A stretch of DNA of 64,000 nucleotides, taken from assembly GCA_013373015.1 (NCBI GenBank), contig JABXIQ010000012.1, forward strand, positions 1 to 64,000. Direction: 5' to 3'. This DNA comes from Kangiellaceae bacterium (GTDB lineage: Bacteria > Pseudomonadota > Gammaproteobacteria > Enterobacterales > Kangiellaceae). The first letter of the stretch is position 1, and every line of letters begins with the position of its first letter. Position numbers and translations under genes: made by a program. Under the pieces are notes generated by a model. It worked only from the letters and a program-made list of their open reading frames with translations. It was not told the origin of the DNA and searched no databases. This document shows positions 1-64,000 of the stretch, one piece after another.

Positions 1-38
1 GAAATAAACCAAGAATTACTTATTAATAAAAGTTAGTT

Positions 39-1424
39 CTAGCTTATACGTTTGACCTTATAGCGCTTTCCTTTGACCTTACCATTACTCAATTCATGAT
101 AGGCAGTTTCAACAATTTTGCGTGAGACGGCAACATAAGACCAATTGGCAGCGACTTGAATTTTACCAATATCATCACCGTTTATGTCATTATTTGAAGT
201 TAATGCACCGAGAATATCTCCAGGTCGAACTTTGTTTTTCTTGCCGCCGCTCAATTGTAACGTGGCCATTGGAGGTTTAAAAGCAGGCTGTTTTAACCAA
301 CTTAAGTCAGGCAGTTTTGTTGGCTCTATATGTATCTGCAAATATTCAGCTAGGCGGCTAATTTTGTAGCTTTCCTTTTCAGAGTATAATGAAAATGCCT
401 TGCCACTATTGCCTGCGCGACCGGTACGGCCAATCCTATGTACATGAGTTTCAGGATCGCTGGCTGTGTGGTAGTTGATAACCAGATCTAATTCCTTGAT
501 ATCCAAACCACGCCCAGCTACATCTGTGGCTACTAAAATCGAGGTGCTTTTGTTGGCAAACTGGATCAGCGCTTGATCTCTATCTATTTGATCTAAATCA
601 CCATGCAAGGCAAGTACGCTGAAACCATATTTTTTTAATTCATCGGCTACAGCTTTGACATCATTTTTTGTATTGCAAAAAACCACGGTAGAATCTGGGC
701 GTTGCTCAAGCAATATAGAGCGTAAAGCTATCATTCGCTGCTGATCGTCTTTAACTTTAAAGTATCGCTGTTCGATTTCAGGTTTTTGCTCATCAAGTCC
801 AATTTGAATCAGCATTGGGTTTTTCATAACCCGTTGCGAAATTGTTTGAATTTCATCAGGGTAGGTAGCGCTAAACAAGAGTGTTTGACGTTGTATTGGG
901 CTAAAGCGAATTATATTATCAATTGAGGCTTGAAACCCCATATCAAGCATACGATCAGCTTCGTCAAGCACAAGAGTGTTTAGTTGATCAATATCTAGAT
1001 TCCCGAGCTCCAGATGTTCTTCAATGCGCCCTGGGGTACCGACAATGATATGTACACCATTTTCAAGTGATGCAATCTGTACTTTCTTAGGAGTGCCTCC
1101 GCATAATACAACAACTTTGATGTTTTGAATGCCTCTTGCTAAGTTTCTTAATTCTATTGCAACTTGCTCGGCTAATTCGCGAGTAGGGCACAGCACCAAA
1201 GCTTGTACATTAAAATTCTTATTGTCTAACTTATTTAACAAGCCTAAACCAAAGGCTGCGGTTTTTCCTGAGCCTGTTTTTGCCTGTCCTATCACATCTT
1301 TTCCATACAATATTGGCGGTAAACTTTGCTCTTGGATTGCTGTCATGTTGTTAAAACCAAGGCTCTCAAGATTATCAAGTAACTCAACTTTTAATGGAAG
1401 CGCAGAAAAATAGTGCTGATTCAT
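39..1424 (-). CDS. dbpA: ATP-dependent RNA helicase DbpA
   Basis: DEAD-box RNA helicase of 461 aa. In E. coli DbpA is activated by 23S rRNA hairpin 92 and acts late in large-subunit assembly. Visible motifs are a Q-motif region near residues 20-33, Walker A AKTGSGKT at 48-55, PTRELA at 80-85, DEAD at 154-157, SAT, and the C-terminal HRIGRTGRAG arginine-finger motif. The last ~70 residues match the DbpA RNA-binding domain (RPGDILGAL and a basic tail), which separates it from RhlE, RhlB and SrmB. Length equals the family norm (~457 aa). It is transcribed alone, downstream of trxB and separated from it by a strong hairpin terminator. Confidence 0.95.
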   Translation of the reverse strand: MNQHYFSALPLKVELLDNLESLGFNNMTAIQEQSLPPILYGKDVIGQAKTGSGKTAAFGLGLLNKLDNKNFNVQALVLCPTRELAEQVAIELRNLARGIQNIKVVVLCGGTPKKVQIASLENGVHIIVGTPGRIEEHLELGNLDIDQLNTLVLDEADRMLDMGFQASIDNIIRFSPIQRQTLLFSATYPDEIQTISQRVMKNPMLIQIGLDEQKPEIEQRYFKVKDDQQRMIALRSILLEQRPDSTVVFCNTKNDVKAVADELKKYGFSVLALHGDLDQIDRDQALIQFANKSTSILVATDVAGRGLDIKELDLVINYHTASDPETHVHRIGRTGRAGNSGKAFSLYSEKESYKISRLAEYLQIHIEPTKLPDLSWLKQPAFKPPMATLQLSGGKKNKVRPGDILGALTSNNDINGDDIGKIQVAANWSYVAVSRKIVETAYHELSNGKVKGKRYKVKRIS

Positions 1425-1529
1425 AGAACCTCATAGCAAATTTGCTTAATTGATGTGGGTGTTAACGATGACATGATACAACGCTGATTATACGTGAATT
1501 GTTTGGATAAAGATTGCTTTTTATGGATC

Positions 1530-1556
1530 AAAAAAGCCCTTCGTAAAGGGCTTTTT
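1530..1556 (-). terminator. Rho-independent terminator of trxB
   Basis: An A-rich palindrome with an AAGCCCTT/AAGGGCTT core and a short loop, followed on the minus strand by a run of Ts. It lies just past the trxB stop and upstream of dbpA. The A/T flanks are symmetric, so it could act in both directions. Confidence 0.8.
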
Positions 1557-1580
1557 CTCTGAATGTCTATAAAGTAATGA

Positions 1581-2564
<984 letters not shown>

Positions 2565-2708
2565 TTAGTCTTTTTTAGGCCAACAATTGTATGAGCTTAG
2601 CGGACAAAAATAAACCGCCAAACTCAATTTCTGCTAATTATCAATTTTTACTATCGCTAGTATTAACACTGCCTATCAAAACTAGTTGTTAGACTAACTT
2701 ATTGGATC

Positions 2709-5534
2709 CTAAGTAGTGATGATCACGCGGATTGCTTCACAGCGTACAGTTGCTTTGTCTAAGCAGTGAATAGCTGATTCAATGTGCTGCTCGTAGAATG
2801 TTATTTCTTCTTCGCGGATACCGCTATTGTGTTTGCGCAATACTTTAAGTCGATCTATCTCAGCATTGATCGCTTGTTGATAATGAGTTTTAGCCTGTTC
2901 AATGATAGGTTGCATGGTTTGTTCAGCGAGTTGGTGGGCATGTTTGGCCATGATTTCTACTTGTTCACGAATTTGAGGCACAACGCCTTGAGCAATGGTT
3001 TTTTTCATACGCTCGACCCGCTCGTTTAGTTGTTGGAACGACAAAGCTTTGCTTAAGTTTTTACCCTGTAGATTAACTAGAGTTCTTGAGGGTGATAAAG
3101 GTAAATAGCGGCTTAGCTGTAATTCGCTAGGTGCAAAATAATGAACGCTGTGGAATGACTCCAACAAAAAAGTCCCTGCTGGAATACTTTTTAAAGGTAA
3201 GGTTACAATACAAGCATTACCTATTTCGCTATTCACAATCATTTCCATGGATTCTGCTAAAATAGGGTGCTCCCAAGTGGCAAAAGCCATATCTTCGCGT
3301 GCAATTGCTTTTTGTCGGTCATAAGTTAAAGTCAGACTGTCATCACCTAATCCTGGAAAACTATCAAGGCGCATGTGGTCTGTAGGATGTACGATAACGC
3401 TATGCTCAGAGTGTTCTTCTTGCTCTAAACCAAATTGATCAAACAAGCGTGTTGCATACTCTTCAACTTGCTTGAGATCATTGTCTTTTTCAATAAGCTC
3501 TATCAATTTATTGGCTGCCACTGGGCGGCAGGAGTTATATTCAAGCAAAGGATCGCGTCCTTGCTCCATGTCTTTCAACAACTGTTCGGTACGCGTATTG
3601 GTGTCATTGACCAGCGATGTTAACTTTTCCGCATCAAATTCAGTTAACAGCTCATGTAAAGATTGATGAAACTGCTTATAAATACTGCTACCAACCGATG
3701 AGCTTCGTGTAAATTGTGATAAACCTTGGTCAAGCCATTGGAATAGCACTTGTTGCGCCGATTGCTCGAAGTAGGGCACATGAATCTTGATCGGGTGTAA
3801 TTGGCCAATACGATCAAGTCGCCCAATGCGCTGCTCTAATAAGTCTGGATTCAATGGTAAATCGAATAGCACTAAATGGTGGGCAAATTGAAAGTTTCGC
3901 CCCTCACTACCAATTTCAGAACAGACTAATGCTTGCGCACCGTCTTCTATATCTGCGAAATATGCTGCCGCAGAGTCTCGCTCAATAATGCTCATCTCTT
4001 CGTAAAAAGCAGCACTACGAATACCTGCTTTAAGGTGAAGATAATGTTCTAATGCCTTAGCGGTAGAGGCGTTGGCGCAAATTACTAAGGCTTTTTGTGG
4101 CTTTATGGCTTTAAGATGTTGCACCAGCCACTCAACACGGGGATCCTGTTCTGTCCAGTTATCGTCTGCGCCAAGTTCTGGATATAATTCGTGGTAAGCA
4201 TAATGCTCAGGTTTAGATAGGGCTACAGGATAGAGCTGACGTTCTGGGAAATCATCAATGGCACTGCGAGTATTTCTGAATAACACTCGGCCTGTGCCAT
4301 GGCGATCAAGCAATTTTTCGATAATATTGGAAATTACAGTCTGTTCAGTCGTGCTACTATCGATCGTTTCTATTTCACTGCCAAGATAAGGTTTGAGTAG
4401 TTCAAAATGTTTCTCAGAAAGCTTTTCTTCCTTTTCTGTTAGCTGGATTAATTGGCTGACGATCTCAGCGAGATCTTGATAGCCTTGCTCTTCTTCAATG
4501 AAAGTTGATAGGTCATGAAAACGGGCAGGATCGAGCAAGCGCAAACGGGCGAAATGGCTTTCGATACCCATTTGTTCAGGTGTCGCCGTTAGCAACAACA
4601 CACCTGCACTTATAGTCGCCAACATTTCTATGGCCTTGTATTGTTCGCTAACCTTAGACTCATCCTCAGCAGACCATTGTAAGTGGTGGGCTTCATCAAC
4701 AATCAACAAATCCCACTCGGCTTGTAATGCTTGGTCAAGTGCTTCGTCGTGTTTAGTCAGGAAATCCAAGCTGCAAATTATCAGTTGTTCTGTTTCAAAA
4801 GGATTATCTTCTGGTGACTCTATAAGACTGGCATCAAAACGCGCTTGATCAAATATTGAAAAACGCAAATTGAATTTACGCAACATTTCAACCAACCACT
4901 GATGAATTAAGGTGTCTGGCACTACAATCAATGCACGTTCGGCTAAACCAGTGAGCAGCTGTTGATGCAGAATCATGCCTGCTTCAATGGTTTTGCCTAA
5001 ACCAACTTCATCAGCCAAAAGTACTCGCGGTGCAAAGCGTTTGGCAACTTCGCTAGCAATATAAATCTGATGAGGTAGCAAGCTAGTACGCGTGCCAAGC
5101 AACCCTTTGACTGGCGATTGTTGCAAACGATGGGTATGGAAAAGGGTGTCCACACGCAATTGATACATAGCATTACTATCAAATAAATTGGCCAGTAAGC
5201 GTTGCTCTGGTGAATTAAAGTTCACAAAACAATCTAGCTCAAGCTCAGCGATGGTATGACTATCTCCTTGCTCATCTTCGCCTGTATAAAAGATCAATCC
5301 GCCACGCTCATTCACATCACTAATAGTCAATGACAGTTCATCCATAGTGTTTACTTGATCGCCAGCCTTATAAATAACACGGCTCAAAGGAGCGTTATTG
5401 ATGGCATAGGAGCGCTCTTCAGCGCTTGCTGGAAAGCTTATGGTGACTAAACGGCCATCAATATCACTGACGATACCAAGGCCTAAATGATTTTCTGTGT
5501 GACTGATCCAGCGTTGACCGATAACAAAATTCAT
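2709..5534 (-). CDS. rapA: RNA polymerase-associated protein RapA (HepA)
   Basis: SWI2/SNF2 ATPase that binds core RNA polymerase and promotes its recycling. The N-terminus (FVIGQRWISHTE...LGLG) aligns with the E. coli RapA start, which places the ATG at 5534 and gives 941 aa against 968 in E. coli. The frame is open a further 34 codons upstream, but that extension overlaps the neighbouring gene and has no family support. Motifs are LADEVGLGKTIEAG (Walker A), DEAH box (VDEAHHLQW), LLLTATPEQ, and the helicase C-terminal motif QRIGRLDRIGQ. No strong Shine-Dalgarno is visible before 5534. Confidence 0.95.
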   Translation of the reverse strand: MNFVIGQRWISHTENHLGLGIVSDIDGRLVTISFPASAEERSYAINNAPLSRVIYKAGDQVNTMDELSLTISDVNERGGLIFYTGEDEQGDSHTIAELELDCFVNFNSPEQRLLANLFDSNAMYQLRVDTLFHTHRLQQSPVKGLLGTRTSLLPHQIYIASEVAKRFAPRVLLADEVGLGKTIEAGMILHQQLLTGLAERALIVVPDTLIHQWLVEMLRKFNLRFSIFDQARFDASLIESPEDNPFETEQLIICSLDFLTKHDEALDQALQAEWDLLIVDEAHHLQWSAEDESKVSEQYKAIEMLATISAGVLLLTATPEQMGIESHFARLRLLDPARFHDLSTFIEEEQGYQDLAEIVSQLIQLTEKEEKLSEKHFELLKPYLGSEIETIDSSTTEQTVISNIIEKLLDRHGTGRVLFRNTRSAIDDFPERQLYPVALSKPEHYAYHELYPELGADDNWTEQDPRVEWLVQHLKAIKPQKALVICANASTAKALEHYLHLKAGIRSAAFYEEMSIIERDSAAAYFADIEDGAQALVCSEIGSEGRNFQFAHHLVLFDLPLNPDLLEQRIGRLDRIGQLHPIKIHVPYFEQSAQQVLFQWLDQGLSQFTRSSSVGSSIYKQFHQSLHELLTEFDAEKLTSLVNDTNTRTEQLLKDMEQGRDPLLEYNSCRPVAANKLIELIEKDNDLKQVEEYATRLFDQFGLEQEEHSEHSVIVHPTDHMRLDSFPGLGDDSLTLTYDRQKAIAREDMAFATWEHPILAESMEMIVNSEIGNACIVTLPLKSIPAGTFLLESFHSVHYFAPSELQLSRYLPLSPSRTLVNLQGKNLSKALSFQQLNERVERMKKTIAQGVVPQIREQVEIMAKHAHQLAEQTMQPIIEQAKTHYQQAINAEIDRLKVLRKHNSGIREEEITFYEQHIESAIHCLDKATVRCEAIRVIITT

Positions 5535-5629
5535 AATTAAATCAGTAGGGCTGTGCCCGTAGAGATATTTTGAGGCGCGCAGGGTAACGACCTTAACGAT
5601 GTTTGTAAAGTGATGCTTCTCTCTACAAA

Positions 5630-6049
5630 CTAGCAACCAGATTGGTTTTCTTTAACATGCTCAACTGATTCCTTGATCACTTGACGCAATATATCTTCAT
5701 CGACATCAGACAGTTTATTAATGTAAAGGCACGATACACTGGTTTTACATTTGCCAAGCTTTTCAATTAGCTCAGGTCGTTTCTTAAAGCCATCCATGAT
5801 ATAGAGGGTTAAATTCTGCTTGCGAGGCGAAAAACCTGTATAGAACCAATCGCCGCCACAACCAGATTGTGTTTGATAAGGGTAGCGGCCAAAGCCCACA
5901 ATGGAGTCGCCCCACATAACGGCTTGCTCGCCCGTAATCTCCTGCATCATGTGTAAAACTTTCAAACTGTCTTCACGTCGTTGTTGATGCTCAACAGCAT
6001 GTAAAAAGTCGAACACGCTAGCATCATTGGGGACGGTTTTATTAGCCAT
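5630..6049 (-). CDS. DUF1801 (YdhG-like) domain protein
   Basis: Small cytoplasmic protein of 139 aa with the DUF1801/YdhG-like fold, a frataxin-like alpha/beta fold linked in some Gram-positive members to iron handling. The supporting pattern is the central VMWGDSIVGFGRYPY segment, then FSPRKQNLTLYIMDGF and the later CLYINKLSDVD segment, typical of the family in proteobacteria. It is upstream of rapA on the same strand with about 95 bp between it and the chosen rapA start, so it may be cotranscribed with rapA. The role in this organism is unknown. Confidence 0.8.
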   Translation of the reverse strand: MANKTVPNDASVFDFLHAVEHQQRREDSLKVLHMMQEITGEQAVMWGDSIVGFGRYPYQTQSGCGGDWFYTGFSPRKQNLTLYIMDGFKKRPELIEKLGKCKTSVSCLYINKLSDVDEDILRQVIKESVEHVKENQSGC

Positions 6050-6171
6050 TATAGCAACTCCCTTAAATTATCTGTGGCAAAGCTGATAATTGATTATTAA
6101 TAATAATTAACGCAATATATAATCGCAAGGATATCAATAAGTTAAGCTTTTGTTAAAAGCGTAAATAAACC

Positions 6172-6199
6172 TTTACTTAAAGTGGAATTGTAGTATCCT
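6172..6199 (+). promoter_or_regulatory. Possible promoter of the cold-shock gene
   Basis: TTTACT and TATCCT are separated by 16 bp. Initiation just downstream would give a leader of about 200 nt before the cold-shock ATG, as expected for cspA-type thermosensor leaders. The hexamers are only fair matches. The rest of the 6050-6406 gap is AT-rich with no ORF. Confidence 0.35.
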
Positions 6200-6406
6200 A
6201 TGCGTGCTGGTTAAATTAACAGCTAGATTTAGGTTACAGGTTCGATGATACAGTAAAGTAAGTCACAAGATATACTCTTTGATTCACTCCAAGTAGTTCC
6301 TCGCTTTGTACATAAGTTAGTGTCAATTTTTACTCAGTAACATCCGCCGTTATTAATAGTAATACGGCTATAACTTTATTAAAGCAATAAGCTTTGGAGA
6401 AATATT

Positions 6407-6613
6407 ATGTCAGCAATCACAGGTACAGTTAAGTGGTTTAACGAATCAAAAGGTTTTGGTTTCATCGAGCAAGAGCAAGGCGAAGACGTGTTTGTACACT
6501 TCCGCGCAATTCAAGGCGACGGTTTCAAAACTTTAGCTGAAGGCCAAAAAGTTCAATTCGAAATCGAACAAGGTCCTAAAGGCGCTCAAGCTGCAAACGT
6601 TGTTAAATTATAA
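6407..6613 (+). CDS. CspA-family cold-shock protein
   Basis: A 68-aa OB-fold nucleic-acid chaperone. RNP1 (KGFGFIE) and RNP2 (DVFVHFRAI) are both present, as is the [10 protein letters not shown] start typical of Csp proteins. A Shine-Dalgarno (TTGGAG) is seven bases upstream of the ATG. The gene is a single unit with its own strong terminator and a gap of over 350 bp upstream, consistent with a regulated 5' leader. Whether it is cold-inducible, like CspA, or constitutive, like CspC/CspE, cannot be told from the sequence. Confidence 0.95.
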
Positions 6614-6640
6614 TCTTTTAGATTAATTTAAGAATTGTTG

Positions 6641-6668
6641 AAAAGCCGCTCATTTGAGCGGCTTTTTT
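6641..6668 (+). terminator. Rho-independent terminator of the cold-shock gene
   Basis: AAGCCGCTCA/TGAGCGGCTT stem followed by a T run. It is almost identical to the hairpin at 10216-10242. Confidence 0.85.
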
Positions 6669-6686
6669 ATGTCATCAGCTTTAACT

Positions 6687-7448
6687 TTAGTTCAGTAATA
6701 GATCATTATCAGTTAAAGACTTACTTCGTGGAAGCGTTTGCTCACTTATTTGAATACTATCTTGATTGAATGAGGTTATATGTTTCTTATTAATAACAAA
6801 AGATTTATGTGAGCGAATAAAGTGATCAGGAAGATTTTCTAAGGTTTTCTTAATACTATTATAACTAGTGATTTTATCACCATTCTTTAAATAATAATTC
6901 ACATAATTACCTAACCCTTCGATATACAAGATGTCATCTTTTTCTACTAAGTAGGTTTTCCTATTGGATTTTATATTTAGCGTGGCTTGTTGATTTTTAG
7001 TAAAACCTAAAAGGAATTCTATGATTCCTAATAGCTTTATACAAAGTACAAAAACCACAGTGGTGTTAATGAGTACAGATGCTTTAATTAGAGCCCTCGC
7101 ATCCCATAAATGACTATTGCTCTGAATAAAAATCTCTTCGTAGAAGAAGTGGATAAAAACGCGTTGAATAAATGCACAGATTAGTAGTGTGCTGATAAAA
7201 AGTATGAGAAAAGAACTGTAGCGCTTTTTTAGCAAAAAATTTGGTAGTAACCAATATAAGGTAGAGTATACCGCAAGCATACGTGGAGGTAGTAATATAA
7301 ACTCCAGAAAAAATGATGCAGTCAATCCGTAATTACTAGACCAAATAAAGCTAAAAGTAATGTAATAAGCTATCCAAAAAGTGATATGGGACAGTATTTT
7401 TGAATTAAAAACATAGTATTTGGGCTGGTAGCCATCAAGTTGCTGCAC
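6687..7448 (-). CDS. Membrane-anchored LytTR transcriptional regulator
   Basis: A 253-aa protein with about four hydrophobic segments between residues 18 and 145 and a C-terminal LytTR DNA-binding domain (~155-250). Marks of the domain are VEKDDILYIEGLGNYVNYYL and the FIRSHKSFVINKKHI segment. LytTR domains bind imperfect direct repeats upstream of target promoters. A membrane-embedded LytTR protein without a receiver domain would sense a signal directly rather than through a phosphorelay. It is divergent from an exported hydrolase gene with ~135 bp between them, so that hydrolase operon is its likeliest target (inference). Confidence 0.85.
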   Translation of the reverse strand: MQQLDGYQPKYYVFNSKILSHITFWIAYYITFSFIWSSNYGLTASFFLEFILLPPRMLAVYSTLYWLLPNFLLKKRYSSFLILFISTLLICAFIQRVFIHFFYEEIFIQSNSHLWDARALIKASVLINTTVVFVLCIKLLGIIEFLLGFTKNQQATLNIKSNRKTYLVEKDDILYIEGLGNYVNYYLKNGDKITSYNSIKKTLENLPDHFIRSHKSFVINKKHITSFNQDSIQISEQTLPRSKSLTDNDLLLN

Positions 7449-7582
7449 AATTACACATAATAATTTCTGAATTTTATATAAATTATCCTGAATTTGACAT
7501 AAAAGCCAAGCTTCTTAGTGATTAAATTTTTTAAAACCAATTATTCTAATTCTTTGATTTATAATGTTCAACTAGAGGTTTT

Positions 7583-8896
7583 ATGAATAATTTATATAAA
7601 TTTTTAACAATAGTAGTCATATTTACTTTAAGCAAATCACTTATTGCTGATGATTTACAAAGAAGAGCACAGTGGCATGCCTCATTTTCTAAGCTAGAGC
7701 ACCCAGGCGTGTTAATACGTAATATATCTGATATTTCAGCATTAAAAGCGGCTGGATTGAAAGAAAACGATATTATCCTTAAGGTAAATGCTCAGTCGGT
7801 TGTTAGTCAAGAAGTTTGGAATGACATAAGCGATAGCTTGATATCAGGAAGGGAATATCTGCTATTGGTTAGAGAACATGGAACAAGAAATTTAAATTCG
7901 CATAAACTCACTTTCCAAGCTGTGCCTTTTGAGCAGCATCAGGGGTTAGAGACTATCTATGAGACGGTTACTTCTGATTATGGTAATAGGCAGAGAGTTA
8001 TTATTACTAAACCAAGCACAGAAGAACCTCAACCAGCAGTGATATTTCTGCAAGGGCTGAGTTGTTCGAGTATAGAGTTGATACCAAACCGAAGAAATAA
8101 TTATTTGCGCTTGATAGAGGATATAGTCCAAAAGTCAGAAGTTGTGGTGATGAGGGTTGAGAAGCCTGGTGTAGGTGATAGTGAAGGGCACTGCTCAGAC
8201 ACAGACTTTACTGCAGAGCTTAATGGTTATGAAACGGCTGTTCAGCACTTATTATCAAAGGATTATGTCGATAAAACCAAAGTGGTTGTTTATGGAAATA
8301 GTATGGGGAGTGCCCTTGCTCCTTATATTGCTAATAAATACAACTTATCAGGTGTTATTTCTGACGGAACTTATCTGCGAACATGGTTTGAGCATATGCT
8401 AGAAATTGAAAGACGCATTAGAAAAATGCAAGGTGACTCTCAATCTGAAATTACCCAAAAAATGAATCATGCTTATATTCCACTGTATTACGGTATGCTC
8501 ATTGAGAAAAAAAGTTACGCCGATATGATTAAAGAAAATCCTTTATTAGCTGGCTATAACTATCACGGACTCAACCATATGTACGGCCGTTCTATGAGTT
8601 TTTATCATCAGTTACAAGAGTTTGATATAGCAGGAGCTTGGGAAAAGTTGGAGGTGCCAGCACGTATTCGTTGGGGAACTCATGATTGGATTATGTCCGA
8701 ATATGATAATGATATGATTGTTGAAATTTTGCAGTCTTCTGGACATCAAGATCATACATTGCTTAAATACCCTATGATGGATCATTGGTCAACTATCCAT
8801 AAAAGTTATGAAAGTTCTTTTAAAGGCGAAAAAGGAGCATGGGATCCTAAAGTAAGTGGGCAAATATTGGATTGGATCAAAGAATTAACTGAATAA
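7583..8896 (+). CDS. Exported PDZ-alpha/beta hydrolase fusion
   Basis: A 437-aa protein with an N-terminal signal peptide (cleavage likely after SLIA, ~residue 22), a PDZ-like domain (~38-105, including GVLIRNISDISALKAAGLKE and the DIILKVN segment), then an alpha/beta hydrolase domain. Candidate triad: Ser240 in GNSMG, Asp368 in THDW, and His401 or His406 in HWSTIH. A PDZ fused ahead of an esterase or peptidase fold suggests recognition of a protein or peptide C-terminus in the periplasm. The substrate is unknown. It is probably cotranscribed with the next gene (13-bp gap, AGAGGA Shine-Dalgarno for that gene). Confidence 0.8.
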   Translation: MNNLYKFLTIVVIFTLSKSLIADDLQRRAQWHASFSKLEHPGVLIRNISDISALKAAGLKENDIILKVNAQSVVSQEVWNDISDSLISGREYLLLVREHGTRNLNSHKLTFQAVPFEQHQGLETIYETVTSDYGNRQRVIITKPSTEEPQPAVIFLQGLSCSSIELIPNRRNNYLRLIEDIVQKSEVVVMRVEKPGVGDSEGHCSDTDFTAELNGYETAVQHLLSKDYVDKTKVVVYGNSMGSALAPYIANKYNLSGVISDGTYLRTWFEHMLEIERRIRKMQGDSQSEITQKMNHAYIPLYYGMLIEKKSYADMIKENPLLAGYNYHGLNHMYGRSMSFYHQLQEFDIAGAWEKLEVPARIRWGTHDWIMSEYDNDMIVEILQSSGHQDHTLLKYPMMDHWSTIHKSYESSFKGEKGAWDPKVSGQILDWIKELTE

Positions 8897-8909
8897 GAAA
8901 AGAGGAAAT

Positions 8910-10208
8910 ATGAAGCGATTACCATCTCTGTTGTTAGCATTTCTTTTAATAGCGCCAGCTTTAGCTGATGCAAATGATGAACTCAGCTTGGCAATTAAAA
9001 GCGCTAGCTATAACTTACAGTTTAACGGTTATAAAATGTCGGGTGAGGGGTATGATAAGCTAATTGACGAAGCTAAACGGCATAAAATTTTTATGTTTGG
9101 TGAAAATCATGCTACGGCAGAAATTGCAATCTTTGCTAATCAAATGTACAGCGACCTTTCGCAAGAGAGTCCTCGATTGCTGGCGACCGAAGTGGGGCCG
9201 ATTGCAGCGAGTAAGATGCAAAGCTTAATAAAAAATGGGCGCTATCAAGAATATATGTCGCGAGGACTTAACCTGCAAACGATTCCTTTTTTTGCTTTTG
9301 AGGAAGAAGTGGCTTTGCTAGAAAATGCCTGTAATCAAAGCCATGGTTTTACCGATTGTATTATAGGTCTTGATCAAGAGTTCATCGCTTCTGCTCCCAT
9401 TGTATATGATTATTTTAAAGAGCATGCTCCTGATGATGCTGCATTAGAAAGCATAGAGTCTTTCGATAACTGGAGTTGGCTCAACCCCTTTTTAGTCGGA
9501 CAGGGTGATGGGAAAGCTGTTAATAAGGTGGTAAGAGCATACCAAAGTTCAAGCGATCCGCTAGTAAAAACTCGAGCTCAACATTTGGCCTTAAGCTATA
9601 AAATTTATAAGAATCAAATGGGCGGAGACGCAGCATGGTCCAATGAAGCGCGAGAAAGCCTTATGATGGATAATTTTATACAGCAACTAAATGATCCTGA
9701 TATTCCAGATTTGTTTTTAAAATTTGGAGCCTATCATACGATGAAAGGTAGTTCTGTTACCGTAGATAAGGCTTTAGGTAAAAGAATCGATGATTGGGCA
9801 CAATTAAAAGGCTGGAGCACTCTTAACCTGTTTATAGACGGTTATCAAGGAACATCAAGAGATGCATTGCTGGGTTTTGAAAATGATAAAGCGCATTTTA
9901 CAAATTGGAGCAAATCACCCTTTGCAGAGTTTATCCCGCAAGAGGGTGCTGTATTGTTTGATTTAAGAAAATTAAGAGCCTTCGTAGATTCTGAGAAATT
10001 TACCAAAAGACAAAAAATGGTAATAAGCAACTACGATTACTTATTAATGCTTAGCACAGTGAGTGCAGCTACGTTTTTAGACGGTCGCTTGATCACAAGA
10101 ACTTATTTAGCGGTAATATGCTTTATAGTACTAACGATCGTAATGCTGCTGGTTTGGTGGCTGGTAAGGTTTATCAAGAAAAGAAGACACAAAAAAATAG
10201 GTAACTAA
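8910..10208 (+). CDS. Exported, C-terminally anchored Ere/ChaN/TIKI-like protein
   Basis: A 432-aa protein with a signal peptide (cleavage after ALA, ~residue 19), a large soluble domain, and a C-terminal hydrophobic helix (~395-420) followed by a basic tail, so it is probably anchored in the inner membrane facing the periplasm. The motifs MFGENHATAEIA (~64-75) and KFGAYHTMKG (~271-280) resemble the metal-binding histidine motifs of the erythromycin-esterase/ChaN/TIKI fold. I assign the superfamily only; no substrate is implied. It follows the PDZ hydrolase directly and ends at a strong terminator. Confidence 0.6.
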   Translation: MKRLPSLLLAFLLIAPALADANDELSLAIKSASYNLQFNGYKMSGEGYDKLIDEAKRHKIFMFGENHATAEIAIFANQMYSDLSQESPRLLATEVGPIAASKMQSLIKNGRYQEYMSRGLNLQTIPFFAFEEEVALLENACNQSHGFTDCIIGLDQEFIASAPIVYDYFKEHAPDDAALESIESFDNWSWLNPFLVGQGDGKAVNKVVRAYQSSSDPLVKTRAQHLALSYKIYKNQMGGDAAWSNEARESLMMDNFIQQLNDPDIPDLFLKFGAYHTMKGSSVTVDKALGKRIDDWAQLKGWSTLNLFIDGYQGTSRDALLGFENDKAHFTNWSKSPFAEFIPQEGAVLFDLRKLRAFVDSEKFTKRQKMVISNYDYLLMLSTVSAATFLDGRLITRTYLAVICFIVLTIVMLLVWWLVRFIKKRRHKKIGN

Positions 10209-10215
10209 TCAAATG

Positions 10216-10242
10216 AAAGCCGCTCACTTGAGCGGCTTTTTT
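10216..10242 (+). terminator. Rho-independent terminator after the Ere/ChaN-like gene
   Basis: AAGCCGCTCA/TGAGCGGCTT stem with TTTTTT. It differs from the cold-shock terminator at 6641-6668 by one loop base and edge bases. Confidence 0.85.
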
Positions 10243-10245
10243 GTT

Positions 10246-10500
10246 CTATAACCTTGCTACTATAGACATTATCTCTGAGGCTTTCTGAGCTTCTTTTGCT
10301 TGCTTAAAACCTAGAGTACCATAACTTTAGGATCTATATTTATTATCATCTCGGAGTTCAACGATCATTCCAATAGCATCTATTACCATAACTTCTGGTT
10401 TAGGTAACTTTGAATCATCTGGTAGTCCCCTGACATCTAAATCAGATAGGCTTTTATACATTTTTGACCAATCAAAAAAATTATTGTTATCTATAAGCAT
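10246..10500 (-). pseudogene. Small ORF interrupted by an in-frame TAA
   Basis: The ATG at 10500 is one base past the stop of the upstream gene, which suggests translational coupling. It opens 57 codons (MLIDNNNFFDWSKMY...) and meets TAA at 10327-10329. The same frame continues for 26 more sense codons (SYGTLGFKQAKEAQKASEI...) to TAG at 10246, just before the terminator at 10242. This reads like an 84-residue cytoplasmic protein with one nonsense mutation. The alternative is a genuine 57-aa product followed by a chance open stretch. I do not recognise the family. Confidence 0.45.
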
Positions 10501-10501
10501 T

Positions 10502-11053
10502 TTATTTATGACTCTCGCACTCTTCTAAAGGTTTAAAATCATCTACTAATTTAGCTTTATACTGTCCTTTTTCTCTATATCTTTTAACGGATGCGCACCA
10601 AATAGCATCATCGCTTGTGATAATTTTATTAAGTAAAATGTTAATATGTGGAAACGTAATTAAATTCATGGCCTCATTTAACGGCAGCCAATGTATGGAC
10701 TCTATATTTGAAGGTAATTTTAATAACTCATTAGTCTTAGTTGCTGTATAAAAGTATCTATTTGTAGTGTTTTCTCCGTTTATAAGCTTAAATTTCCCTT
10801 TTAAAATTGGCTGGCTAATAGTCAGATCATACTCTGCAGCCAATTTTATTAACTTTTCATTGATACTATCATCATGTATTGCACTATATAACCCAGGGGT
10901 AACCCAGAAGTCAGTATCTTTAATTTTAACGACTAGTATTTTTTGCTCTTGGTCTAAAACTACTAGTCTATGAAACTCTTTTTCTAGAGGTTGTTCAGCA
11001 GCATTAACTGATATTGAAATTAAGAGAAAAGTAGATAAAAAAAGTTTTTTCAT
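10502..11053 (-). CDS. Exported degenerate Nudix-like protein
   Basis: A 183-aa protein with a clear signal peptide (cleavage after VNA, ~residue 18). The mature part has the order of a Nudix fold: strand RLVVLDQEQKILVVK, then FWVTPGLYS in place of W-x-x-PGG, then a helix where the Nudix box should be, and a late W-x-P segment (IHWLPLNEAMNL). The box residues are lost: the REUxEExGU position reads LIKLAAEYDL, lacking the Arg and most of the metal-binding Glu. A periplasmic location for a catalytically dead Nudix fold is odd. Nudix assignment is by eye only. It is coupled to the small ORF downstream. Confidence 0.55.
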   Translation of the reverse strand: MKKLFLSTFLLISISVNAAEQPLEKEFHRLVVLDQEQKILVVKIKDTDFWVTPGLYSAIHDDSINEKLIKLAAEYDLTISQPILKGKFKLINGENTTNRYFYTATKTNELLKLPSNIESIHWLPLNEAMNLITFPHINILLNKIITSDDAIWCASVKRYREKGQYKAKLVDDFKPLEECESHK

Positions 11054-11147
11054 TTGTTATTTCTTAAAAGGTATAAGATAGACCCGAATAATATGGTAGT
11101 TCATAAATTCGAGCAAAGTCTAATTTGTCACAATATGATTCAGAAAT

Positions 11148-11178
11148 AAAAAAACGCCACATTAAGTGGCGCTTTATT
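11148..11178 (-). terminator. Terminator of ald
   Basis: A CGCCAC/GTGGCG stem with an AT loop, followed on the minus strand by a T-rich run, just past the ald stop. Confidence 0.75.
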
Positions 11179-11195
11179 TCAAGTATAATTAAAGC

Positions 11196-12314
11196 TTACA
11201 ACCCAATTGCTTCTTTTGGCTCTACAAAATCGAAACCTAAATTATCAGCAACAGAACGTTCTGTTACTTTTCCACGATAAACATTCAAGCCGTTTAATAA
11301 ATGTGGATCATCGGCTAGTGCTTTTTTGTAGCCTTTATTTGCTAAGTTGATGATGAATGGCAAAGTGGCGTTATTTAGTGCAAAAGTTGAGGTTCTTGGC
11401 ACAGCGCCAGGCATATTCGCAACGCAGTAATGAACTACATCATCAACGATGAAGGTTGGATCATCATGGGTAGTGGCTTTTGAGGTTGCGAAACAGCCGC
11501 CTTGGTCAATTGCTACGTCAACTAACACAGCGCCAGGCTTCATGTTTTTAACCATTTCCGCAGTCACTAGTTTTGGAGCTGCTGCACCAGGGATTAATAC
11601 ACCACCAATCACTAAGTCAGCGGTTGTTACGTGATGCTCAAGAGAGTCGTGGCTTGAGTAAACGGTTTCAACTTGAGTGCCGAACTCTGCGTCGATGCGG
11701 CGAAGTACGTTGACATTGCGATCTAGTACGATCACACGAGCGCCCATACCGACCGCCATTTTGATAGCGTTTGTGCCTACAACACCGCCACCAATAACCA
11801 CTACTTTGGCTGGAGATACGCCCGGTACGCCACCCAATAACATGCCGCGACCGCCATTCTTCTTCTCTAAACACTCAGCGCCTGCTTGGATGGACATGCG
11901 ACCAGCCACTTCTGACATAGGAGCCAGTAGGGGTAGTCCGCCAGATGGGCTGGTCACAGTCTCATACGCGATACACACAGCGCCCGACTTAACTAAGTCT
12001 TGGGTCTGTGGCAAATCTGGAGCTAGGTGCAAATATGTAAATAATATTTGACCTTCGCGTAAACGAGCACGCTCAACGGCTAATGGCTCTTTAACTTTGA
12101 CAATCATGTCGGCCTGAGCAAAAACTTCTTCAGCCGTATTTACGATCGTCGCGCCAGCAGCTTCATAGTCAGCGTCGGTAAAACCGATGCCGCTACCTGC
12201 GTTGTGCTCAACTACTACCTGGTGGCCATGCGCTACAACTTCGCGCACGCTACCAGGAACCATACCTACCCGGTACTCGTGATTTTTAATTTCTTTTGGT
12301 ACCCCGATTAACAT
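11196..12314 (-). CDS. ald: Alanine dehydrogenase
   Basis: NAD-dependent reversible deamination of L-alanine to pyruvate and ammonium; cytoplasmic, 372 aa. The start MLIGVPKEIKNHEYRV, the lysine of VKVKEPL, the histidine in TYLHLAPDL, and the Rossmann motif GGGVVGTNAIKMAVGMGA all match the family, and length is standard. It is divergent from an lrp-like gene, an arrangement seen where an Lrp/AsnC regulator controls ald, and is therefore likely amino-acid responsive. Confidence 0.97.
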   Translation of the reverse strand: MLIGVPKEIKNHEYRVGMVPGSVREVVAHGHQVVVEHNAGSGIGFTDADYEAAGATIVNTAEEVFAQADMIVKVKEPLAVERARLREGQILFTYLHLAPDLPQTQDLVKSGAVCIAYETVTSPSGGLPLLAPMSEVAGRMSIQAGAECLEKKNGGRGMLLGGVPGVSPAKVVVIGGGVVGTNAIKMAVGMGARVIVLDRNVNVLRRIDAEFGTQVETVYSSHDSLEHHVTTADLVIGGVLIPGAAAPKLVTAEMVKNMKPGAVLVDVAIDQGGCFATSKATTHDDPTFIVDDVVHYCVANMPGAVPRTSTFALNNATLPFIINLANKGYKKALADDPHLLNGLNVYRGKVTERSVADNLGFDFVEPKEAIGL

Positions 12315-12423
12315 AATGTTGGCTCCGCTATAAATAGTAAAAAACGAAAACAGTAATTCTGTTGGATCTCTCTGGCTTGAGTTTGGCTTTGTAGAGAGAT
12401 GCGCTATTATAATTCTTGCTTTG

Positions 12424-12438
12424 TAGTTTTATTTGCTA
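12424..12438. promoter_or_regulatory. Candidate Lrp-binding site between ald and lrp
   Basis: TAGTTTTATTTGCTA matches 12 of 15 positions of the E. coli Lrp consensus YAGHAWATTWTDCTR. It sits in the divergent ald-lrp intergenic region, about 110 bp from the ald start and 48 bp from the lrp start. Lrp consensus matches are weakly specific in AT-rich DNA. Confidence 0.4.
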
Positions 12439-12485
12439 AAGATTGTGTTTTTGTAGTATAAATAACTATAAATATTAATTTTGAA

Positions 12486-12998
12486 GTGGAAAATACTTTG
12501 AAAACTCACAATGCTAGCAAGCAAATCCTTGATCGCATTGATCTGCGAATTCTGAATGAATTGCAATCCAATGGTCGTATTTCTAACGTAGAGCTGGCTA
12601 AAAAGGTTGGTTTAAGCGCAACTCCATGTCTTGAAAGGGTAAAGCGTCTTGAAGCCAATGGTTTTATTGAAGGTTATTCCGCTCGCTTGAACCCGATGAA
12701 GTTGGCAGCGTCATTGTTGGTTTTCGTTGAAATTCGTTTGTCCAGAACTTCCCCTGATGTATTTGAAGAGTTTAAACAGGCCGTATTAGGTTTGCCTATG
12801 ATTCTTGAGTGCCATCTGGTTTCAGGCGATTTTGATTATCTGCTCAAAGCTCGTGTGGCTGATATGCAAGCCTATCGTAAATTGTTAGGTGAAACTTTGT
12901 TGACCTTGCCGGGTGTCAGTGCCTCGCGATCATACATGGTTATGGAGGAGGTCAAAGAAACTAACATGTTGCCAATTAATGATAAAAAGGCCAGTTAA
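12486..12998 (+). CDS. lrp: Leucine-responsive regulatory protein Lrp
   Basis: A 170-aa Lrp/AsnC-family regulator. The N-terminal HTH (LDRIDLRILNELQ...NVELAKKVGLS...CLERVKRLE) and the C-terminal RAM domain (ECHLVSGDFDYLLKARV, YRKLLGETLL, LPGV) closely track E. coli Lrp, so this is probably the true Lrp ortholog rather than a distant paralog. The GTG at 12486 is the upstream-most start; a TTG at 12498 is the alternative, and neither has a strong Shine-Dalgarno. The first ~14 residues are not conserved. It is divergent from ald, its likely target. Confidence 0.93.
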   Translation: MENTLKTHNASKQILDRIDLRILNELQSNGRISNVELAKKVGLSATPCLERVKRLEANGFIEGYSARLNPMKLAASLLVFVEIRLSRTSPDVFEEFKQAVLGLPMILECHLVSGDFDYLLKARVADMQAYRKLLGETLLTLPGVSASRSYMVMEEVKETNMLPINDKKAS

Positions 12999-13151
12999 AG
13001 GCGGTTTATTAGGCGTAATTTGCTAAAGCGATACTGCGAAAGTTGCTTTAGTGTAGCCATGCTTTAGAATAGTGCGATAATAACAGGAAGTGTTTTGCTT
13101 CAAGTGCAACCAGCCAAGCGAGTAGCAAAGTAACCGATAGAGCGAGAACAA

Positions 13152-15512
13152 GTGTCAGAAAATACTAAAACGAAAAAAAGTCATAAAAAACAAAATGTTA
13201 AAGGTTCTAATGTGAAAGTTGACCAAAACGAAACCAAGTTAATCTTACGCAAGCGTTTAAGCGAGGGTGGCATGATTTTATTGATGACCATCGCGCTATT
13301 TTTTGTTTTGGCTTTGCTCACATATCACCATAATGATCCTGGCTCTTTTACCAATGGTAGTGGTGCTCCAGTTCAAAATGCGGCAGGTAAGGGCGGTGCT
13401 TGGTTTGCGGATTTCTTTTTGCACTTATTCGGTTATTTGGCTTATTTGATCCCGCTTATCGTTGGCTATTTTGGCTATTTAGTCTATTCAGAGCGAAAAA
13501 TTGAAAATCATCACCCTAAAAGTTTTTGGGCAGTTAAGTCTGCCGGTTTGTTAATGGCCTTGATTGGAGGCGCAGGATTGTGCAGTTTGCACTTTTTTGA
13601 TCCTGATCTTCAACCCAGTTACAGCTCAGGTGGTATTTTAGGTGAGTTTATCATTAGTTCAGTGCTTGACGCTTTTGGTTTATACGGTACAACCTTGATT
13701 TTATTAGCATTATTTTTATCCGGTCTTACTTTGTTTACAGGTATTTCATGGCTCAAAGTGATGGATAAAGTGGGGGTGTGGACGATAGAAACCAGTCAAA
13801 AGATAAAGCTATGGTATCTCAACTTTAAAGAGCGCAAAGAAGAACAAAAAGAAGTCAAACAAACGGTTATAAAACGCCAAGAAGCAATTAAGCAGGAGCA
13901 GGTAAAGCGTGAAACTCGTGCCCCTGTGAAAATTGAGCCACAGGTCGCAGTGATTCCGCCAAGCGCCAAAGTTGAAAAGAAAACTAAACAGAAGCCATTA
14001 TTTGAGAATATGGATGTGGGGCCAATGCCAACCATGGAATTGTTGGATGAGCCTGAACCGCCAAAAAATCATTTCAGTGAAGAAGCGCTTGAAGCTATGT
14101 CGCGCTTGGTTGAATTGAAGTTAAAAGATTTCGGCGTTGAAGCGCAGGTTATGGAAGTACATCCAGGGCCTGTTATTACACGCTTTGAACTGGACTTAGC
14201 TCCAGGTGTTAAAGTTAGCAAAATCAGTAATTTAGCAAAAGATTTAGCGCGTTCTTTATCGACAATTTCGGTACGTGTGGTAGAGGTTATTCCAGGCAAA
14301 ACTTACGTCGGTATTGAAATTCCTAACGAAACCCGCGAAATGGTTCGGCTGCGCGAAGTTTTGGCTTGTGATGAATTTGAAAATTCTAAAGCCCCGTTAA
14401 GCATGGCTTTGGGTAAAGATATTGCTGGCAACCCGATTGTGGTTAATATGGCTAAAATGCCACACTTGATGGTGGCTGGTACTACAGGCTCTGGTAAGTC
14501 AGTTGGTGTTAATGCCATGATTATCAGTATGTTATATAAAGCAACGCCTGAAGATCTGCGCATGATCATGATCGACCCGAAAATGCTTGAGTTAAGTGTT
14601 TATGAAGGTATTCCACATTTGCTGTGCGAAGTGGTCACCGATATGAAAGATGCGGCCAATGCGTTGCGTTGGTCGGTTGGTGAGATGGAGCGTCGCTATC
14701 GTTTAATGTCAGCATTAGGTGTGCGTAATTTAGCAGGCTTCAATAAAAAAGTTAAAGATGCCATTAAAGCGGGTGAGCCCATACCCGATCCTTTATGGCA
14801 ACCCACTGACGGCTTAGAAGAAGAACCGCCAATGCTCGAAAAACTGCCATCAATCGTGATTGTGATTGATGAGCTTGCAGACATGATGATGATTGTTGGT
14901 AAGAAAGTTGAAGAGCTGATAGCGCGAATTGCACAAAAAGCGCGTGCTGCTGGTATTCACTTAATTTTAGCAACTCAAAGACCATCAGTTGATGTTATTA
15001 CGGGCTTAATTAAAGCCAATATACCATCGCGTATTGCTTTCCAAGTGTCCTCAAAAATTGACTCGAGAACGATTCTCGACCAGATGGGTGCCGAGCAATT
15101 ACTCGGTATGGGGGATATGTTATATCTACCGGGTGGAACTAGTATTCCAACCCGTGTGCATGGTGCTTTTGTGGACGATGACGAGGTGCATCGAGTTGTA
15201 GAAGATTGGAAACAGCGCGGTGAGCCAGAGTATTTAGATGCCATTATTAGCGGAACTAGTGAAGTTCCAGTTCCTGGGATGCCTGAATTGAATGGTGATG
15301 GCGATAGCGAGCAAGATGAATTGTTCGATCAAGCGGTTGCTATTGTGACTGAGAGCCGTCGAGCTTCAATTTCAGGTATCCAAAGACGCTTAAAAATTGG
15401 CTATAACCGCGCTGCGAGAATGGTCGAAGCGATGGAAGCTGCGGGTATTGTCAGTGAAATGGGTTCGAATGGGGCGAGAGAAGTGTTGGCGCCGCCGCCA
15501 GTTAAAGATTAA
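13152..15512 (+). CDS. ftsK: DNA translocase FtsK
   Basis: A 786-aa septal DNA pump for chromosome dimer resolution. About four transmembrane segments lie in residues ~35-190, followed by a fairly short charged linker (~215-290) without the long Pro/Gln repeats of E. coli. The motor has Walker A GTTGSGKS at ~443-450 and Walker [13 protein letters not shown]. The gamma winged-helix end reads [22 protein letters not shown], which in the family binds KOPS. The start is GTG at 13152. It heads the ftsK-lolA-rarA-crcB-serS block. Confidence 0.96.
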
Positions 15513-15685
15513 TCCTGGCTAACTTACTTGCTAGTACGCCTCGTCTTAGCTACGACGTTTACGCCAGAATAAGCATTAATTTTTGATTGCCGTTAAGGTT
15601 ATTTTGTTAAGCTCCAATTAATATTAGAAAAGGTATAACTAAGACATCAAAGTAAGTCTCGCAAATTGCGGGTAAGGTTGATGTT

Positions 15686-16525
15686 ATGAGAACACAAGAA
15701 TTTATGAAAAAACAATTAAAACAAATGGTTAGAGCTGCTTCTTTAAGTATTGCCTTGCTTGGTTTTGTTAGTACGTCATGGGCTGATGCAGCTAAGGATT
15801 TGCAAACTAAATTAGAACATATCCAAACCTTAAAGACTGAATTTTCGCAGATCATTATGGATGATTTTGGAACCGTTTTAGATGAGTCAAAGGGGCGCTT
15901 TGAGCTTGAGCGCCCAAAGAAATTCCGTTGGTTTGTTGAACAACCTTATGAGCAAGAAATTGTTGCTGATGGCGTCAGCCTATGGCAGTTTGATCGCGAT
16001 ATTGAGCAAATTAATGTTTCAGCCTTAGACGATACCTTGTCAGACACACCTGCTTCACTATTAAGTAAAGCGCAAGTCGATGTGGCTGATACTTATAATG
16101 TCACTAGTGTAAAAGGTGAAGCTGCGGATACTGTGATGTATCACTTAACGCCAAAAGACGAAAGTGCTTTGTTTGAAGTGTTGGTGATGGAGTTCGATGC
16201 TGAAAATTTGAAGGCTTTGAAGGTTAAAGATAATTTAGGTCAAACCACTTTGGTTGAGTTTAGCAATAGTGTTGTAAACCAACAGTTTGAAAAAGACTAC
16301 TTTGCCTTTGTTATCCCTGAGGGGGTTGACGTGATCGATAGTCGTGAAAATTTAGTTTTAGAAGTAACAGAAACTGATAATGTGCTTATTGATCCGCCTC
16401 AGGTTAAAGATGAAGTTGACGGTCAGCTTGAACAAGCTGAAGAGCAATTGACAGCTCCAGTGCTAGAAAAAGAAAGTGAAGTCATCAAGCCTAAAGATAC
16501 AGAAGCTCTGATGAAAGACAGATAA
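15686..16525 (+). CDS. lolA: Outer-membrane lipoprotein carrier LolA with C-terminal extension
   Basis: Periplasmic chaperone shuttling lipoproteins from LolCDE to LolB. A signal peptide ends near WADA (~residue 34). The LolA core follows (LQTKLEHIQTLKTEFSQ, then GRFELERPKKFRWFVEQPYEQ, then LWQFDRDIEQI). The core should end near residue 215, but here a ~60-residue acidic, Glu/Lys/Pro-rich tail follows (from about SRENLVLEV to the stop), giving 279 aa against ~200 in E. coli. The start at 15686 is supported by AAGG eight bases upstream; an internal ATG at 15704 lacks one. It lies between ftsK and rarA, the common gammaproteobacterial order. Confidence 0.93.
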   Translation: MRTQEFMKKQLKQMVRAASLSIALLGFVSTSWADAAKDLQTKLEHIQTLKTEFSQIIMDDFGTVLDESKGRFELERPKKFRWFVEQPYEQEIVADGVSLWQFDRDIEQINVSALDDTLSDTPASLLSKAQVDVADTYNVTSVKGEAADTVMYHLTPKDESALFEVLVMEFDAENLKALKVKDNLGQTTLVEFSNSVVNQQFEKDYFAFVIPEGVDVIDSRENLVLEVTETDNVLIDPPQVKDEVDGQLEQAEEQLTAPVLEKESEVIKPKDTEALMKDR

Positions 16526-16535
16526 CAAGTGATCA

Positions 16536-17876
16536 ATGGCCAATCAAGATAGTTTATTTGCTGAAGAAAAAGCATTTGCACAAAAACATGCGCCGCTGGC
16601 AGATCGCCTGCGACCTTTTTCGTTAGAGCACTATGTCGGCCAAGAGCATTTGTTAGCAGAGGGCAAACCTTTACGACAAGCCATTGATGCCAAGCGACCA
16701 TTTTCATTAATTTTCTGGGGCCCTCCAGGAACGGGTAAAACGACTTTATCACGTTTGATTGCGCATAATTCTAATGCTCATTTCATTACCATATCAGCGG
16801 TTTTGGCGGGCGTTAAGGATATCCGGGAAGCAGTAGAAGAGGCTAAGCAATACCAAGCACAAGGCAAGCAAACCATTCTATTCGTTGATGAAGTCCATCG
16901 TTTTAATAAAGCCCAACAAGACGCGTTTTTACCGTATGTAGAAGATGGCACTGTAACCTTTATTGGTGCAACTACCGAGAACCCTTCATTCGAACTTAAC
17001 AACGCTTTATTGTCACGCGCGCGAGTTTTTGTACTTAAAGATTTGTCTGAGCAAGCGTTAAGCAATCTAATTGAACGTGCTTTATCTGATGTTGAGCATG
17101 GGCTAGGGCAATATCAAATTACTATTGATGATCATTGCAAGGAGTTGCTGATCAATGCGGCAGATGGAGATGGGCGGCGTTTGCTCAATATTTTGGAACT
17201 GGCTAGTGAGTTGGCTTTAGCCACTAATGAAGTGCAACCTGTGATTGATGAATCCATCCTCGAAGAAACGCTGACTCAGTCTTTACGCCGTTTCGATAAA
17301 GGTGGCGAGCATTTTTATGATCAGATTTCGGCTTTGCACAAGTCGGTGCGAGGTAGCGATCCTGATGCCGCACTCTATTGGTACTGCCGCATGATTGACG
17401 GTGGTTGCGATCCTTTGTATGTTGCGCGTAGGGTGGTTCGAATGGCCAGTGAAGATATTGGTAATGCGGATCCACGTGGTTTAACTCTGGCCTTGAATGC
17501 ATGGGATGTACAAGAACGTTTGGGTAGTCCCGAAGGGGAGTTGGCCATTGCACAAGCTATTTTGTATTTAGCGGCCGCGGCTAAAAGTAATGCAGTGTAT
17601 ATGGCTTATAAACAAGCTATGCGCGACGTTGCAAGTGAGCCCACTTATGAAGTTCCGATGCATATACGCAATGCGCCGACCAAGTTAATGAAAGATTTAG
17701 ATTATGGTGTTGGATACCGTTATGATCATGATGAGCCTGAGGCACATGCCGCAGGACAACGCTATTTTCCTGAGCAAAAACAAGAGGTTGAGTATTATCA
17801 ACCAGTAAATCGTGGCTTGGAAAAGAAAATAGCTGAGAAAATGGCTTGGTTAAAAAGCCGTAATAAAAGTCATTAG
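16536..17876 (+). CDS. rarA: Replication-associated recombination protein RarA (MgsA)
   Basis: A 446-aa clamp-loader-like AAA+ ATPase acting at stalled or gapped replication forks. The start region (PLADRLRPFSLEHYVGQEHLL), Walker A GPPGTGKTT at ~62-70, Walker B LFVDEVHRFNKAQQD, sensor 1 GATTENPSFELN, and the C-terminal tetramerisation region (IRNAPTKLMKDLDYG) are all present. The ATG lies 11 bp after the lolA stop, so cotranscription is likely. Confidence 0.96.
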   Translation: MANQDSLFAEEKAFAQKHAPLADRLRPFSLEHYVGQEHLLAEGKPLRQAIDAKRPFSLIFWGPPGTGKTTLSRLIAHNSNAHFITISAVLAGVKDIREAVEEAKQYQAQGKQTILFVDEVHRFNKAQQDAFLPYVEDGTVTFIGATTENPSFELNNALLSRARVFVLKDLSEQALSNLIERALSDVEHGLGQYQITIDDHCKELLINAADGDGRRLLNILELASELALATNEVQPVIDESILEETLTQSLRRFDKGGEHFYDQISALHKSVRGSDPDAALYWYCRMIDGGCDPLYVARRVVRMASEDIGNADPRGLTLALNAWDVQERLGSPEGELAIAQAILYLAAAAKSNAVYMAYKQAMRDVASEPTYEVPMHIRNAPTKLMKDLDYGVGYRYDHDEPEAHAAGQRYFPEQKQEVEYYQPVNRGLEKKIAEKMAWLKSRNKSH

Positions 17877-17904
17877 CAATGAACTTACTTGTATGGGGAG
17901 CTGT

Positions 17905-18285
17905 ATGTGGGGATTAGTAGCGTCCATCGGTCTAGGCGGGGCTTTAGGTGCTTTAACGCGCTTTCAAATTCGCGAGTGGTCGCTAAATAAGTTTGGCGAT
18001 GAGGTTTATTATGGCACATTAATCGCTAATGTTGTTGGCTGTTTCATTGCGGGCTTCTTATTGAGCTATTGGCAAGAATCGCACCTTTCCATGAATTTAA
18101 AACAAGGGGTTATGGTTGGTTTTTTAGGCGCCCTTACAACATTTTCTACTTTCTCCGTTGAAGCACTGGTACTCTTTCAACAACAGCAATATTCAAAGGC
18201 TTTGACCTATATCGCAGCAAATTTGCTGATTTGTTTGTTAATGGTGTTTGTTGGGGCTTGGCTTGGTGATAGAATAGCCAGCTAA
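17905..18285 (+). CDS. crcB: Fluoride channel CrcB/FluC
   Basis: A dimeric fluoride exporter of about 126 aa with four transmembrane helices. The family signatures are GGALGALTRF near the N-terminus, the NVVGCFIAGFL helix, and GFLGALTTFSTFSVE, with the Phe-box and polar track residues. I prefer the ATG at 17905, which follows GGGGAG and gives the typical short N-terminus. The ATG at 17893 would add four residues but has no Shine-Dalgarno. No fluoride riboswitch is visible in the short gap after rarA. Confidence 0.93.
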   Translation: MWGLVASIGLGGALGALTRFQIREWSLNKFGDEVYYGTLIANVVGCFIAGFLLSYWQESHLSMNLKQGVMVGFLGALTTFSTFSVEALVLFQQQQYSKALTYIAANLLICLLMVFVGAWLGDRIAS

Positions 18286-18305
18286 AATTTTCACACAATC
18301 AATAA

Positions 18306-19583
<1,278 letters not shown>

Positions 19584-19723
19584 TTGTCTCCTTTTTTGTA
19601 ATTACCCCTTTTATATATGTAAAAATTTGTTACAATCGGGAGGGTGTACTAGTGTTTTGTTAGGATAGTATGCGGAACTAGAGGAAAGAATTACTTTCTC
19701 GAAACTACATGTAGAGGTTTAAA

Positions 19724-22531
19724 ATGACAACTAGAAGTAAAATAAACAAGGCAGTCAGGCTAGGCTTACTAGCATCAGTTGCCGCTTCTGTGGCTTTAAG
19801 TAATCCGCTTATCGCAGCAGAAGATAGTGATGAAAAAGATGAAGATGCAGGAGAGGTTATCACCGTCGTCGGCTCTCGACTAAAGAGAAATCACGTTGAA
19901 GGTGCTTCAGCTGTGCAGATTATTACAGCCGAGGATATGAAAGAGCAAGGTCATACAACTGTATACGATGCTCTTAATAGCTTAAGCATCAATAATGGTG
20001 TACAAATTGAAGGGCCTGAGTTTTCTGGCGGCTTTACTCCTGATATCCGTACATTGAACATTAGAGGTTTTGGGGTAGGTAATTCTTTAACATTAATTAA
20101 TGGTCGAAGAATTGCAAATTATCCTGCTGCATATCAAGGACAGAGTTCTGCTGTAAATTTTGGTGCAATACCTCAAGCTGCAATTGAGAGAATCGAAGTT
20201 CTTTCTGGGGGAGGATCTTCTATTTATGGTTCTGATGCTGTTGCGGGAGTAGTCAATATTGTATTAAAGAAAGACGTTGATGAAACAACATTAAGCTTAA
20301 TCTATGGTAGACCAGAAGAAGCGTCTGGTAATGATTATCGCGTTGACATTACTACAGGTAAAGTATTTGAAAACGGAAACTTTACTGTCGGTTTGTCTTA
20401 TCGTAAAACAGATCCTATTAGTGCTGGCGATTATGATAATTATGATTCAAACTTTGATTACCCATATTCTGATATCAATGATCCAAGTCTAAACTTTGAC
20501 ACATATGTATTAGACCGTTTTGCATTTGAGTTAGTAGATCCAGGTAGTCAGTGTGAGTCATTTGGTTCAACTCGTTTCTTGTTTTCTGAATCATTAGGTT
20601 ACTTGTGTGGACGTGATAACGTTGCTTTGACTAACTTTAGGAATGAAAGAGAGCAGCTATCAGTATTTGCAAATGGGTCATATAACGTAGGTGATGTTGA
20701 ATTATTTGGTGAGTTTTTATATAACTCAAGCGAATCATCTGTTGATAGATACAGTATCTTTATCCAAGAGCGTATATATAACGGTGCTGAATACTATACT
20801 GTTTTACGTAGTTTCTATGAGTCTGATCTTCAGCGTTCGTTAGATTCTCACTTCGAAGATGAGTCGTTTAACGTGTCTTTCGGTGCGCGAGGTTATCTTG
20901 GTGAGCACGAATGGGAAGCAAGTTTGTATCATAGTCAGTATGAGCTTGAAAGCAAACGTGTACGTTTTAAAGCTCAAGAGTCGATAGATGTGTTCTTTGG
21001 AGACTTCTTCACGTTTGTGGGTGCAACTCCAGTTTTCTTTGGAAACGGCTCATTTGGCTTGTTTGATAATTTATTCGCGCAAGTTGATGATTCTAACCGT
21101 GATCTAGTAAATAGTGCTCTAGGTACTCAAACTTATGGTAATAAAACATCATCATCAGGCGCTCAATTTATGTTGCGTGGTGAGCTGTTTGAGATGCCTG
21201 CAGGGGCTGTATCTTATGCTGCGATTGCAGAATTCGAAAAGCAAGAGTTAGAGTTTATTCCTGATGAACTAATAACTCAACTTCCTCCTTTCCCATACAC
21301 GGCTGGCTCTGGATGGTTAGGCTTGACTGGTTATGACGGTATTGGTGATCGAGAGCGTTCTGCAGTTGGCTTTGAAGCGAACTTTCCTGTTACAGAAACA
21401 CTTGATATTAATTTAGCGGCTCGTGCTGATAATTATGATAGTCAATCTTCTTCTATAGGTACACGTGTAACCCCGTCTGCTAAATTTGAATGGAGACCAA
21501 CAGATAATTTCCTATTAAGAGGTGGTTATTCTGAGTCTTTTAGAGCGCCTGATTTGGTTAGCGTATATAGTCGTACGGGCTTCTATACAACTGTGACAGA
21601 TTATTACTCTTGTTGGCAAGCTCTTGGTATGCCTGACTCGTTTGATGCAGCTGAAGACTGTGCAGGGACTCAAATTTTTGCTCGTCGTTTAGGCCCTGGT
21701 GAAGTTGGTAATGAACCTTTAAAAGATGAAACTGGTGATACCAAATGGGTTGGTTTTGTTTATGATATAACAGATGATTTAAGTGTTCAGATTGACTGGC
21801 AAGAAGTTACTTTGGAAGATAAAGTAGCATCACTTTCAACATCTTCTTTGTTATACCGTGAATTTCAATGCCGAGCTCCTAATGTTGATGTAGCTAATGC
21901 GAGACCTTCGCAAGATCTTTCTGCACTTTCCTGCGACCAAGTTTCTAACTTAATCGGTCGTACATTAGACCCTGATACCAATACAGATGAAATTTCTTCT
22001 TTCAATGTTACACCTCGTAATATTTCTGAAGAGTCTGTAGAGTCAATTGATGCACGATTGAATTATGGTTGGCAAACAGCTGGTTTTGGTGACTTTGCTT
22101 TAAGAATTGATTATTCACATTTGCTCAGTCATAAATTTGATGGTGTAGAGTTGAGAGATGATCCAATTCTTGGTGGTTGGGAACCTCGTTCAAACATTAA
22201 TGCAACGTTAGCATGGAAGTATGATGACTTAAGTATGGCATTAAGTATGCTACGTCGTGGTTCAACAACTGTATATGATCCTGGTGATCCACTATATTTA
22301 GATGGCACTCTAGGTAAACGTGTACCACCATATTTCCTTTATAACTTAACAGTAGGTTATGATTGGAGTGAGAATCTACAAACGCGTTTAACTATACGAA
22401 ATCTATTTGATCAAGGCGCACCAAGAGATAGAACTATCGGTCCTAATTCTTTCCCTTGGTATAACAATTTTGTTTACGGTGGTGCAGGTATAGGACGAGA
22501 GTTCTATATTAACGTTAATTATACTCTTTAG
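19724..22531 (+). CDS. TonB-dependent outer-membrane receptor
   Basis: A 935-aa protein with a signal peptide (cleavage near LIAA, ~residue 32), an acidic linker, a TonB-box-like EVITVVGSR, a plug domain (ITAEDMKEQGHTTVYDALN, IRGFGVGNSLTLINGRRI, IERIEVLSGGGSSIYGSDA), and a long beta-barrel. Length and plug style match the large TonB receptors of marine gammaproteobacteria that take up peptides or other polymers. The barrel ends in Leu rather than the usual aromatic residue (FYINVNYTL). No neighbouring uptake or degradation gene identifies the substrate. AGAGG precedes the ATG, and a strong terminator follows. Confidence 0.92.
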   Translation: MTTRSKINKAVRLGLLASVAASVALSNPLIAAEDSDEKDEDAGEVITVVGSRLKRNHVEGASAVQIITAEDMKEQGHTTVYDALNSLSINNGVQIEGPEFSGGFTPDIRTLNIRGFGVGNSLTLINGRRIANYPAAYQGQSSAVNFGAIPQAAIERIEVLSGGGSSIYGSDAVAGVVNIVLKKDVDETTLSLIYGRPEEASGNDYRVDITTGKVFENGNFTVGLSYRKTDPISAGDYDNYDSNFDYPYSDINDPSLNFDTYVLDRFAFELVDPGSQCESFGSTRFLFSESLGYLCGRDNVALTNFRNEREQLSVFANGSYNVGDVELFGEFLYNSSESSVDRYSIFIQERIYNGAEYYTVLRSFYESDLQRSLDSHFEDESFNVSFGARGYLGEHEWEASLYHSQYELESKRVRFKAQESIDVFFGDFFTFVGATPVFFGNGSFGLFDNLFAQVDDSNRDLVNSALGTQTYGNKTSSSGAQFMLRGELFEMPAGAVSYAAIAEFEKQELEFIPDELITQLPPFPYTAGSGWLGLTGYDGIGDRERSAVGFEANFPVTETLDINLAARADNYDSQSSSIGTRVTPSAKFEWRPTDNFLLRGGYSESFRAPDLVSVYSRTGFYTTVTDYYSCWQALGMPDSFDAAEDCAGTQIFARRLGPGEVGNEPLKDETGDTKWVGFVYDITDDLSVQIDWQEVTLEDKVASLSTSSLLYREFQCRAPNVDVANARPSQDLSALSCDQVSNLIGRTLDPDTNTDEISSFNVTPRNISEESVESIDARLNYGWQTAGFGDFALRIDYSHLLSHKFDGVELRDDPILGGWEPRSNINATLAWKYDDLSMALSMLRRGSTTVYDPGDPLYLDGTLGKRVPPYFLYNLTVGYDWSENLQTRLTIRNLFDQGAPRDRTIGPNSFPWYNNFVYGGAGIGREFYINVNYTL

Positions 22532-22541
22532 TATAAAAATT

Positions 22542-22569
22542 AAAAAAACCTGCTTCGGCAGGTTTTTTT
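22542..22569 (+). terminator. Terminator of the TonB-receptor gene
   Basis: AAAAAAACCTGC-TTCG-GCAGGTTTTTTT, a strong UUCG-loop intrinsic terminator 11 bp past the stop. Confidence 0.92.
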
Positions 22570-22839
22570 GACTGTAAACATTAGACACAATGAAGTTGTA
22601 TATTCGTTTTAACATGTATTTATGTATGTTATTTTGTTATTTTCCAAATATTAAAAATTAAGTTTTTTACCTAAGTCGATTTTTCATAAAATGGTATTTT
22701 AAGAATTTAATAGTAGGTTTTATATACAGTCGCTATGGAGGATTAAACGTGTTTGATACTAGTGGAAAGCCTCTAGTTTTCTTGGCATTTAACAAGGTAT
22801 TAATGGCCTTAACTATTAACAGGTGTATTATTAACGGAA

Positions 22840-23060
22840 AGCATTATCTAGAAGAATTTAAGATTAAACTGATAAGCGTGGTCATACAGTTACCGGTATG
22901 GTTAGGCGACTTGGGATCACATAGAAGAGCTTGCATGTTTGGCTAAACAAGTACGGTAATCTAGAAGTACAGCATGCCCCTTTCGATAATCAATAAGAAG
23001 AGTTCTGTAATTTAAGAGTCGTGCTTCGTCGCTCGATTCTTATTATTTGGTGTTCGATGA
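22840..23060 (+). pseudogene. Decayed IS3-family transposase OrfA remnant
   Basis: In the long gap between 22570 and 23354, the plus strand reads YLEEFKIK in one frame. After a frameshift and an apparent ~20-base deletion it reads TDKRGHTVTGMVRRLGIT, stop (TAG), KSLHVWLNKYG, then after a second stop EEFCNLRVVLRR. The order EEFKI / RGHxVxxVxxRLGIT / KSLxxWxxKYG / EExxxLRxxLRR is that of the HTH and leucine-zipper region of IS3-family OrfA. Terminal repeats and OrfB were not found. An overlapping 65-codon GTG ORF at 22749 with a GGAGG is probably not a gene. I see nothing coding in 23060-23354. Confidence 0.65.
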
Positions 23061-23354
23061 CTTTTATTAATTAAAGTATCCATATTGATATTTTCTACGC
23101 ATTGTTGATACTGATAAAAGTATCGCGTTAAACCTTCATCACATGACGGGCTTTGGAAACATTATCTAGCTCCTCAGCTAAGTTGGGGAACTTGCTTTAT
23201 ATATAAATCGGCTTGTTAGAGCAGGTCATGAGAGTTGTTTTTTGTTTGTTGAGTTAAATTCGAACCTAACATCAAAAAGTGTAACTATCTTCTTTGCAAA
23301 TCGAAGCGTCAGATTTAGTAGAGACTAATAGATTTTAATATTGTTTAAAGAACA

Positions 23355-23372
23355 GAGCAAAATTCTTTGCCC
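23355..23372 (-). terminator. Possible terminator of the amidohydrolase gene
   Basis: On the minus strand, GGGCAAA and TTTGCTC form a 7-bp stem (one G-U pair) followed by a T-rich tract, 17 bp past the stop. Confidence 0.4.
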
Positions 23373-23388
23373 TGCTTCTATAAAAGGT

Positions 23389-24915
23389 CTATAAAAATTG
23401 ATCAATATTCACTTTACGGCTTTTGTTGTTTGCGTCTTTAACTGCTTCTAGCATTGAATCCAATTGATTGCGATCAAGTGTACGACCATTAAGAATTACC
23501 GTATCAATGGCTTGCGTATTTTTAATATCTACTAGAGGGTTTTTATTCAGAATCACTAAGTCAGCGCGTTTTCCTGCTTCAATAATTCCTGCGTCAGTTT
23601 TCATTAGCTCCGCTGGGTTGCTAGTCGCTGTTGCTAGAGCTTGTGCAGGAGTCATGCCGCCATTTTTTAGTGATTGGATTTCTTTGTGTAGGGCAAAGCC
23701 TGGTACTACTAGGAATCCGCCTGTGTCTGAGCCTGCGATTATTTTTACGTTATGCTCTATCATAGCTTTAAGTAGAATGTGGTGCGCTTTTTCTCGCGCT
23801 GTCCAATAGACGTCATATTCTTTGTAGTCTTGTTCGTGTGGGTGGCTTTCCGCTTCAAACTGGTTGAAACCTGGTAACCAGCCAACTTTAAAGCCTGGGA
23901 TTAGTTTAGTGCCTTCTACTAGCGCTGGGTTAACGTATTCTAGTGGTACGGTTTTTAGCTTGCCTTCTAAGTCGCTGAATTGATCGTGGATATTTTCCAT
24001 GTATAGCAAGACTGAATTTACGGTTATATCTTTAGCCAGTAGGTTATCGATGATTTCTTGGCTACGGTCTTGGATGTATTTATAGAAAGCTTCTTTGCCT
24101 TTTTTATTAATGGAGCCAAACTCACGGATTAATACGCTAACGATTTCCTCAAGGTGGGCTAATTCGCGCTGTTGGGTTACTTTTAATTCGTCTAGGGTAA
24201 AGTCTAATGGGAAATGCCCTACGGTATGGGCGCCAAGCTCTGCTGCTAGCTTGTTTACCGCGCGATAGCTTGGCATATCCAGATGGTAAGTTTTAATGGC
24301 GTCATAGCCTGCTTCAACGTATTCGCGGATTTTGTCTTCAGCTTGCTCGACGGTTTGTACAGCTTCATGGTGCGAGAAAAACTCAAGTCCCTTACCTTCG
24401 GCGTACTCTTTGGTATTAATCGGAGGAGAGGCGACATAAAGTTTTGGGCCAATACGACCTTGCTCGATTTCCTCTCGATATTCTAGGCTTTCTGGAAAAC
24501 CACCCATCTCGCGAATATGAGTTACGCCATTGGCAACGTATAACAAAAGATCGTTCGGGCTTTTATGCAGATGCACATGGGAATCTACTAAACCTGGGAT
24601 CACGTATTTACCTTGAGCGTTAATCACTTTGGCATTAGCTGGAACTATTTGGTCAATAGAGATTGAAATAATCTTGCCATTATCAAGGATTAGGGTGCGG
24701 TTAGGTAGCATCGATTGGCCATCAGGAGATAGCACGCTGGCATTGGTGATGGCGGTTAGCTGTTGTGGGGTGTCAAAAGCTGTGTGATCGGCTAATTCGG
24801 TTTTGGAACCATAGGTGGCATCAATCGCGCCTTTGTACCAAATTAGAAAACCTATGATAAGAACCGTTAAGCCAGCAAGGATGTATAGGAACCATTTAGA
24901 AATTGTTTTTAACAT
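23389..24915 (-). CDS. Membrane-anchored amidohydrolase (imidazolonepropionase/prolidase-like)
   Basis: A 508-aa metal-dependent hydrolase with an N-terminal transmembrane anchor (~residues 8-28) that places the enzyme outside the cytoplasm. The TIM-barrel metal motif HVHLH is at 113-117, a candidate carboxylated Lys lies in DAIKTYH, later His ligands in GHFPL and LAHLEE, and the catalytic Asp in AGSDTGG. The small composite beta domain brackets the barrel (NRTLILDNGKIISI, ADLVILNKNPL). Related enzymes cleave Xaa-Pro or acyl-amino-acid bonds, but the exact substrate is not determinable. GGAG precedes the ATG. Neighbours are a 7TM-AraC regulator and an M19 dipeptidase, suggesting peptide use. 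Confidence 0.85.
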   Translation of the reverse strand: MLKTISKWFLYILAGLTVLIIGFLIWYKGAIDATYGSKTELADHTAFDTPQQLTAITNASVLSPDGQSMLPNRTLILDNGKIISISIDQIVPANAKVINAQGKYVIPGLVDSHVHLHKSPNDLLLYVANGVTHIREMGGFPESLEYREEIEQGRIGPKLYVASPPINTKEYAEGKGLEFFSHHEAVQTVEQAEDKIREYVEAGYDAIKTYHLDMPSYRAVNKLAAELGAHTVGHFPLDFTLDELKVTQQRELAHLEEIVSVLIREFGSINKKGKEAFYKYIQDRSQEIIDNLLAKDITVNSVLLYMENIHDQFSDLEGKLKTVPLEYVNPALVEGTKLIPGFKVGWLPGFNQFEAESHPHEQDYKEYDVYWTAREKAHHILLKAMIEHNVKIIAGSDTGGFLVVPGFALHKEIQSLKNGGMTPAQALATATSNPAELMKTDAGIIEAGKRADLVILNKNPLVDIKNTQAIDTVILNGRTLDRNQLDSMLEAVKDANNKSRKVNIDQFL

Positions 24916-25064
24916 TGTGAAACTCCGTCAATTGTTTTGATGGAGTCATTTCAACAGTTGTAGAGGGTGGAAGCGTCCAGTTTGGTAAAATTAGACGTCC
25001 AAGATTATAAGCTTGGAGTTCAAGGTTCTATAAGTGGTTGATTTAATTGTGTATTTGTTATTCC

Positions 25065-25200
25065 CATGAAAATGGGAATCTTTTTGAGTTTTGTGCAGGA
25101 CTTGGAAGGATTTACCACAGGCACTCCCTTCGGTCGCCCGCTTTCCTAAAGGGATTCCTTTGGTCGTTCGCGAGAATGAAGTACTTAATAATGACGGTTA
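25065..25200. repeat. REP/MITE-like intergenic repeat remnant
   Basis: The gap 24916-25202 contains ATTCCCAT-GAAA-ATGGGAAT (25070-25089) followed by CTTTTT, a second hairpin (CCTAAAGG/CCTTTGG, 25145-25163), and ends ...GAGAATGAAGTACTTAATAATGACGG. This resembles the widespread gammaproteobacterial repeats that begin GTCATTCCCGCGAA and fold into hairpins. It is imperfect and occurs once in this window, so repeat status is inferred from resemblance. The first hairpin could also act as a plus-strand terminator. Confidence 0.4.
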
Positions 25201-25202
25201 GG

Positions 25203-26300
25203 TTAAGTGATTTCTTGCCTATAAACACTCGGTGCTTTGCCTGTTAGCTTTTTAAAAGTGGCGTTAAAGCTACTTTTTGATGAAAAACCCGCATCAAGCG
25301 CTAGGTCAATAAGATTACGCTTGTTTTTTTGTTTGAGTTGTTCGCACACTTCTGCCACACGGTATTCGTTAATAAACTGATTAAAGTTTTTACCGCCTTG
25401 TTGGTTTAAGGTTTCCGATAGATGATGAACGCTAACACCGATATATTCTGCAAGTGTTGCTAAAGTGAGCTCACTATTACGATATAAAGCCTCTTTTTTG
25501 ACTTTTTCTTTAACCTCTTGCAGGATGCTTGAGCGCATTTCTTGATCCAGTAACCCTTCTGAAGTGTCTGGCTTGGTTTTAATCTCAGGCTGTTTATCCA
25601 GCTTTTGGATATGAAAAATACTCGGGTTTCGCCATTGAACAAAGCCAATAAAATACACCATTAAGACCAAAATAGCATAGGCTATCAAGTTGATGCTCGG
25701 AATTCGGCTAATGTAGTTGAAGAATATCACTAGTCCCCAAAAGATAACGAAGAATGCGGTAAGGCTCCAAAGCCATTTAAAAACATCAGGGTTGTAGGAG
25801 GATAAGGTCTGCTTGGCTTTGTTTTGATAGTAAAAAAGCATGCTTATGATTAGGCCGATATAAAGAACCACCTGAGCGAAAATAATCGCGGCAGTTATGG
25901 CTTTGGTTAAAGTGGCGTCATTATGCATTCTGACAAACTCTATTGCTTTTTCTGGAGCAAGTAGAATTTCATAATTAAGTAAGTAGCAAATGATTAAAGG
26001 TATTAAATGCAGTAAATCTAATGGTTTAAGCTTTGAACCTGTAATGGCGGAACTGCAATACAAATAGGTCAGGCCGCCATAACAGGCTGGGAGAAATACT
26101 AACGGTGCTATCAGCCAAGCTAATGGGCCGTTTCCTGCCTCAACAATCAATGGTAAGGCAAAGGACGATGCAATAAACAGACACATAACGCCTAATAATT
26201 TACTGGCATAATTGACTCTCTGATCGCTTACTAGAAGGGCGAAGAGCACCAGTCCTTGAAAAGCGCCAATGGCAAAGATAAAGGTTAATATTTGTGACAT
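25203..26300 (-). CDS. AraC-family regulator with 7TM-type N-terminal sensor
   Basis: A 365-aa protein. About seven hydrophobic helices fill residues 1-225, then a linker and a C-terminal AraC double HTH (~265-365) with the signature region GKNFNQFINEYRVAEVCEQL and LALDAGFSSKSSFNATFKKLTGKAPSVYR. Members of this architecture are membrane-embedded one-component regulators in marine proteobacteria and Bacteroidetes. It lies upstream of the amidohydrolase on the same strand with the repeat remnant between, so that gene is a plausible target. Confidence 0.88.
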   Translation of the reverse strand: MSQILTFIFAIGAFQGLVLFALLVSDQRVNYASKLLGVMCLFIASSFALPLIVEAGNGPLAWLIAPLVFLPACYGGLTYLYCSSAITGSKLKPLDLLHLIPLIICYLLNYEILLAPEKAIEFVRMHNDATLTKAITAAIIFAQVVLYIGLIISMLFYYQNKAKQTLSSYNPDVFKWLWSLTAFFVIFWGLVIFFNYISRIPSINLIAYAILVLMVYFIGFVQWRNPSIFHIQKLDKQPEIKTKPDTSEGLLDQEMRSSILQEVKEKVKKEALYRNSELTLATLAEYIGVSVHHLSETLNQQGGKNFNQFINEYRVAEVCEQLKQKNKRNLIDLALDAGFSSKSSFNATFKKLTGKAPSVYRQEIT

Positions 26301-26397
26301 GCTTAATTCTTGTTCTATTTTTATGTCTTAATTTATGGATATGCAGGGTAGCAAGGACTTGTCATAAAGTCGACTTATAGCTAATTTTGTAGGCTGA

Positions 26398-26865
26398 TTA
26401 TTGATTATACTCTCTATAGCGTTCGAGTAAGGTTTTATATCTCAGAGCGGAAAGGGCATCGTTCACTATTTGCGCTACATCATTTTCTATTTCATTGCTG
26501 ACCGTTTGAACTAATTTCTCTGATACCACGAGATAACTTTCTATTTTTTTTGATTGTTCTATGCCTTTGGGTGTGAGTTTGTAGTTTGTTTTACGTTTGT
26601 CTAATTTATCAGGCGATTTACTGATTAAGCCAAGCCGTTCTAGTTTTGGCAGTTTTTGTTTTACCAGCTGATGCGATTGTTCTAATTCGCGAGCAATTTC
26701 TACCAGCGAGGCAGTTTTAAGTTTTTTTAGTGTAAGCACAGTGGAGCAGGAGGTTATTGGCACTATAATCTTGAGTTCATCAAAGATAGGCTGAGTTTGC
26801 TGCTCTATGATATTGCTCAGGTCTTCTGCTCTTTTACCTAGAAATGCTTTGCTGTACATAATCAT
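26398..26865 (-). CDS. MarR-family transcriptional regulator
   Basis: A 155-aa winged-helix protein. The recognition region is ASLVEIARELEQSHQLVKQKLPKLERLGLI, followed by a basic wing (SPDKLDKRKTNYKLTPKG) and flanking dimerisation helices. It is divergent from the M19 dipeptidase gene. The intergenic DNA holds a good promoter overlapped by a perfect palindrome, the classic layout for a MarR repressor controlling its divergent neighbour and itself. The start at 26865 or the internal ATG at 26859 are both possible. Confidence 0.88.
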   Translation of the reverse strand: MIMYSKAFLGKRAEDLSNIIEQQTQPIFDELKIIVPITSCSTVLTLKKLKTASLVEIARELEQSHQLVKQKLPKLERLGLISKSPDKLDKRKTNYKLTPKGIEQSKKIESYLVVSEKLVQTVSNEIENDVAQIVNDALSALRYKTLLERYREYNQ

Positions 26866-26900
26866 GCTGGTTAACGGTTTTCTTCATTATTCATAGACAG

Positions 26901-26930
26901 TTGACTAAAATCAATTAATATTGGTAATAT
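26901..26930 (+). promoter_or_regulatory. Promoter of the M19 dipeptidase gene
   Basis: TTGACT (26901-26906), 18-bp spacer, TAATAT (26925-26930). The predicted transcription start near 26937 lies inside the adjacent palindrome. Confidence 0.65.
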
Positions 26931-26945
26931 ATTGTGCAATATATT
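26926..26945. promoter_or_regulatory. Palindromic MarR-type operator
   Basis: AATATATTG-TG-CAATATATT, a perfect 9+2+9 inverted repeat in the MarR/M19 divergent region. It overlaps the -10 element and predicted start site, so protein bound here would block initiation. The size fits MarR-family operators. Confidence 0.65.
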
Positions 26946-27006
26946 GCGTAAATGCGCTGAATATTATTTTAATAATATCCGAAAAAAAATAAATGGAATG
27001 ATCATT

Positions 27007-28179
27007 ATGAATAGAAGACGTTTTTTAACTAGCTCTGCAATGAGTTTGGCCGCTGCTGGCTTTAGTGTTAACTCAGGTGTTTTACTCGCTTCATCTTTCA
27101 AGAATCCTGTTATAAGTATCAGTAAAGAGCAATATGATAATTGCTTTGTTTTTGATGGCTTGGGCGCATTATACGATATCAATGACGACAAATTTGGCTT
27201 TGAAGATAACTGGCGTATGACAGAGCGTCTTAAAAAGGATCTTTTGGCAAGCGGGTTAAGTTGTTACCGCCAAACCACAGGTGCGGTATATAATGTTTAT
27301 CCAGGTGATGATGCGTTTGAACAAAGTGTTCAGATGATCAGTCAGCATCAAAAGTTAATTGATGCAAATTCAGATATTCTCAGTTTAGTAAGAAGTTTTA
27401 AGGATATTGAGCAAGCCAAAAAAGAAAACAAAGTTGCGGTCACTTTAGGTTTTCAGAATAGTCACTCACTAGGAAATAATCTTGATCATATTGAGACCTT
27501 TAAGCATCTTGGGGTTTTGACTATGCAGCTGACTTACAACGGGCAGAATCAAATTGGTGGAGGTGCAAACGTCAATGGCCGTTTGCCGCTCACTGAATTT
27601 GGTCATAAGGTGGTTGAGAAAATGAATGAGCAGCAAGTTCTAATTGATCTTAGCCATAGTGGTGAGAGAACTTGTTTAGAAGCTATAGCCGCGAGTAAAG
27701 CTCCTGTGACCATTAGCCATACTGGCTGTCGAGCTTTAGCTGATTTTCCAAGAAATAAAACTGATAAAGAATTACGCTCATTGGCAGAGAAAGGCGGATT
27801 AGTGGGGATTTATTTCATGCCATTCTTAGCACCTGACAGTAAGGCTAACTCAGATCATCTAGTTGCTCACATTGAGCATGCGATTAATATTTGTGGTGAA
27901 GACCATGTTGCGCTGGGTACCGATGGTGGTTATACCGATATTGATGATATGGACAAGGTGCAAAAAAGTACTGATAGCTTTACCCAAGATCGAATTGACT
28001 CGGGTGCAGCGGCAGCTGGAGAAAAAATAGGTAATCTTAATTTTATGCCCGATATTGTAGGTACCCAACAGTTCTTTTTGTTGGCCAATAAGCTTGCTAA
28101 AAAAGGTCATAGCAGCACAAGAATTGAAAAAGTACTTGGACTGAATGCTTATAATTTAATGAAAGAGGTTTGGATTTAA
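27007..28179 (+). CDS. Tat-exported M19-family dipeptidase homologue lacking key ligands
   Basis: About 390 aa from the ATG at 27007, which begins a twin-arginine signal (NRRRFLTSSAMSLAAAG). Starts further upstream would fall at or before the predicted transcription start. The fold matches membrane dipeptidase: VLIDLSHSG and ISHTGCRAL keep the His198 and His219 equivalents, and LGTDGGY the Asp288 equivalent. The first-metal HxD motif is replaced (FDGLGALYD), the bridging Glu125 position reads Gln (LGFQNSH), and the His152 position reads Tyr (LTYN). It may be mononuclear, altered in substrate, or inactive. It is divergent from a MarR repressor. Confidence 0.82.
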   Translation: MNRRRFLTSSAMSLAAAGFSVNSGVLLASSFKNPVISISKEQYDNCFVFDGLGALYDINDDKFGFEDNWRMTERLKKDLLASGLSCYRQTTGAVYNVYPGDDAFEQSVQMISQHQKLIDANSDILSLVRSFKDIEQAKKENKVAVTLGFQNSHSLGNNLDHIETFKHLGVLTMQLTYNGQNQIGGGANVNGRLPLTEFGHKVVEKMNEQQVLIDLSHSGERTCLEAIAASKAPVTISHTGCRALADFPRNKTDKELRSLAEKGGLVGIYFMPFLAPDSKANSDHLVAHIEHAINICGEDHVALGTDGGYTDIDDMDKVQKSTDSFTQDRIDSGAAAAGEKIGNLNFMPDIVGTQQFFLLANKLAKKGHSSTRIEKVLGLNAYNLMKEVWI

Positions 28180-28336
28180 TATCAGAGCCTTGAAACAAAA
28201 CCTGCCTATTATCGAATAGCTGTAGTTTGGTTAATAAAGAATAAGGCATGACCATTTAAACCAGTTTCATGATCTTTGCATCTAATCTATTAGTAGAAGT
28301 TCTCATAAAACTATAAATAGATTAGAAGGAACCATC

Positions 28337-29188
28337 ATGTTAAAGCAAATATCAAAAGTCATAGCCTTGTCCAGTTTATTACTAACGTCATCATATTTAT
28401 TAGCTGAATCTGACAAAAATCATTCACAAAATGAATCCATTAAAATTATGGTTATTGGGCTTGAGCACTTTGCTAATCCTGGACAAGACTTGATAAACAA
28501 AGAGGTTGAGAGTGTTTTAACGCCTCAAAAGCAAAAAGAGTTGCAAGATATTGCTGATAATTTAATGCGTTTCAAACCAACATTGGTTGCAGTAGAAGAA
28601 CAAGCTAAAGAGCCTGAATATATTGCCAAAGATTACCAGAAATTTAGCAAGTCTTATTTGTTGAAAGAGCCTAATGAAACGGTTCAAATTGGTTATAGGT
28701 TAGCCAATATGGCTGGTTTAACCAATGTTTATGGTATTGATGAGCAGCCATCAGACGGTGAACCTGATTATTTTCCAATGGATAAGTTTTTTAAGCATTT
28801 AGCTGATACGGGTCAGCAAGAGAAATTTACTGCTGCATTTGAGCAAATAAAGCATGGCTTGGATGAGTTCTTCGCAAGTTACGAAGATAATAGTTTAGGA
28901 GAATATTTGGCAGCTCTTAACACTAAGGGAAGTCCTGTAATTTCCATAGCTTTTTATTTGGAAATGTTGAAGTATGATCAAGGCGAAAAGCAGCCAGGAG
29001 CTGAAATCTTCGGGTATTATATGATGCGTAATACCAAAATTGCTTCAAAACTTCTTGATGTCGCTAAACCTGGCGATAGAGTTGTAGTTGTTTATGGGGC
29101 AGGGCATAAGGCTTGGTTGGATTTTATATTCAGTAATATGGATGGTGTTGAGTTGGTTGATCCTGTTGCTTATCTTACTGCTAATTAG
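28337..29188 (+). CDS. Exported DUF5694 (TIKI/ChaN-like) protein
   Basis: A 283-aa protein with a signal peptide (cleavage near LLAE, ~residue 23). The family pattern GLEHFANPGQDL near the N-terminus, LVAVEEQ, YRLANMAGLTNVYGIDEQ, and the late VVYGAGHKAWL match DUF5694, distantly related to TraB/TIKI/ChaN proteins with paired metal-binding His/Glu motifs. Function is unknown; proteolysis has been shown for TIKI itself, not for this group. GAAGGA precedes the ATG. It follows the M19 gene with a 157-bp gap. Confidence 0.75.
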   Translation: MLKQISKVIALSSLLLTSSYLLAESDKNHSQNESIKIMVIGLEHFANPGQDLINKEVESVLTPQKQKELQDIADNLMRFKPTLVAVEEQAKEPEYIAKDYQKFSKSYLLKEPNETVQIGYRLANMAGLTNVYGIDEQPSDGEPDYFPMDKFFKHLADTGQQEKFTAAFEQIKHGLDEFFASYEDNSLGEYLAALNTKGSPVISIAFYLEMLKYDQGEKQPGAEIFGYYMMRNTKIASKLLDVAKPGDRVVVVYGAGHKAWLDFIFSNMDGVELVDPVAYLTAN

Positions 29189-29203
29189 CGCTGTAATTTG
29201 TAA

Positions 29204-30115
29204 TTATATGTGCTCTTCAATACTTAACATTAATTTGCTTTGGAATGAATGTTGCTGCTGAGTGACTGGATCTTTGAAGTCTAATGATTGTGCCAATAGT
29301 TGCAGCGGCTGATCAAAGTTATCTTCTGATTTGGGTAAAAGAGTTGGATAAAACTTGTCGTTTAGAATTGGATAACCAATTGATTGCATATGCACTCTAA
29401 GCTGATGAGTTTTACCGGTTATTGGCTGTAATTCAAAAAGTGATAAATGCTCACTTTGTTTGATGCAACGAATCTTTGAATGAGCATTGTAATCTTTGCT
29501 ACTAGCTTGTTTATCAATGCTCATTACAAAACTTGGATCGGATTTGATCATCCGATTGTTTATTTCCCATTGTTTACCTATCAATTGAATATTATTAGGT
29601 GTTTTTGCAATGGCTTGGTAAGTCTTAGTAATTGTTTTATTAGCAAATAGCGCGTGATAGTACGCGCGTGTTTGTGAGTTAATTGAAAACATCACCAGTC
29701 CCGCTGTTTCACGATCGAGCCTATGCAAAGCTTGTAATTCATCAATTCCTGTTTCTTTTCTTAATCGATTCTGTAAACATTCATTGACGAAAGCTCCGCT
29801 TTCATTAACAGGAAGAAAGTGTGGTTTATCGGCAATGAGAATGTGTTCATTTTGATAAATAAGATTGTGCTCAAAAGGAATTACAGGTTCTTTTTTCACT
29901 TCACGATAGTAAAAAACCGCTGCTTGGGGCCGATAAGGTGTATCCAGTTTAATGAAAGTTCCATCTTGCCAATGAACTTTGTCATCAAGAATACGTTGAT
30001 GCCATATCGCTTTATCGATTCCTTGAAATTTGTCGATTAAATAATCCAAAACCGTAGTCCAGCCATGATTCTCTTGCGGCAGATAAACTTTGGATGGGTA
30101 CTTGGAAATGGTCAT
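29204..30115 (-). CDS. RluA-family RNA pseudouridine synthase
   Basis: A 303-aa cytoplasmic protein. The catalytic motif LHRLDRETAGLVMFS carries Asp134, and GKTHQLRVHMQSIGYPILND is the family C-terminal signature. There is no N-terminal S4 domain in the usual form; the first ~80 residues resemble the extended N-terminus of RluA-like proteins such as the C-terminal half of RluA/TruC relatives. The RNA target (rRNA or tRNA position) cannot be assigned by reading. Confidence 0.9.
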   Translation of the reverse strand: MTISKYPSKVYLPQENHGWTTVLDYLIDKFQGIDKAIWHQRILDDKVHWQDGTFIKLDTPYRPQAAVFYYREVKKEPVIPFEHNLIYQNEHILIADKPHFLPVNESGAFVNECLQNRLRKETGIDELQALHRLDRETAGLVMFSINSQTRAYYHALFANKTITKTYQAIAKTPNNIQLIGKQWEINNRMIKSDPSFVMSIDKQASSKDYNAHSKIRCIKQSEHLSLFELQPITGKTHQLRVHMQSIGYPILNDKFYPTLLPKSEDNFDQPLQLLAQSLDFKDPVTQQQHSFQSKLMLSIEEHI

Positions 30116-30290
30116 TTTTTTCTATATGTGATAGAGAGTGTCGATAAATATTATAGCAGTATAAATTAAACTAACTCTAAAGATTATTAGCTTTAAGACG
30201 CTTTAAACTGTAAGGTGGTATAACTTAGCGTAGCGAATGCTATTTCGACTTGTTGCGTATAATTGATTAATGCAATGGTTATGAATAAGT

Positions 30291-30947
30291 ATGAGCAAAT
30301 TTCGAGTTCGCTATCAAACTTTCGAGATCGATGATCTCGATATTCATGTACGTAGTCTGCGTGATAATCAGCAATTCTTTGACCAAGATAAAATAGCTGA
30401 GAGCTTAGGGATATCATCTGCCCAATGGCCTATATTTGGAATAGTATGGGCTTCTGGGGAGGTTTTGGCGCGTTTAATGGCTCGGCAGGATATTGTTGGA
30501 AAAAGAATTTTAGAGGTCGGGTGCGGCCTTGGTCTAGCTAGCTTGGTGTTAAATGAGCGTTCGGCTGACATTACTGCTACTGATTATCATCCAGAAGTAG
30601 AGGCTTTCCTTAAAATTAATGTCTCTTTAAACTCTGGTGATGAAATTCCTTTTAAGCAATCTGATTGGCATGATTTAGATACGGGGTTAGGCAAATTTGA
30701 TTTAGTTATTGGTAGTGATTTACTGTATGAAGTTGAACATATTGAATTATTGTCACAATTTATAGAGTTACACGCTAAGTCAGAGTGCGAAGTAATAGTG
30801 GTAGATCCTGGGCGAGGTAATCATGCCAAATTTAGCAAAGCCATGGTGAAACTTGGTTTTGAACATAGCCAGCGTAAGTTAGATCAGGAAGAGCAGTCTC
30901 ATACAGATTTTAAAGGGCGGATATTGAGTTACATCCGTAAGCTTTAA
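30291..30947 (+). CDS. Methyltransferase of the METTL21/Nnt1-like family
   Basis: A 218-aa SAM-dependent enzyme. Motif I is LEVGCGLGLASLV (from residue 74), the acidic end of beta-2 is ATDYHPEV, and the post-II segment GSDLLYEVEH resembles the D-x-x-Y motif of Methyltransf_16 enzymes, which mostly methylate protein lysines. The substrate is unknown. The gene overlaps its convergent neighbour by 4 bp at the stop codons. Confidence 0.8.
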   Translation: MSKFRVRYQTFEIDDLDIHVRSLRDNQQFFDQDKIAESLGISSAQWPIFGIVWASGEVLARLMARQDIVGKRILEVGCGLGLASLVLNERSADITATDYHPEVEAFLKINVSLNSGDEIPFKQSDWHDLDTGLGKFDLVIGSDLLYEVEHIELLSQFIELHAKSECEVIVVDPGRGNHAKFSKAMVKLGFEHSQRKLDQEEQSHTDFKGRILSYIRKL

Positions 30948-32224
30948 TTGGTTTTTTCTTTGAGCCAATCTTTCATTTGATACCACCAATAGCTCAATTG
31001 TGCTGCGGCTGGGCCAAATACTCCGCCATTCCATGGTAATCCCCAAGGTTGGAATTGTTTGTAGGTATCTCCTTTGCCCGAGATGGCTTCAGCTAAGATT
31101 TCACCTGCGGCAGTGGTTGGTGCAACACCATGACCACCAAAGCCAATACCGTACCAAACACCAGGTGCGATCTCGCCAATTTGTGCCATTTGATGGCGAG
31201 CGTAGGCCATCCAGCCTTGCCAGTCGTATTCAACCTTGATGCCTTCCAATTCAGGGAATACTTTGAGCAAATCTTTTTTTAACAAGTGATCAAGATTTTT
31301 TGGCTTATTTGTATTGGCATGAATACGACCACCCCAAAGAATACGTGTGTCTTTCAAAGGGCGGTAATAATCGAATGCAAAGCGCGTATCGTAAATGGCG
31401 GCATTGGTATTAATAAAATCTTTTAAGCGTGCACCAAGCGGCTCAGTGGCCATAACGTAGGTTGCAATGGGCAAGATGGAGCGTGAAATTGGCTTAAAGA
31501 TATCGCCTAAGTATCCGCCGCCAGAAACTACAATATTCTTTGCTTTAATGATGCCATGTGAGGTTTTGACGATTTTTGTCGCAGATTGATAGTCAATATC
31601 TACAACGGTGCAGTCTTCAAAAATTTGGCCGCCTTGTTTTATGATTTCGCTGGCAATCCCTAATGCGTAATTCAAGGGGTGGAAGTGCATGGCGTTTGGT
31701 TCGAACAAGCCACCATAATAGCGTTCACTATTGATATGTTGTTTTAACTCCTCGGGCGAAATATAGCTCCATTCAACGCCCATCTTATCGCGCATAAAGG
31801 CTTGTTCGCTATGTAGTAATTGTTGGTCTTTAAACCAATTAGCCCAGATCACACCTTCATCAACGAGGTCACAATCAATTTCATACTGCTTTACACGATA
31901 GCGAATTAAGTCCACCGCAGCTTTGGTTAGTTGGTATAAATCATGAGCCTTCTGCTCACCCACTTGTTTCACCAAAGCTCTTGGTCCTAACGAATAGCCC
32001 CCAAACACAAAACCACCATTGCGGCCAGAACAACCCCAACCAACTTTGTGCTTTTCAACAATCGCAATACTGTTATGACCACGCTCGATCAGGCCTAAAG
32101 CCGTCATTAAACCTGCGTAACCAGCGCCAACAATACAAGTTTCAACTTCTAAATTGTTAGGAGGCTCACTAGGTTCAAGTTGATAATTGGTTGTTGCAGC
32201 GTAGTAACTTTTGGGGTAATCCAT
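30944..32224 (-). CDS. FAD-dependent amine/amino-acid oxidase (DAO family, PuuB-like)
   Basis: A 426-aa protein. The dinucleotide-binding GAGYAG is at 33-38 (CIVGAGYAGLMTALGL), followed by GWGCSGRNGGFVFGGYS, a hallmark of the DadA/gamma-glutamylputrescine oxidase/glycine oxidase group, and a C-terminal GFGGHGVAPTTAAGEILAE FAD-contact segment. The substrate (a secondary amine such as gamma-glutamylputrescine, or an amino acid) is not determinable. No puu neighbours are present. It is divergent from the 183/728-aa operon. Confidence 0.88.
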   Translation of the reverse strand: MDYPKSYYAATTNYQLEPSEPPNNLEVETCIVGAGYAGLMTALGLIERGHNSIAIVEKHKVGWGCSGRNGGFVFGGYSLGPRALVKQVGEQKAHDLYQLTKAAVDLIRYRVKQYEIDCDLVDEGVIWANWFKDQQLLHSEQAFMRDKMGVEWSYISPEELKQHINSERYYGGLFEPNAMHFHPLNYALGIASEIIKQGGQIFEDCTVVDIDYQSATKIVKTSHGIIKAKNIVVSGGGYLGDIFKPISRSILPIATYVMATEPLGARLKDFINTNAAIYDTRFAFDYYRPLKDTRILWGGRIHANTNKPKNLDHLLKKDLLKVFPELEGIKVEYDWQGWMAYARHQMAQIGEIAPGVWYGIGFGGHGVAPTTAAGEILAEAISGKGDTYKQFQPWGLPWNGGVFGPAAAQLSYWWYQMKDWLKEKTN

Positions 32225-32454
32225 ATCAATTTATAATTAATAAATAATTTGAAGAGATTATCACTTTTATTTTTTTTGATAAACCATTAAAAAGAGTTAT
32301 TAATCAATAAGTTTTGTTTCTATCCTATAAAACACTTTAAAATCTTTGCAAATTTGCATTGACACAGTTCCTTTTTTATTGGTTTTATATATGCTAGTGT
32401 TTTTTTTGCAGAAAAGTTCTGCTACAAGGAAACGCAATAAAGGAGTATTGCAAT

Positions 32455-33006
32455 ATGGAGAAAAAACGAAGTGCCGCTTCGTCCGCAGTTTATGGCACTT
32501 TAAAAAATGTGGAAACATCACGAGCTGTTCAAGTTCGACCTGTTCAAGCAAATATACCTCAAGAGCTATCAGCTAATATCAACATCAGGGTGGTTCCTGG
32601 GCGTGACTTTGAGTTTTATCCTATTAAGAAAAAGTGTAAATCTAGGACTGGCGTAGAAAAAAAAGTTGCCGAATCTTTAGATTTACCTGTTTCATTAAGA
32701 GATAAACTTAAGTCAGTCAACAAGCAAGTGATTGATTGGCTAGCTGAAGATCAGGCTAATACAAAGTTGTTTCTAGCCCAGCCAGTGGTTGCACTTGCTA
32801 AAGCTGGCGTTGAGTTAACACGAGTTGAGCAAAAGCATCTTTTAAGAACTCATCAGGAGGTCAATGATGCAATGGTTGTTGCACCGGGTGTGAATGTAGA
32901 ATTGCTGGATACCAAAGTATATAAGCGTGGAAAAATAGGAAAAATCAAACCAACCAAACCCAATAGTGATCAGGATGATCACTCTGTTGGATGTGCAAAG
33001 GAGTAG
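32455..33006 (+). CDS. Unrecognised 183-aa protein, first gene of the P47-like operon
   Basis: I do not recognise this family with confidence. There is no signal peptide or membrane helix. Residues 1-45 are low-complexity and polar. The middle holds a basic Cys-containing patch (PIKKKCKSRTGVEKK), then VIDWLAEDQANTKLFLAQPV, ALAKAGVELTRVEQKHL and a C-terminal Lys-rich tail ending near HSVGCAKE. The D-x(n)-LFLAQPVVALAKAGVEL stretch faintly recalls precursor proteins of the nitrile-hydratase-leader type, a weak impression only. A strong Shine-Dalgarno (AAAGGAG) precedes the ATG. The next gene's Shine-Dalgarno overlaps this stop, so the two are coupled. Confidence 0.75.
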   Translation: MEKKRSAASSAVYGTLKNVETSRAVQVRPVQANIPQELSANINIRVVPGRDFEFYPIKKKCKSRTGVEKKVAESLDLPVSLRDKLKSVNKQVIDWLAEDQANTKLFLAQPVVALAKAGVELTRVEQKHLLRTHQEVNDAMVVAPGVNVELLDTKVYKRGKIGKIKPTKPNSDQDDHSVGCAKE

Positions 33007-33012
33007 CAAATT

Positions 33013-35199
33013 ATGGGTTTAGATAGAACTGCGGGATTTGATATGCTGGTGCAAATCTCTGAAAATGAAATTAATAACCAGTTAGCTACTGCTTTCTTAG
33101 CAGGTGACATTATTCCTCCTTCGATGGTGGTGCCTATTAATACGGGAGGCGTAAGCGGTAATGCGGATATTATTTTTAATACTCCTATTGCTGATTTAGA
33201 CCGACCTAGAGCTCAAATGGGCATTACTATTCCGTTTGCAAATTCGCAGCTTGATATTACTACGCCATTGTCCATTACCTTATCGCCATTAGGAGGAACT
33301 ATTACTATTGTTGATAGTATCGGTATGGTTACAGAGGGTTCTACTCAAATCTGTCGTATGGACTTTACTTCTGGAGCGCCAACGGTAAATGTTGATTTTG
33401 ATGCTGCTTCCGAAGTACTACTTGGGCCTTTGCTGGCTGCTGCGGGTTTAACTATTGCCCAAGCTCAGAATATGATGGCAGGTGTTGTGCTTAATGAATT
33501 GCAAACCAACATCCGTGAAATTGATTTAACGCCACCTATTGGGGTTTTTGATGATACCGATACGACACAACCTTTCGATATAAATGTGACTACAGTTAAT
33601 GACACCAGTGCTGCAGACAGAGACTGTATTACGTTTGGTGTAAGAATGATGAGTGATGGAGGGGGTAATATTAACAATATCACTAGCAGCATGATTCCTC
33701 CTGGTGGTCAGTCGTTAGTTATGATGAGTAACTTCTGGCTGTTAGCAAGGGTCATGCGGCCCAGAATCGCTACATCATTGGGACGACCTGTAACAGATTT
33801 TGATACACCACTACGTTTAAATCGCTCGATTCCAGCTCCTGGGGGGCAAGGACGATTACGTGCTTTAGAAGCTAGGGTGATTGGTAATCGAATTGCGGTT
33901 ACAGGAAGGGCTACTGATTCTGGTACTGGTTGGTCGGCTGAGTCAAACTTTACATTTTTTATTGATATTGGGTTATCTGGCGGTGCAATAACTGTAACTG
34001 CTACTACGCCGAGTGTTGATACAGATGTCGATCTGGAGTGGTGGGTTTGGTTAGCTTCGCTTGGTTTAGGGGCATTGTTCGGTGGAATTGTCGGAGCTAT
34101 TGTCGCGGCAATTGTATTAGCTATAGTAGAAGCGGTTGCAGAGGGTATTGCAAACGGCTTGATCACGGATGGTATTACAGGTGCTTTAGGCTCTTTACCA
34201 GCGATACCTTTGGGGCCTATTGGCGGTGGGTTAACATTGGATAATATTATTTTGGACGATTTAGAACTTCGTTCTTCCATTGTCCATTCACTTTCTGTGC
34301 CCATTAAAACTCAAGGCAGTTTCCGCTCGAATAATAATTTTGCTTTAGACTTAGATACTGGAGTAATTAGCAGTAACACTCGTGTTAGCTCCGATTTGGT
34401 TTGGCTTGCAAATCAACGCTTAGAAGCTCATGCATCAGCAGGTTTGACAACCACAGGTGTTTCTTATCGATCTCTCACTCCTGTTCAAGTGTCTAGAATG
34501 CCTTTAACGTCGTCATATTTGCCTTTAGCTGCAATACCATTTACGTTCCCGCCATCGCATTGGTTCTTGCCGCATAACGAAGTGGTATTTGGGGTAAAAA
34601 CAAGTGAAGGCCGCTTTGCTAAAGTGAGAGCTTGGCGCGATTTAACTGATGGCGGTGAATTGAATATTGACTGGATTACTTTCGATACGGCAGTTGCTTC
34701 TCTTGATATCGCTACTCGTTGGAGAGTTCTGGAGCGTGGAGAGGTCACTGAATATATCACTGATGATTGCTCATTTTGTCGTTCATCACCTGTGAGTCGC
34801 TGTGGGATCTTTGAAGCATGGCCAAGACTAATGGCCTTCCCTGTGGATATGGAGTGGTGTCTCTGTGGACATGTTTTGGAAGACGAGCATGGTGAAATTG
34901 AATATGAATCTGGAACAATTTCATATAAAAAAGTAGGTCGTAGATTGTATCTAGAAACTGAGTTAGGTCAGGATTTCAAATGCGAATTATGCGTTAGTGC
35001 TATAGATGCCAGAGGCAGGGAACTGTTTACTTGTATTGAAATTAATCAACCTGGGATTGATGAGCAGTGCAGAAAATGTAGTGACAAAGCTCCTCAATAC
35101 GATATTAATTTCCTTGATGTTAAGCCTGAGCTTGCTCAATGGCGAAAGTTAATACCTTATAAAATTGCCGAACAGCAAGAGGAGGATGTTATTTATTGA
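33013..35199 (+). CDS. 728-aa candidate TULIP/P47-like protein with hydrophobic segment and CxxC cluster
   Basis: No signal peptide. The start AGFDMLVQISENEINNQL is reminiscent of TULIP-fold proteins of the clostridial P47/OrfX type, where a Trp/Phe-Asp-Val/Met strand leads into an Asn-rich helix; this is inference. Beta-rich regions surround a long Gly/Ala/Ile/Val segment (~residues 341-385: WWVWLASLGLGALFGG, then GAIVAAIVLAIVEAVAEG) that could insert into a membrane. The C-terminal ~150 residues contain Cys at 586, 589, 597, 616, 618, 657, 660, 674, 686 and 689, including three CxxC pairs, like a metal-binding module. AAAGGAG overlaps the previous stop. It ends at a perfect terminator. Confidence 0.8.
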   Translation: MGLDRTAGFDMLVQISENEINNQLATAFLAGDIIPPSMVVPINTGGVSGNADIIFNTPIADLDRPRAQMGITIPFANSQLDITTPLSITLSPLGGTITIVDSIGMVTEGSTQICRMDFTSGAPTVNVDFDAASEVLLGPLLAAAGLTIAQAQNMMAGVVLNELQTNIREIDLTPPIGVFDDTDTTQPFDINVTTVNDTSAADRDCITFGVRMMSDGGGNINNITSSMIPPGGQSLVMMSNFWLLARVMRPRIATSLGRPVTDFDTPLRLNRSIPAPGGQGRLRALEARVIGNRIAVTGRATDSGTGWSAESNFTFFIDIGLSGGAITVTATTPSVDTDVDLEWWVWLASLGLGALFGGIVGAIVAAIVLAIVEAVAEGIANGLITDGITGALGSLPAIPLGPIGGGLTLDNIILDDLELRSSIVHSLSVPIKTQGSFRSNNNFALDLDTGVISSNTRVSSDLVWLANQRLEAHASAGLTTTGVSYRSLTPVQVSRMPLTSSYLPLAAIPFTFPPSHWFLPHNEVVFGVKTSEGRFAKVRAWRDLTDGGELNIDWITFDTAVASLDIATRWRVLERGEVTEYITDDCSFCRSSPVSRCGIFEAWPRLMAFPVDMEWCLCGHVLEDEHGEIEYESGTISYKKVGRRLYLETELGQDFKCELCVSAIDARGRELFTCIEINQPGIDEQCRKCSDKAPQYDINFLDVKPELAQWRKLIPYKIAEQQEEDVIY

Positions 35200-35207
35200 G
35201 TTTAACC

Positions 35208-35241
35208 AAATAAAAAGCCAGCAGATGCTGGCTTTTTATTT
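35208..35241. terminator. Bidirectional terminator between convergent genes
   Basis: AAATAAAAAGCCAGCA-GA-TGCTGGCTTTTTATTT, a perfect 16-bp palindrome serving the 728-aa gene. It overlaps the stop codon of the minus-strand gene ending at 35240. Confidence 0.88.
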
Positions 35242-35638
35242 AGAACTTTGAAATGGAACCTAAGTGATGTAAAGCTCGACAGCTATAAATAAGTGTTACA
35301 TCAAAGTTATTTGTCCCAATTCCATTGTTTAGGTCAACGGCTGAAATAACATCTACGTTTAAGCTAGTTACCGAGTGGTAATAAGATGAACCGTAAGGAG
35401 GATATTGACCGTTATCAATATTAGGGATTAATGTTTTACATTTATTCTTGGCAAGATTTTCTAGGCTGGCTCCGTTGATACAAGTTGCTAAACTGAAGCT
35501 GCCACAGTCAATGGTCATTGTGCTATTTGTTGCATAATAATAATAGGGATCATTATGTGAACCATGATTGTACTCGTCGGCGTAGGCTGCAGATGAAATA
35601 CCAAAAGCGAGAATTAATAGACTAAGTATATTTTTCAT
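35240..35638 (-). CDS. Small exported Cys-containing protein, family unknown
   Basis: A 132-aa protein with a signal peptide (cleavage after AYA, ~residue 20). The mature part starts His/Tyr-rich (DEYNHGSHNDPYYYY) and has four Cys: CGSFSLATC, NKC and IYSC. Its end is a beta-like FDVTLIYSC strand. No family recognised. It partly resembles the exported protein at 37640-38137 (CG-F start, Cys-x-x-Leu, Asn/Gly/Pro-rich middle, FD-hydrophobic end), so the two may be paralogues flanking the TPR sensor. Confidence 0.7.
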   Translation of the reverse strand: MKNILSLLILAFGISSAAYADEYNHGSHNDPYYYYATNSTMTIDCGSFSLATCINGASLENLAKNKCKTLIPNIDNGQYPPYGSSYYHSVTSLNVDVISAVDLNNGIGTNNFDVTLIYSCRALHHLGSISKF

Positions 35639-35864
35639 AGATACCTCAAAGTTAACGTTATTGATAATTAAAACCGAGGGTATGCTAGTTAATTTTTAAC
35701 AAGTGGCCTACTAAAACTAGGGGCAAAAAAGGGGTTACAAATGATATCCAATAAAATCATATGGTTAGGTTAGGTTATTTTGACACTTTACCTGTTTTTA
35801 CCCACTACTTATGTTTCTAAAATATATGATCCCTGTTAATATCCGTTAAAAAAGAGGGGGGCTC

Positions 35865-37625
35865 ATGCGCTTAATTGTCCTTTTAGCTTTGGTAGGCTTA
35901 GCTTTTTCGATTAAAGTTTATGGAAATCAACTAAAGTGTAAGGATGCTTCAATTCAAGAAACTGTTGCTAATGCAATTCAGGTTTGTACTACTGAGTTAG
36001 TTCAGGCTGATCCAAAGCAATTAAATTATTCAAATATATTGTTAGAGCTAGCAAAACTAGAGCATAGGGCGGCTAATTATGATCTGCTTATTTATTATGT
36101 TGCTAAATTAGAAGCCAGTGAGCATTATCTTTCAACGATTGAACTGCAGTATGAAAGACATCGTTTGATGGGGCAATTGTATTATCATCAATTACAATAT
36201 ATGCAGTCACAAAGTTATTTTGAGTCAGCTTTAGCAATTGCTGACAAGGAGTCTAATATAGAGTGGTTAGCAAAAAGTAATAATGATTTAGGTTTGGCTC
36301 ATTATAGACAAGAGCAGTATAAAAAAGCTCTTCTACATTATAAGGAAAGTCTTTTTTATAAAGAAAAAATTGGTGATCTTTATTTAATAGCTACCACACT
36401 TAAAAATATAGCTTTACTGAATAAAACAGTAGGGGATTATCCTTCTTCAGTACAATATTATGAAAGTTCATTAAAAAAGTTTTTAGAGTATCAAGAAAGC
36501 TTTCCTGAAGATAATAGAGTTAATAATTCGCTGTCGCATCTCTATGAGGATATGATTATTATTTATTCAATCATAGGTGATAAAACTAACTATAAAAAGT
36601 TTTTAGACAGACTTTTAGATAGTATGGCTACGAAACAATCCTATAAAGAGAAGGTTAGGGCTTTGAAGAATGTTGCTTTGGCTCGGATTGACTCTAAAGA
36701 ATTTGAAAAGGTTAAGGTTCTTTTGCCTGAACTAGAGAGGATGAATACAGATCTGCAATTCCAAGGTGAGGTTCATTATATCAAAGGAAAGCTAGCTATT
36801 GCGGATATGGATTATGCCAAAGCAAAAGACTTTTATATTTTAGCATTAAATGAATTGCTATCTGATCATAATGATCAGCTGTTAGTTAGCCTTTACCAAG
36901 AGTTATATCTTATAGCTGAAGAAATGTCTCTTTACAGTGAAGCACTTTCTTATTTAGGGCAACTTTTAGTGCATAAAGAGCATGTTCTGAAGCTCCAATA
37001 TCAATCTGATATTGGCTTGGTAAAGGAGCAAATAGAAAAAGAAAGGTTTATGCGACAAGCCATTGAAAGTGAACTGGAAAATAGTGCTAAAGCTAACAAA
37101 ATCAAGCAATTAACCTATATTTCAATTATTGGACTATTAGCATTGCTGTTATTGTCTATAAGTTTTTTTATTCTTAGCACTAAAAGAAAACGAGAAAGAG
37201 AAAAATTACTCTTGTCAATAAAGGCGCATGAAGAAAAACTATTTCTTTTAAATTCAGAAAAAAGTACTAGTGTTGAAAATGAGAACATATCTGAGGACAG
37301 CTTTAGACAGATTTTAGTTGATTTGATGTTTGAGGCATGTACAGCTTGGGAGCAGAGTACAGGAACTAACTTAGTTGAATTGGCTGAAAAGAGTAAGATC
37401 TGGAAGGTTTCTATTGATTCTGGGCGCTTACGAACTCGTTCTCTTGATAAGTATTTGAATTTACATAAGTTACCAGCCAACCCTCGGTGGAAGAATGTTG
37501 TTAAAACTTGTCACTTTGTTTTGTCAGAGGAATGCTTGGATTTACAAAAAAGAAGCGTATTGGAAGATAAATTGGAAGATTTTATGGAACTGGTAAAAAA
37601 GCGCTCTATGGCCAGTAGCACATAG
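35865..37625 (+). CDS. Exported-TPR, single-TM sensor-like protein with cytoplasmic C-terminal domain
   Basis: A 586-aa protein with a signal peptide or N-terminal anchor (cleavage near VYG), TPR repeats from ~45 to 370 (for example AKSNNDLGLAHYRQEQYKKA and KNIALLNKTVGDYPSS), a transmembrane helix at ~422-443, a coiled coil (KRKREREKLLLSIKAHEEK), and a C-terminal domain (~475-580) with WKVSIDSGRLRTRSLDKYL and LPANPRWKNVVKTCHFVLSEEC. This layout (periplasmic TPR, TM, cytoplasmic domain) is that of a one-component membrane sensor. The C-terminal domain looks like a conserved regulatory module but I cannot name it. A long SD-like GAGGGGGG precedes the ATG. Confidence 0.75.
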   Translation: MRLIVLLALVGLAFSIKVYGNQLKCKDASIQETVANAIQVCTTELVQADPKQLNYSNILLELAKLEHRAANYDLLIYYVAKLEASEHYLSTIELQYERHRLMGQLYYHQLQYMQSQSYFESALAIADKESNIEWLAKSNNDLGLAHYRQEQYKKALLHYKESLFYKEKIGDLYLIATTLKNIALLNKTVGDYPSSVQYYESSLKKFLEYQESFPEDNRVNNSLSHLYEDMIIIYSIIGDKTNYKKFLDRLLDSMATKQSYKEKVRALKNVALARIDSKEFEKVKVLLPELERMNTDLQFQGEVHYIKGKLAIADMDYAKAKDFYILALNELLSDHNDQLLVSLYQELYLIAEEMSLYSEALSYLGQLLVHKEHVLKLQYQSDIGLVKEQIEKERFMRQAIESELENSAKANKIKQLTYISIIGLLALLLLSISFFILSTKRKREREKLLLSIKAHEEKLFLLNSEKSTSVENENISEDSFRQILVDLMFEACTAWEQSTGTNLVELAEKSKIWKVSIDSGRLRTRSLDKYLNLHKLPANPRWKNVVKTCHFVLSEECLDLQKRSVLEDKLEDFMELVKKRSMASST

Positions 37626-37628
37626 AGC
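37603..37628 (-). terminator. Terminator of the minus-strand gene, inside the TPR gene's 3' end
   Basis: GCTCTATG/CATAGAGC stem. Only on the minus strand is it followed by GCTTTTTT, so it terminates the gene starting at 38137, although it overlaps the last codons of the plus-strand TPR gene. Confidence 0.65.
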
Positions 37629-37639
37629 ACTCAACGGCA

Positions 37640-38137
37640 TTACTTTATAACTGTTTTTATACTGGTGTATTTATATACGCAGTCAAATTTGATGCCCAGG
37701 CTGGTATCATAACTTGAGTGGTGTTGATTACTGGCATTAAATCCATTGGTAAACTCAGCTGGGCCGAGAAATCTTGGCAGTAATCCCTGAGAGTACAGAC
37801 CTGGGTTTAAAGCAGCAAGGGCATTACAAGTTGTTGTCCCTGCCATAAAAGCCATTTGGAAGTGGTCAAAATCACCACAGGTTTTACTCGTTGTAGTAGT
37901 GGTATTAGTACAACTTGAATAGCTGTTAGTTGTCCCTGTTTTATCAGCTATCCATTGATCATAATCAAAGTAGATAGAGTGATTGTTGTAAACTTTTTCT
38001 AGCTGTGACTTTGATAGATCAAATGTTGCCGCGATAGACATTGTATCATTTGGATAAACTAAGTTTAATGGAAACTCATGCGACACTGCCGTTTGCACAA
38101 AAATCAAGCAGCCAAGTGCGGCAAATTTTTTATTCAT
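37640..38137 (-). CDS. Small exported Cys-containing protein, family unknown
   Basis: A 165-aa protein with a signal peptide (cleavage after AVS, ~residue 19). The mature chain begins HEFPLNLVYPNDTMSIAA and contains a Thr-rich stretch (SCTNTTTTTSKTC), then MAGTTTCNALAALNPG and a final FDCVYKYTSI. No family is recognised. It is convergent with the TPR sensor and loosely similar to the exported protein on the sensor's other side. Possible roles include secreted ligand, adhesin-like or inhibitor protein; none is supported by a motif. Confidence 0.68.
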   Translation of the reverse strand: MNKKFAALGCLIFVQTAVSHEFPLNLVYPNDTMSIAATFDLSKSQLEKVYNNHSIYFDYDQWIADKTGTTNSYSSCTNTTTTTSKTCGDFDHFQMAFMAGTTTCNALAALNPGLYSQGLLPRFLGPAEFTNGFNASNQHHSSYDTSLGIKFDCVYKYTSIKTVIK

Positions 38138-38230
38138 TATATTCTCCCAATATTTTTTATCGCTAACAAACTTAGCATTTAAATTTGAAATCAGCTAATA
38201 ATAATTAGGGTAAATTTGGGTAAATATTTT

Positions 38231-38262
38231 GAAAAACAAAGAGATAGACATCTATCTCTTTG
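38231..38262 (-). terminator. Terminator of the DUF-like membrane protein gene
   Basis: A perfect inverted repeat CAAAGAGATAGA/TCTATCTCTTTG, followed on the minus strand by TTTTTC, eight bases past the stop at 38270. Confidence 0.75.
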
Positions 38263-38269
38263 CATAATG

Positions 38270-38806
38270 TTAATGACTGGTTTGCATGATTTTAATAGGT
38301 ATTGCAGTTTCTACATCGTCACTGAGCAACTTGAGCTGCGGGTGGCGGCTTTTCATCATGTTATGAATATTATCAATCTCATCGGGTTTGGTGTCTATAA
38401 GCAATAAAAAGTTACCATCATCGACATACTTAAAATAGCGTTTGAGCTTATAATTGTGCTTTTGCAATCCGATAAAACCACCAAGCCATACTCCAAATCC
38501 TGTGCAAAATAATACCGTCAACACAAATCCTGCCGTTCCATAATAAGCTTCTATGGAACTCGCAAAAATAGCACTAAAGGCTATGGCAAGCCCAATGAGT
38601 AAACCGATAATTAACCCTCGAATAGCGCTGTGAATAATATTCGTTCGATACCAAGCGTTGGCTGCATTCAGGCCATGACGCAATACTTTACCGTCTTGAT
38701 TTGAGACTACATGTAAATCTTCATCTTTAACTCCATGATTTTGTAGGTCATGATAGGTATCTTCAAGATGATATAGGTGATCGGATTCATACAATAAACG
38801 ACTCAT
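38270..38806 (-). CDS. Two-TM membrane protein of unknown function
   Basis: A 178-aa protein. The cytoplasmic N-terminal ~55 residues (LYHLEDTYHDLQNHGV, LHVVSNQDGKVLRHG) resemble the ferredoxin-like half of 'general stress/DUF1269-type' proteins. Two Gly-rich transmembrane helices follow (~62-82, GLIIGLLIGLAIAFSA; ~92-112, GFVLTVLFCTGFGVWLGGF), then a C-terminal ferredoxin-like half (FLLLIDTKPDEIDNIHNMM). The function is not known. Transcribed alone with its own terminator. Confidence 0.7.
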   Translation of the reverse strand: MSRLLYESDHLYHLEDTYHDLQNHGVKDEDLHVVSNQDGKVLRHGLNAANAWYRTNIIHSAIRGLIIGLLIGLAIAFSAIFASSIEAYYGTAGFVLTVLFCTGFGVWLGGFIGLQKHNYKLKRYFKYVDDGNFLLLIDTKPDEIDNIHNMMKSRHPQLKLLSDDVETAIPIKIMQTSH

Positions 38807-39016
38807 AATTCACTCCATTATTCTGGTCAGCAAACAACTATATAGACAACAAACAAGACAAAAAATTCGATGGCTATATGTGTATGGCGAGCTGGTTTGA
38901 AGTTGTATTGTGGCGATTATCAAACGAAATGATCTGGTCAATATACTAGCGCTGCATTATGCTTATATACGTCTTGAGACTTAAACAGATACGTTATTAG
39001 AATAAAATATATATCA

Positions 39017-39532
39017 ATGAATCATCACATAATAGGCATACAATTTATACCAGCTCTTTCAGAGGAAGAACTTATTGCGATTCAAACTTTGGCGAAAGTT
39101 ATATGGAAAGAGCATTACCAACCGATCATCGGTTTGCAGCAAGTAGAATACATGTTGGATAAGTTTCAATCTGTGGAAGCTATGCAATCTCAAATTCTAG
39201 ATGGCTATTATTATTTTCAAATATGTTCAGATCAGGCGTTAATTGGTTATCTTGCTTATAAAATTCATGAAAACGAGTTATTCCTGAGTAAAATATACTT
39301 GAGCAAAGACGCTCGTGGTAAAGGTTACGCGCGCACGGCCATTAACTTCCTAGAAGGTGTTGCCAAACAGCATTCATTGTTTTGCATTCAGCTTACTGTC
39401 AATAAAAACAATACCAACACCATAGCTGCATATGAAAAGATAGGATTTATTAAAAAAGAAGCTGTTGTCATGGATATTGGCAATGGTTTTGTTATGGATG
39501 ATTTTGTAATGGAGTTTACGGTAGATCAATAA
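39017..39532 (+). CDS. GNAT-family N-acetyltransferase
   Basis: A 171-aa protein. The acetyl-CoA binding motif A is LSKIYLSKDARGKGYARTAI (R-x-x-G-x-A/G type), followed by motif B LTVNKNNTNTIAAYEKIGF. The N-terminal part (LAKVIWKEHYQPIIGLQQVEYML) is common in GNATs of marine bacteria. Substrate unknown. No Shine-Dalgarno is obvious before the ATG. Confidence 0.88.
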   Translation: MNHHIIGIQFIPALSEEELIAIQTLAKVIWKEHYQPIIGLQQVEYMLDKFQSVEAMQSQILDGYYYFQICSDQALIGYLAYKIHENELFLSKIYLSKDARGKGYARTAINFLEGVAKQHSLFCIQLTVNKNNTNTIAAYEKIGFIKKEAVVMDIGNGFVMDDFVMEFTVDQ

Positions 39533-39682
39533 GTTACTAGAACCTTGCTTCCCTTAACCTTAATTCTTTTATTTCAAAGATTTTCGGCAATGAAATTGTA
39601 AAACAATGCAAATTTGACTTGCTTAAAAATTGCTCAATGTCATAATTGCTAAGAATTACAACAATTTAGGTGGGAGGGGAGC

Positions 39683-40864
39683 ATGTTATTACATGTACCT
39701 ACTTTGATATTCATCAATGGATTGTTGGGTATAGTCGCGGCCATAATGCTTACTGCAAATTGGCAGATGAATAAACATGTTCGAGGGACAAAAGAATGGG
39801 CAATAACCCAATGGCTTTGGGCTTTTGGTTTGTTGCTGATCTTGACAAGAGATATTTTTCCTTATCTTATTTCGATCGTGCTATCGAATGCGCTGATTAT
39901 TATTGGCTCTTTTTATTTTTTACGTGGTGTTTCTAATTATCAGGGCGTGAAAAGCACTCCTAAACTTTTAGAGTATTCCGTTACTCTCGTTATTGCCCTC
40001 TTGTTTTATTACTTTTCATATCATGAATACTCGTTAAATATTCGTGTCGTTTTGATTAGTGCTTTCAGTTCTCTGGTCATGTTAAGAGGATTGATTGTAT
40101 TATGGCCAACAATAATCAGCTCAAAAGGTGTTGGTATTGTTGTTGGTTTCGGTTTGGCTTTTCACGCGGTATTCTTCTTGTCAAGAATTCTTCTCACCCT
40201 GTACCTTGATAATGGTAAGCCTATGTTAGAAGGAGGTGGGGGCTCGGTATGGATCATGACAGAAGCTTCGCTCTTTATGTTCTGGTCGACTATTTCATTT
40301 GCCATGCTCACCAATCTTGTATTGCAAAATGGTTTGTTAAAATTGGCTAATAGAGATCCTTTGACAAATTTACTTAACCGACGTGCTGTTTTTGAAGCCT
40401 GCCAAGACTTGTTGCAGAATCAAAGTAATCCTAAAGTTTCTGTTATGGTATTGGATCTTGACCACTTTAAAGCAATAAATGATCAATATGGTCATTCTGT
40501 TGGTGATAAAGTGTTGCAACATTTCGCTCATCTTGTCAGTAAGGAGCTTGATGACCCTCAACTGTTTGGCCGTACAGGTGGAGAAGAGTTTATTATTGTT
40601 TTGCCGAATTGTGATGTTGAAAAAGCTCATAATAAAGCACAGTTTTTGTTAGATAAAGTCCATGATACGCTTATCATTGTTGACGGTTATGAAATTAAGT
40701 TTACTGTCAGTATTGGTGTTTCCAACGGTGCTCTTAATCAAGTAGAAGATTTACGTTTCTTAATTAATCAAGCCGATAAGGCGATGTATCAAGCTAAACG
40801 AAATGGTCGAAATCGTGTTGAGACTTTTACTTTTGAGCGTCAAGTTCGTTCAGTCACTGTATGA
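39683..40864 (+). CDS. Membrane diguanylate cyclase (GGDEF)
   Basis: A 393-aa protein. Six to seven hydrophobic helices occupy residues ~5-215, then a GGDEF domain (~225-385) begins NRDPLTNLLNRRAVFE, with active site GGEEF at 299-303 and IGVSNG later. The catalytic loop is intact, so c-di-GMP synthesis is expected. The inhibitory I-site RxxD that normally precedes GGEEF is replaced (DDPQ), so product inhibition is probably absent. Transcribed alone. Confidence 0.92.
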   Translation: MLLHVPTLIFINGLLGIVAAIMLTANWQMNKHVRGTKEWAITQWLWAFGLLLILTRDIFPYLISIVLSNALIIIGSFYFLRGVSNYQGVKSTPKLLEYSVTLVIALLFYYFSYHEYSLNIRVVLISAFSSLVMLRGLIVLWPTIISSKGVGIVVGFGLAFHAVFFLSRILLTLYLDNGKPMLEGGGGSVWIMTEASLFMFWSTISFAMLTNLVLQNGLLKLANRDPLTNLLNRRAVFEACQDLLQNQSNPKVSVMVLDLDHFKAINDQYGHSVGDKVLQHFAHLVSKELDDPQLFGRTGGEEFIIVLPNCDVEKAHNKAQFLLDKVHDTLIIVDGYEIKFTVSIGVSNGALNQVEDLRFLINQADKAMYQAKRNGRNRVETFTFERQVRSVTV

Positions 40865-41096
40865 TTATTTATACGATATAGACATAAATCTTTACAAATC
40901 TTTTCAGAACTCTATTTGCTAATTTAGCATCTAATGGTTAATGCTAGTTATATACTAATTAGTTAGTGAAGTGACGCGAACAATGACTCAGGACAAAAGC
41001 GTTATCAGATAAATGATGATTCAACGTGAATAGACGTGGGGAATATTCGCATATCTCATTGATTGTATTAACAATTACCCAATATGAGGTTTGCCT

Positions 41097-42638
41097 ATGT
41101 CCGATCATGAAAAGACCGAACAAAACGAACGTTCAAATACAGACGACGAATTCAATACCGAGCAAGAAGTCTTTAAGGCTTCTCGCGAAGAGTTAAATAG
41201 CTCATCAGAACAAAGCCCGCATCAGATAGAGCGAAAAGAGGGCTGGTTATTCAAATCCTTTGCCTTTTTATCGTTGACCGATTCCGATGTGTTGCGCGAA
41301 TGCGGTAAGTACGATCGCACACTTGTTTATGCAATGGTATTCCGCCAATTAGTAACCTTTGCCTTTACGTTTATGCTCTTTGCCTATGGTGTTTCACTTT
41401 TTCTAGGCACTACAGCTGCAATTATTACTGGCTTTATTTTCGCGCTTACGCTTTTTTTCCTTGACCAAGCAATTATAGGCTCAGATTGGGCGTTGCGTAA
41501 TCCATTCAAAGGAGGCTTGCCGATTAAAAGTTTAATTGGCTTAATCCCAAGGATATTCTATTCATTGATTATTGCGGTTGGTTTAGCGACGTTAGCAGAA
41601 ATTAGCCTGCAAGCTAATGCGATTGATGAACAAATTCAGCAGGAGTCAAACTTAAAGAATCGTGAGTATTTTGCAAAGCTTGAAGCCTATGAGCAAGAGC
41701 TTGAAACTGGGATTGCGGTAGACCGTAAACGTGTAGAAGATACTCAATCTCAGATCCAATTGTTAAGTGATCAAAATGCTCGTTATGAAGCTGCTGAACA
41801 AGCAAATGATACTGACACTGTCGCTAACACTTTAAAAGTAAAACAAGATAGTTTGAGCGAATTACAACGCTCGCAGCAAGTGTTAACTGCAGAAATAGCC
41901 GCGAATAATGAGCGCATCGCTGAGGCTCGAAAAGATTATAATTTCTGGTTTAATGAGGCTTTGCTAGAGCGAACGGGAAAAGACGGACGTGCGCCAACCG
42001 AAGGTCCAAAGTATCGCAGAGCAGTGGCCACTTATACTGATTTAGAAAAGCAAATTGCTATTTTGGAGCAAAGTTTAGCGGATTCACAGGCTAAATTGGA
42101 TTCGATTAAACCGAACATTGAAGCTGCAACCAGTGATTTGAATGTGGTGCAAAAAGAGCAAAATGAACTACTGATGAGTGAAGCAAATTATGCTCAAAAT
42201 AAACAAACCATTGGTCGCTTACAAGATGGCTTAGTTGTCGCTAAAACCACGCTGAATGACGCTATCGATCTGAAGCAGCAAAAGTTGGATGAGTATCGAA
42301 TTAAGTTAGAAAATGACGGCTTATTCTATGAGGTCAAAACAGGCATGTTAAGACGCTATTTGGCCTTGCAAAATATTCACAAGGATCCTGAAATTGGGCA
42401 GGCTGCCTCAATGTTTAGTCTACTGCTAAAAATATTCTTTATTGCAATTGAACTTATGCCTGTCATTATCAAGCTTTTCTTCAGTCCGTTTAGTTTCTAC
42501 TCCTTGAAAATGTACCGAAAAATGCACATTGCCTTATTGCAAGAAGAGGAGTTACTTGAAGTGGCTAAAGCACAACATCAACGTTCTCGTGAGAAACGAA
42601 TAAAAGAAGCTGGAGAGCTGGAAACGGTAACCATGTGA
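41097..42638 (+). CDS. DUF4407 membrane coiled-coil protein
   Basis: About 513 aa. The N-terminal ~60 residues are acidic and disordered; then LSLTDSDVLRECGKYDRTLVYAM and several transmembrane helices (~85-190) follow. A long coiled coil (~190-440, Glu/Gln/Lys-rich heptads) leads to a C-terminal hydrophobic helix (MFSLLLKIFFIAIELMPVIIKL) typical of DUF4407. The start is the ATG at 41097 with GAGGT just upstream. A TTG six bases earlier is unlikely. The function of DUF4407 is unknown. Confidence 0.88.
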   Translation: MSDHEKTEQNERSNTDDEFNTEQEVFKASREELNSSSEQSPHQIERKEGWLFKSFAFLSLTDSDVLRECGKYDRTLVYAMVFRQLVTFAFTFMLFAYGVSLFLGTTAAIITGFIFALTLFFLDQAIIGSDWALRNPFKGGLPIKSLIGLIPRIFYSLIIAVGLATLAEISLQANAIDEQIQQESNLKNREYFAKLEAYEQELETGIAVDRKRVEDTQSQIQLLSDQNARYEAAEQANDTDTVANTLKVKQDSLSELQRSQQVLTAEIAANNERIAEARKDYNFWFNEALLERTGKDGRAPTEGPKYRRAVATYTDLEKQIAILEQSLADSQAKLDSIKPNIEAATSDLNVVQKEQNELLMSEANYAQNKQTIGRLQDGLVVAKTTLNDAIDLKQQKLDEYRIKLENDGLFYEVKTGMLRRYLALQNIHKDPEIGQAASMFSLLLKIFFIAIELMPVIIKLFFSPFSFYSLKMYRKMHIALLQEEELLEVAKAQHQRSREKRIKEAGELETVTM

Positions 42639-42662
42639 TGGCGGTAAAATATCAGTTTACTA

Positions 42663-43574
42663 ATGAATCGTAGAGATTTTACTCTATTTTCAGGGGCCTC
42701 GTTGTTAGCAGCAGCGATGCCTTTTTCACTTGATGCGCAGAAAAGCCGCGGGTCATTAATCAAGAAAAGTATTCCAGCAACAGCTGAGTTAATTACAGCA
42801 ATAGGAATGGGTTCTTGGCATACTTTTGATGTTTCAGGCACTGAACAAGAGCTACAGATTCGTACAGAAATTTTGCGTCTATTTTTTGAACAAGGTGGCC
42901 AGTTTATTGATTCTTCACCTATGTACGGCAGCTCAGAGAAGATTATTGGGCAATGTCTTAAAAATTTAGAAGGATCCAAGTCTTTATTTTCGGCTACCAA
43001 AATATGGACCGAAGGAGAAGATAAAGGGATCGCTCAAATGCAAAGATCCCAGAAGTTGTGGGGTGTTGAGCAGTTTGATTTGATGCAGATTCATAATCTA
43101 CGTGATTGGAACACACACCTTAAAACTTTGCGTCGATGGAAAGAGCTGGAGAGGGTACGCTACATAGGAGTAACTACTTCTCATGGGCTGCGTCATGATC
43201 AGCTTATACAGGTATTGAAAAAAGAAAAGCCTGATTTTGTTCAGCTGACTTACAATATCAATGATCGTGAAGTTGAGACTCGGTTGTTGCCTTTGGCTCA
43301 GGATTTAGGGATAGCTGTGATTGTTAATCGCCCCTTTACAGGTTTGTTTGGCCGAGTAAAGGACAAGCCATTGCCAGATTATGCTAAAGAGTTTGATTGC
43401 TATTCATGGGCGCAGTTTTTCCTGAAATTTGTCATAAGTCATCCTGCGGTAACTTGTGCAATACCCGCGACCTCTAAAATTAAGCATATGTATGATAATA
43501 TGCAGGCAGCAAAAGGCGTACTACCTGATTTGAAACAGCGTCAGCAAATGTTGACTAGTTTTGAGACGTTATAA
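42663..43574 (+). CDS. Tat-exported aldo/keto reductase
   Basis: A 303-aa protein with a twin-arginine signal (NRRDFTLFSGASLLAAAMPF) followed by an AKR TIM barrel. The catalytic tetrad is present: Asp in FIDSSPMYGSSE, Tyr in the same motif, Lys in ATKIW, and His in LMQIHNLRDW. The C-terminal nucleotide-binding part is weaker (AIPATSKIKHM). Export of an AKR is uncommon but known in marine proteobacteria; cofactor supply in the periplasm is an open question. It lies 24 bp after the DUF4407 gene. Confidence 0.88.
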   Translation: MNRRDFTLFSGASLLAAAMPFSLDAQKSRGSLIKKSIPATAELITAIGMGSWHTFDVSGTEQELQIRTEILRLFFEQGGQFIDSSPMYGSSEKIIGQCLKNLEGSKSLFSATKIWTEGEDKGIAQMQRSQKLWGVEQFDLMQIHNLRDWNTHLKTLRRWKELERVRYIGVTTSHGLRHDQLIQVLKKEKPDFVQLTYNINDREVETRLLPLAQDLGIAVIVNRPFTGLFGRVKDKPLPDYAKEFDCYSWAQFFLKFVISHPAVTCAIPATSKIKHMYDNMQAAKGVLPDLKQRQQMLTSFETL

Positions 43575-43606
43575 TATTAATTAAAATATAGATTTAAAAT
43601 CCTACA

Positions 43607-44743
43607 ATGACATTAAAAATAAAAAGTTTTTTGGTATTTATTCTTACTTCCTTTTCTTTTTCAGCAATTGCAAACTCAATTCAAGACCAGAAACTAGAAA
43701 AAGTTGCGGATCAATTTCAACAGCAGTTCCATCAATACTTGGAATATGAAAATGTTCCAGGCGCTGCGTTTGCCATTGTCTCGAAAGATGGTTTTGTCCG
43801 TATTGGTACCTTTGGTTATACCGACTTATCAAAGAAAAGGGCTATTGATGAAAATACAATCTTTAGAATTGCATCTTTGTCTAAAACATTTGCTGCGACA
43901 CTTACCGGCATTATGGTGCAAGAAGGTTTATTGAGCTGGGATGACTTTGTGGTCAAATACTCTCGGGTTTTGGGGCGAGCTGGGCAGAAAAGTAACATAA
44001 AAATTAAGCATTTGCTTGGGCAGTCGAGTGGTTTTCAACCTTATGCTTATGATTTGCAAGTTGAAGATGGCTTACCATTAAGAACCATCTTGCGTAATAT
44101 CAGTAGATTGCCACTTCGTTGTCGTCCTGGGAAGTGCTACGCCTACCAAAACAGTGTTTTCAGCGCTATTGAGCCCATATTAAAAAGTATTTCAGGTAAA
44201 AGTTATGAGGAACTATTACAAGAAAAAATCTTTGATCCTCTCAATATGCTTGATGCATCTGCCAGTTATGCAAAGTTGAAGGTTAATCCAAACAGAGCTA
44301 AACCCCATGAATGGAAAGACGGAAAACCCGATCAGGTGCGTAATAAACCGCATTATTACCGAATTAAGCCCGCGGCTGGTATTAATGCTAGTATCAGTGA
44401 TATGGCGCAATATTTGAAAGCCCATGTAGGTTCTATGCCTGATGTGTTGCATAGCCAAACTTTAGATATTATTAGTAAACCACGGGTCGAGACAAAAAAA
44501 GATCTAAAGCGCATAAATTGGCGAGATTATGTAACAGATGCACACTATGCGATAGGCTGGCGGAACTATAGTTTTATGGGTAATGAACTGATTTATCATG
44601 GTGGTTGGGTCTCAGGTTATCGCTCCGATATCGCTTATTCAAAAAAGCATGGAGTAGGGATAGTGGTGATGTTAAATATTGAAGGCCGTCATACCAGTTA
44701 TTTAACTACTCAATTCTTTAAGCGTCTGTTCCAAACTTTATAG
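43607..44743 (+). CDS. Exported serine beta-lactamase-fold hydrolase (class C/EstB-like)
   Basis: A 378-aa protein with a signal peptide (cleavage after AIA, ~residue 22). Penicillin-binding fold motifs are SLSK at 90-93, YQN at 180-182 (Tyr180-x-Asn182), and HGGW at 331-334 replacing KTG. The Lys-to-His change at the third motif is typical of esterases and D-aminopeptidase-like members rather than dedicated beta-lactamases, so resistance should not be assumed. It sits 32 bp after the aldo/keto reductase, possibly cotranscribed. Confidence 0.87.
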   Translation: MTLKIKSFLVFILTSFSFSAIANSIQDQKLEKVADQFQQQFHQYLEYENVPGAAFAIVSKDGFVRIGTFGYTDLSKKRAIDENTIFRIASLSKTFAATLTGIMVQEGLLSWDDFVVKYSRVLGRAGQKSNIKIKHLLGQSSGFQPYAYDLQVEDGLPLRTILRNISRLPLRCRPGKCYAYQNSVFSAIEPILKSISGKSYEELLQEKIFDPLNMLDASASYAKLKVNPNRAKPHEWKDGKPDQVRNKPHYYRIKPAAGINASISDMAQYLKAHVGSMPDVLHSQTLDIISKPRVETKKDLKRINWRDYVTDAHYAIGWRNYSFMGNELIYHGGWVSGYRSDIAYSKKHGVGIVVMLNIEGRHTSYLTTQFFKRLFQTL

Positions 44744-44840
44744 TCTATGGTTATCAAGCTGATATTATGTAAACCATTTGATTTGTATAATAGTGAGGCG
44801 TAATATACAGGTACCTTAAATACACCACACGATGCTCTAA

Positions 44841-46115
44841 GTGACAAAACAAAAAGCGGTTTTGGTCTTAATAAGCGTTATGCTGCTTTGTCTGCTCGGA
44901 ACGGCAGGCATTGCGTTACCTTACCCCGTTCTCGCACCTTACTTTATCGATGGACCAGTCAATGACCTGACCCACTTTATGGGGCTTCATCCAAAGGTGT
45001 TATTGGGCATTTCGTTAGCCATTTATCCACTTGGCTTGTTGATTGGCAATATTTTTGTCGGCGCTCTTTCTGATTTCTATGGGCGGCGTAAAGTTTTATT
45101 AATAACCTTATTTGGCAGCATTGTGGGTTATTTATTAACGGCTTTGGCGGTGATTTATGAATCTTTCATCGGTTTCACTATAGCGCGCTTAGTTACAGGT
45201 GTTTGCGAAGGAAACATTTCTATTGGCCGCGCCATCGCAGCAGAGCTACACCCACAAATTGAGCGTACAAAAGCAATAAGCATGGTCTATGCCGCAACTT
45301 ATGCAGGCTGGTTGATAGGCCCTGTGCTTGGTGGGTTTTTGATGATCTACGGAGTGGCGAATGTCTTTGCTATCGCTGCATTAGGCATTTTATTGGCCTT
45401 TATATTGGTGTTTTTTACCATAGAAGCTCGCTCGCAATCTAATCAATCTTTGCAAAAGAAGCATGATTTTTGGTCAATTATTCGTAACAACAATTCGCTG
45501 ACATTGCTCAAACATAAAAGTATTTTACCGATCTTCTGGTTTTATTTTTTATATTCTATGGGGCTCAATGCTTTCTATGATTTTTATCCCGTATGGTTTG
45601 TGGATATTTTGAGCTATAACAGCCAGCAAATTGCAGTTGCAACCGTTGCGTTAACCGCGGCAATGATAGTTGTGAGTAGTTTTTTTGTGGATAAATTAAA
45701 TGCACGTTTTAGTGAAATTCGTTTGATGTTATTCGGCTCAGCTTTGTTAGCTATTATGCTGTTTTTACAGCCATTTGCTATGCAGCAGCATGTTTTTATC
45801 ATTTTTATGGTTATAGGCGGAACAATTGCGGTTGCCAATGGCATGATCCCAACTTATCTGGCTCGCTATTTCGGTCATTTAGGGCAGGGGCAAGTTATGG
45901 GGCTGCAAACCACAACCTTTTGCATTACCAATGTGATTATCGCTAGCATTGGCGGGCCTTTAAGCGTGCTAAGTTCGCGCTTGGTTCTACTGATTGGTGC
46001 TTTGCTCGTTGCTGCATCTTGGTTGCTGATGATGTTGACTAAAAAGCAACAGCAGAAAATGATCGATACTGTTTTGCAAATGGAGCAGGAACAGACGCCT
46101 GTTGAGCAATCTTAA
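44841..46115 (+). CDS. MFS transporter (DHA1-like drug/metabolite efflux)
   Basis: A 424-aa protein with 12 transmembrane helices. Motif A appears between TM2 and TM3 as GALSDFYGRRKVLL, and the TM5 antiporter-type motif as GWLIGPVLGGFL. The start is GTG at 44841. It is immediately followed by a Cys-containing HTH regulator, so the pair may form a regulated efflux unit. Substrate unknown. Confidence 0.88.
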   Translation: MTKQKAVLVLISVMLLCLLGTAGIALPYPVLAPYFIDGPVNDLTHFMGLHPKVLLGISLAIYPLGLLIGNIFVGALSDFYGRRKVLLITLFGSIVGYLLTALAVIYESFIGFTIARLVTGVCEGNISIGRAIAAELHPQIERTKAISMVYAATYAGWLIGPVLGGFLMIYGVANVFAIAALGILLAFILVFFTIEARSQSNQSLQKKHDFWSIIRNNNSLTLLKHKSILPIFWFYFLYSMGLNAFYDFYPVWFVDILSYNSQQIAVATVALTAAMIVVSSFFVDKLNARFSEIRLMLFGSALLAIMLFLQPFAMQQHVFIIFMVIGGTIAVANGMIPTYLARYFGHLGQGQVMGLQTTTFCITNVIIASIGGPLSVLSSRLVLLIGALLVAASWLLMMLTKKQQQKMIDTVLQMEQEQTPVEQS

Positions 46116-46129
46116 GTGCGAGTTTGAAT

Positions 46130-46768
46130 ATGAGCACGCAGAATACTAACGCAAGTAACTCGTACGACAAAATACTTTATTTGCTTAAAAGTCGAGGAGA
46201 TCAAAGCGCGACTATGTTAAGTAGCTTATTGTCAATGACCATGATGGGGGCTCGAAAACTTTTATTAGAGCTTCAAAAAAAAGAGCTGGTTTATAGCTAC
46301 CAACAAAAAGCCGGTCGCGGCAGGCCAAAATTGATGTGGAGTTTATCAGAAAAAGGCCATACCAAATTTCCTGATCGCCATGCAGATTTAACGCTACAAT
46401 TGATCACAAACATTCGAAATACTCTTGGCCAACAAGATTTAGAGCGTTTGCTTATGGCTCGAGAGCAGCAAACTCTTGAGGCATACAGTAAACAACTTAA
46501 CAAAGAACTAGGGTTAGGAAATCGTTTGCAAAAGTTAGCCGATATTCGATCTGAAGAAGGTTATATGGCAGAAGTGCAAGAACAAAGCGATGGTAGCTAT
46601 TTATTGATAGAAAACCATTGTCCTATTTGTGTGGCGGCTCAAACTTGCCAAGGTTTTTGTCGTTCAGAGTTAACGATATTTAGAAAGTCATTATCTGCTC
46701 AGGTTGAGCGTGTCGAGTATATTTTAGACGGCGCAAGACGTTGTGCCTACCGCATTACAGGCCTGTAA
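46130..46768 (+). CDS. HTH regulator with C-terminal cysteine cluster (SufR-like)
   Basis: About 212 aa. The N-terminal winged helix (ILYLLKSRGDQSATML, GARKLLLELQKKELV, then the wing GRGRPKLMWSLSEKG) is of the DeoR/SufR type. Cys164, 167, 173, 177 and 205 lie in HCPICVAAQTCQGFC and RRCAYRI, the pattern of the Fe-S-binding SufR-like regulators (E-x-HCPI...C...C...ER-x-E-x-IL-x-G-x-R-C-x-Y). The ATG at 46130 is preferred over a TTG at 46124. It directly follows the MFS gene, which it may control in response to redox or iron. Confidence 0.82.
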   Translation: MSTQNTNASNSYDKILYLLKSRGDQSATMLSSLLSMTMMGARKLLLELQKKELVYSYQQKAGRGRPKLMWSLSEKGHTKFPDRHADLTLQLITNIRNTLGQQDLERLLMAREQQTLEAYSKQLNKELGLGNRLQKLADIRSEEGYMAEVQEQSDGSYLLIENHCPICVAAQTCQGFCRSELTIFRKSLSAQVERVEYILDGARRCAYRITGL

Positions 46769-47003
46769 TGGCCATTTCTGTGAGTGACAAATTCCATTTC
46801 ATTTGAAAATTGTTACATTTTAACTTGTTCTGGCATGGGCTATGACCTTGCGAAATTGTTTTAGAACACGTATAAACGGTGAGTTATTCGTGGTTTTACG
46901 CATTAGTAGCGAGTATTAAGCTCGACGAATATGCGATTTCTTACGACTTTTATGATTATTATAAGATTAGATTGTTAGTAGAAGATTTATCAAAGGTATC
47001 ACT

Positions 47004-49208
47004 ATGAAAAAATTAACCATTACGCTAGCCGTATTATCAGCATTAAGTTTAACGGCTTGCAACAATGACAAGGCTTCTGAGAAGCCTGTTTCTGAAGTTG
47101 AAAAGCAAGAACAGGCCGCGCCTGAGCAGGCTCAATTGGAATCAAGCTCAGAAGCAACAGCAAACTCTGAGGGCAATCCTTTTTTTGAAGAATGGGATAC
47201 ACCGTATGGTATGCCACCATTTGATCGCATCAAAACCGAACACTTCAAACCTGCTTTTGAAAAAGCGATTGCAGAAGCACGTAGCGAAATGGATGCTCTG
47301 GCTAATAGTAGCGAAGCCCCGACTTTTGAAAATACCATTGAAAATATGGAATATGGCGGTGCCTTACTGACTAAAGTTGCTAATGTATTTTTTAATCTAA
47401 CAGGGGCAAATACTAATCCTGATATGCAGGCTGTTGCGAAAGAAGTTGGCCCAATGCTTTCAGCTTTAGGTGATGATTTTAATTTGAACCCCGATTTATT
47501 CAGCCGAGTAGCTGCAATTTATGATCAGAAAGAATCACTTAATTTGCGTCCTGATCAAGAGCGTTTGCTCGAAGACCGCTACAAGGGATTTGTTCGTGGC
47601 GGCGCCAAGTTGAATGAAGAGCAGAAAGAACAGCTACGAGAGTATAATAAGCAGTTAACAGAGTTATCGATCAAGTTTGGCGACAATGTGTTGGCAGAAA
47701 CCAATGATTGGGAACTTGTGATTGATAAAAAAGAAGATTTGGCTGGTTTATCAGACGCTTTCATTGAAGCCGCCGCTGATGTTGCTAAAAAGCGTGGCCA
47801 TGAAGGAAAATGGGTTATTACCACGCATCGTTCAAGTAAAGATCCTTTCTTGGTTAACTCTACCAATCGTGAATTAAAAGAAAAAGTCTATTACGCTTAC
47901 ACACATCGTGGTGATAATGATAATGCCAATGATAATAAAGAGATTGCAGCGAAAATAGCGCAGTTACGTGCTAAAAAAGCACAGTTACTGGGCTATGCTA
48001 CACATGCTGATTTTATTTTAGAAGAGCGTGTGGCAAAGAATGCTGACAATGTGTACAAGCTATTGAATCAAATTTGGCCTGCGGCATTAAAGCAAGCCAA
48101 AAATGAAGTTGCTGAAATGCAGAAGATGATTGAAGAAGAGGGTGGAGACTTCACATTCCAAGCCTCAGACTGGCGTCATTATGCAGAGAAAATCCGTAAA
48201 GCAAAGTATGACTTAGATGAAGAAGCAACTAAGCCATATTTCTCCTTAGAAGCAACTTTGCAAGGTGTTTTCTATATGGCTAACCGCTTATACGGTATGA
48301 ATTTCAAAGAGCGTTTCGATCTACCAAAGTATCATGACGATGTGCGAACTTTTGAAATTACCGATAACGAGGGTGAGTTGATAGGCATTTACATTACCGA
48401 TCATTATGTGCGTGACGGTAAGCGTGGCGGCGCTTGGATGAACTCATACCGTAAACAGTATGTGACTCAAGATGGTGAGTTTGTTAAGCCTATTATCGTA
48501 AATGTATTGAATTATCCTCGTCCTGTAGGTGATGAGTCTACATTGCTGACGTTTGATCAAGCTAGCACTTTATTCCATGAGTTTGGTCATGCTGCTCACG
48601 GTTTGCTTTCAGACGGTGTTTATCCTTCTCAGACGGGTACTTCTGTACCGCGTGACTTTGTTGAGTTTCCTTCACAAGTACATGAGAACTGGATGACTGA
48701 ACCCGAAGTCTTAGCTCAATTTGCTAAGCATTACAAAACTGGTGAAGTGATTCCGCAAGAAATGGTCGATAAAATCCAAGCAGCATCACAACACAATCAA
48801 GGTTTTGCAACCACTGAATATATGGCGGCAACCTTGTTAGATTTGGCTTGGCACACTCAAGATGGTTCTGAAGTGGTTGATGCTGACGAGTTTGAATCGA
48901 AGGTGCTTGGTGATTTAGGTTTAATTCCTGAAATTGCACCTCGTTACCGTACGACTTATTTCTCACATATTTTCTCAGGTGGTTATTCAGCAGGTTACTA
49001 CAGTTATATCTGGTCAGATATTTTCGGTGCAGATGCTTACCAAGCCTTCCGTGAAAATGGTATTTTTGATAAAGAAACTGCAGGCAAGTTCGTAGAGTTT
49101 ATTTTATCAACGGGCGGTACCGATGATCCATTAGAGTTGTACAAGCAGTTCCGTGGTAAAGAGGCCGATCCAAAATACTTGCTTAAAAGTCGTGGTTTGA
49201 TTGATTAA
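47004..49208 (+). CDS. M3-family oligopeptidase/dipeptidyl carboxypeptidase lipoprotein
   Basis: A 734-aa protein with a lipoprotein signal and lipobox LTAC (Cys at ~19), then a Glu/Ala/Ser-rich linker, then the M3 thimet fold with the zinc motif HEFGH at 525-529 and a downstream Glu ligand region. The start of the catalytic domain (NPFFEEWDTPYGMPPFDRIK) resembles exported Dcp-type enzymes that release C-terminal dipeptides. As a lipoprotein it would act in the periplasm or at the outer membrane, in keeping with a proteolytic lifestyle. Confidence 0.93.
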   Translation: MKKLTITLAVLSALSLTACNNDKASEKPVSEVEKQEQAAPEQAQLESSSEATANSEGNPFFEEWDTPYGMPPFDRIKTEHFKPAFEKAIAEARSEMDALANSSEAPTFENTIENMEYGGALLTKVANVFFNLTGANTNPDMQAVAKEVGPMLSALGDDFNLNPDLFSRVAAIYDQKESLNLRPDQERLLEDRYKGFVRGGAKLNEEQKEQLREYNKQLTELSIKFGDNVLAETNDWELVIDKKEDLAGLSDAFIEAAADVAKKRGHEGKWVITTHRSSKDPFLVNSTNRELKEKVYYAYTHRGDNDNANDNKEIAAKIAQLRAKKAQLLGYATHADFILEERVAKNADNVYKLLNQIWPAALKQAKNEVAEMQKMIEEEGGDFTFQASDWRHYAEKIRKAKYDLDEEATKPYFSLEATLQGVFYMANRLYGMNFKERFDLPKYHDDVRTFEITDNEGELIGIYITDHYVRDGKRGGAWMNSYRKQYVTQDGEFVKPIIVNVLNYPRPVGDESTLLTFDQASTLFHEFGHAAHGLLSDGVYPSQTGTSVPRDFVEFPSQVHENWMTEPEVLAQFAKHYKTGEVIPQEMVDKIQAASQHNQGFATTEYMAATLLDLAWHTQDGSEVVDADEFESKVLGDLGLIPEIAPRYRTTYFSHIFSGGYSAGYYSYIWSDIFGADAYQAFRENGIFDKETAGKFVEFILSTGGTDDPLELYKQFRGKEADPKYLLKSRGLID

Positions 49209-49229
49209 TAGCATTTTGATTTAGCAGTC

Positions 49230-49265
49230 AAAAAACCGTTATAGAGCAATCTATGGCGGTTTTTT
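49230..49265 (+). terminator. Terminator of the M3 peptidase gene
   Basis: AAAAAACCG/CGGTTTTTT arms with an inner ATAGA/TCTAT pairing, 21 bp past the stop. Confidence 0.75.
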
Positions 49266-49315
49266 CTTTTGTCAGCTTTAAATCTGAGTTATAAAGACGT
49301 TAAAAGGAGAATATT

Positions 49316-49552
49316 ATGCCGATCAGTCAAGAGTTACTCGAAGAGATTAAAATATTGTCGTTGTTTAATCTAGAAACAACACAGCAAGGTATTAAAGTAC
49401 ATTCGGATGCGGCAAATGGCTGTATCAACGCGGCTCAGCGTTTGTATGATAAAGGTATTCTGAGCCTACCCGACGGGGGTTATTTAACCGATCTGGGGCA
49501 TGAAGCGGCCGAGCATGCGCAAACTTTATTAAGTATTCTAAAACAGTCATAG
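49316..49552 (+). CDS. TIGR02647-family small protein
   Basis: A 78-aa cytoplasmic protein. The sequence (LLEEIKILSLFNLETTQQGIKVH, INAAQRLYDKGILSLPDGGYLTDLG, AAEHAQTLLSIL) fits the short gammaproteobacterial family TIGR02647. Its form suggests a small winged-helix-like fold: helices plus YDKGILSLPDGGYLT resembling a wing. The function is unknown. AAGGAG precedes the ATG. Confidence 0.82.
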   Translation: MPISQELLEEIKILSLFNLETTQQGIKVHSDAANGCINAAQRLYDKGILSLPDGGYLTDLGHEAAEHAQTLLSILKQS

Positions 49553-49636
49553 CTAAGTGGTTTGGATTGCAAATTGCTTTGACGTCTTATTCACAGCATA
49601 AGGGGTACTATTAACGAAATCACTAACGGTTTTGTT

Positions 49637-50197
49637 ATGTTTTATAAACGACTTTTCATAAGTACCCCAAGGCAAGGAAGCCTGTTTTTTTGCACTATTA
49701 TTGCTTGTAGTCTTATGCTTTCAGCATGTTCTTCATATCCTCCAATTCGTACCGCTGAAAATGTTGATCTTAGCCGCTTTATGGGCAAATGGTATGTGAT
49801 AGCTAACATTCCTACCTTCATTGAAAAGGGCGCGCATAATGCTGTGGAAACTTATCAACTTGATCAGGATGGTAATATATTAACCACCTTTAGATTTAAT
49901 CAAGACAGCTTTGACGGTGAAGAAAAAATTTATAATCCAAAAGGCTTTGTGTGGGATAAAACATCAAATGCAGTTTGGGGAATGCAATTTATCTGGCCAA
50001 TTGAAATGGAATACCGCATTGTCTATCTTTCAACGGATTACCAACAAACTATCATAGGGCGTAGCGAAAGAGATTATGTGTGGATCATGGCTCGCACACC
50101 GACAATATCTGCTCAGCATTATCAAAAACTGTTACAAATTGTTGCTGATGAAGGCTACGATATAACTAAAGTGCAACCCATTCCGCAAAAATGGTAA
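49637..50197 (+). CDS. blc: Bacterial lipocalin (Blc-like) lipoprotein
   Basis: A 186-aa protein with a lipoprotein signal ending in lipobox LSAC (Cys ~31). The lipocalin motif is LSRFMGKWYVIANIPTF (G-x-W), then the calyx strands (ETYQLDQDGNILTTFRF), VWGMQFIWPIEMEYRIVYLS and the closing region (YVWIMARTPTIS). In E. coli, Blc is an outer-membrane lipoprotein that binds lysophospholipids. The N-terminal stretch before the hydrophobic core is longer than usual (~20 residues). Confidence 0.92.
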   Translation: MFYKRLFISTPRQGSLFFCTIIACSLMLSACSSYPPIRTAENVDLSRFMGKWYVIANIPTFIEKGAHNAVETYQLDQDGNILTTFRFNQDSFDGEEKIYNPKGFVWDKTSNAVWGMQFIWPIEMEYRIVYLSTDYQQTIIGRSERDYVWIMARTPTISAQHYQKLLQIVADEGYDITKVQPIPQKW

Positions 50198-50322
50198 TTC
50201 ATTAGTTTTATTTATGATAGACCTTAGAAATGATCCTGTGAGTTGACTTAAAACTGTCATCAAATAAGCGTAAAATTCTCCTTGCGGTAAACAACAACCT
50301 GCATAAGCTGAAGGAGAAAGAG

Positions 50323-50403
50323 ATGAACGAACAACTAGAAGGTGCATTAGAAGTAGTAATCGCATTCTTAGTGGTCGCCACTCTAATTATTGCTGTTTTA
50401 TAA
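50323..50403 (+). CDS. 26-aa single-pass membrane peptide
   Basis: ATG at 50323 with a strong Shine-Dalgarno (AAGGAG, six bases upstream). The product has a short acidic N-terminus (MNEQLEGALE) and one hydrophobic helix (VVIAFLVVATLIIAVL), ending at TAA 50401-50403. A GAGGGC/GCCCTC hairpin follows at 50417-50435. Shine-Dalgarno, hydrophobic product and downstream hairpin together support a real small membrane protein. No family recognised; no neighbouring complex (cyd, kdp or similar) suggests a partner. Confidence 0.6.
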   Translation: MNEQLEGALEVVIAFLVVATLIIAVL

Positions 50404-50416
50404 CAGGCGTTTGGTA

Positions 50417-50440
50417 GAGGGCAATTCTGGCCCTCATCTG
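50417..50440 (+). terminator. Hairpin after the 26-aa peptide gene
   Basis: GAGGGC/GCCCTC stem with an 7-base loop followed by a modest T-rich tract (ATCTGATTTT). Confidence 0.5.
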
Positions 50441-50644
50441 ATTTTCGTAATTTCAATTTCTTATCTTAATTACATGAAATCCTTTAACACTTGATTGTCG
50501 CAACTTAGTAAAATTAACATTTACTATTCACTTCATAAAGCTAACATTAAATTGTCAACCCATTCACATAATTGCACTTTTCGACAAATTGGCGTATTTT
50601 TGACCTAATACCGTTTTTTCGTATCAATTCTTGACGAGGTGTTT

Positions 50645-51361
50645 ATGAGAGTTACGCTTTTGATGAAGACACCTATGAGAAAAGCATTGTTTTCCTTGCT
50701 TATCTCTGTCTACGGTTATCTTTTTTTAATAACATTAAGCGTATTTTCCTTATTCCAACCTGCAAGTGCTAGCGATGATCGCTTCAGTTGGCACCCTCAC
50801 TTTGTAGAGCCTACGGTCGTTGAGCAGTTTATTTATGGCGGCTATACAGCCCCTGCATCCTTTAACAACCATCTTAAAAAATTATATCAACGTGATGTAG
50901 AAGAATTTGAGTTTGATGCTGATTTAACCCAGATTTTGACTACAGGGAAAAAGGTTATTGAGCAAGGTTTGCAATTTGATACCGTTGATGAACAATGGAT
51001 TGAATATCAATGGATTGTTGTGGATTATCTTTTTGATTATGAGCAATCATACTCAAAAGTTGGCCTAATTCCTGCTAGCGAGCAGTCTATCTGGCCAAAT
51101 GACTTTAGCGATTTTGCCGGCCGAGAAGGTATTTTCAAAGAATTGGCTTCAGAAAATCAGCGACACCCCAAAAAGAGCTGTTTGGTGGATAGTCAATTTG
51201 GGATATGTGTATATAACTATATTTATCTTTCGCCAAAAGAATTAGAGGCTATGCAAGATGACGTTGCAGGAAACTCTTCCACATCCTATCAAGATTTAGC
51301 AAACATTATTAAACAAGCTTTATCGGAAAACAAAGGATTGTTGTTTATTGGACTCAACTGA
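50645..51361 (+). CDS. Exported protein of unknown function
   Basis: About 238 aa. The ATG at 50645 has GAGG five bases upstream; a GTG six bases earlier is the alternative. A long signal peptide or anchor (~residues 10-42) ends near ASAS. The mature chain is acidic with WHPHFVEPTVVEQFIYGGYTA near its start and a CLVDSQFGICVYNYIY segment (two Cys eight apart, possibly a disulfide). I do not recognise a family. It overlaps the next gene by 14 bp, implying translational coupling with a FemAB-like enzyme. Confidence 0.7.
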   Translation: MRVTLLMKTPMRKALFSLLISVYGYLFLITLSVFSLFQPASASDDRFSWHPHFVEPTVVEQFIYGGYTAPASFNNHLKKLYQRDVEEFEFDADLTQILTTGKKVIEQGLQFDTVDEQWIEYQWIVVDYLFDYEQSYSKVGLIPASEQSIWPNDFSDFAGREGIFKELASENQRHPKKSCLVDSQFGICVYNYIYLSPKELEAMQDDVAGNSSTSYQDLANIIKQALSENKGLLFIGLN

Positions 51362-52502
51362 AAAACAGCTGACTCTCAAGCCCGTTACCAGCATACAGAA
51401 TATTGAACAAGAGCAGTGGAATGCTCTTCATCTGTCATCCGATTCTGATAATCCGTTTAGCGACTACCGCTTTTTACTAGCTTTGGAACAATCTCAGTCC
51501 ATAAGTGCTGAGACGGGCTGGCAACCTTTTCATTTAGCTTTTTGGTGTGAAGATGAATTGATAGCTGTCATGCCTAGCTATATCAAAAATCACTCTTATG
51601 GTGAGTTTGTGTTTGATTGGTCTTGGGCCGATGCTTATCAAAGACATGAAATAGCGTACTATCCAAAGTTACTTACGGCGATCCCTTTAACACCAATTTC
51701 AGGAGCAAGATTGCTATCTAAAGGACTTACCCAGCAACAAGCGGCTAAGATACGAGAGGCGATTTTTGTTCTTTGTCATCAACATAATTTTAGTTCTTGG
51801 CATATCAATTTCGTGAAGCCTGGTCAGTTATCACTCTTTGAGCATAAAAATATACTCAAGCGCTATGATTTACAATTTCATTGGCATAATCAGAATTACC
51901 GAACCTTTGATGATTTTTTGACTCAGTTGAAGCCAAAGAAGCGTAAGAATATTCGCCAAGAACGGCGTAAAGTAAAGGAACAGGGTTGGATCTTTAAGTG
52001 GTTAACGGGAGTTCAAGCAACAAACAGTGATTGGCAGCTATTCTATCGAATGTATCAAGATACTTTTGATAAAAAAGGCAATTGGGCGCAGTTGAAAGAA
52101 GAATTTTTCAAGCAAGTAGCTAGTTTAATGCCAGAACAGGTACTTTTACTTTTTGCATATCAACAAGGAAACCCTAAAGCGGGCGCTTTTTTTATGCGCT
52201 CTGATAAAGTCCTGTATGGACGCTATTGGGGGGCGTTAGAGAAAAGCTCCTGCTTACACTTTGAAACTTGTTATTATCAAGGTATTGATTATGCCATTAA
52301 GCATGGACTTGAAGTTTTTGAACCAGGAGCTCAAGGGCAACACAAGTTAGCACGGGGTTTTATTCCTGTTTCAACCTTTTCTTGCCATTTTATAGAACAT
52401 GCTGCTTTTCGAGAGGCGATAGAGGTTTTTTTACAGCAAGAGGATCATTATCACCAACAGTCACTCGCGTACAATAGGATACATAACTCTTATAAAGATT
52501 AG
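51348..52502 (+). CDS. FemAB/GNAT-like protein (DUF482, COG3146)
   Basis: A 384-aa protein of the FemAB_like family with a double-GNAT fold. Supporting segments are FHLAFWCEDELIAVMPSYIKNHSYGEFVFDWSWADAY, the basic LKPKKRKNIRQERRKV, and the late YYQGIDYAIKHGLEVFEPGAQGQHKL, a family signature. The start is an unusual TTG at 51348 inside the preceding gene; no ATG exists before the conserved region, and AAAGGA lies ten bases upstream. Homologues are annotated as peptidoglycan-related aminoacyltransferases, but activity is unproven. Confidence 0.88.
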   Translation: MDSTEKQLTLKPVTSIQNIEQEQWNALHLSSDSDNPFSDYRFLLALEQSQSISAETGWQPFHLAFWCEDELIAVMPSYIKNHSYGEFVFDWSWADAYQRHEIAYYPKLLTAIPLTPISGARLLSKGLTQQQAAKIREAIFVLCHQHNFSSWHINFVKPGQLSLFEHKNILKRYDLQFHWHNQNYRTFDDFLTQLKPKKRKNIRQERRKVKEQGWIFKWLTGVQATNSDWQLFYRMYQDTFDKKGNWAQLKEEFFKQVASLMPEQVLLLFAYQQGNPKAGAFFMRSDKVLYGRYWGALEKSSCLHFETCYYQGIDYAIKHGLEVFEPGAQGQHKLARGFIPVSTFSCHFIEHAAFREAIEVFLQQEDHYHQQSLAYNRIHNSYKD

Positions 52503-52590
52503 CTCTTATAAAAAAGTGAGCTTTTGGCAAACTTTTGCTATCGTGTAGGACATATTTGAAGTGCTTTATAACTATACCTAGTTTATATCT

Positions 52591-53169
52591 ATGAAATCGA
52601 TCAGTAAAATTTTTATTCAGGGCTTATTTGCGATTTTGCCTGTAGTTTTGACCATTGCCTTTATTATTTGGCTTGTCAGCACGTTAGAAACTTATTTGAA
52701 GCAAGTTATTCTGTTGGTGATATCCGAGCAGAGTTATTGGCCTGGCTTGGGCTTGCTGGTTGGGATTGTGTTGATTTTTGCTCTTGGTTTATTGATCAAG
52801 GCTTATCTTGGACAGGTTATTGTCAATGCTCTCAATCGCTTGATGGAGCGAATTCCTTTAGTTGGTGCAATTTATAATGCTTTTAATGATATGGTAAAGT
52901 TTTTGTCGCCCTCTGGTGAGAAAGACCTCAAGCAAGCCGTTTTATTGGAGTTGCAGCCTGGAGTTGAAGTGATTGGATTTATTACCAGTAACGATGAGGC
53001 TATTGGTGATAGACAAGGTTTGGTGGCTGTGTATGTCCCGCTGAGTTATCAAATTGGTGGATTAACCATTTTTATGCCAAAGGATAAGTGTAAAGAGTTA
53101 GATATGCCTGCTAGCGAAGCCATGAAAAAGGTGTTAACCGCCTCGATGACACAAGAAAAAAAGAATTAA
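52591..53169 (+). CDS. DUF502 membrane protein
   Basis: A 192-aa protein with two transmembrane helices near the N-terminus (~8-28, FIQGLFAILPVVLTIAFIIW; ~50-70), then a conserved soluble part (RIPLVGAIYNAFNDMVKFLS, VAVYVPLSYQIGGLTIFMP). This matches the DUF502 family found widely in bacteria and plants (LIKE-COV in plants, linked to trafficking). The bacterial function is unknown. Transcribed between the FemAB-like gene and sulP. Confidence 0.9.
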   Translation: MKSISKIFIQGLFAILPVVLTIAFIIWLVSTLETYLKQVILLVISEQSYWPGLGLLVGIVLIFALGLLIKAYLGQVIVNALNRLMERIPLVGAIYNAFNDMVKFLSPSGEKDLKQAVLLELQPGVEVIGFITSNDEAIGDRQGLVAVYVPLSYQIGGLTIFMPKDKCKELDMPASEAMKKVLTASMTQEKKN

Positions 53170-53329
53170 AAGAAGGTTTATTAACCCGTTAGAAAACAAG
53201 CTAATATGTTGACTGACGAGGCTATATATTCTTGCGCATTTGAGTTCGTGGTGCGACTTCTGTAGAATTCGCGCCCTTTAAGGCGATAGCTTAGAGCATC
53301 GTCACATATTCCACTATCGCGAGAATTTC

Positions 53330-54892
53330 ATGATTGAGCTTATCACCAAGAAATCAGCAAGCCTAAAAGACGATATTTTATCCGGTCTAACTGTAGCTTT
53401 AGCACTTGTGCCTGAAGCTGTTGCCTTTGCATTTGTAGCTGGTGTTGAGCCTTTAGTTGGTTTATATGCCGCCTTTATGGTTGGTTTGATTACTTCTGTC
53501 TTTGGCGGTCGTCCAGGTATGATTTCAGGAGCTACAGGCGCTTTGGCTGTAGTGATGGTGGCCTTGGTTGCCGATCACGGCGTTGAATACCTCTTTGCCA
53601 CAGTGGTATTGATGGGGATTATTCAGATGTTGGCGGGCTGGTTAGGGTTAGGTAAGTTTATCCGAATGGTGCCGCATCCTGTCATGCTTGGCTTTGTTAA
53701 TGGTTTAGCCATTGTGATTTTCCTAGCTCAATTAAGCCAGTTTGGTGATGCCAATACAGAAGGGTGGCTCGCAGGCACCTCTTTGCAGGGTAGCGTGATC
53801 GATGTGGGCTGGATGCAAGGGCAATCTTTGTACATGATGTTAGGGTTAGTATTCTTAACGATGCTAATCATCCATTTCTTGCCAAAGTTAACCAAAGCGG
53901 TTCCTTCATCATTAGCGGCAATTATTATTGTTTCGGTCTTAGTTATCGGGCTTGATTTACCCACTAAAGTGGTTGGTGATGTCGCATCGATTGGAGGCGG
54001 CTTTCCACAATTTCATATCCCAAGAGTGCCTTTTACTTGGGAAACCTTATGGATTATTTTACCTTACTCTTTGATTTTAGCGGCTATTGGTCTGATTGAG
54101 TCTTTGTTAACATTACGCTTGATCGATGAAATCACAGAAACTCGTGGCCGTGGCAATAAAGAATGTTTTGCACAAGGTCTAGCCAATACAACCACTGGTT
54201 TTTTTGGTGGTATGGGCGGTTGCGCCATGATTGGTCAAAGTATGATCAACGTCAATTCTGGTGGGCGAGGGCGTCTTTCAGGTATTACAGCGGCGTTGGC
54301 ATTGCTTGCCTTTATTTTATTTGCTTCGTCACTTATTGAGAAAATTCCCTTAGCTGCGTTAGTTGGTGTGATGTTTATTGTGGTTATTGGTACATTTGAA
54401 TGGTCAAGTTTTCGTATCATGCGCAAGATTCCGCGCACTGATGCTTTTGTATTAGTGACCGTTTCTATTGTTACTGTATTAACAGACTTGGCCATTGCGG
54501 TATTTGTGGGTGTGATTTTGTCGGCGCTGGTTTTTGCTTGGGAGAGCGCGAAAAGGGTACGAGTTCGCCGAAGCGAAAAAGACGGTATGGCGTTTTATAC
54601 CGTGAGCGGACCGTTATTTTTTGGCTCGACTACCCACTTTGCTGAAAAGTTCTCTGCTCGTGATGATCTTGATGAAGTTTATATTGATTTTGCCGACTCA
54701 CGGGTGTGGGATCACTCTGGTATCGAGGTGATTGATGCTTTAGCCGAGCGTTACCAAAAAGCTGGCAAAAAGTTACATTTACTGCATTTAAGTCCAGAAT
54801 GTAAAGCATTGATGAAAAAAGCGGGTGATTTAGTCGAGCAGAATGCAGTTGAAGATCCGCGTTACTATGTAGCTGATGACGAGTTGGGTTAA
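53330..54892 (+). CDS. SulP-family anion transporter with STAS domain
   Basis: A 520-aa inner-membrane protein. The family start DDILSGLTVALALVPEAVAFAF, the segment GLYAAFMVGLITSVFGGRPGMISGATGA, and about 12-14 helices make up the transport domain, followed by a cytoplasmic STAS domain (~420-515, FYTVSGPLFFGSTTHF, VYIDFADSRVWDHSGIEVID). SulP members carry sulfate, bicarbonate or dicarboxylates. The absence of a neighbouring carbonic anhydrase leaves the substrate open. Confidence 0.93.
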   Translation: MIELITKKSASLKDDILSGLTVALALVPEAVAFAFVAGVEPLVGLYAAFMVGLITSVFGGRPGMISGATGALAVVMVALVADHGVEYLFATVVLMGIIQMLAGWLGLGKFIRMVPHPVMLGFVNGLAIVIFLAQLSQFGDANTEGWLAGTSLQGSVIDVGWMQGQSLYMMLGLVFLTMLIIHFLPKLTKAVPSSLAAIIIVSVLVIGLDLPTKVVGDVASIGGGFPQFHIPRVPFTWETLWIILPYSLILAAIGLIESLLTLRLIDEITETRGRGNKECFAQGLANTTTGFFGGMGGCAMIGQSMINVNSGGRGRLSGITAALALLAFILFASSLIEKIPLAALVGVMFIVVIGTFEWSSFRIMRKIPRTDAFVLVTVSIVTVLTDLAIAVFVGVILSALVFAWESAKRVRVRRSEKDGMAFYTVSGPLFFGSTTHFAEKFSARDDLDEVYIDFADSRVWDHSGIEVIDALAERYQKAGKKLHLLHLSPECKALMKKAGDLVEQNAVEDPRYYVADDELG

Positions 54893-54922
54893 ATCCCTAA
54901 TAGCACTAAAAGCATACTTCCT

Positions 54923-54958
54923 AAAGCCCTTAGCTGTTATACTCTAGGGGCTTTTTTT
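54923..54958 (+). terminator. Terminator of the SulP gene
   Basis: AAAGCCC..TAG/CTA..GGGCTTT stem followed by TTTTTTT, 30 bp after the stop. Confidence 0.75.
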
Positions 54959-54972
54959 AATAAGAATTAACT

Positions 54973-55989
54973 ATGTCGCAATCATTTGATCTTGAACAAG
55001 CACACGCATCTCAACAGCATCCTTTTGAAAAGCTGACTCCAGATTTTGTATTAGATGCGGTTGAGAGTTTTGGCTATGTTAGTGATGGTCGAATGCTAAC
55101 GCTCAACAGTTATGAGAACCGTGTTTATCAAATTGGTATTGAAGATAAAGAACCTATAATTGCCAAGTTTTATCGCCCTAACCGATGGTCAACTATACAA
55201 ATCCTTGAAGAGCATCAATTTTGTGATGAACTTGTTGAGCATGAGCTACCAGTGGTTGCACCTATTAAAATCGACGGACAGAGTTTATTTCATTACCAAG
55301 GATTCGACATTGCCTTTTTTAAGCGCCGTGGTGGTTATGCTCCAGAGCTAGATAATCTCGACAACCTATTTACTATGGGACGTTTTTTAGGACGTATTCA
55401 TGCTATAGGTAAAGCAAAATCTTATCAATGCCGGCCAACCTTGGATGTTGATGGTTTTGGTCGTGACAGTGTTGATTATATCATTGAACATGCTGTGCCA
55501 ATGGAACTAAAAACAGCCTATCAAACTTTGGCAGAAGATGTTTTAGGTCAAATTTATAGTATCTGGAATGATTACGGAGCGGTTGAGACGATACGCACTC
55601 ACGGTGACTGTCATCCTGGCAATATTTTATGGCGTGATGATAACCCCCATTTTGTCGATTTTGATGATTCGCGTATGGCGCCAGCGGTACAGGATATATG
55701 GATGCTGTTATCAGGCGATCGTTCAAGTCAACTAAGTCAGTTATCTGAAATCATAGATGGCTATCAAGAGTTTTGTGATTTTAATAGCCGAGAGTTACGG
55801 TTGGTTGAATGTTTACGAACTTTGCGTATGTTGCATCATTCAGCTTGGATTGCACAACGTTGGCAAGATCCAGCCTTCCCACAAGCCTTTCCTTGGTTCA
55901 ATAGCATGAACTATTGGGAGCAACAGATCCTTGACTTGCGAGTTCAGTTTGCTGAGCTACAAGAACCAGCGTTAACTTTGAGCTTTTAG
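54973..55989 (+). CDS. srkA: Stress response kinase A (YihE-like)
   Basis: A 338-aa Ser/Thr protein kinase of the choline-kinase-like fold. SrkA protects stressed E. coli by antagonising MazEF-mediated death. The start FEKLTPDFVLDAVESFGY, the nucleotide-loop region (LTLNSYENRVYQIGIED, then IAKFYRPNRWS), the catalytic HGDCHPGNILW (Asp212) and the metal-binding FVDFDDSRM match E. coli YihE, as does length. No dsbA follows, unlike in E. coli. Confidence 0.93.
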   Translation: MSQSFDLEQAHASQQHPFEKLTPDFVLDAVESFGYVSDGRMLTLNSYENRVYQIGIEDKEPIIAKFYRPNRWSTIQILEEHQFCDELVEHELPVVAPIKIDGQSLFHYQGFDIAFFKRRGGYAPELDNLDNLFTMGRFLGRIHAIGKAKSYQCRPTLDVDGFGRDSVDYIIEHAVPMELKTAYQTLAEDVLGQIYSIWNDYGAVETIRTHGDCHPGNILWRDDNPHFVDFDDSRMAPAVQDIWMLLSGDRSSQLSQLSEIIDGYQEFCDFNSRELRLVECLRTLRMLHHSAWIAQRWQDPAFPQAFPWFNSMNYWEQQILDLRVQFAELQEPALTLSF

Positions 55990-56118
55990 TTGTTAAGCCT
56001 AAATAAAGTGTTAGTTAAAGAAATCAAAGGGTTATCTTAAACTTATAGAATCACTATAAAGTGTAAATTTGTGTGCTGGTTTAGTGTAAATTCAGTTTTC
56101 TCATGCTAATCTCAGCAT

Positions 56119-56622
56119 ATGAAACGGAATCTATTATTTACATTGAGCCTTTTAGCAACAGTTCTAATCGTCGTTGCTTGTACTAGCGCTCCCAATAGAA
56201 CTCATCCAGAGAGTCGTGATTTACCGCAATACAGCTCGTTGGAGTATAGTGATAAAGGTCAGTTCATTGTGCAGTTGGCTCATAGCTTAATTGGAACTCC
56301 ATATCGTTATGGAGGCAGCACCCCTGAGCAAGGTTTTGATTGTAGCGGTTTAGTTTTTTTCACGCATATTAACGCGGGCGATAAGATTCCGCGCTCTTCA
56401 TTCGCGCAATTAGATGCCTCTAAACCTATTGACATTGAAGAGTTACAACCAGGTGATTTATTATTTTATCGCATCAACAGCAAACCCTCGCACGTTGGAA
56501 TCTATATTGGTGATAAGATGTTTATTCACGCGCCTTCTAGCGGTAAAAAAGTTAGCGTCGCATCAATGGATAATCCTTATTTTAAGCCTCGACTAATTCG
56601 TGCCGGTCGTTTATATCGTTAA
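56119..56622 (+). CDS. NlpC/P60 lipoprotein (murein endopeptidase, MepS-like)
   Basis: A 167-aa protein with a lipobox VVAC (Cys ~21), then the NlpC/P60 domain: YRYGGSTPEQGFDCSGLV with Cys75, SHVGIYIGDKMFIHA with His125 and His137. The Cys-His-His triad is intact. It probably cleaves D-Glu-mDAP or mDAP-D-Ala bonds in peptidoglycan at the outer membrane, as MepS/Spr does. Length is close to MepS (~162 mature). Transcribed just ahead of the GIY-YIG gene. Confidence 0.9.
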   Translation: MKRNLLFTLSLLATVLIVVACTSAPNRTHPESRDLPQYSSLEYSDKGQFIVQLAHSLIGTPYRYGGSTPEQGFDCSGLVFFTHINAGDKIPRSSFAQLDASKPIDIEELQPGDLLFYRINSKPSHVGIYIGDKMFIHAPSSGKKVSVASMDNPYFKPRLIRAGRLYR

Positions 56623-56651
56623 GTTTGCAATTGTAAAGGGAGATTGGTGTT

Positions 56652-56954
56652 ATGAGTAACCATCAACAATGGCACCTCTACATTTTGCGATGTGCTGACG
56701 ACACGCTTTATACAGGAATAACTTTAGATTTGGAGCGACGTTTTGAGGAACACAATTCTAATGGTCCTAAATGCGCCAAATATTTACGTGGCCGACAACC
56801 CCTTACAATGATCTACCATACGGAGTTTGATGATAAGTCAGCAGCATTAAAAGCAGAGCTAAAAGTTAAAAAATTAACCAAAGCGCAAAAAAAACTACTC
56901 GCATCTGGTAAACTAGTCATTAATGAAATAGCGGCCTCTAAAACTCATCATTAA
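56652..56954 (+). CDS. GIY-YIG nuclease-superfamily protein (YhbQ-like)
   Basis: A 100-aa single-domain protein. GIY-YIG motifs are WHLYILRCADDTLYTGIT (Y...LYTGIT), ERRFEEHN (Arg/His), and a late Glu (ALKAELKVKKL). The catalytic Tyr, Arg and Glu are in place. Homologues such as YhbQ act on damaged DNA in vitro; the role is otherwise unclear. AAAGGGAG precedes the ATG. The downstream metallopeptidase gene is 8 bp away. Confidence 0.9.
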   Translation: MSNHQQWHLYILRCADDTLYTGITLDLERRFEEHNSNGPKCAKYLRGRQPLTMIYHTEFDDKSAALKAELKVKKLTKAQKKLLASGKLVINEIAASKTHH

Positions 56955-56962
56955 CTTGTCCT

Positions 56963-57655
56963 ATGACCAACTCTTGTTTGGATATTGATTATCAAATTAT
57001 CCGCTCTCGACGTAAAACCGTTGCTATCATGATCAAAGATGGTTTGGTAGAAGTTAGGGCACCAAAAAGAACTCCCCAATATTGGATTGATGATTTTGTC
57101 CAACAAAAAAGGCAGTGGATTGCTAAGCAACTCAAAGAGCAAGCGATCAAAGAACGGCAGATATATCAGCTTAAAGATGGACAGTTGATCACCTTTTTAG
57201 GAGCTGAAAAAGTGGTGCGTGTCATTGCTGGTAAAAATACTGTTCTTTTATCTGCTGATGAACTTGTTATTAGCTGTCGAAAAGCTGAAGCTAAAAATGT
57301 ATTAAAAGTTTTTGATCAATGGTTGTTAGAGCAGGCCAAGTTACTTCTGCCTGCAAAGGTTGAGTCCTTGTCGTATGAACTTGCTGTTGAACATAAGCTA
57401 TCTAAAGTTATTTTCCGAAAGACAAAAACTAAATGGGGACATTGTACGGTTGATGGAGTCATTCAGTTAAACCAGTTAATACTGTTAGCGCCATTATTTG
57501 TAACTGATTACTTGATCATTCATGAATTATGTCATTTACGGCATATGAATCATTCTAAAGACTTTTGGAATATGGTCGAGGCTCATTGCCCTGGCTATGA
57601 AGATGCCGAACGCTGGATAAAAGAACATGGTCACAAGCTATGGTTTAAGGCTTAA
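56963..57655 (+). CDS. YgjP-like (DUF45/SprT-type) zinc metallopeptidase
   Basis: A 230-aa protein. The zinc motif HELCH is at 187-191 in DYLIIHELCHLRHMNHSKDF, with the third His in MNHSKDFWNMVEAH, typical of YgjP-like M48-related enzymes. The N-terminal segment (DYQIIRSRRKTVAIMI) and KTKTKWGHCTVDGVIQLN are the conserved family regions. The function in bacteria is unknown. It lies 8 bp after the GIY-YIG gene. Confidence 0.9.
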   Translation: MTNSCLDIDYQIIRSRRKTVAIMIKDGLVEVRAPKRTPQYWIDDFVQQKRQWIAKQLKEQAIKERQIYQLKDGQLITFLGAEKVVRVIAGKNTVLLSADELVISCRKAEAKNVLKVFDQWLLEQAKLLLPAKVESLSYELAVEHKLSKVIFRKTKTKWGHCTVDGVIQLNQLILLAPLFVTDYLIIHELCHLRHMNHSKDFWNMVEAHCPGYEDAERWIKEHGHKLWFKA

Positions 57656-57675
57656 TTCTCAGAATTGAATAAAAA

Positions 57676-57693
57676 GTAGCCTGTTTAGGCTAC
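57676..57693. other. Hairpin between the YgjP-like gene and trhO
   Basis: GTAGCC-TGTTTA-GGCTAC. The plus strand has no T run after it; the minus strand has TTTTT. No minus-strand gene precedes it, so its role is unclear; it may stabilise the 3' end of the upstream message. Confidence 0.35.
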
Positions 57694-57771
57694 ACAAATA
57701 GCTTAAAAGTCGTTACAATCACGTCCGAATTTTGCACTGGTTTTACGTTCCAGCAAGCGAGAGGTGAAAAA

Positions 57772-58818
57772 ATGAAACAATCAACTGCAAATCAAGCAGC
57801 TACTCAGGCTGTCTCTTTAAATAATGCAACAGAACAAGTTGTTGTCTGTGCCTTATACAAGTTCGTAACCCTAAATGATTATCAAGACAAACGTCAACCG
57901 TTGCTAGACGTTATGCTTGCAAATAATGTACGCGGTACTTTGTTATTAGCCGAAGAGGGCATCAATGGGACCGTCGCGGGTTCGCGTCAAGGGATCGATA
58001 CTTTATTGGCTTGGCTGAAATCAGATGTACGTCTTGCAGATTTGGATTATAAAGAATCTTACGATCAATCAATGCCATTCTATCGCAGCAAAGTAAAGCT
58101 GAAAAAAGAAATTGTGACTATGGGTGTTGAAGGAATTGATCCTAAGAAAGTGGTAGGGACATACGTAAAACCAAAAGATTGGAATGCGCTGATTTCTGAT
58201 CCTGATGTGATCTTAGTTGATACTAGAAACGATTATGAAGTGGAAATTGGTACATTCAAAGGCGCATTAAATCCAAACACTGAAACCTTCCGTGAGTTTC
58301 CTGATTATGTTAAAGATAATCTAAATCCTGAAAAGCACAAAAAAGTTGCCATGTTCTGTACTGGCGGAATTCGTTGTGAAAAATCAACAGCTTACCTAAA
58401 AGAGCAAGGCTTTGAAGAGGTTTATCATCTTGAAGGCGGTATTCTAAAGTATTTAGAAGAAGTTCCTCAGGAAGAAACCTTGTGGGAAGGCGAGTGTTTT
58501 GTATTTGATAATCGTGTTGCGGTTGACCATGACTTGCAAAAAGGCCAATACGATCAATGTCATGCTTGTCGTATGCCAATCCTCGAGCAAGATAAGCTAC
58601 ACGAAAAGTACGAAAAAGGCGTTAGCTGCCATCACTGTTACGATAAACAAACACCTGAACAGCGTCAGCGTTATGCAGAGCGTGAGCGCCAAGTGCAGTT
58701 GGCAAAGTCACGTGGCGAAGAACATATTGGCACGGAAGTGGTTGAAGCTATCAGTAAGCGTCGTGAGCAGAAAAAGGCATTTCGTGAACAACAGCGCGAA
58801 AAAAATACTGCTCAATGA
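57772..58818 (+). CDS. trhO: tRNA uridine(34) hydroxylase TrhO (YceA)
   Basis: A 348-aa rhodanese-domain protein that hydroxylates U34 of certain tRNAs as the first step to cmo5U/mo5U. Family regions are [37 protein letters not shown], the rhodanese active loop [11 protein letters not shown] (catalytic Cys196), and a C-terminal Cys-rich zinc-like part ([28 protein letters not shown]). GAGGTG precedes the ATG. It is followed by arfB. Confidence 0.94.
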
Positions 58819-58836
58819 GCATAGGGAATTTGTACT

Positions 58837-59253
58837 ATGCCATTAATTATTTCGCGCAACGTACAAATTTCTGACCATGAAATTGAGTTAACGGCTATCC
58901 GTGCGCAAGGCGCGGGTGGTCAAAACGTTAATAAAGTCGCTAGTGCGATTCATTTACGGTTTGATCTTAAGCATTCATCATTGCCTGATTTTTATAAGCA
59001 ACGTTTGTTAGAGCTTAATGACTCAAGAATTAGTGCGGAAGGCGTGATTGTGATTAAAGCACAGTCTTTTCGAACTCAAGAGCGTAATAAAGATGATGCT
59101 CTAAAGCGCTTAAAAGCGGTGATTGTTAGGGCAGGGCAAGTTAGTAAAAAGCGCAAGCCGACAAAGCCAACCATATCGTCAAAAAGAAAAAGACTCGACA
59201 ATAAAAAGGCGCATGGTCAGAAAAAGACCATGCGCCGTAAAGTTGATTACTAG
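58837..59253 (+). CDS. arfB: Alternative ribosome-rescue factor ArfB (YaeJ)
   Basis: A 138-aa codon-independent peptidyl-tRNA hydrolase that frees ribosomes stalled on non-stop mRNA. The catalytic GGQ is at 27-29 within AQGAGGQNVNKVASAIHLRFD, and the basic C-terminal tail (KKRKPTKPTISSKRKRLDNKK) enters the empty mRNA channel in the family. The last codons carry a perfect 11-bp hairpin (59208-59236), unusual inside a coding region. The gene lies 18 bp after trhO, so the two may be cotranscribed. Confidence 0.95.
   Translation: MPLIISRNVQISDHEIELTAIRAQGAGGQNVNKVASAIHLRFDLKHSSLPDFYKQRLLELNDSRISAEGVIVIKAQSFRTQERNKDDALKRLKAVIVRAGQVSKKRKPTKPTISSKRKRLDNKKAHGQKKTMRRKVDY
59208..59236 (-). terminator. 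Intrinsic terminator of the minus-strand gene, inside arfB
   Basis: GGCGCATGGTC/GACCATGCGCC, a perfect 11-bp stem with a 7-base loop. On the minus strand it is followed by TTTTTATTG, so it suits the gene ending at 59309. On the plus strand it forms a hairpin in the last 15 codons of arfB without a T run. Confidence 0.7.
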
Positions 59254-59308
59254 ACACTACCCCTAGTGTATGACACCTAACTAGTAATCAACGCTTACTT
59301 TATAATCT

Positions 59309-59809
59309 TTATCGAGTAAGACTGCAAGCTTCAAGAGCTGGTTCGCTAAATACAGTTACACCTTCTTTACGAAAGCGTCTTTCTGGAGCTGTTCCGAAAG
59401 AGTAAGCTGTATAAGTTAATTGATTTCCATCTAATTTAGATGCGGTAATAATATTTCTTTTGTTTACTTCAAAGTTACTCATAAGTTGGTTCTGGCGTAA
59501 ATATTCGTCAATAATGATGCCGTTGTGCTCATCTATTTCATAATGGCCACTAGCTTCATCAACTACACGAAGTGTGTAATTTTTAACGATATCACCCGAT
59601 ATGCGATAATAGTGCATATTCCAAGTGACCTCTGTTGCTGAGACTGGTTGTATATCTAGGGTGAAAGGAATGGTTTCTGTTGGCGTGCCATTCGGATCAT
59701 CGTATAAACATTGTCCCTGCCAGAAGCCATGCCATTCTGGAAGAATATTGGCGTCTGCGCTTATTGAGCTTAAAAGTGCTAGGCTTACTAAGATTGACTT
59801 AACTTTCAT
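59309..59809 (-). CDS. Small exported protein with lipocalin-like G-x-W motif
   Basis: A 166-aa protein with a signal peptide (cleavage near SADA, ~residue 20). The mature part starts ILPEWHGFWQGQCLY, resembling the G-x-W-x-G start of calycin-type beta-barrels, and continues as alternating strands (TIPFTLDIQPVSATEVTWNMHYY, HYEIDEHNGIIIDEYL, NQLTYTAYSFG). Two Cys (QGQC and LEAC) could pair. Family unknown; the calycin link is inference. It lies directly downstream of the S8 protease gene on the same strand with an 18-bp gap, suggesting cotranscription. Confidence 0.68.
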   Translation of the reverse strand: MKVKSILVSLALLSSISADANILPEWHGFWQGQCLYDDPNGTPTETIPFTLDIQPVSATEVTWNMHYYRISGDIVKNYTLRVVDEASGHYEIDEHNGIIIDEYLRQNQLMSNFEVNKRNIITASKLDGNQLTYTAYSFGTAPERRFRKEGVTVFSEPALEACSLTR

Positions 59810-59827
59810 AAAAGATTGCCCCTTAAT

Positions 59828-61588
59828 TTATATGGTTATTGAAACTATTTCTGAACATTCAGAATTATCTGATTCACATACTTGATAACTATAGGTTCCA
59901 GAGGATACTGGGTCACTGTATTCGCCATCATTATCTGTACTGATTAACAGGCCACTGTCGCGATAAATATTAACGCTGTTTGATGTAAGGCCATTCCAAT
60001 TTAACGTAGCAACGGTTTGACCTTTTTGCTTTCTTTTGGCAACAGTCAGTTCGATACTGGTAACAGGTGGCTCAGAAGCACAGCCGTTTTGGTCAAGATA
60101 AGTTTTTGCGGCAAGAATTTGTGGTATGCCGAACCCATAGTAGATATCACGGCCTGAATCGCCTAAATCTTCAGCGGTCATATTCACAGCATCGCGAATT
60201 TGTTGGTTAGTACATTGAGGGTGATAACTCCAGACTAACGCTGCTGATGCTGCTGCATAAGGAGTGGACATCGAAGTGCCATAAACTTCTTGATAATCAC
60301 TATCCCAAGTTTTTACAGTGATAGTTGTGCCGAGGGTAGTTCTTAGGTAGGCGGCATCATCATCACGTAAGTTCAAGCTTGGAATGCTTGTTTGCCCTTC
60401 GTCAACTTCGCCATCTGAGTATCCAATAACAAATTGATCACCATGGACTAATGCTGCAAGGCCACCTGACTGCTCACAATTTTGTACTTCAGTGGTAACA
60501 TTACGACTTTGAGTTCCTGTTATTAAGCAGATATTGCCTTGAGCGGCAGGGCATAACGAAAGGCCATCGCCACAATCAACCACGATTGCTGTGACTTCGC
60601 CTGGTAAAGATTTACGTGTGGCTGTAGGCTCTAATTCAAAACCGTTAACCAACACATCTGCCTGCATTGTGATATTAGCGGTTTGAGTCGAGTATGCACC
60701 CAAGGTATACCAACCGGGTGCTACTAACTCTACATGTTCGTTAAATACTGAAAAGAAGGAGTGCTCTTTATCTTTATTGATAGAGCCTACACCTATAACA
60801 CTAGAATAAGCCGATGGGTAATTGATAGTGTTGTCACCGTTGTTACCGATAGCCGCGAAAATGAGTACGCCATTGTCATACGCTTGCTGAAAGGCGCGCT
60901 CTTCCGTGCGGCTCTCTAGAGCGTTACCAGCACTAATAGTTACAATATTTGCTCCTGCTGCTTGGCAGTTATCCAATGCCTTGATGTAGTTTGAAGCGTA
61001 GCGCTCCCAAATACTTAACATATGGATATTAATATGGTTGTTTGGCGCCACGCCAACAACGCCAACATTGTTATTCACTGAAGCAATTGCGCTGGTCATT
61101 AAAGTTCCGTGACCATTGGGGTCGATATTCCAGTCGCCTTGGCCGTTCATATTATTGCCGGCCATATCTTCGTGGGAGGCATCTAAGCCAGTATCAATAA
61201 CACAAACTCTTTGGTTGGAGGTCAAAGAGTCACTTACGAGATCGGCTTGTAGCATTGGAATGGCATAAGGAATGTTTTGTAGCAATAATTCCTTTTCTGC
61301 ATCAATTTCAATATATTCGATATTTGGATTATTTTGCAGATTTTGTACAGCGTTACCTGGCAATATTGCTGCAATCGCATCGTGTTTATTCAATTCTAGT
61401 TTGATTTCGCCACCCTGAGCTTTAATCGCGGCAACAGCTTTGGAATTTACTCCAGTCTTATATTTGATGATATAGCGTGCAAATTCAGGTTTAGATGCTG
61501 AGTGAGCGTTAGTTGAGTATACGCTTAACCCGGCAGCTAATATAAGAGAGCTCGCTATCTTGATTGAATGATTCTTCAAGAATTTCAT
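59828..61588 (-). CDS. Secreted subtilisin-like (S8) serine protease
   Basis: A 586-aa protein with a signal peptide (~1-31) and an I9-type propeptide (YIIKYKTGVNSKAVAAIKAQ, ~38-100), then the catalytic domain with Asp132 in CVIDTGLD, His160 in NGHGTLMTS and Ser439 in YGTSMSTPY. A PA-like insert (~335-415, VDCGDGLSLCPAAQGNICL) lies between His and Ser. The C-terminal ~85 residues form an Fn3-like domain. The propeptide and secretion signal fit an extracellular protease. It is located between a small exported protein and a CadC-like regulator, the latter a candidate controller. Confidence 0.93.
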   Translation of the reverse strand: MKFLKNHSIKIASSLILAAGLSVYSTNAHSASKPEFARYIIKYKTGVNSKAVAAIKAQGGEIKLELNKHDAIAAILPGNAVQNLQNNPNIEYIEIDAEKELLLQNIPYAIPMLQADLVSDSLTSNQRVCVIDTGLDASHEDMAGNNMNGQGDWNIDPNGHGTLMTSAIASVNNNVGVVGVAPNNHINIHMLSIWERYASNYIKALDNCQAAGANIVTISAGNALESRTEERAFQQAYDNGVLIFAAIGNNGDNTINYPSAYSSVIGVGSINKDKEHSFFSVFNEHVELVAPGWYTLGAYSTQTANITMQADVLVNGFELEPTATRKSLPGEVTAIVVDCGDGLSLCPAAQGNICLITGTQSRNVTTEVQNCEQSGGLAALVHGDQFVIGYSDGEVDEGQTSIPSLNLRDDDAAYLRTTLGTTITVKTWDSDYQEVYGTSMSTPYAAASAALVWSYHPQCTNQQIRDAVNMTAEDLGDSGRDIYYGFGIPQILAAKTYLDQNGCASEPPVTSIELTVAKRKQKGQTVATLNWNGLTSNSVNIYRDSGLLISTDNDGEYSDPVSSGTYSYQVCESDNSECSEIVSITI

Positions 61589-61738
61589 TTACTACCCCAA
61601 GTCTATTTTTTATAAATAATTATTCGCCCGATAATTAGGCTGGCTTGAGTATGAACAAATGTGATGAGATTGCTAGATAATCAACCTGAAGATTTCCTGA
61701 AGAATAAAAAATCCTTTTAAAAACAACTTGATATAGAG

Positions 61739-63406
61739 TTATTCAATGAGCGTGAAATCTAACTCATTAAATTGTTGTGGAGATATAATTAGGTGTTTCT
61801 CAATGCTATTTTGTAATTTTAATTGATTCGTTTTAAATTGATTAAGGAGCTCTACAAAGTCTGGTTCATCATGATATTTGCCATAAATATCAGTATATAA
61901 AAAAGAACGGTAGTCTGTGAATCCATTCTCTAATAGCTTTCTCATCCAAAATAGAAGTTGCTTTTTGTTCTCTGTGACAGCATAGAAATCACAGATATTA
62001 AGTATGTCACCAATCGAATCGGGTGACTCTTCTATAAAGGAAAGCATTTTTTTATGAGATTCTTCCATAGATGCTTTTAGCATTACAGGATCTTGTCCTG
62101 GCATACTTATAACTAAACTGGGGTATCTAAATTTTGAATAGTTACTATCAAGCTCCATGGCTGAGCGATAATTCTCGATAGCTTTTTTACGTTCACCCTT
62201 CAACAGAGCTAAGTGGCCAACCCACTCATAGCCCCAAGCGTCATCTGGAGCCCAATCGACCATGAAGTTACAGGATTTTTCAGCTGCATCTAAGTTTTTA
62301 AGCTTAATGTGCAATCTACATATACTGAATTGTATATACCGGTTTTGAGGAGCTAAACTTAAAGCTTTTTGATGCCATAAAACTGCTAAGTTATGATGGC
62401 CAAGGTTTATATAGTTTTCAGCCACTTGCACATAGGATAGAGGTTTGCGAGGAGCTGCTTTAACTTGTTTAAAAGCCAACATTAAGGATTCATGATAGTT
62501 CCCATCTAACCTTTCTAGGTATGAAAGGTTGTTTAATGACTGGGAATGATTTGAATGAATTGATAAAACTTTTCGGTATGCTTCTTTTGCTTCAGGGATT
62601 TTCTGAGCCGTATGATAAGAAATTGCTAATGCATGGTGTGTTTCATAAATATCAGGCCTCAAGCTTATTGCTTTTAATGCTGCTTGTTCTGCGGTATTTA
62701 ATAATTCAGACTTTTTTTCGAAGTGTTTATATCGCTCAGCTGATATATGAGCAACTCCGGTATAAGCTAAAGCATAGCCTGGATCAAGTTCAATTGCTTT
62801 TTCAAACTGCATTAAAGCAGCTCTATTAGAAGTTTCGGTACGACGATTGAGATAATCTTTACCATTAAAATAATAATTGCGTGCAGCTTCAATGGTTGAA
62901 TGTTTATCTTTATCGAAGTTAGTGACTGTTTCTTCTGCTTGTGGATTAGAAGACTGTTCTAATGTGCTACTAGAGCTATTAAAGTTAATTGAAATAAAGA
63001 TCAAAGCTATAACGCTTAGAGTATATGCAGTAATTTTAATTAGTAATTTTTGTTTATGCTTTTTTTGATTTTCTATGCTTATATCTTCAACCGTATGAAT
63101 CAAGCGATAGCCTTGACCACGGATAGTTGCAATATAAGTAGGTGACTTAGGATCATCACCCAATGCTTGGCGAAGTAGTTTTACTCTTTGTTGAATTGTG
63201 TCATCGCTAACAACTTTATTTTCCCAAACTTGTTGTATCAGCTGTTGATTACTAACAATTGCGGGTGCATTTTTGCATAAGACCAATAATAGTTTGAAGG
63301 AAAGTAAAGGCAAAGCAATTGGCTGACCACTTCGTGATACGCTTGAAGTGGCCTCGTTAATTTCTAAGTCATTGATTTTACAGCATACAGATTGAAGGTG
63401 ATTCAT
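61739..63406 (-). CDS. CadC/ToxR-like membrane regulator with TPR sensor domain
   Basis: A 555-aa one-component regulator. The N-terminal winged HTH of the Trans_reg_C type (~8-105, SRSGQPIALPLLSFKLLLVLC, VVSDDTIQQRVKLLRQALGDD, YIATIRGQGYRLIH) precedes one transmembrane helix (~125-145). A periplasmic TPR domain follows (~170-480, with repeats such as ALMQFEKAIELDPGYALAYTG). The architecture is common in marine gammaproteobacteria next to exported enzymes. It lies upstream of the S8 protease on the same strand and may control it. Confidence 0.9.
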   Translation of the reverse strand: MNHLQSVCCKINDLEINEATSSVSRSGQPIALPLLSFKLLLVLCKNAPAIVSNQQLIQQVWENKVVSDDTIQQRVKLLRQALGDDPKSPTYIATIRGQGYRLIHTVEDISIENQKKHKQKLLIKITAYTLSVIALIFISINFNSSSSTLEQSSNPQAEETVTNFDKDKHSTIEAARNYYFNGKDYLNRRTETSNRAALMQFEKAIELDPGYALAYTGVAHISAERYKHFEKKSELLNTAEQAALKAISLRPDIYETHHALAISYHTAQKIPEAKEAYRKVLSIHSNHSQSLNNLSYLERLDGNYHESLMLAFKQVKAAPRKPLSYVQVAENYINLGHHNLAVLWHQKALSLAPQNRYIQFSICRLHIKLKNLDAAEKSCNFMVDWAPDDAWGYEWVGHLALLKGERKKAIENYRSAMELDSNYSKFRYPSLVISMPGQDPVMLKASMEESHKKMLSFIEESPDSIGDILNICDFYAVTENKKQLLFWMRKLLENGFTDYRSFLYTDIYGKYHDEPDFVELLNQFKTNQLKLQNSIEKHLIISPQQFNELDFTLIE

Positions 63407-63417
63407 TTACAGAGCGG

Positions 63418-64000
63418 CTATTTGAGCCATTGGTCGCAATAATGCAGTAATTCTTCAGTAGTTTGCCAATTTATGCAAGCATCTGTTATAGACTTTCCAT
63501 AGATTAATGGCTCACTCATTGATTGACTTCCTTCAATTAAATGGCTCTCTAGCATTAGGCCAATAATATTTGAGTTTCCTGCTACTCTTTGTTGTACTAG
63601 ATCCTTAAAGACTAAAGGCTGTCTTGTGTAGTCTTTGTTAGAGTTGCCATGGCTACAATCTACAATAATATTATTGGTTAATTTTTTACGCTTTAATTGT
63701 TCAATACAATCAAAAACGGATTGAGAGTCATAGTTCGGTTTCTCTCCGCCCCGTAATATTATATGCGAATAAGGATTACCTTTAGTACGAAGCAAAGCGG
63801 TTTTGCCATTATTATCAATGCCGATAAAACTGTGTGGTGATTGGGCTGATATCATGGCATTAATCGCAACATCTAAACCACCATCTGTTCCATTCTTAAA
63901 ACCAACAGGCATAGATAAGCCTGATACCATTTCGCGGTGTGTTTGGGATTCTGTGGTACGCGCGCCAATTGCTGCCCAGCTAATTAGATCACCGATATAC
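63418..64000 (-). CDS. DAHP synthase, class I (partial, 5' end beyond the window)
   Basis: The C-terminal ~193 residues of 3-deoxy-7-phosphoheptulonate synthase, the first step of aromatic amino acid synthesis. Family segments are ISWAAIGARTTESQTHRE, VGFKNGTDGG, HIILRGGEKPNY, DCSHGNSNKDY and LMLESHLIEGSQ, matching the E. coli AroF/AroG/AroH type. The frame stays open to the right edge, so the start lies outside; the internal ATG at 63930 is not the start. Which isoenzyme (and thus which feedback inhibitor) it is cannot be told from the C-terminus. It ends 11 bp before the CadC-like gene. Confidence 0.93.
   Translation of the reverse strand, partial: YIGDLISWAAIGARTTESQTHREMVSGLSMPVGFKNGTDGGLDVAINAMISAQSPHSFIGIDNNGKTALLRTKGNPYSHIILRGGEKPNYDSQSVFDCIEQLKRKKLTNNIIVDCSHGNSNKDYTRQPLVFKDLVQQRVAGNSNIIGLMLESHLIEGSQSMSEPLIYGKSITDACINWQTTEELLHYCDQWLK

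What the first reader, a model, noticed from the sequence alone, without database searches (positions are those of the whole stretch)
32455..35199. Two-gene unit with a candidate TULIP/P47-like membrane-active protein and a CxxC-rich tail
Seen: a coupled gene pair with strong Shine-Dalgarno sites (the second overlapping the first stop) and a perfect terminator. The 183-aa product has no recognised family. The 728-aa product lacks a signal peptide yet has a ~45-residue Gly/Ala/Ile-rich segment (~341-385) and ten Cys in its last ~150 residues, three as CxxC pairs. The N-terminus recalls the clostridial P47/OrfX TULIP proteins. Inferred: a lipid-binding or pore-forming effector released without a Sec signal, with the small protein as chaperone, adaptor or immunity partner. 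This is the best candidate for an undescribed system in the window.
Basis: partly seen in the sequence, partly recalled or inferred. Interest (0 to 1): 0.7.

Follow-up and report, generated by a model that had tools for sequence, protein, structure and literature searches.

The report
Mobile small–large protein gene pair
Two neighbouring genes of unknown function travel together between bacteria and archaea; the larger protein has a greasy stretch that may touch membranes, and the smaller one looks like its dedicated helper, but what they do is still unknown.

Summary
In detail: a 183-aa gene (32455-33006) is followed 6 nt later by a 728-aa gene (33013-35199). The second ribosome site abuts the first stop, and a strong stem-loop closes the unit. 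The last 143 residues of the large protein hold ten cysteines (three CxxC).

The pair is a real conserved module. Including the window, I examined eight full-length large proteins, from bacteria of at least two phyla, Methanosarcina and haloarchaea. All eight have a small ORF directly upstream (gap -1 to 13 nt). Four form a close group (55-65% identity) that mixes a proteobacterium, actinobacteria and an archaeon. The pair was not found in 17 same-genus genomes.

A hydrophobic segment occurs in all eight; the cysteine pattern only in the close group. No family library or solved chain matches the large protein. The small protein has a sub-threshold NHLP/Os1348-clan hairpin (3 of 8 members; best E=2.5e-6).

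P47/TULIP was not supported by sequence and could not be tested by structure, because the prediction tool was off.

Best reading: a mobile two-gene unit in which the small protein is a dedicated partner or chaperone of a Sec-less, membrane-interacting large protein. The role is open.

The parts
32440..32445 (+). Shine-Dalgarno AAGGAG of the small gene, 9 nt before its ATG
32455..33006 (+). small gene, 183 aa: NINIR-type block in the N-terminal third and NHLP/Os1348-like helical hairpin (about residues 91-130); Cys 61 and 180
32998..33003 (+). Shine-Dalgarno AAGGAG of the large gene, in the last codons of the small gene and abutting its stop
33013..35199 (+). large gene, 728 aa, no family match; homologues in bacteria and archaea
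34039..34128 (+). codons of the conserved hydrophobic segment, residues 343-372 (30 residues without charge), preceded by a DVDLE motif
34330..34692 (+). middle domain, about residues 440-560; also found in a protein of different make-up in L020
34768..35079 (+). cysteine-rich stretch, residues 586-689 (10 Cys); the pattern is missing in the four distant relatives
35208..35241 (.). 15-bp stem-loop, likely terminator, possibly shared with the convergent ORF 35240-35638

Best explanation
A horizontally mobile two-gene unit. Shown: in all eight members examined the small gene comes directly before the large one, spaced as for translational coupling. Inferred: the small protein, through its NHLP-like helical hairpin and its NINIR-type strand, is a dedicated partner (chaperone or adaptor) that binds the large protein as it is made. 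It would keep the hydrophobic segment (343-372) shielded and deliver the large protein to its site. The large protein, without a Sec signal, would then interact with lipid or membrane through that segment; its C-terminal part would serve binding or stability, with the cysteines of the close group holding metal or disulfides. The most likely role is in envelope or lipid handling, or in competition with other cells.
For: Pair in 8 of 8 full-length members examined, small gene first, gap -1 to 13 nt. For three of the four distant members the upstream frame ranks 4, 6 and 14 of 1353 frames with a hairpin score built only from the close group, which itself holds ranks 1-3. The fourth (L021) is tied in through L005: its small protein is 32% identical to that of L005 over 298 aligned positions, E 3e-28. 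Hairpin: NF038399 E=2.5e-6 (L004), 3.6e-4 (L003), 0.062 (window). The hydrophobic segment is present in all 8 (best 19-residue means 2.05-2.79), with no hydrophobic N-terminus in any. Mobility: the Methanosarcina member is 64% identical to the window's, as close as the two actinobacterial ones (63 and 55%). One of 295 genomes searched in the order has it, the window's own. Same-genus loci L066 and L067 carry other genes between two of the same flanking genes.
Against: No structure, so neither complex formation nor membrane contact is shown. The 30-residue hydrophobic stretch is too short for two full membrane spans and could be a buried core helix. The small proteins differ much: the two haloarchaeal-type ones have a helix-hairpin-helix domain, and two others are only about 110-150 aa. 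NF038399 matched 3 of 8 members, each time below its curated cut-off; the other five had no match. In the plain HMM search the distant partners were not significant (best E 0.17). The hairpin score of L021 came from outside the gene and counts for nothing. The strand block ranked only 54 and 231 of 1353 in L019 and G296. The scored blocks were chosen after seeing the alignment.
Confidence: 0.45

Rival explanations
1. TULIP-type lipid carrier with a small partner, built like the OrfX1:OrfX3 complex: the hydrophobic helix is the buried core helix of a tubular lipid-binding domain, and the protein carries lipid rather than inserting.
For: Conserved N-terminal GFDxLVQxSExExN block and long hydrophobic stretch; a small upstream gene paired with a large one, as OrfX1 pairs with OrfX3 (passages of PMC13030710). 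A faint alignment of residues 332-407 to LmeA-family TULIPs (probability 2.4%).
Against: No PF06597 match, no solved chain. The LmeA score is not significant, and its positive control (LmeA against a single DUF4403 sequence) failed, so the test has no power. No internal duplication in the splits tried.
Confidence: 0.25
2. Antibacterial effector (large) with immunity protein or effector chaperone (small).
For: Sporadic, mobile, no Sec signal, a hydrophobic segment and a cognate small partner.
Against: No secretion genes were recognised beside the pair, though only part of the flanks was scanned by profile. The small proteins have no membrane-like segment (best 19-residue means 0.58-1.54), unlike many immunity proteins to pore formers (general knowledge). 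Members include archaea.
Confidence: 0.12
3. Peptide natural product (RiPP) system: the small protein is a precursor with an NHLP-type leader.
For: NHLP-clan hairpin; Cys at or near the C-terminus of the small protein in the four close members.
Against: No modifying enzyme or peptidase-transporter among the flanking genes scanned. No GG in the window's small protein. In the close group the hairpin is followed by another conserved block, and the large protein matches no enzyme.
Confidence: 0.06
4. Anti-phage defence module that acts at the membrane.
For: Two-gene, sporadic, in a variable slot, once on a plasmid, once near DUF6119 and DUF5677 genes.
Against: No PADLOC match for either window protein. 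No defence family among the Pfam matches of the window flanks; the flanks were not scanned with PADLOC.
Confidence: 0.1

Closest known systems
NHLP / Os1348-clan hairpin (NF038399, TIGR03793) and IniB N-terminal domain (NF038175)
   Same: Hairpin with the F..DP..AL..AGV.L pattern; NF038399 matches 3 of 8 members, E down to 2.5e-6
   Different: Below curated cut-offs; no modification genes recognised; embedded in proteins of about 110-323 aa paired with a large protein
P47/OrfX proteins (PF06597), especially the OrfX1:OrfX3 pair
   Different: No PF06597 or PDB sequence match; no orfX-p47 cluster; the small protein shows a helical-hairpin signature rather than a TULIP one
LmeA (PF11209), bacterial TULIP lipid-binding family
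   Same: Only a faint alignment over the hydrophobic segment and what follows
   Different: Not significant; the member described by Levine has an N-terminal membrane anchor before its TULIP domain (passages of PMC6791001)

Membership tests
Clostridial P47/OrfX (PF06597) | Match to the PF06597 profile | tested here: not met
   Not among the families matched by any of the 8 members at E<=10, within HMMER's filters; the window's own genome also negative at E<=0.001
Clostridial P47/OrfX (PF06597) | Sequence similarity to solved P47/OrfX chains | tested here: not met
   phmmer gave only a ribosomal protein at E 0.5; profiles gave no chain at E<=10. That P47/OrfX chains are in the PDB copy is assumed from papers, not checked
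TULIP superfamily | Long helix wrapped in a twisted antiparallel sheet | not testable with these tools
   Structure prediction switched off; hhalign against LmeA inconclusive, positive control failed
Clostridial P47/OrfX (PF06597) | Cluster of orfX1-3 and p47 genes | tested here: not met
   No PF06597 match in the window's genome; by reading the ORF lists only the pair recurs among the loci
NHLP/Os1348-clan RiPP precursor | Profile score above the curated cut-off | tested here: not met
   Best 27.5 bits against a cut-off of 40; 5 of 8 members without a match
NHLP/Os1348-clan RiPP precursor | Modification and export genes nearby | tested here: inconclusive
   None among the window flanks scanned; in relatives only part of the flanks was scanned by profile
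Known anti-phage defence system | Match to PADLOC profiles | tested here: not met
   Both window proteins: 0 families at E<=0.1

The most novel reading that the evidence does not exclude
A family of mobile two-protein units shared by bacteria and archaea in which a hairpin related to peptide-precursor leaders has become a separate protein that guides a large, Sec-less, membrane-active partner: a leader acting in trans.
Probability: 0.2. Interest if true: 0.75.

Novelty: new variant of a known kind. Interest (0 to 1): 0.5.

Why it matters
The large protein matches no family in the libraries searched, yet the module is paired in every full-length member examined and has crossed between bacteria and archaea at up to 65% identity, which points to a self-contained function. 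If the small protein is a dedicated guide built on an NHLP-type hairpin, it extends that domain beyond peptide natural products. If the large protein proves to be a TULIP, it adds an archaeal and bacterial branch to lipid-binding proteins known mostly from eukaryotes and toxin-linked clusters.

Tried and rejected
Rejected or empty: phage and viral homes (no relative). Plasmid searches gave only the Haloplanus plasmid for the large protein (none in 46) and none for the small protein. PF06597 in 198 genomes of the phylum of G564 and 229 of the own class: no match, nothing fetched. TULIP by hhalign against LmeA and one DUF4403: inconclusive, the positive control failed. Internal duplication of the large protein: none significant in the splits tried. 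PDB for the small family: one chance-level hit, E 0.91. PHROGs: only weak matches of the small protein, E 0.076 and 0.27.

Dropped before the count of 8: G523 (E 4e-4, one 113-residue piece over the hydrophobic segment; not followed up) and G656/L020 (shares only the middle domain; its upstream gene is a different 310-aa protein). The start of the L003 small gene is uncertain (I used 3123 or 3126), as are those of L007, L019 and L021. On checking, the rank-12 hairpin score of L021 proved to lie before its gene; I no longer count it.

Full report
Observation. The second AAGGAG abuts the first stop rather than covering it. The promoter/terminator scanner found no sigma-70-like site in front of the pair (7 sites in the region, 9.0 expected by chance) and does not list the stem-loop; the stem-loop nevertheless folds far better than shuffles. 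The cysteine and hydrophobic features are as described.

Relatives. A scan of genome contigs gave three close pairs: L002 Methanosarcina sp. KYL-1, L003 an Actinomycetes MAG and L004 Nocardioides donggukensis; their large proteins are 55-64% identical to the window's. Distant members: L005, plasmid pCBA1112-02 of Haloplanus rubicundus; L007/L022 in G296, same phylum as the window; L019 in G714, phylum of Nocardioides; L021 in G1031, phylum of Methanosarcina. Their large proteins are 19-29% identical to the close group; L005 and L021 are 49% identical to each other. Naming the window's bacterium a proteobacterium and G1031 a haloarchaeon is my inference from gene content and from these identities; no call names them. 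Rarity: 1 of 295 genomes in the own order, with none of the 17 other same-genus genomes listed there; 3 of 299 in the phylum, counting own and the unfollowed G523; 3 of 396 in the phylum of G564, counting G564 and the domain-only G656; 2 of 344 in the phylum of G562, counting G562; 1 of 48 in the order of G296, G296 itself. The first four are samples, and the single-protein search finds close relatives better than distant ones.

The pair. In all eight full-length cases an ORF ends -1 to 13 nt before the large gene, on the same strand. In the close group the partners align over nearly their whole length (E 4e-77 or better against a profile that includes them). For the distant ones that profile search was not significant (E 0.17 for G296, 1.6 for G714; the true partners of L005 and L021 were not matched in the part of the list shown). 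A 40-residue hairpin score built from the close group places three of the four upstream frames at ranks 4 (G296), 6 (L005) and 14 (L019) of 1353 frames; ranks 1-3 are the close members, and other frames hold ranks 5, 7-11 and 13. Rank 12, L021, is spurious: the hit lies before the gene. In 5000 shuffles of the same protein the score was reached 0 (L007), 30 (L005), 71 (L019) and 1107 (L021) times. The strand block was reached 5 (L005), 11 (L021), 231 (L019) and 941 (L007) times. In L019 the block lies after the hairpin rather than before it. L021's partner is tied to the family through L005's: 32% identity over 298 aligned positions, E 3e-28. The blocks were chosen after seeing the alignment, so these figures lean towards the reading.

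What the small protein resembles. NF038399 (Os1348 family, NHLP clan) matches L004 at 2.5e-6, L003 at 3.6e-4 and the window at 0.062, always over the hairpin and always below the curated 40 bits; the other five members have no match. The IniB N-terminal domain matches L003 and L004 more weakly, and two NHLP leader models match L004. Os1348 itself is an 85-aa protein of Pseudomonas sp. Os17 whose loss lowers antibiotic activity and whose crystal structure suggests a dimer (abstract and passages of PMC7726476). [quoted passage not shown] I therefore read the hairpin as an interaction module, not as proof of a peptide product. The partners in L005 and L021 add an N-terminal helix-hairpin-helix domain.

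The large protein. No match above noise in Pfam, PHROGs, NCBIfam, PADLOC or PDB. The alignment suggests three parts. Residues 1-430 carry the conserved start and the hydrophobic segment after a DVD-type motif. A middle domain at 440-560 recurs in a protein of different make-up in L020 (E 1e-7). The C-terminal part carries the cysteines. All ten are kept in three of the four close members and nine in L004; in the distant members only position 586 is a cysteine, in L005 and L021. The close group also has 2-4 cysteines in the small protein, whereas the distant ones have 0 or 1. This could mean a shared metal site or disulfide, but the four close members are related, so the coincidence may have been inherited once.

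P47/TULIP. [quoted passage not shown] OrfX1 binds the N-terminal domain of OrfX3 (passages of PMC13030710); orfX-p47 clusters in other bacteria are described in PMC7020563 (passages). The window's pair shows none of the sequence signs of that family. Levine reports that P47 and OrfX2 gave no significant HHsearch hits except to each other, so a missing sequence match does not exclude the fold. With structure prediction switched off the fold question stays open.

Setting. In two same-genus genomes the window's oxidoreductase gene (30944-32224) and the membrane-protein gene (38270-38806) have homologues about 3-4 kb apart, with other genes between them and no match to the pair (L066, L067). In L068 only the oxidoreductase was matched; in L069 the oxidoreductase, peptidase, pseudouridine synthase and membrane-protein genes were matched in another arrangement. 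The place looks like a variable slot. GC is 0.404 for the small gene and 0.427 for the large one against 0.393 for the window, which is not decisive.

Conclusion. The unit is real, conserved and, by its spread, mobile. Its most likely logic is a small dedicated partner plus a large membrane- or lipid-interacting protein. Steps shown: pairing, order, close spacing, hydrophobic segment, lack of a Sec-like start, sporadic spread. Steps inferred: binding, shielding, delivery, membrane contact, role.

Noticed in passing
L020:5546-7753 (-): A 735-aa protein of another architecture shares only the middle domain (about profile positions 429-557) and has a different upstream gene, so this domain moves on its own.
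   Followed up: partly
window 33708-34304 (-); L002 8894-9532, L003 4323-5069, L004 8750-9445 (-): Long antisense ORFs overlap the large gene in all four close members; probably a by-product of composition, but shared.
   Followed up: no
L004:1445-6452: Genes for DUF5677, DUF6119 and a weak XisH-like protein stand upstream of the Nocardioides pair, a look of a variable island.
   Followed up: partly
L005:11405-11917 (+): A hypothetical protein 0.9 kb downstream of the haloarchaeal large gene scores highest of the non-close frames for the NINIR-type block; may be chance.
   Followed up: partly
window 35240-35638 and 37640-38137 (-): Two small ORFs with signal-like N-termini (by eye) flank a 586-aa TPR protein next to the pair; neither has a convincing Pfam match.
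   Followed up: no
L019:1-1502 (-): PPE-like gene near the actinobacterial member, suggesting a mycobacterium (recalled pattern, not tested).
   Followed up: no
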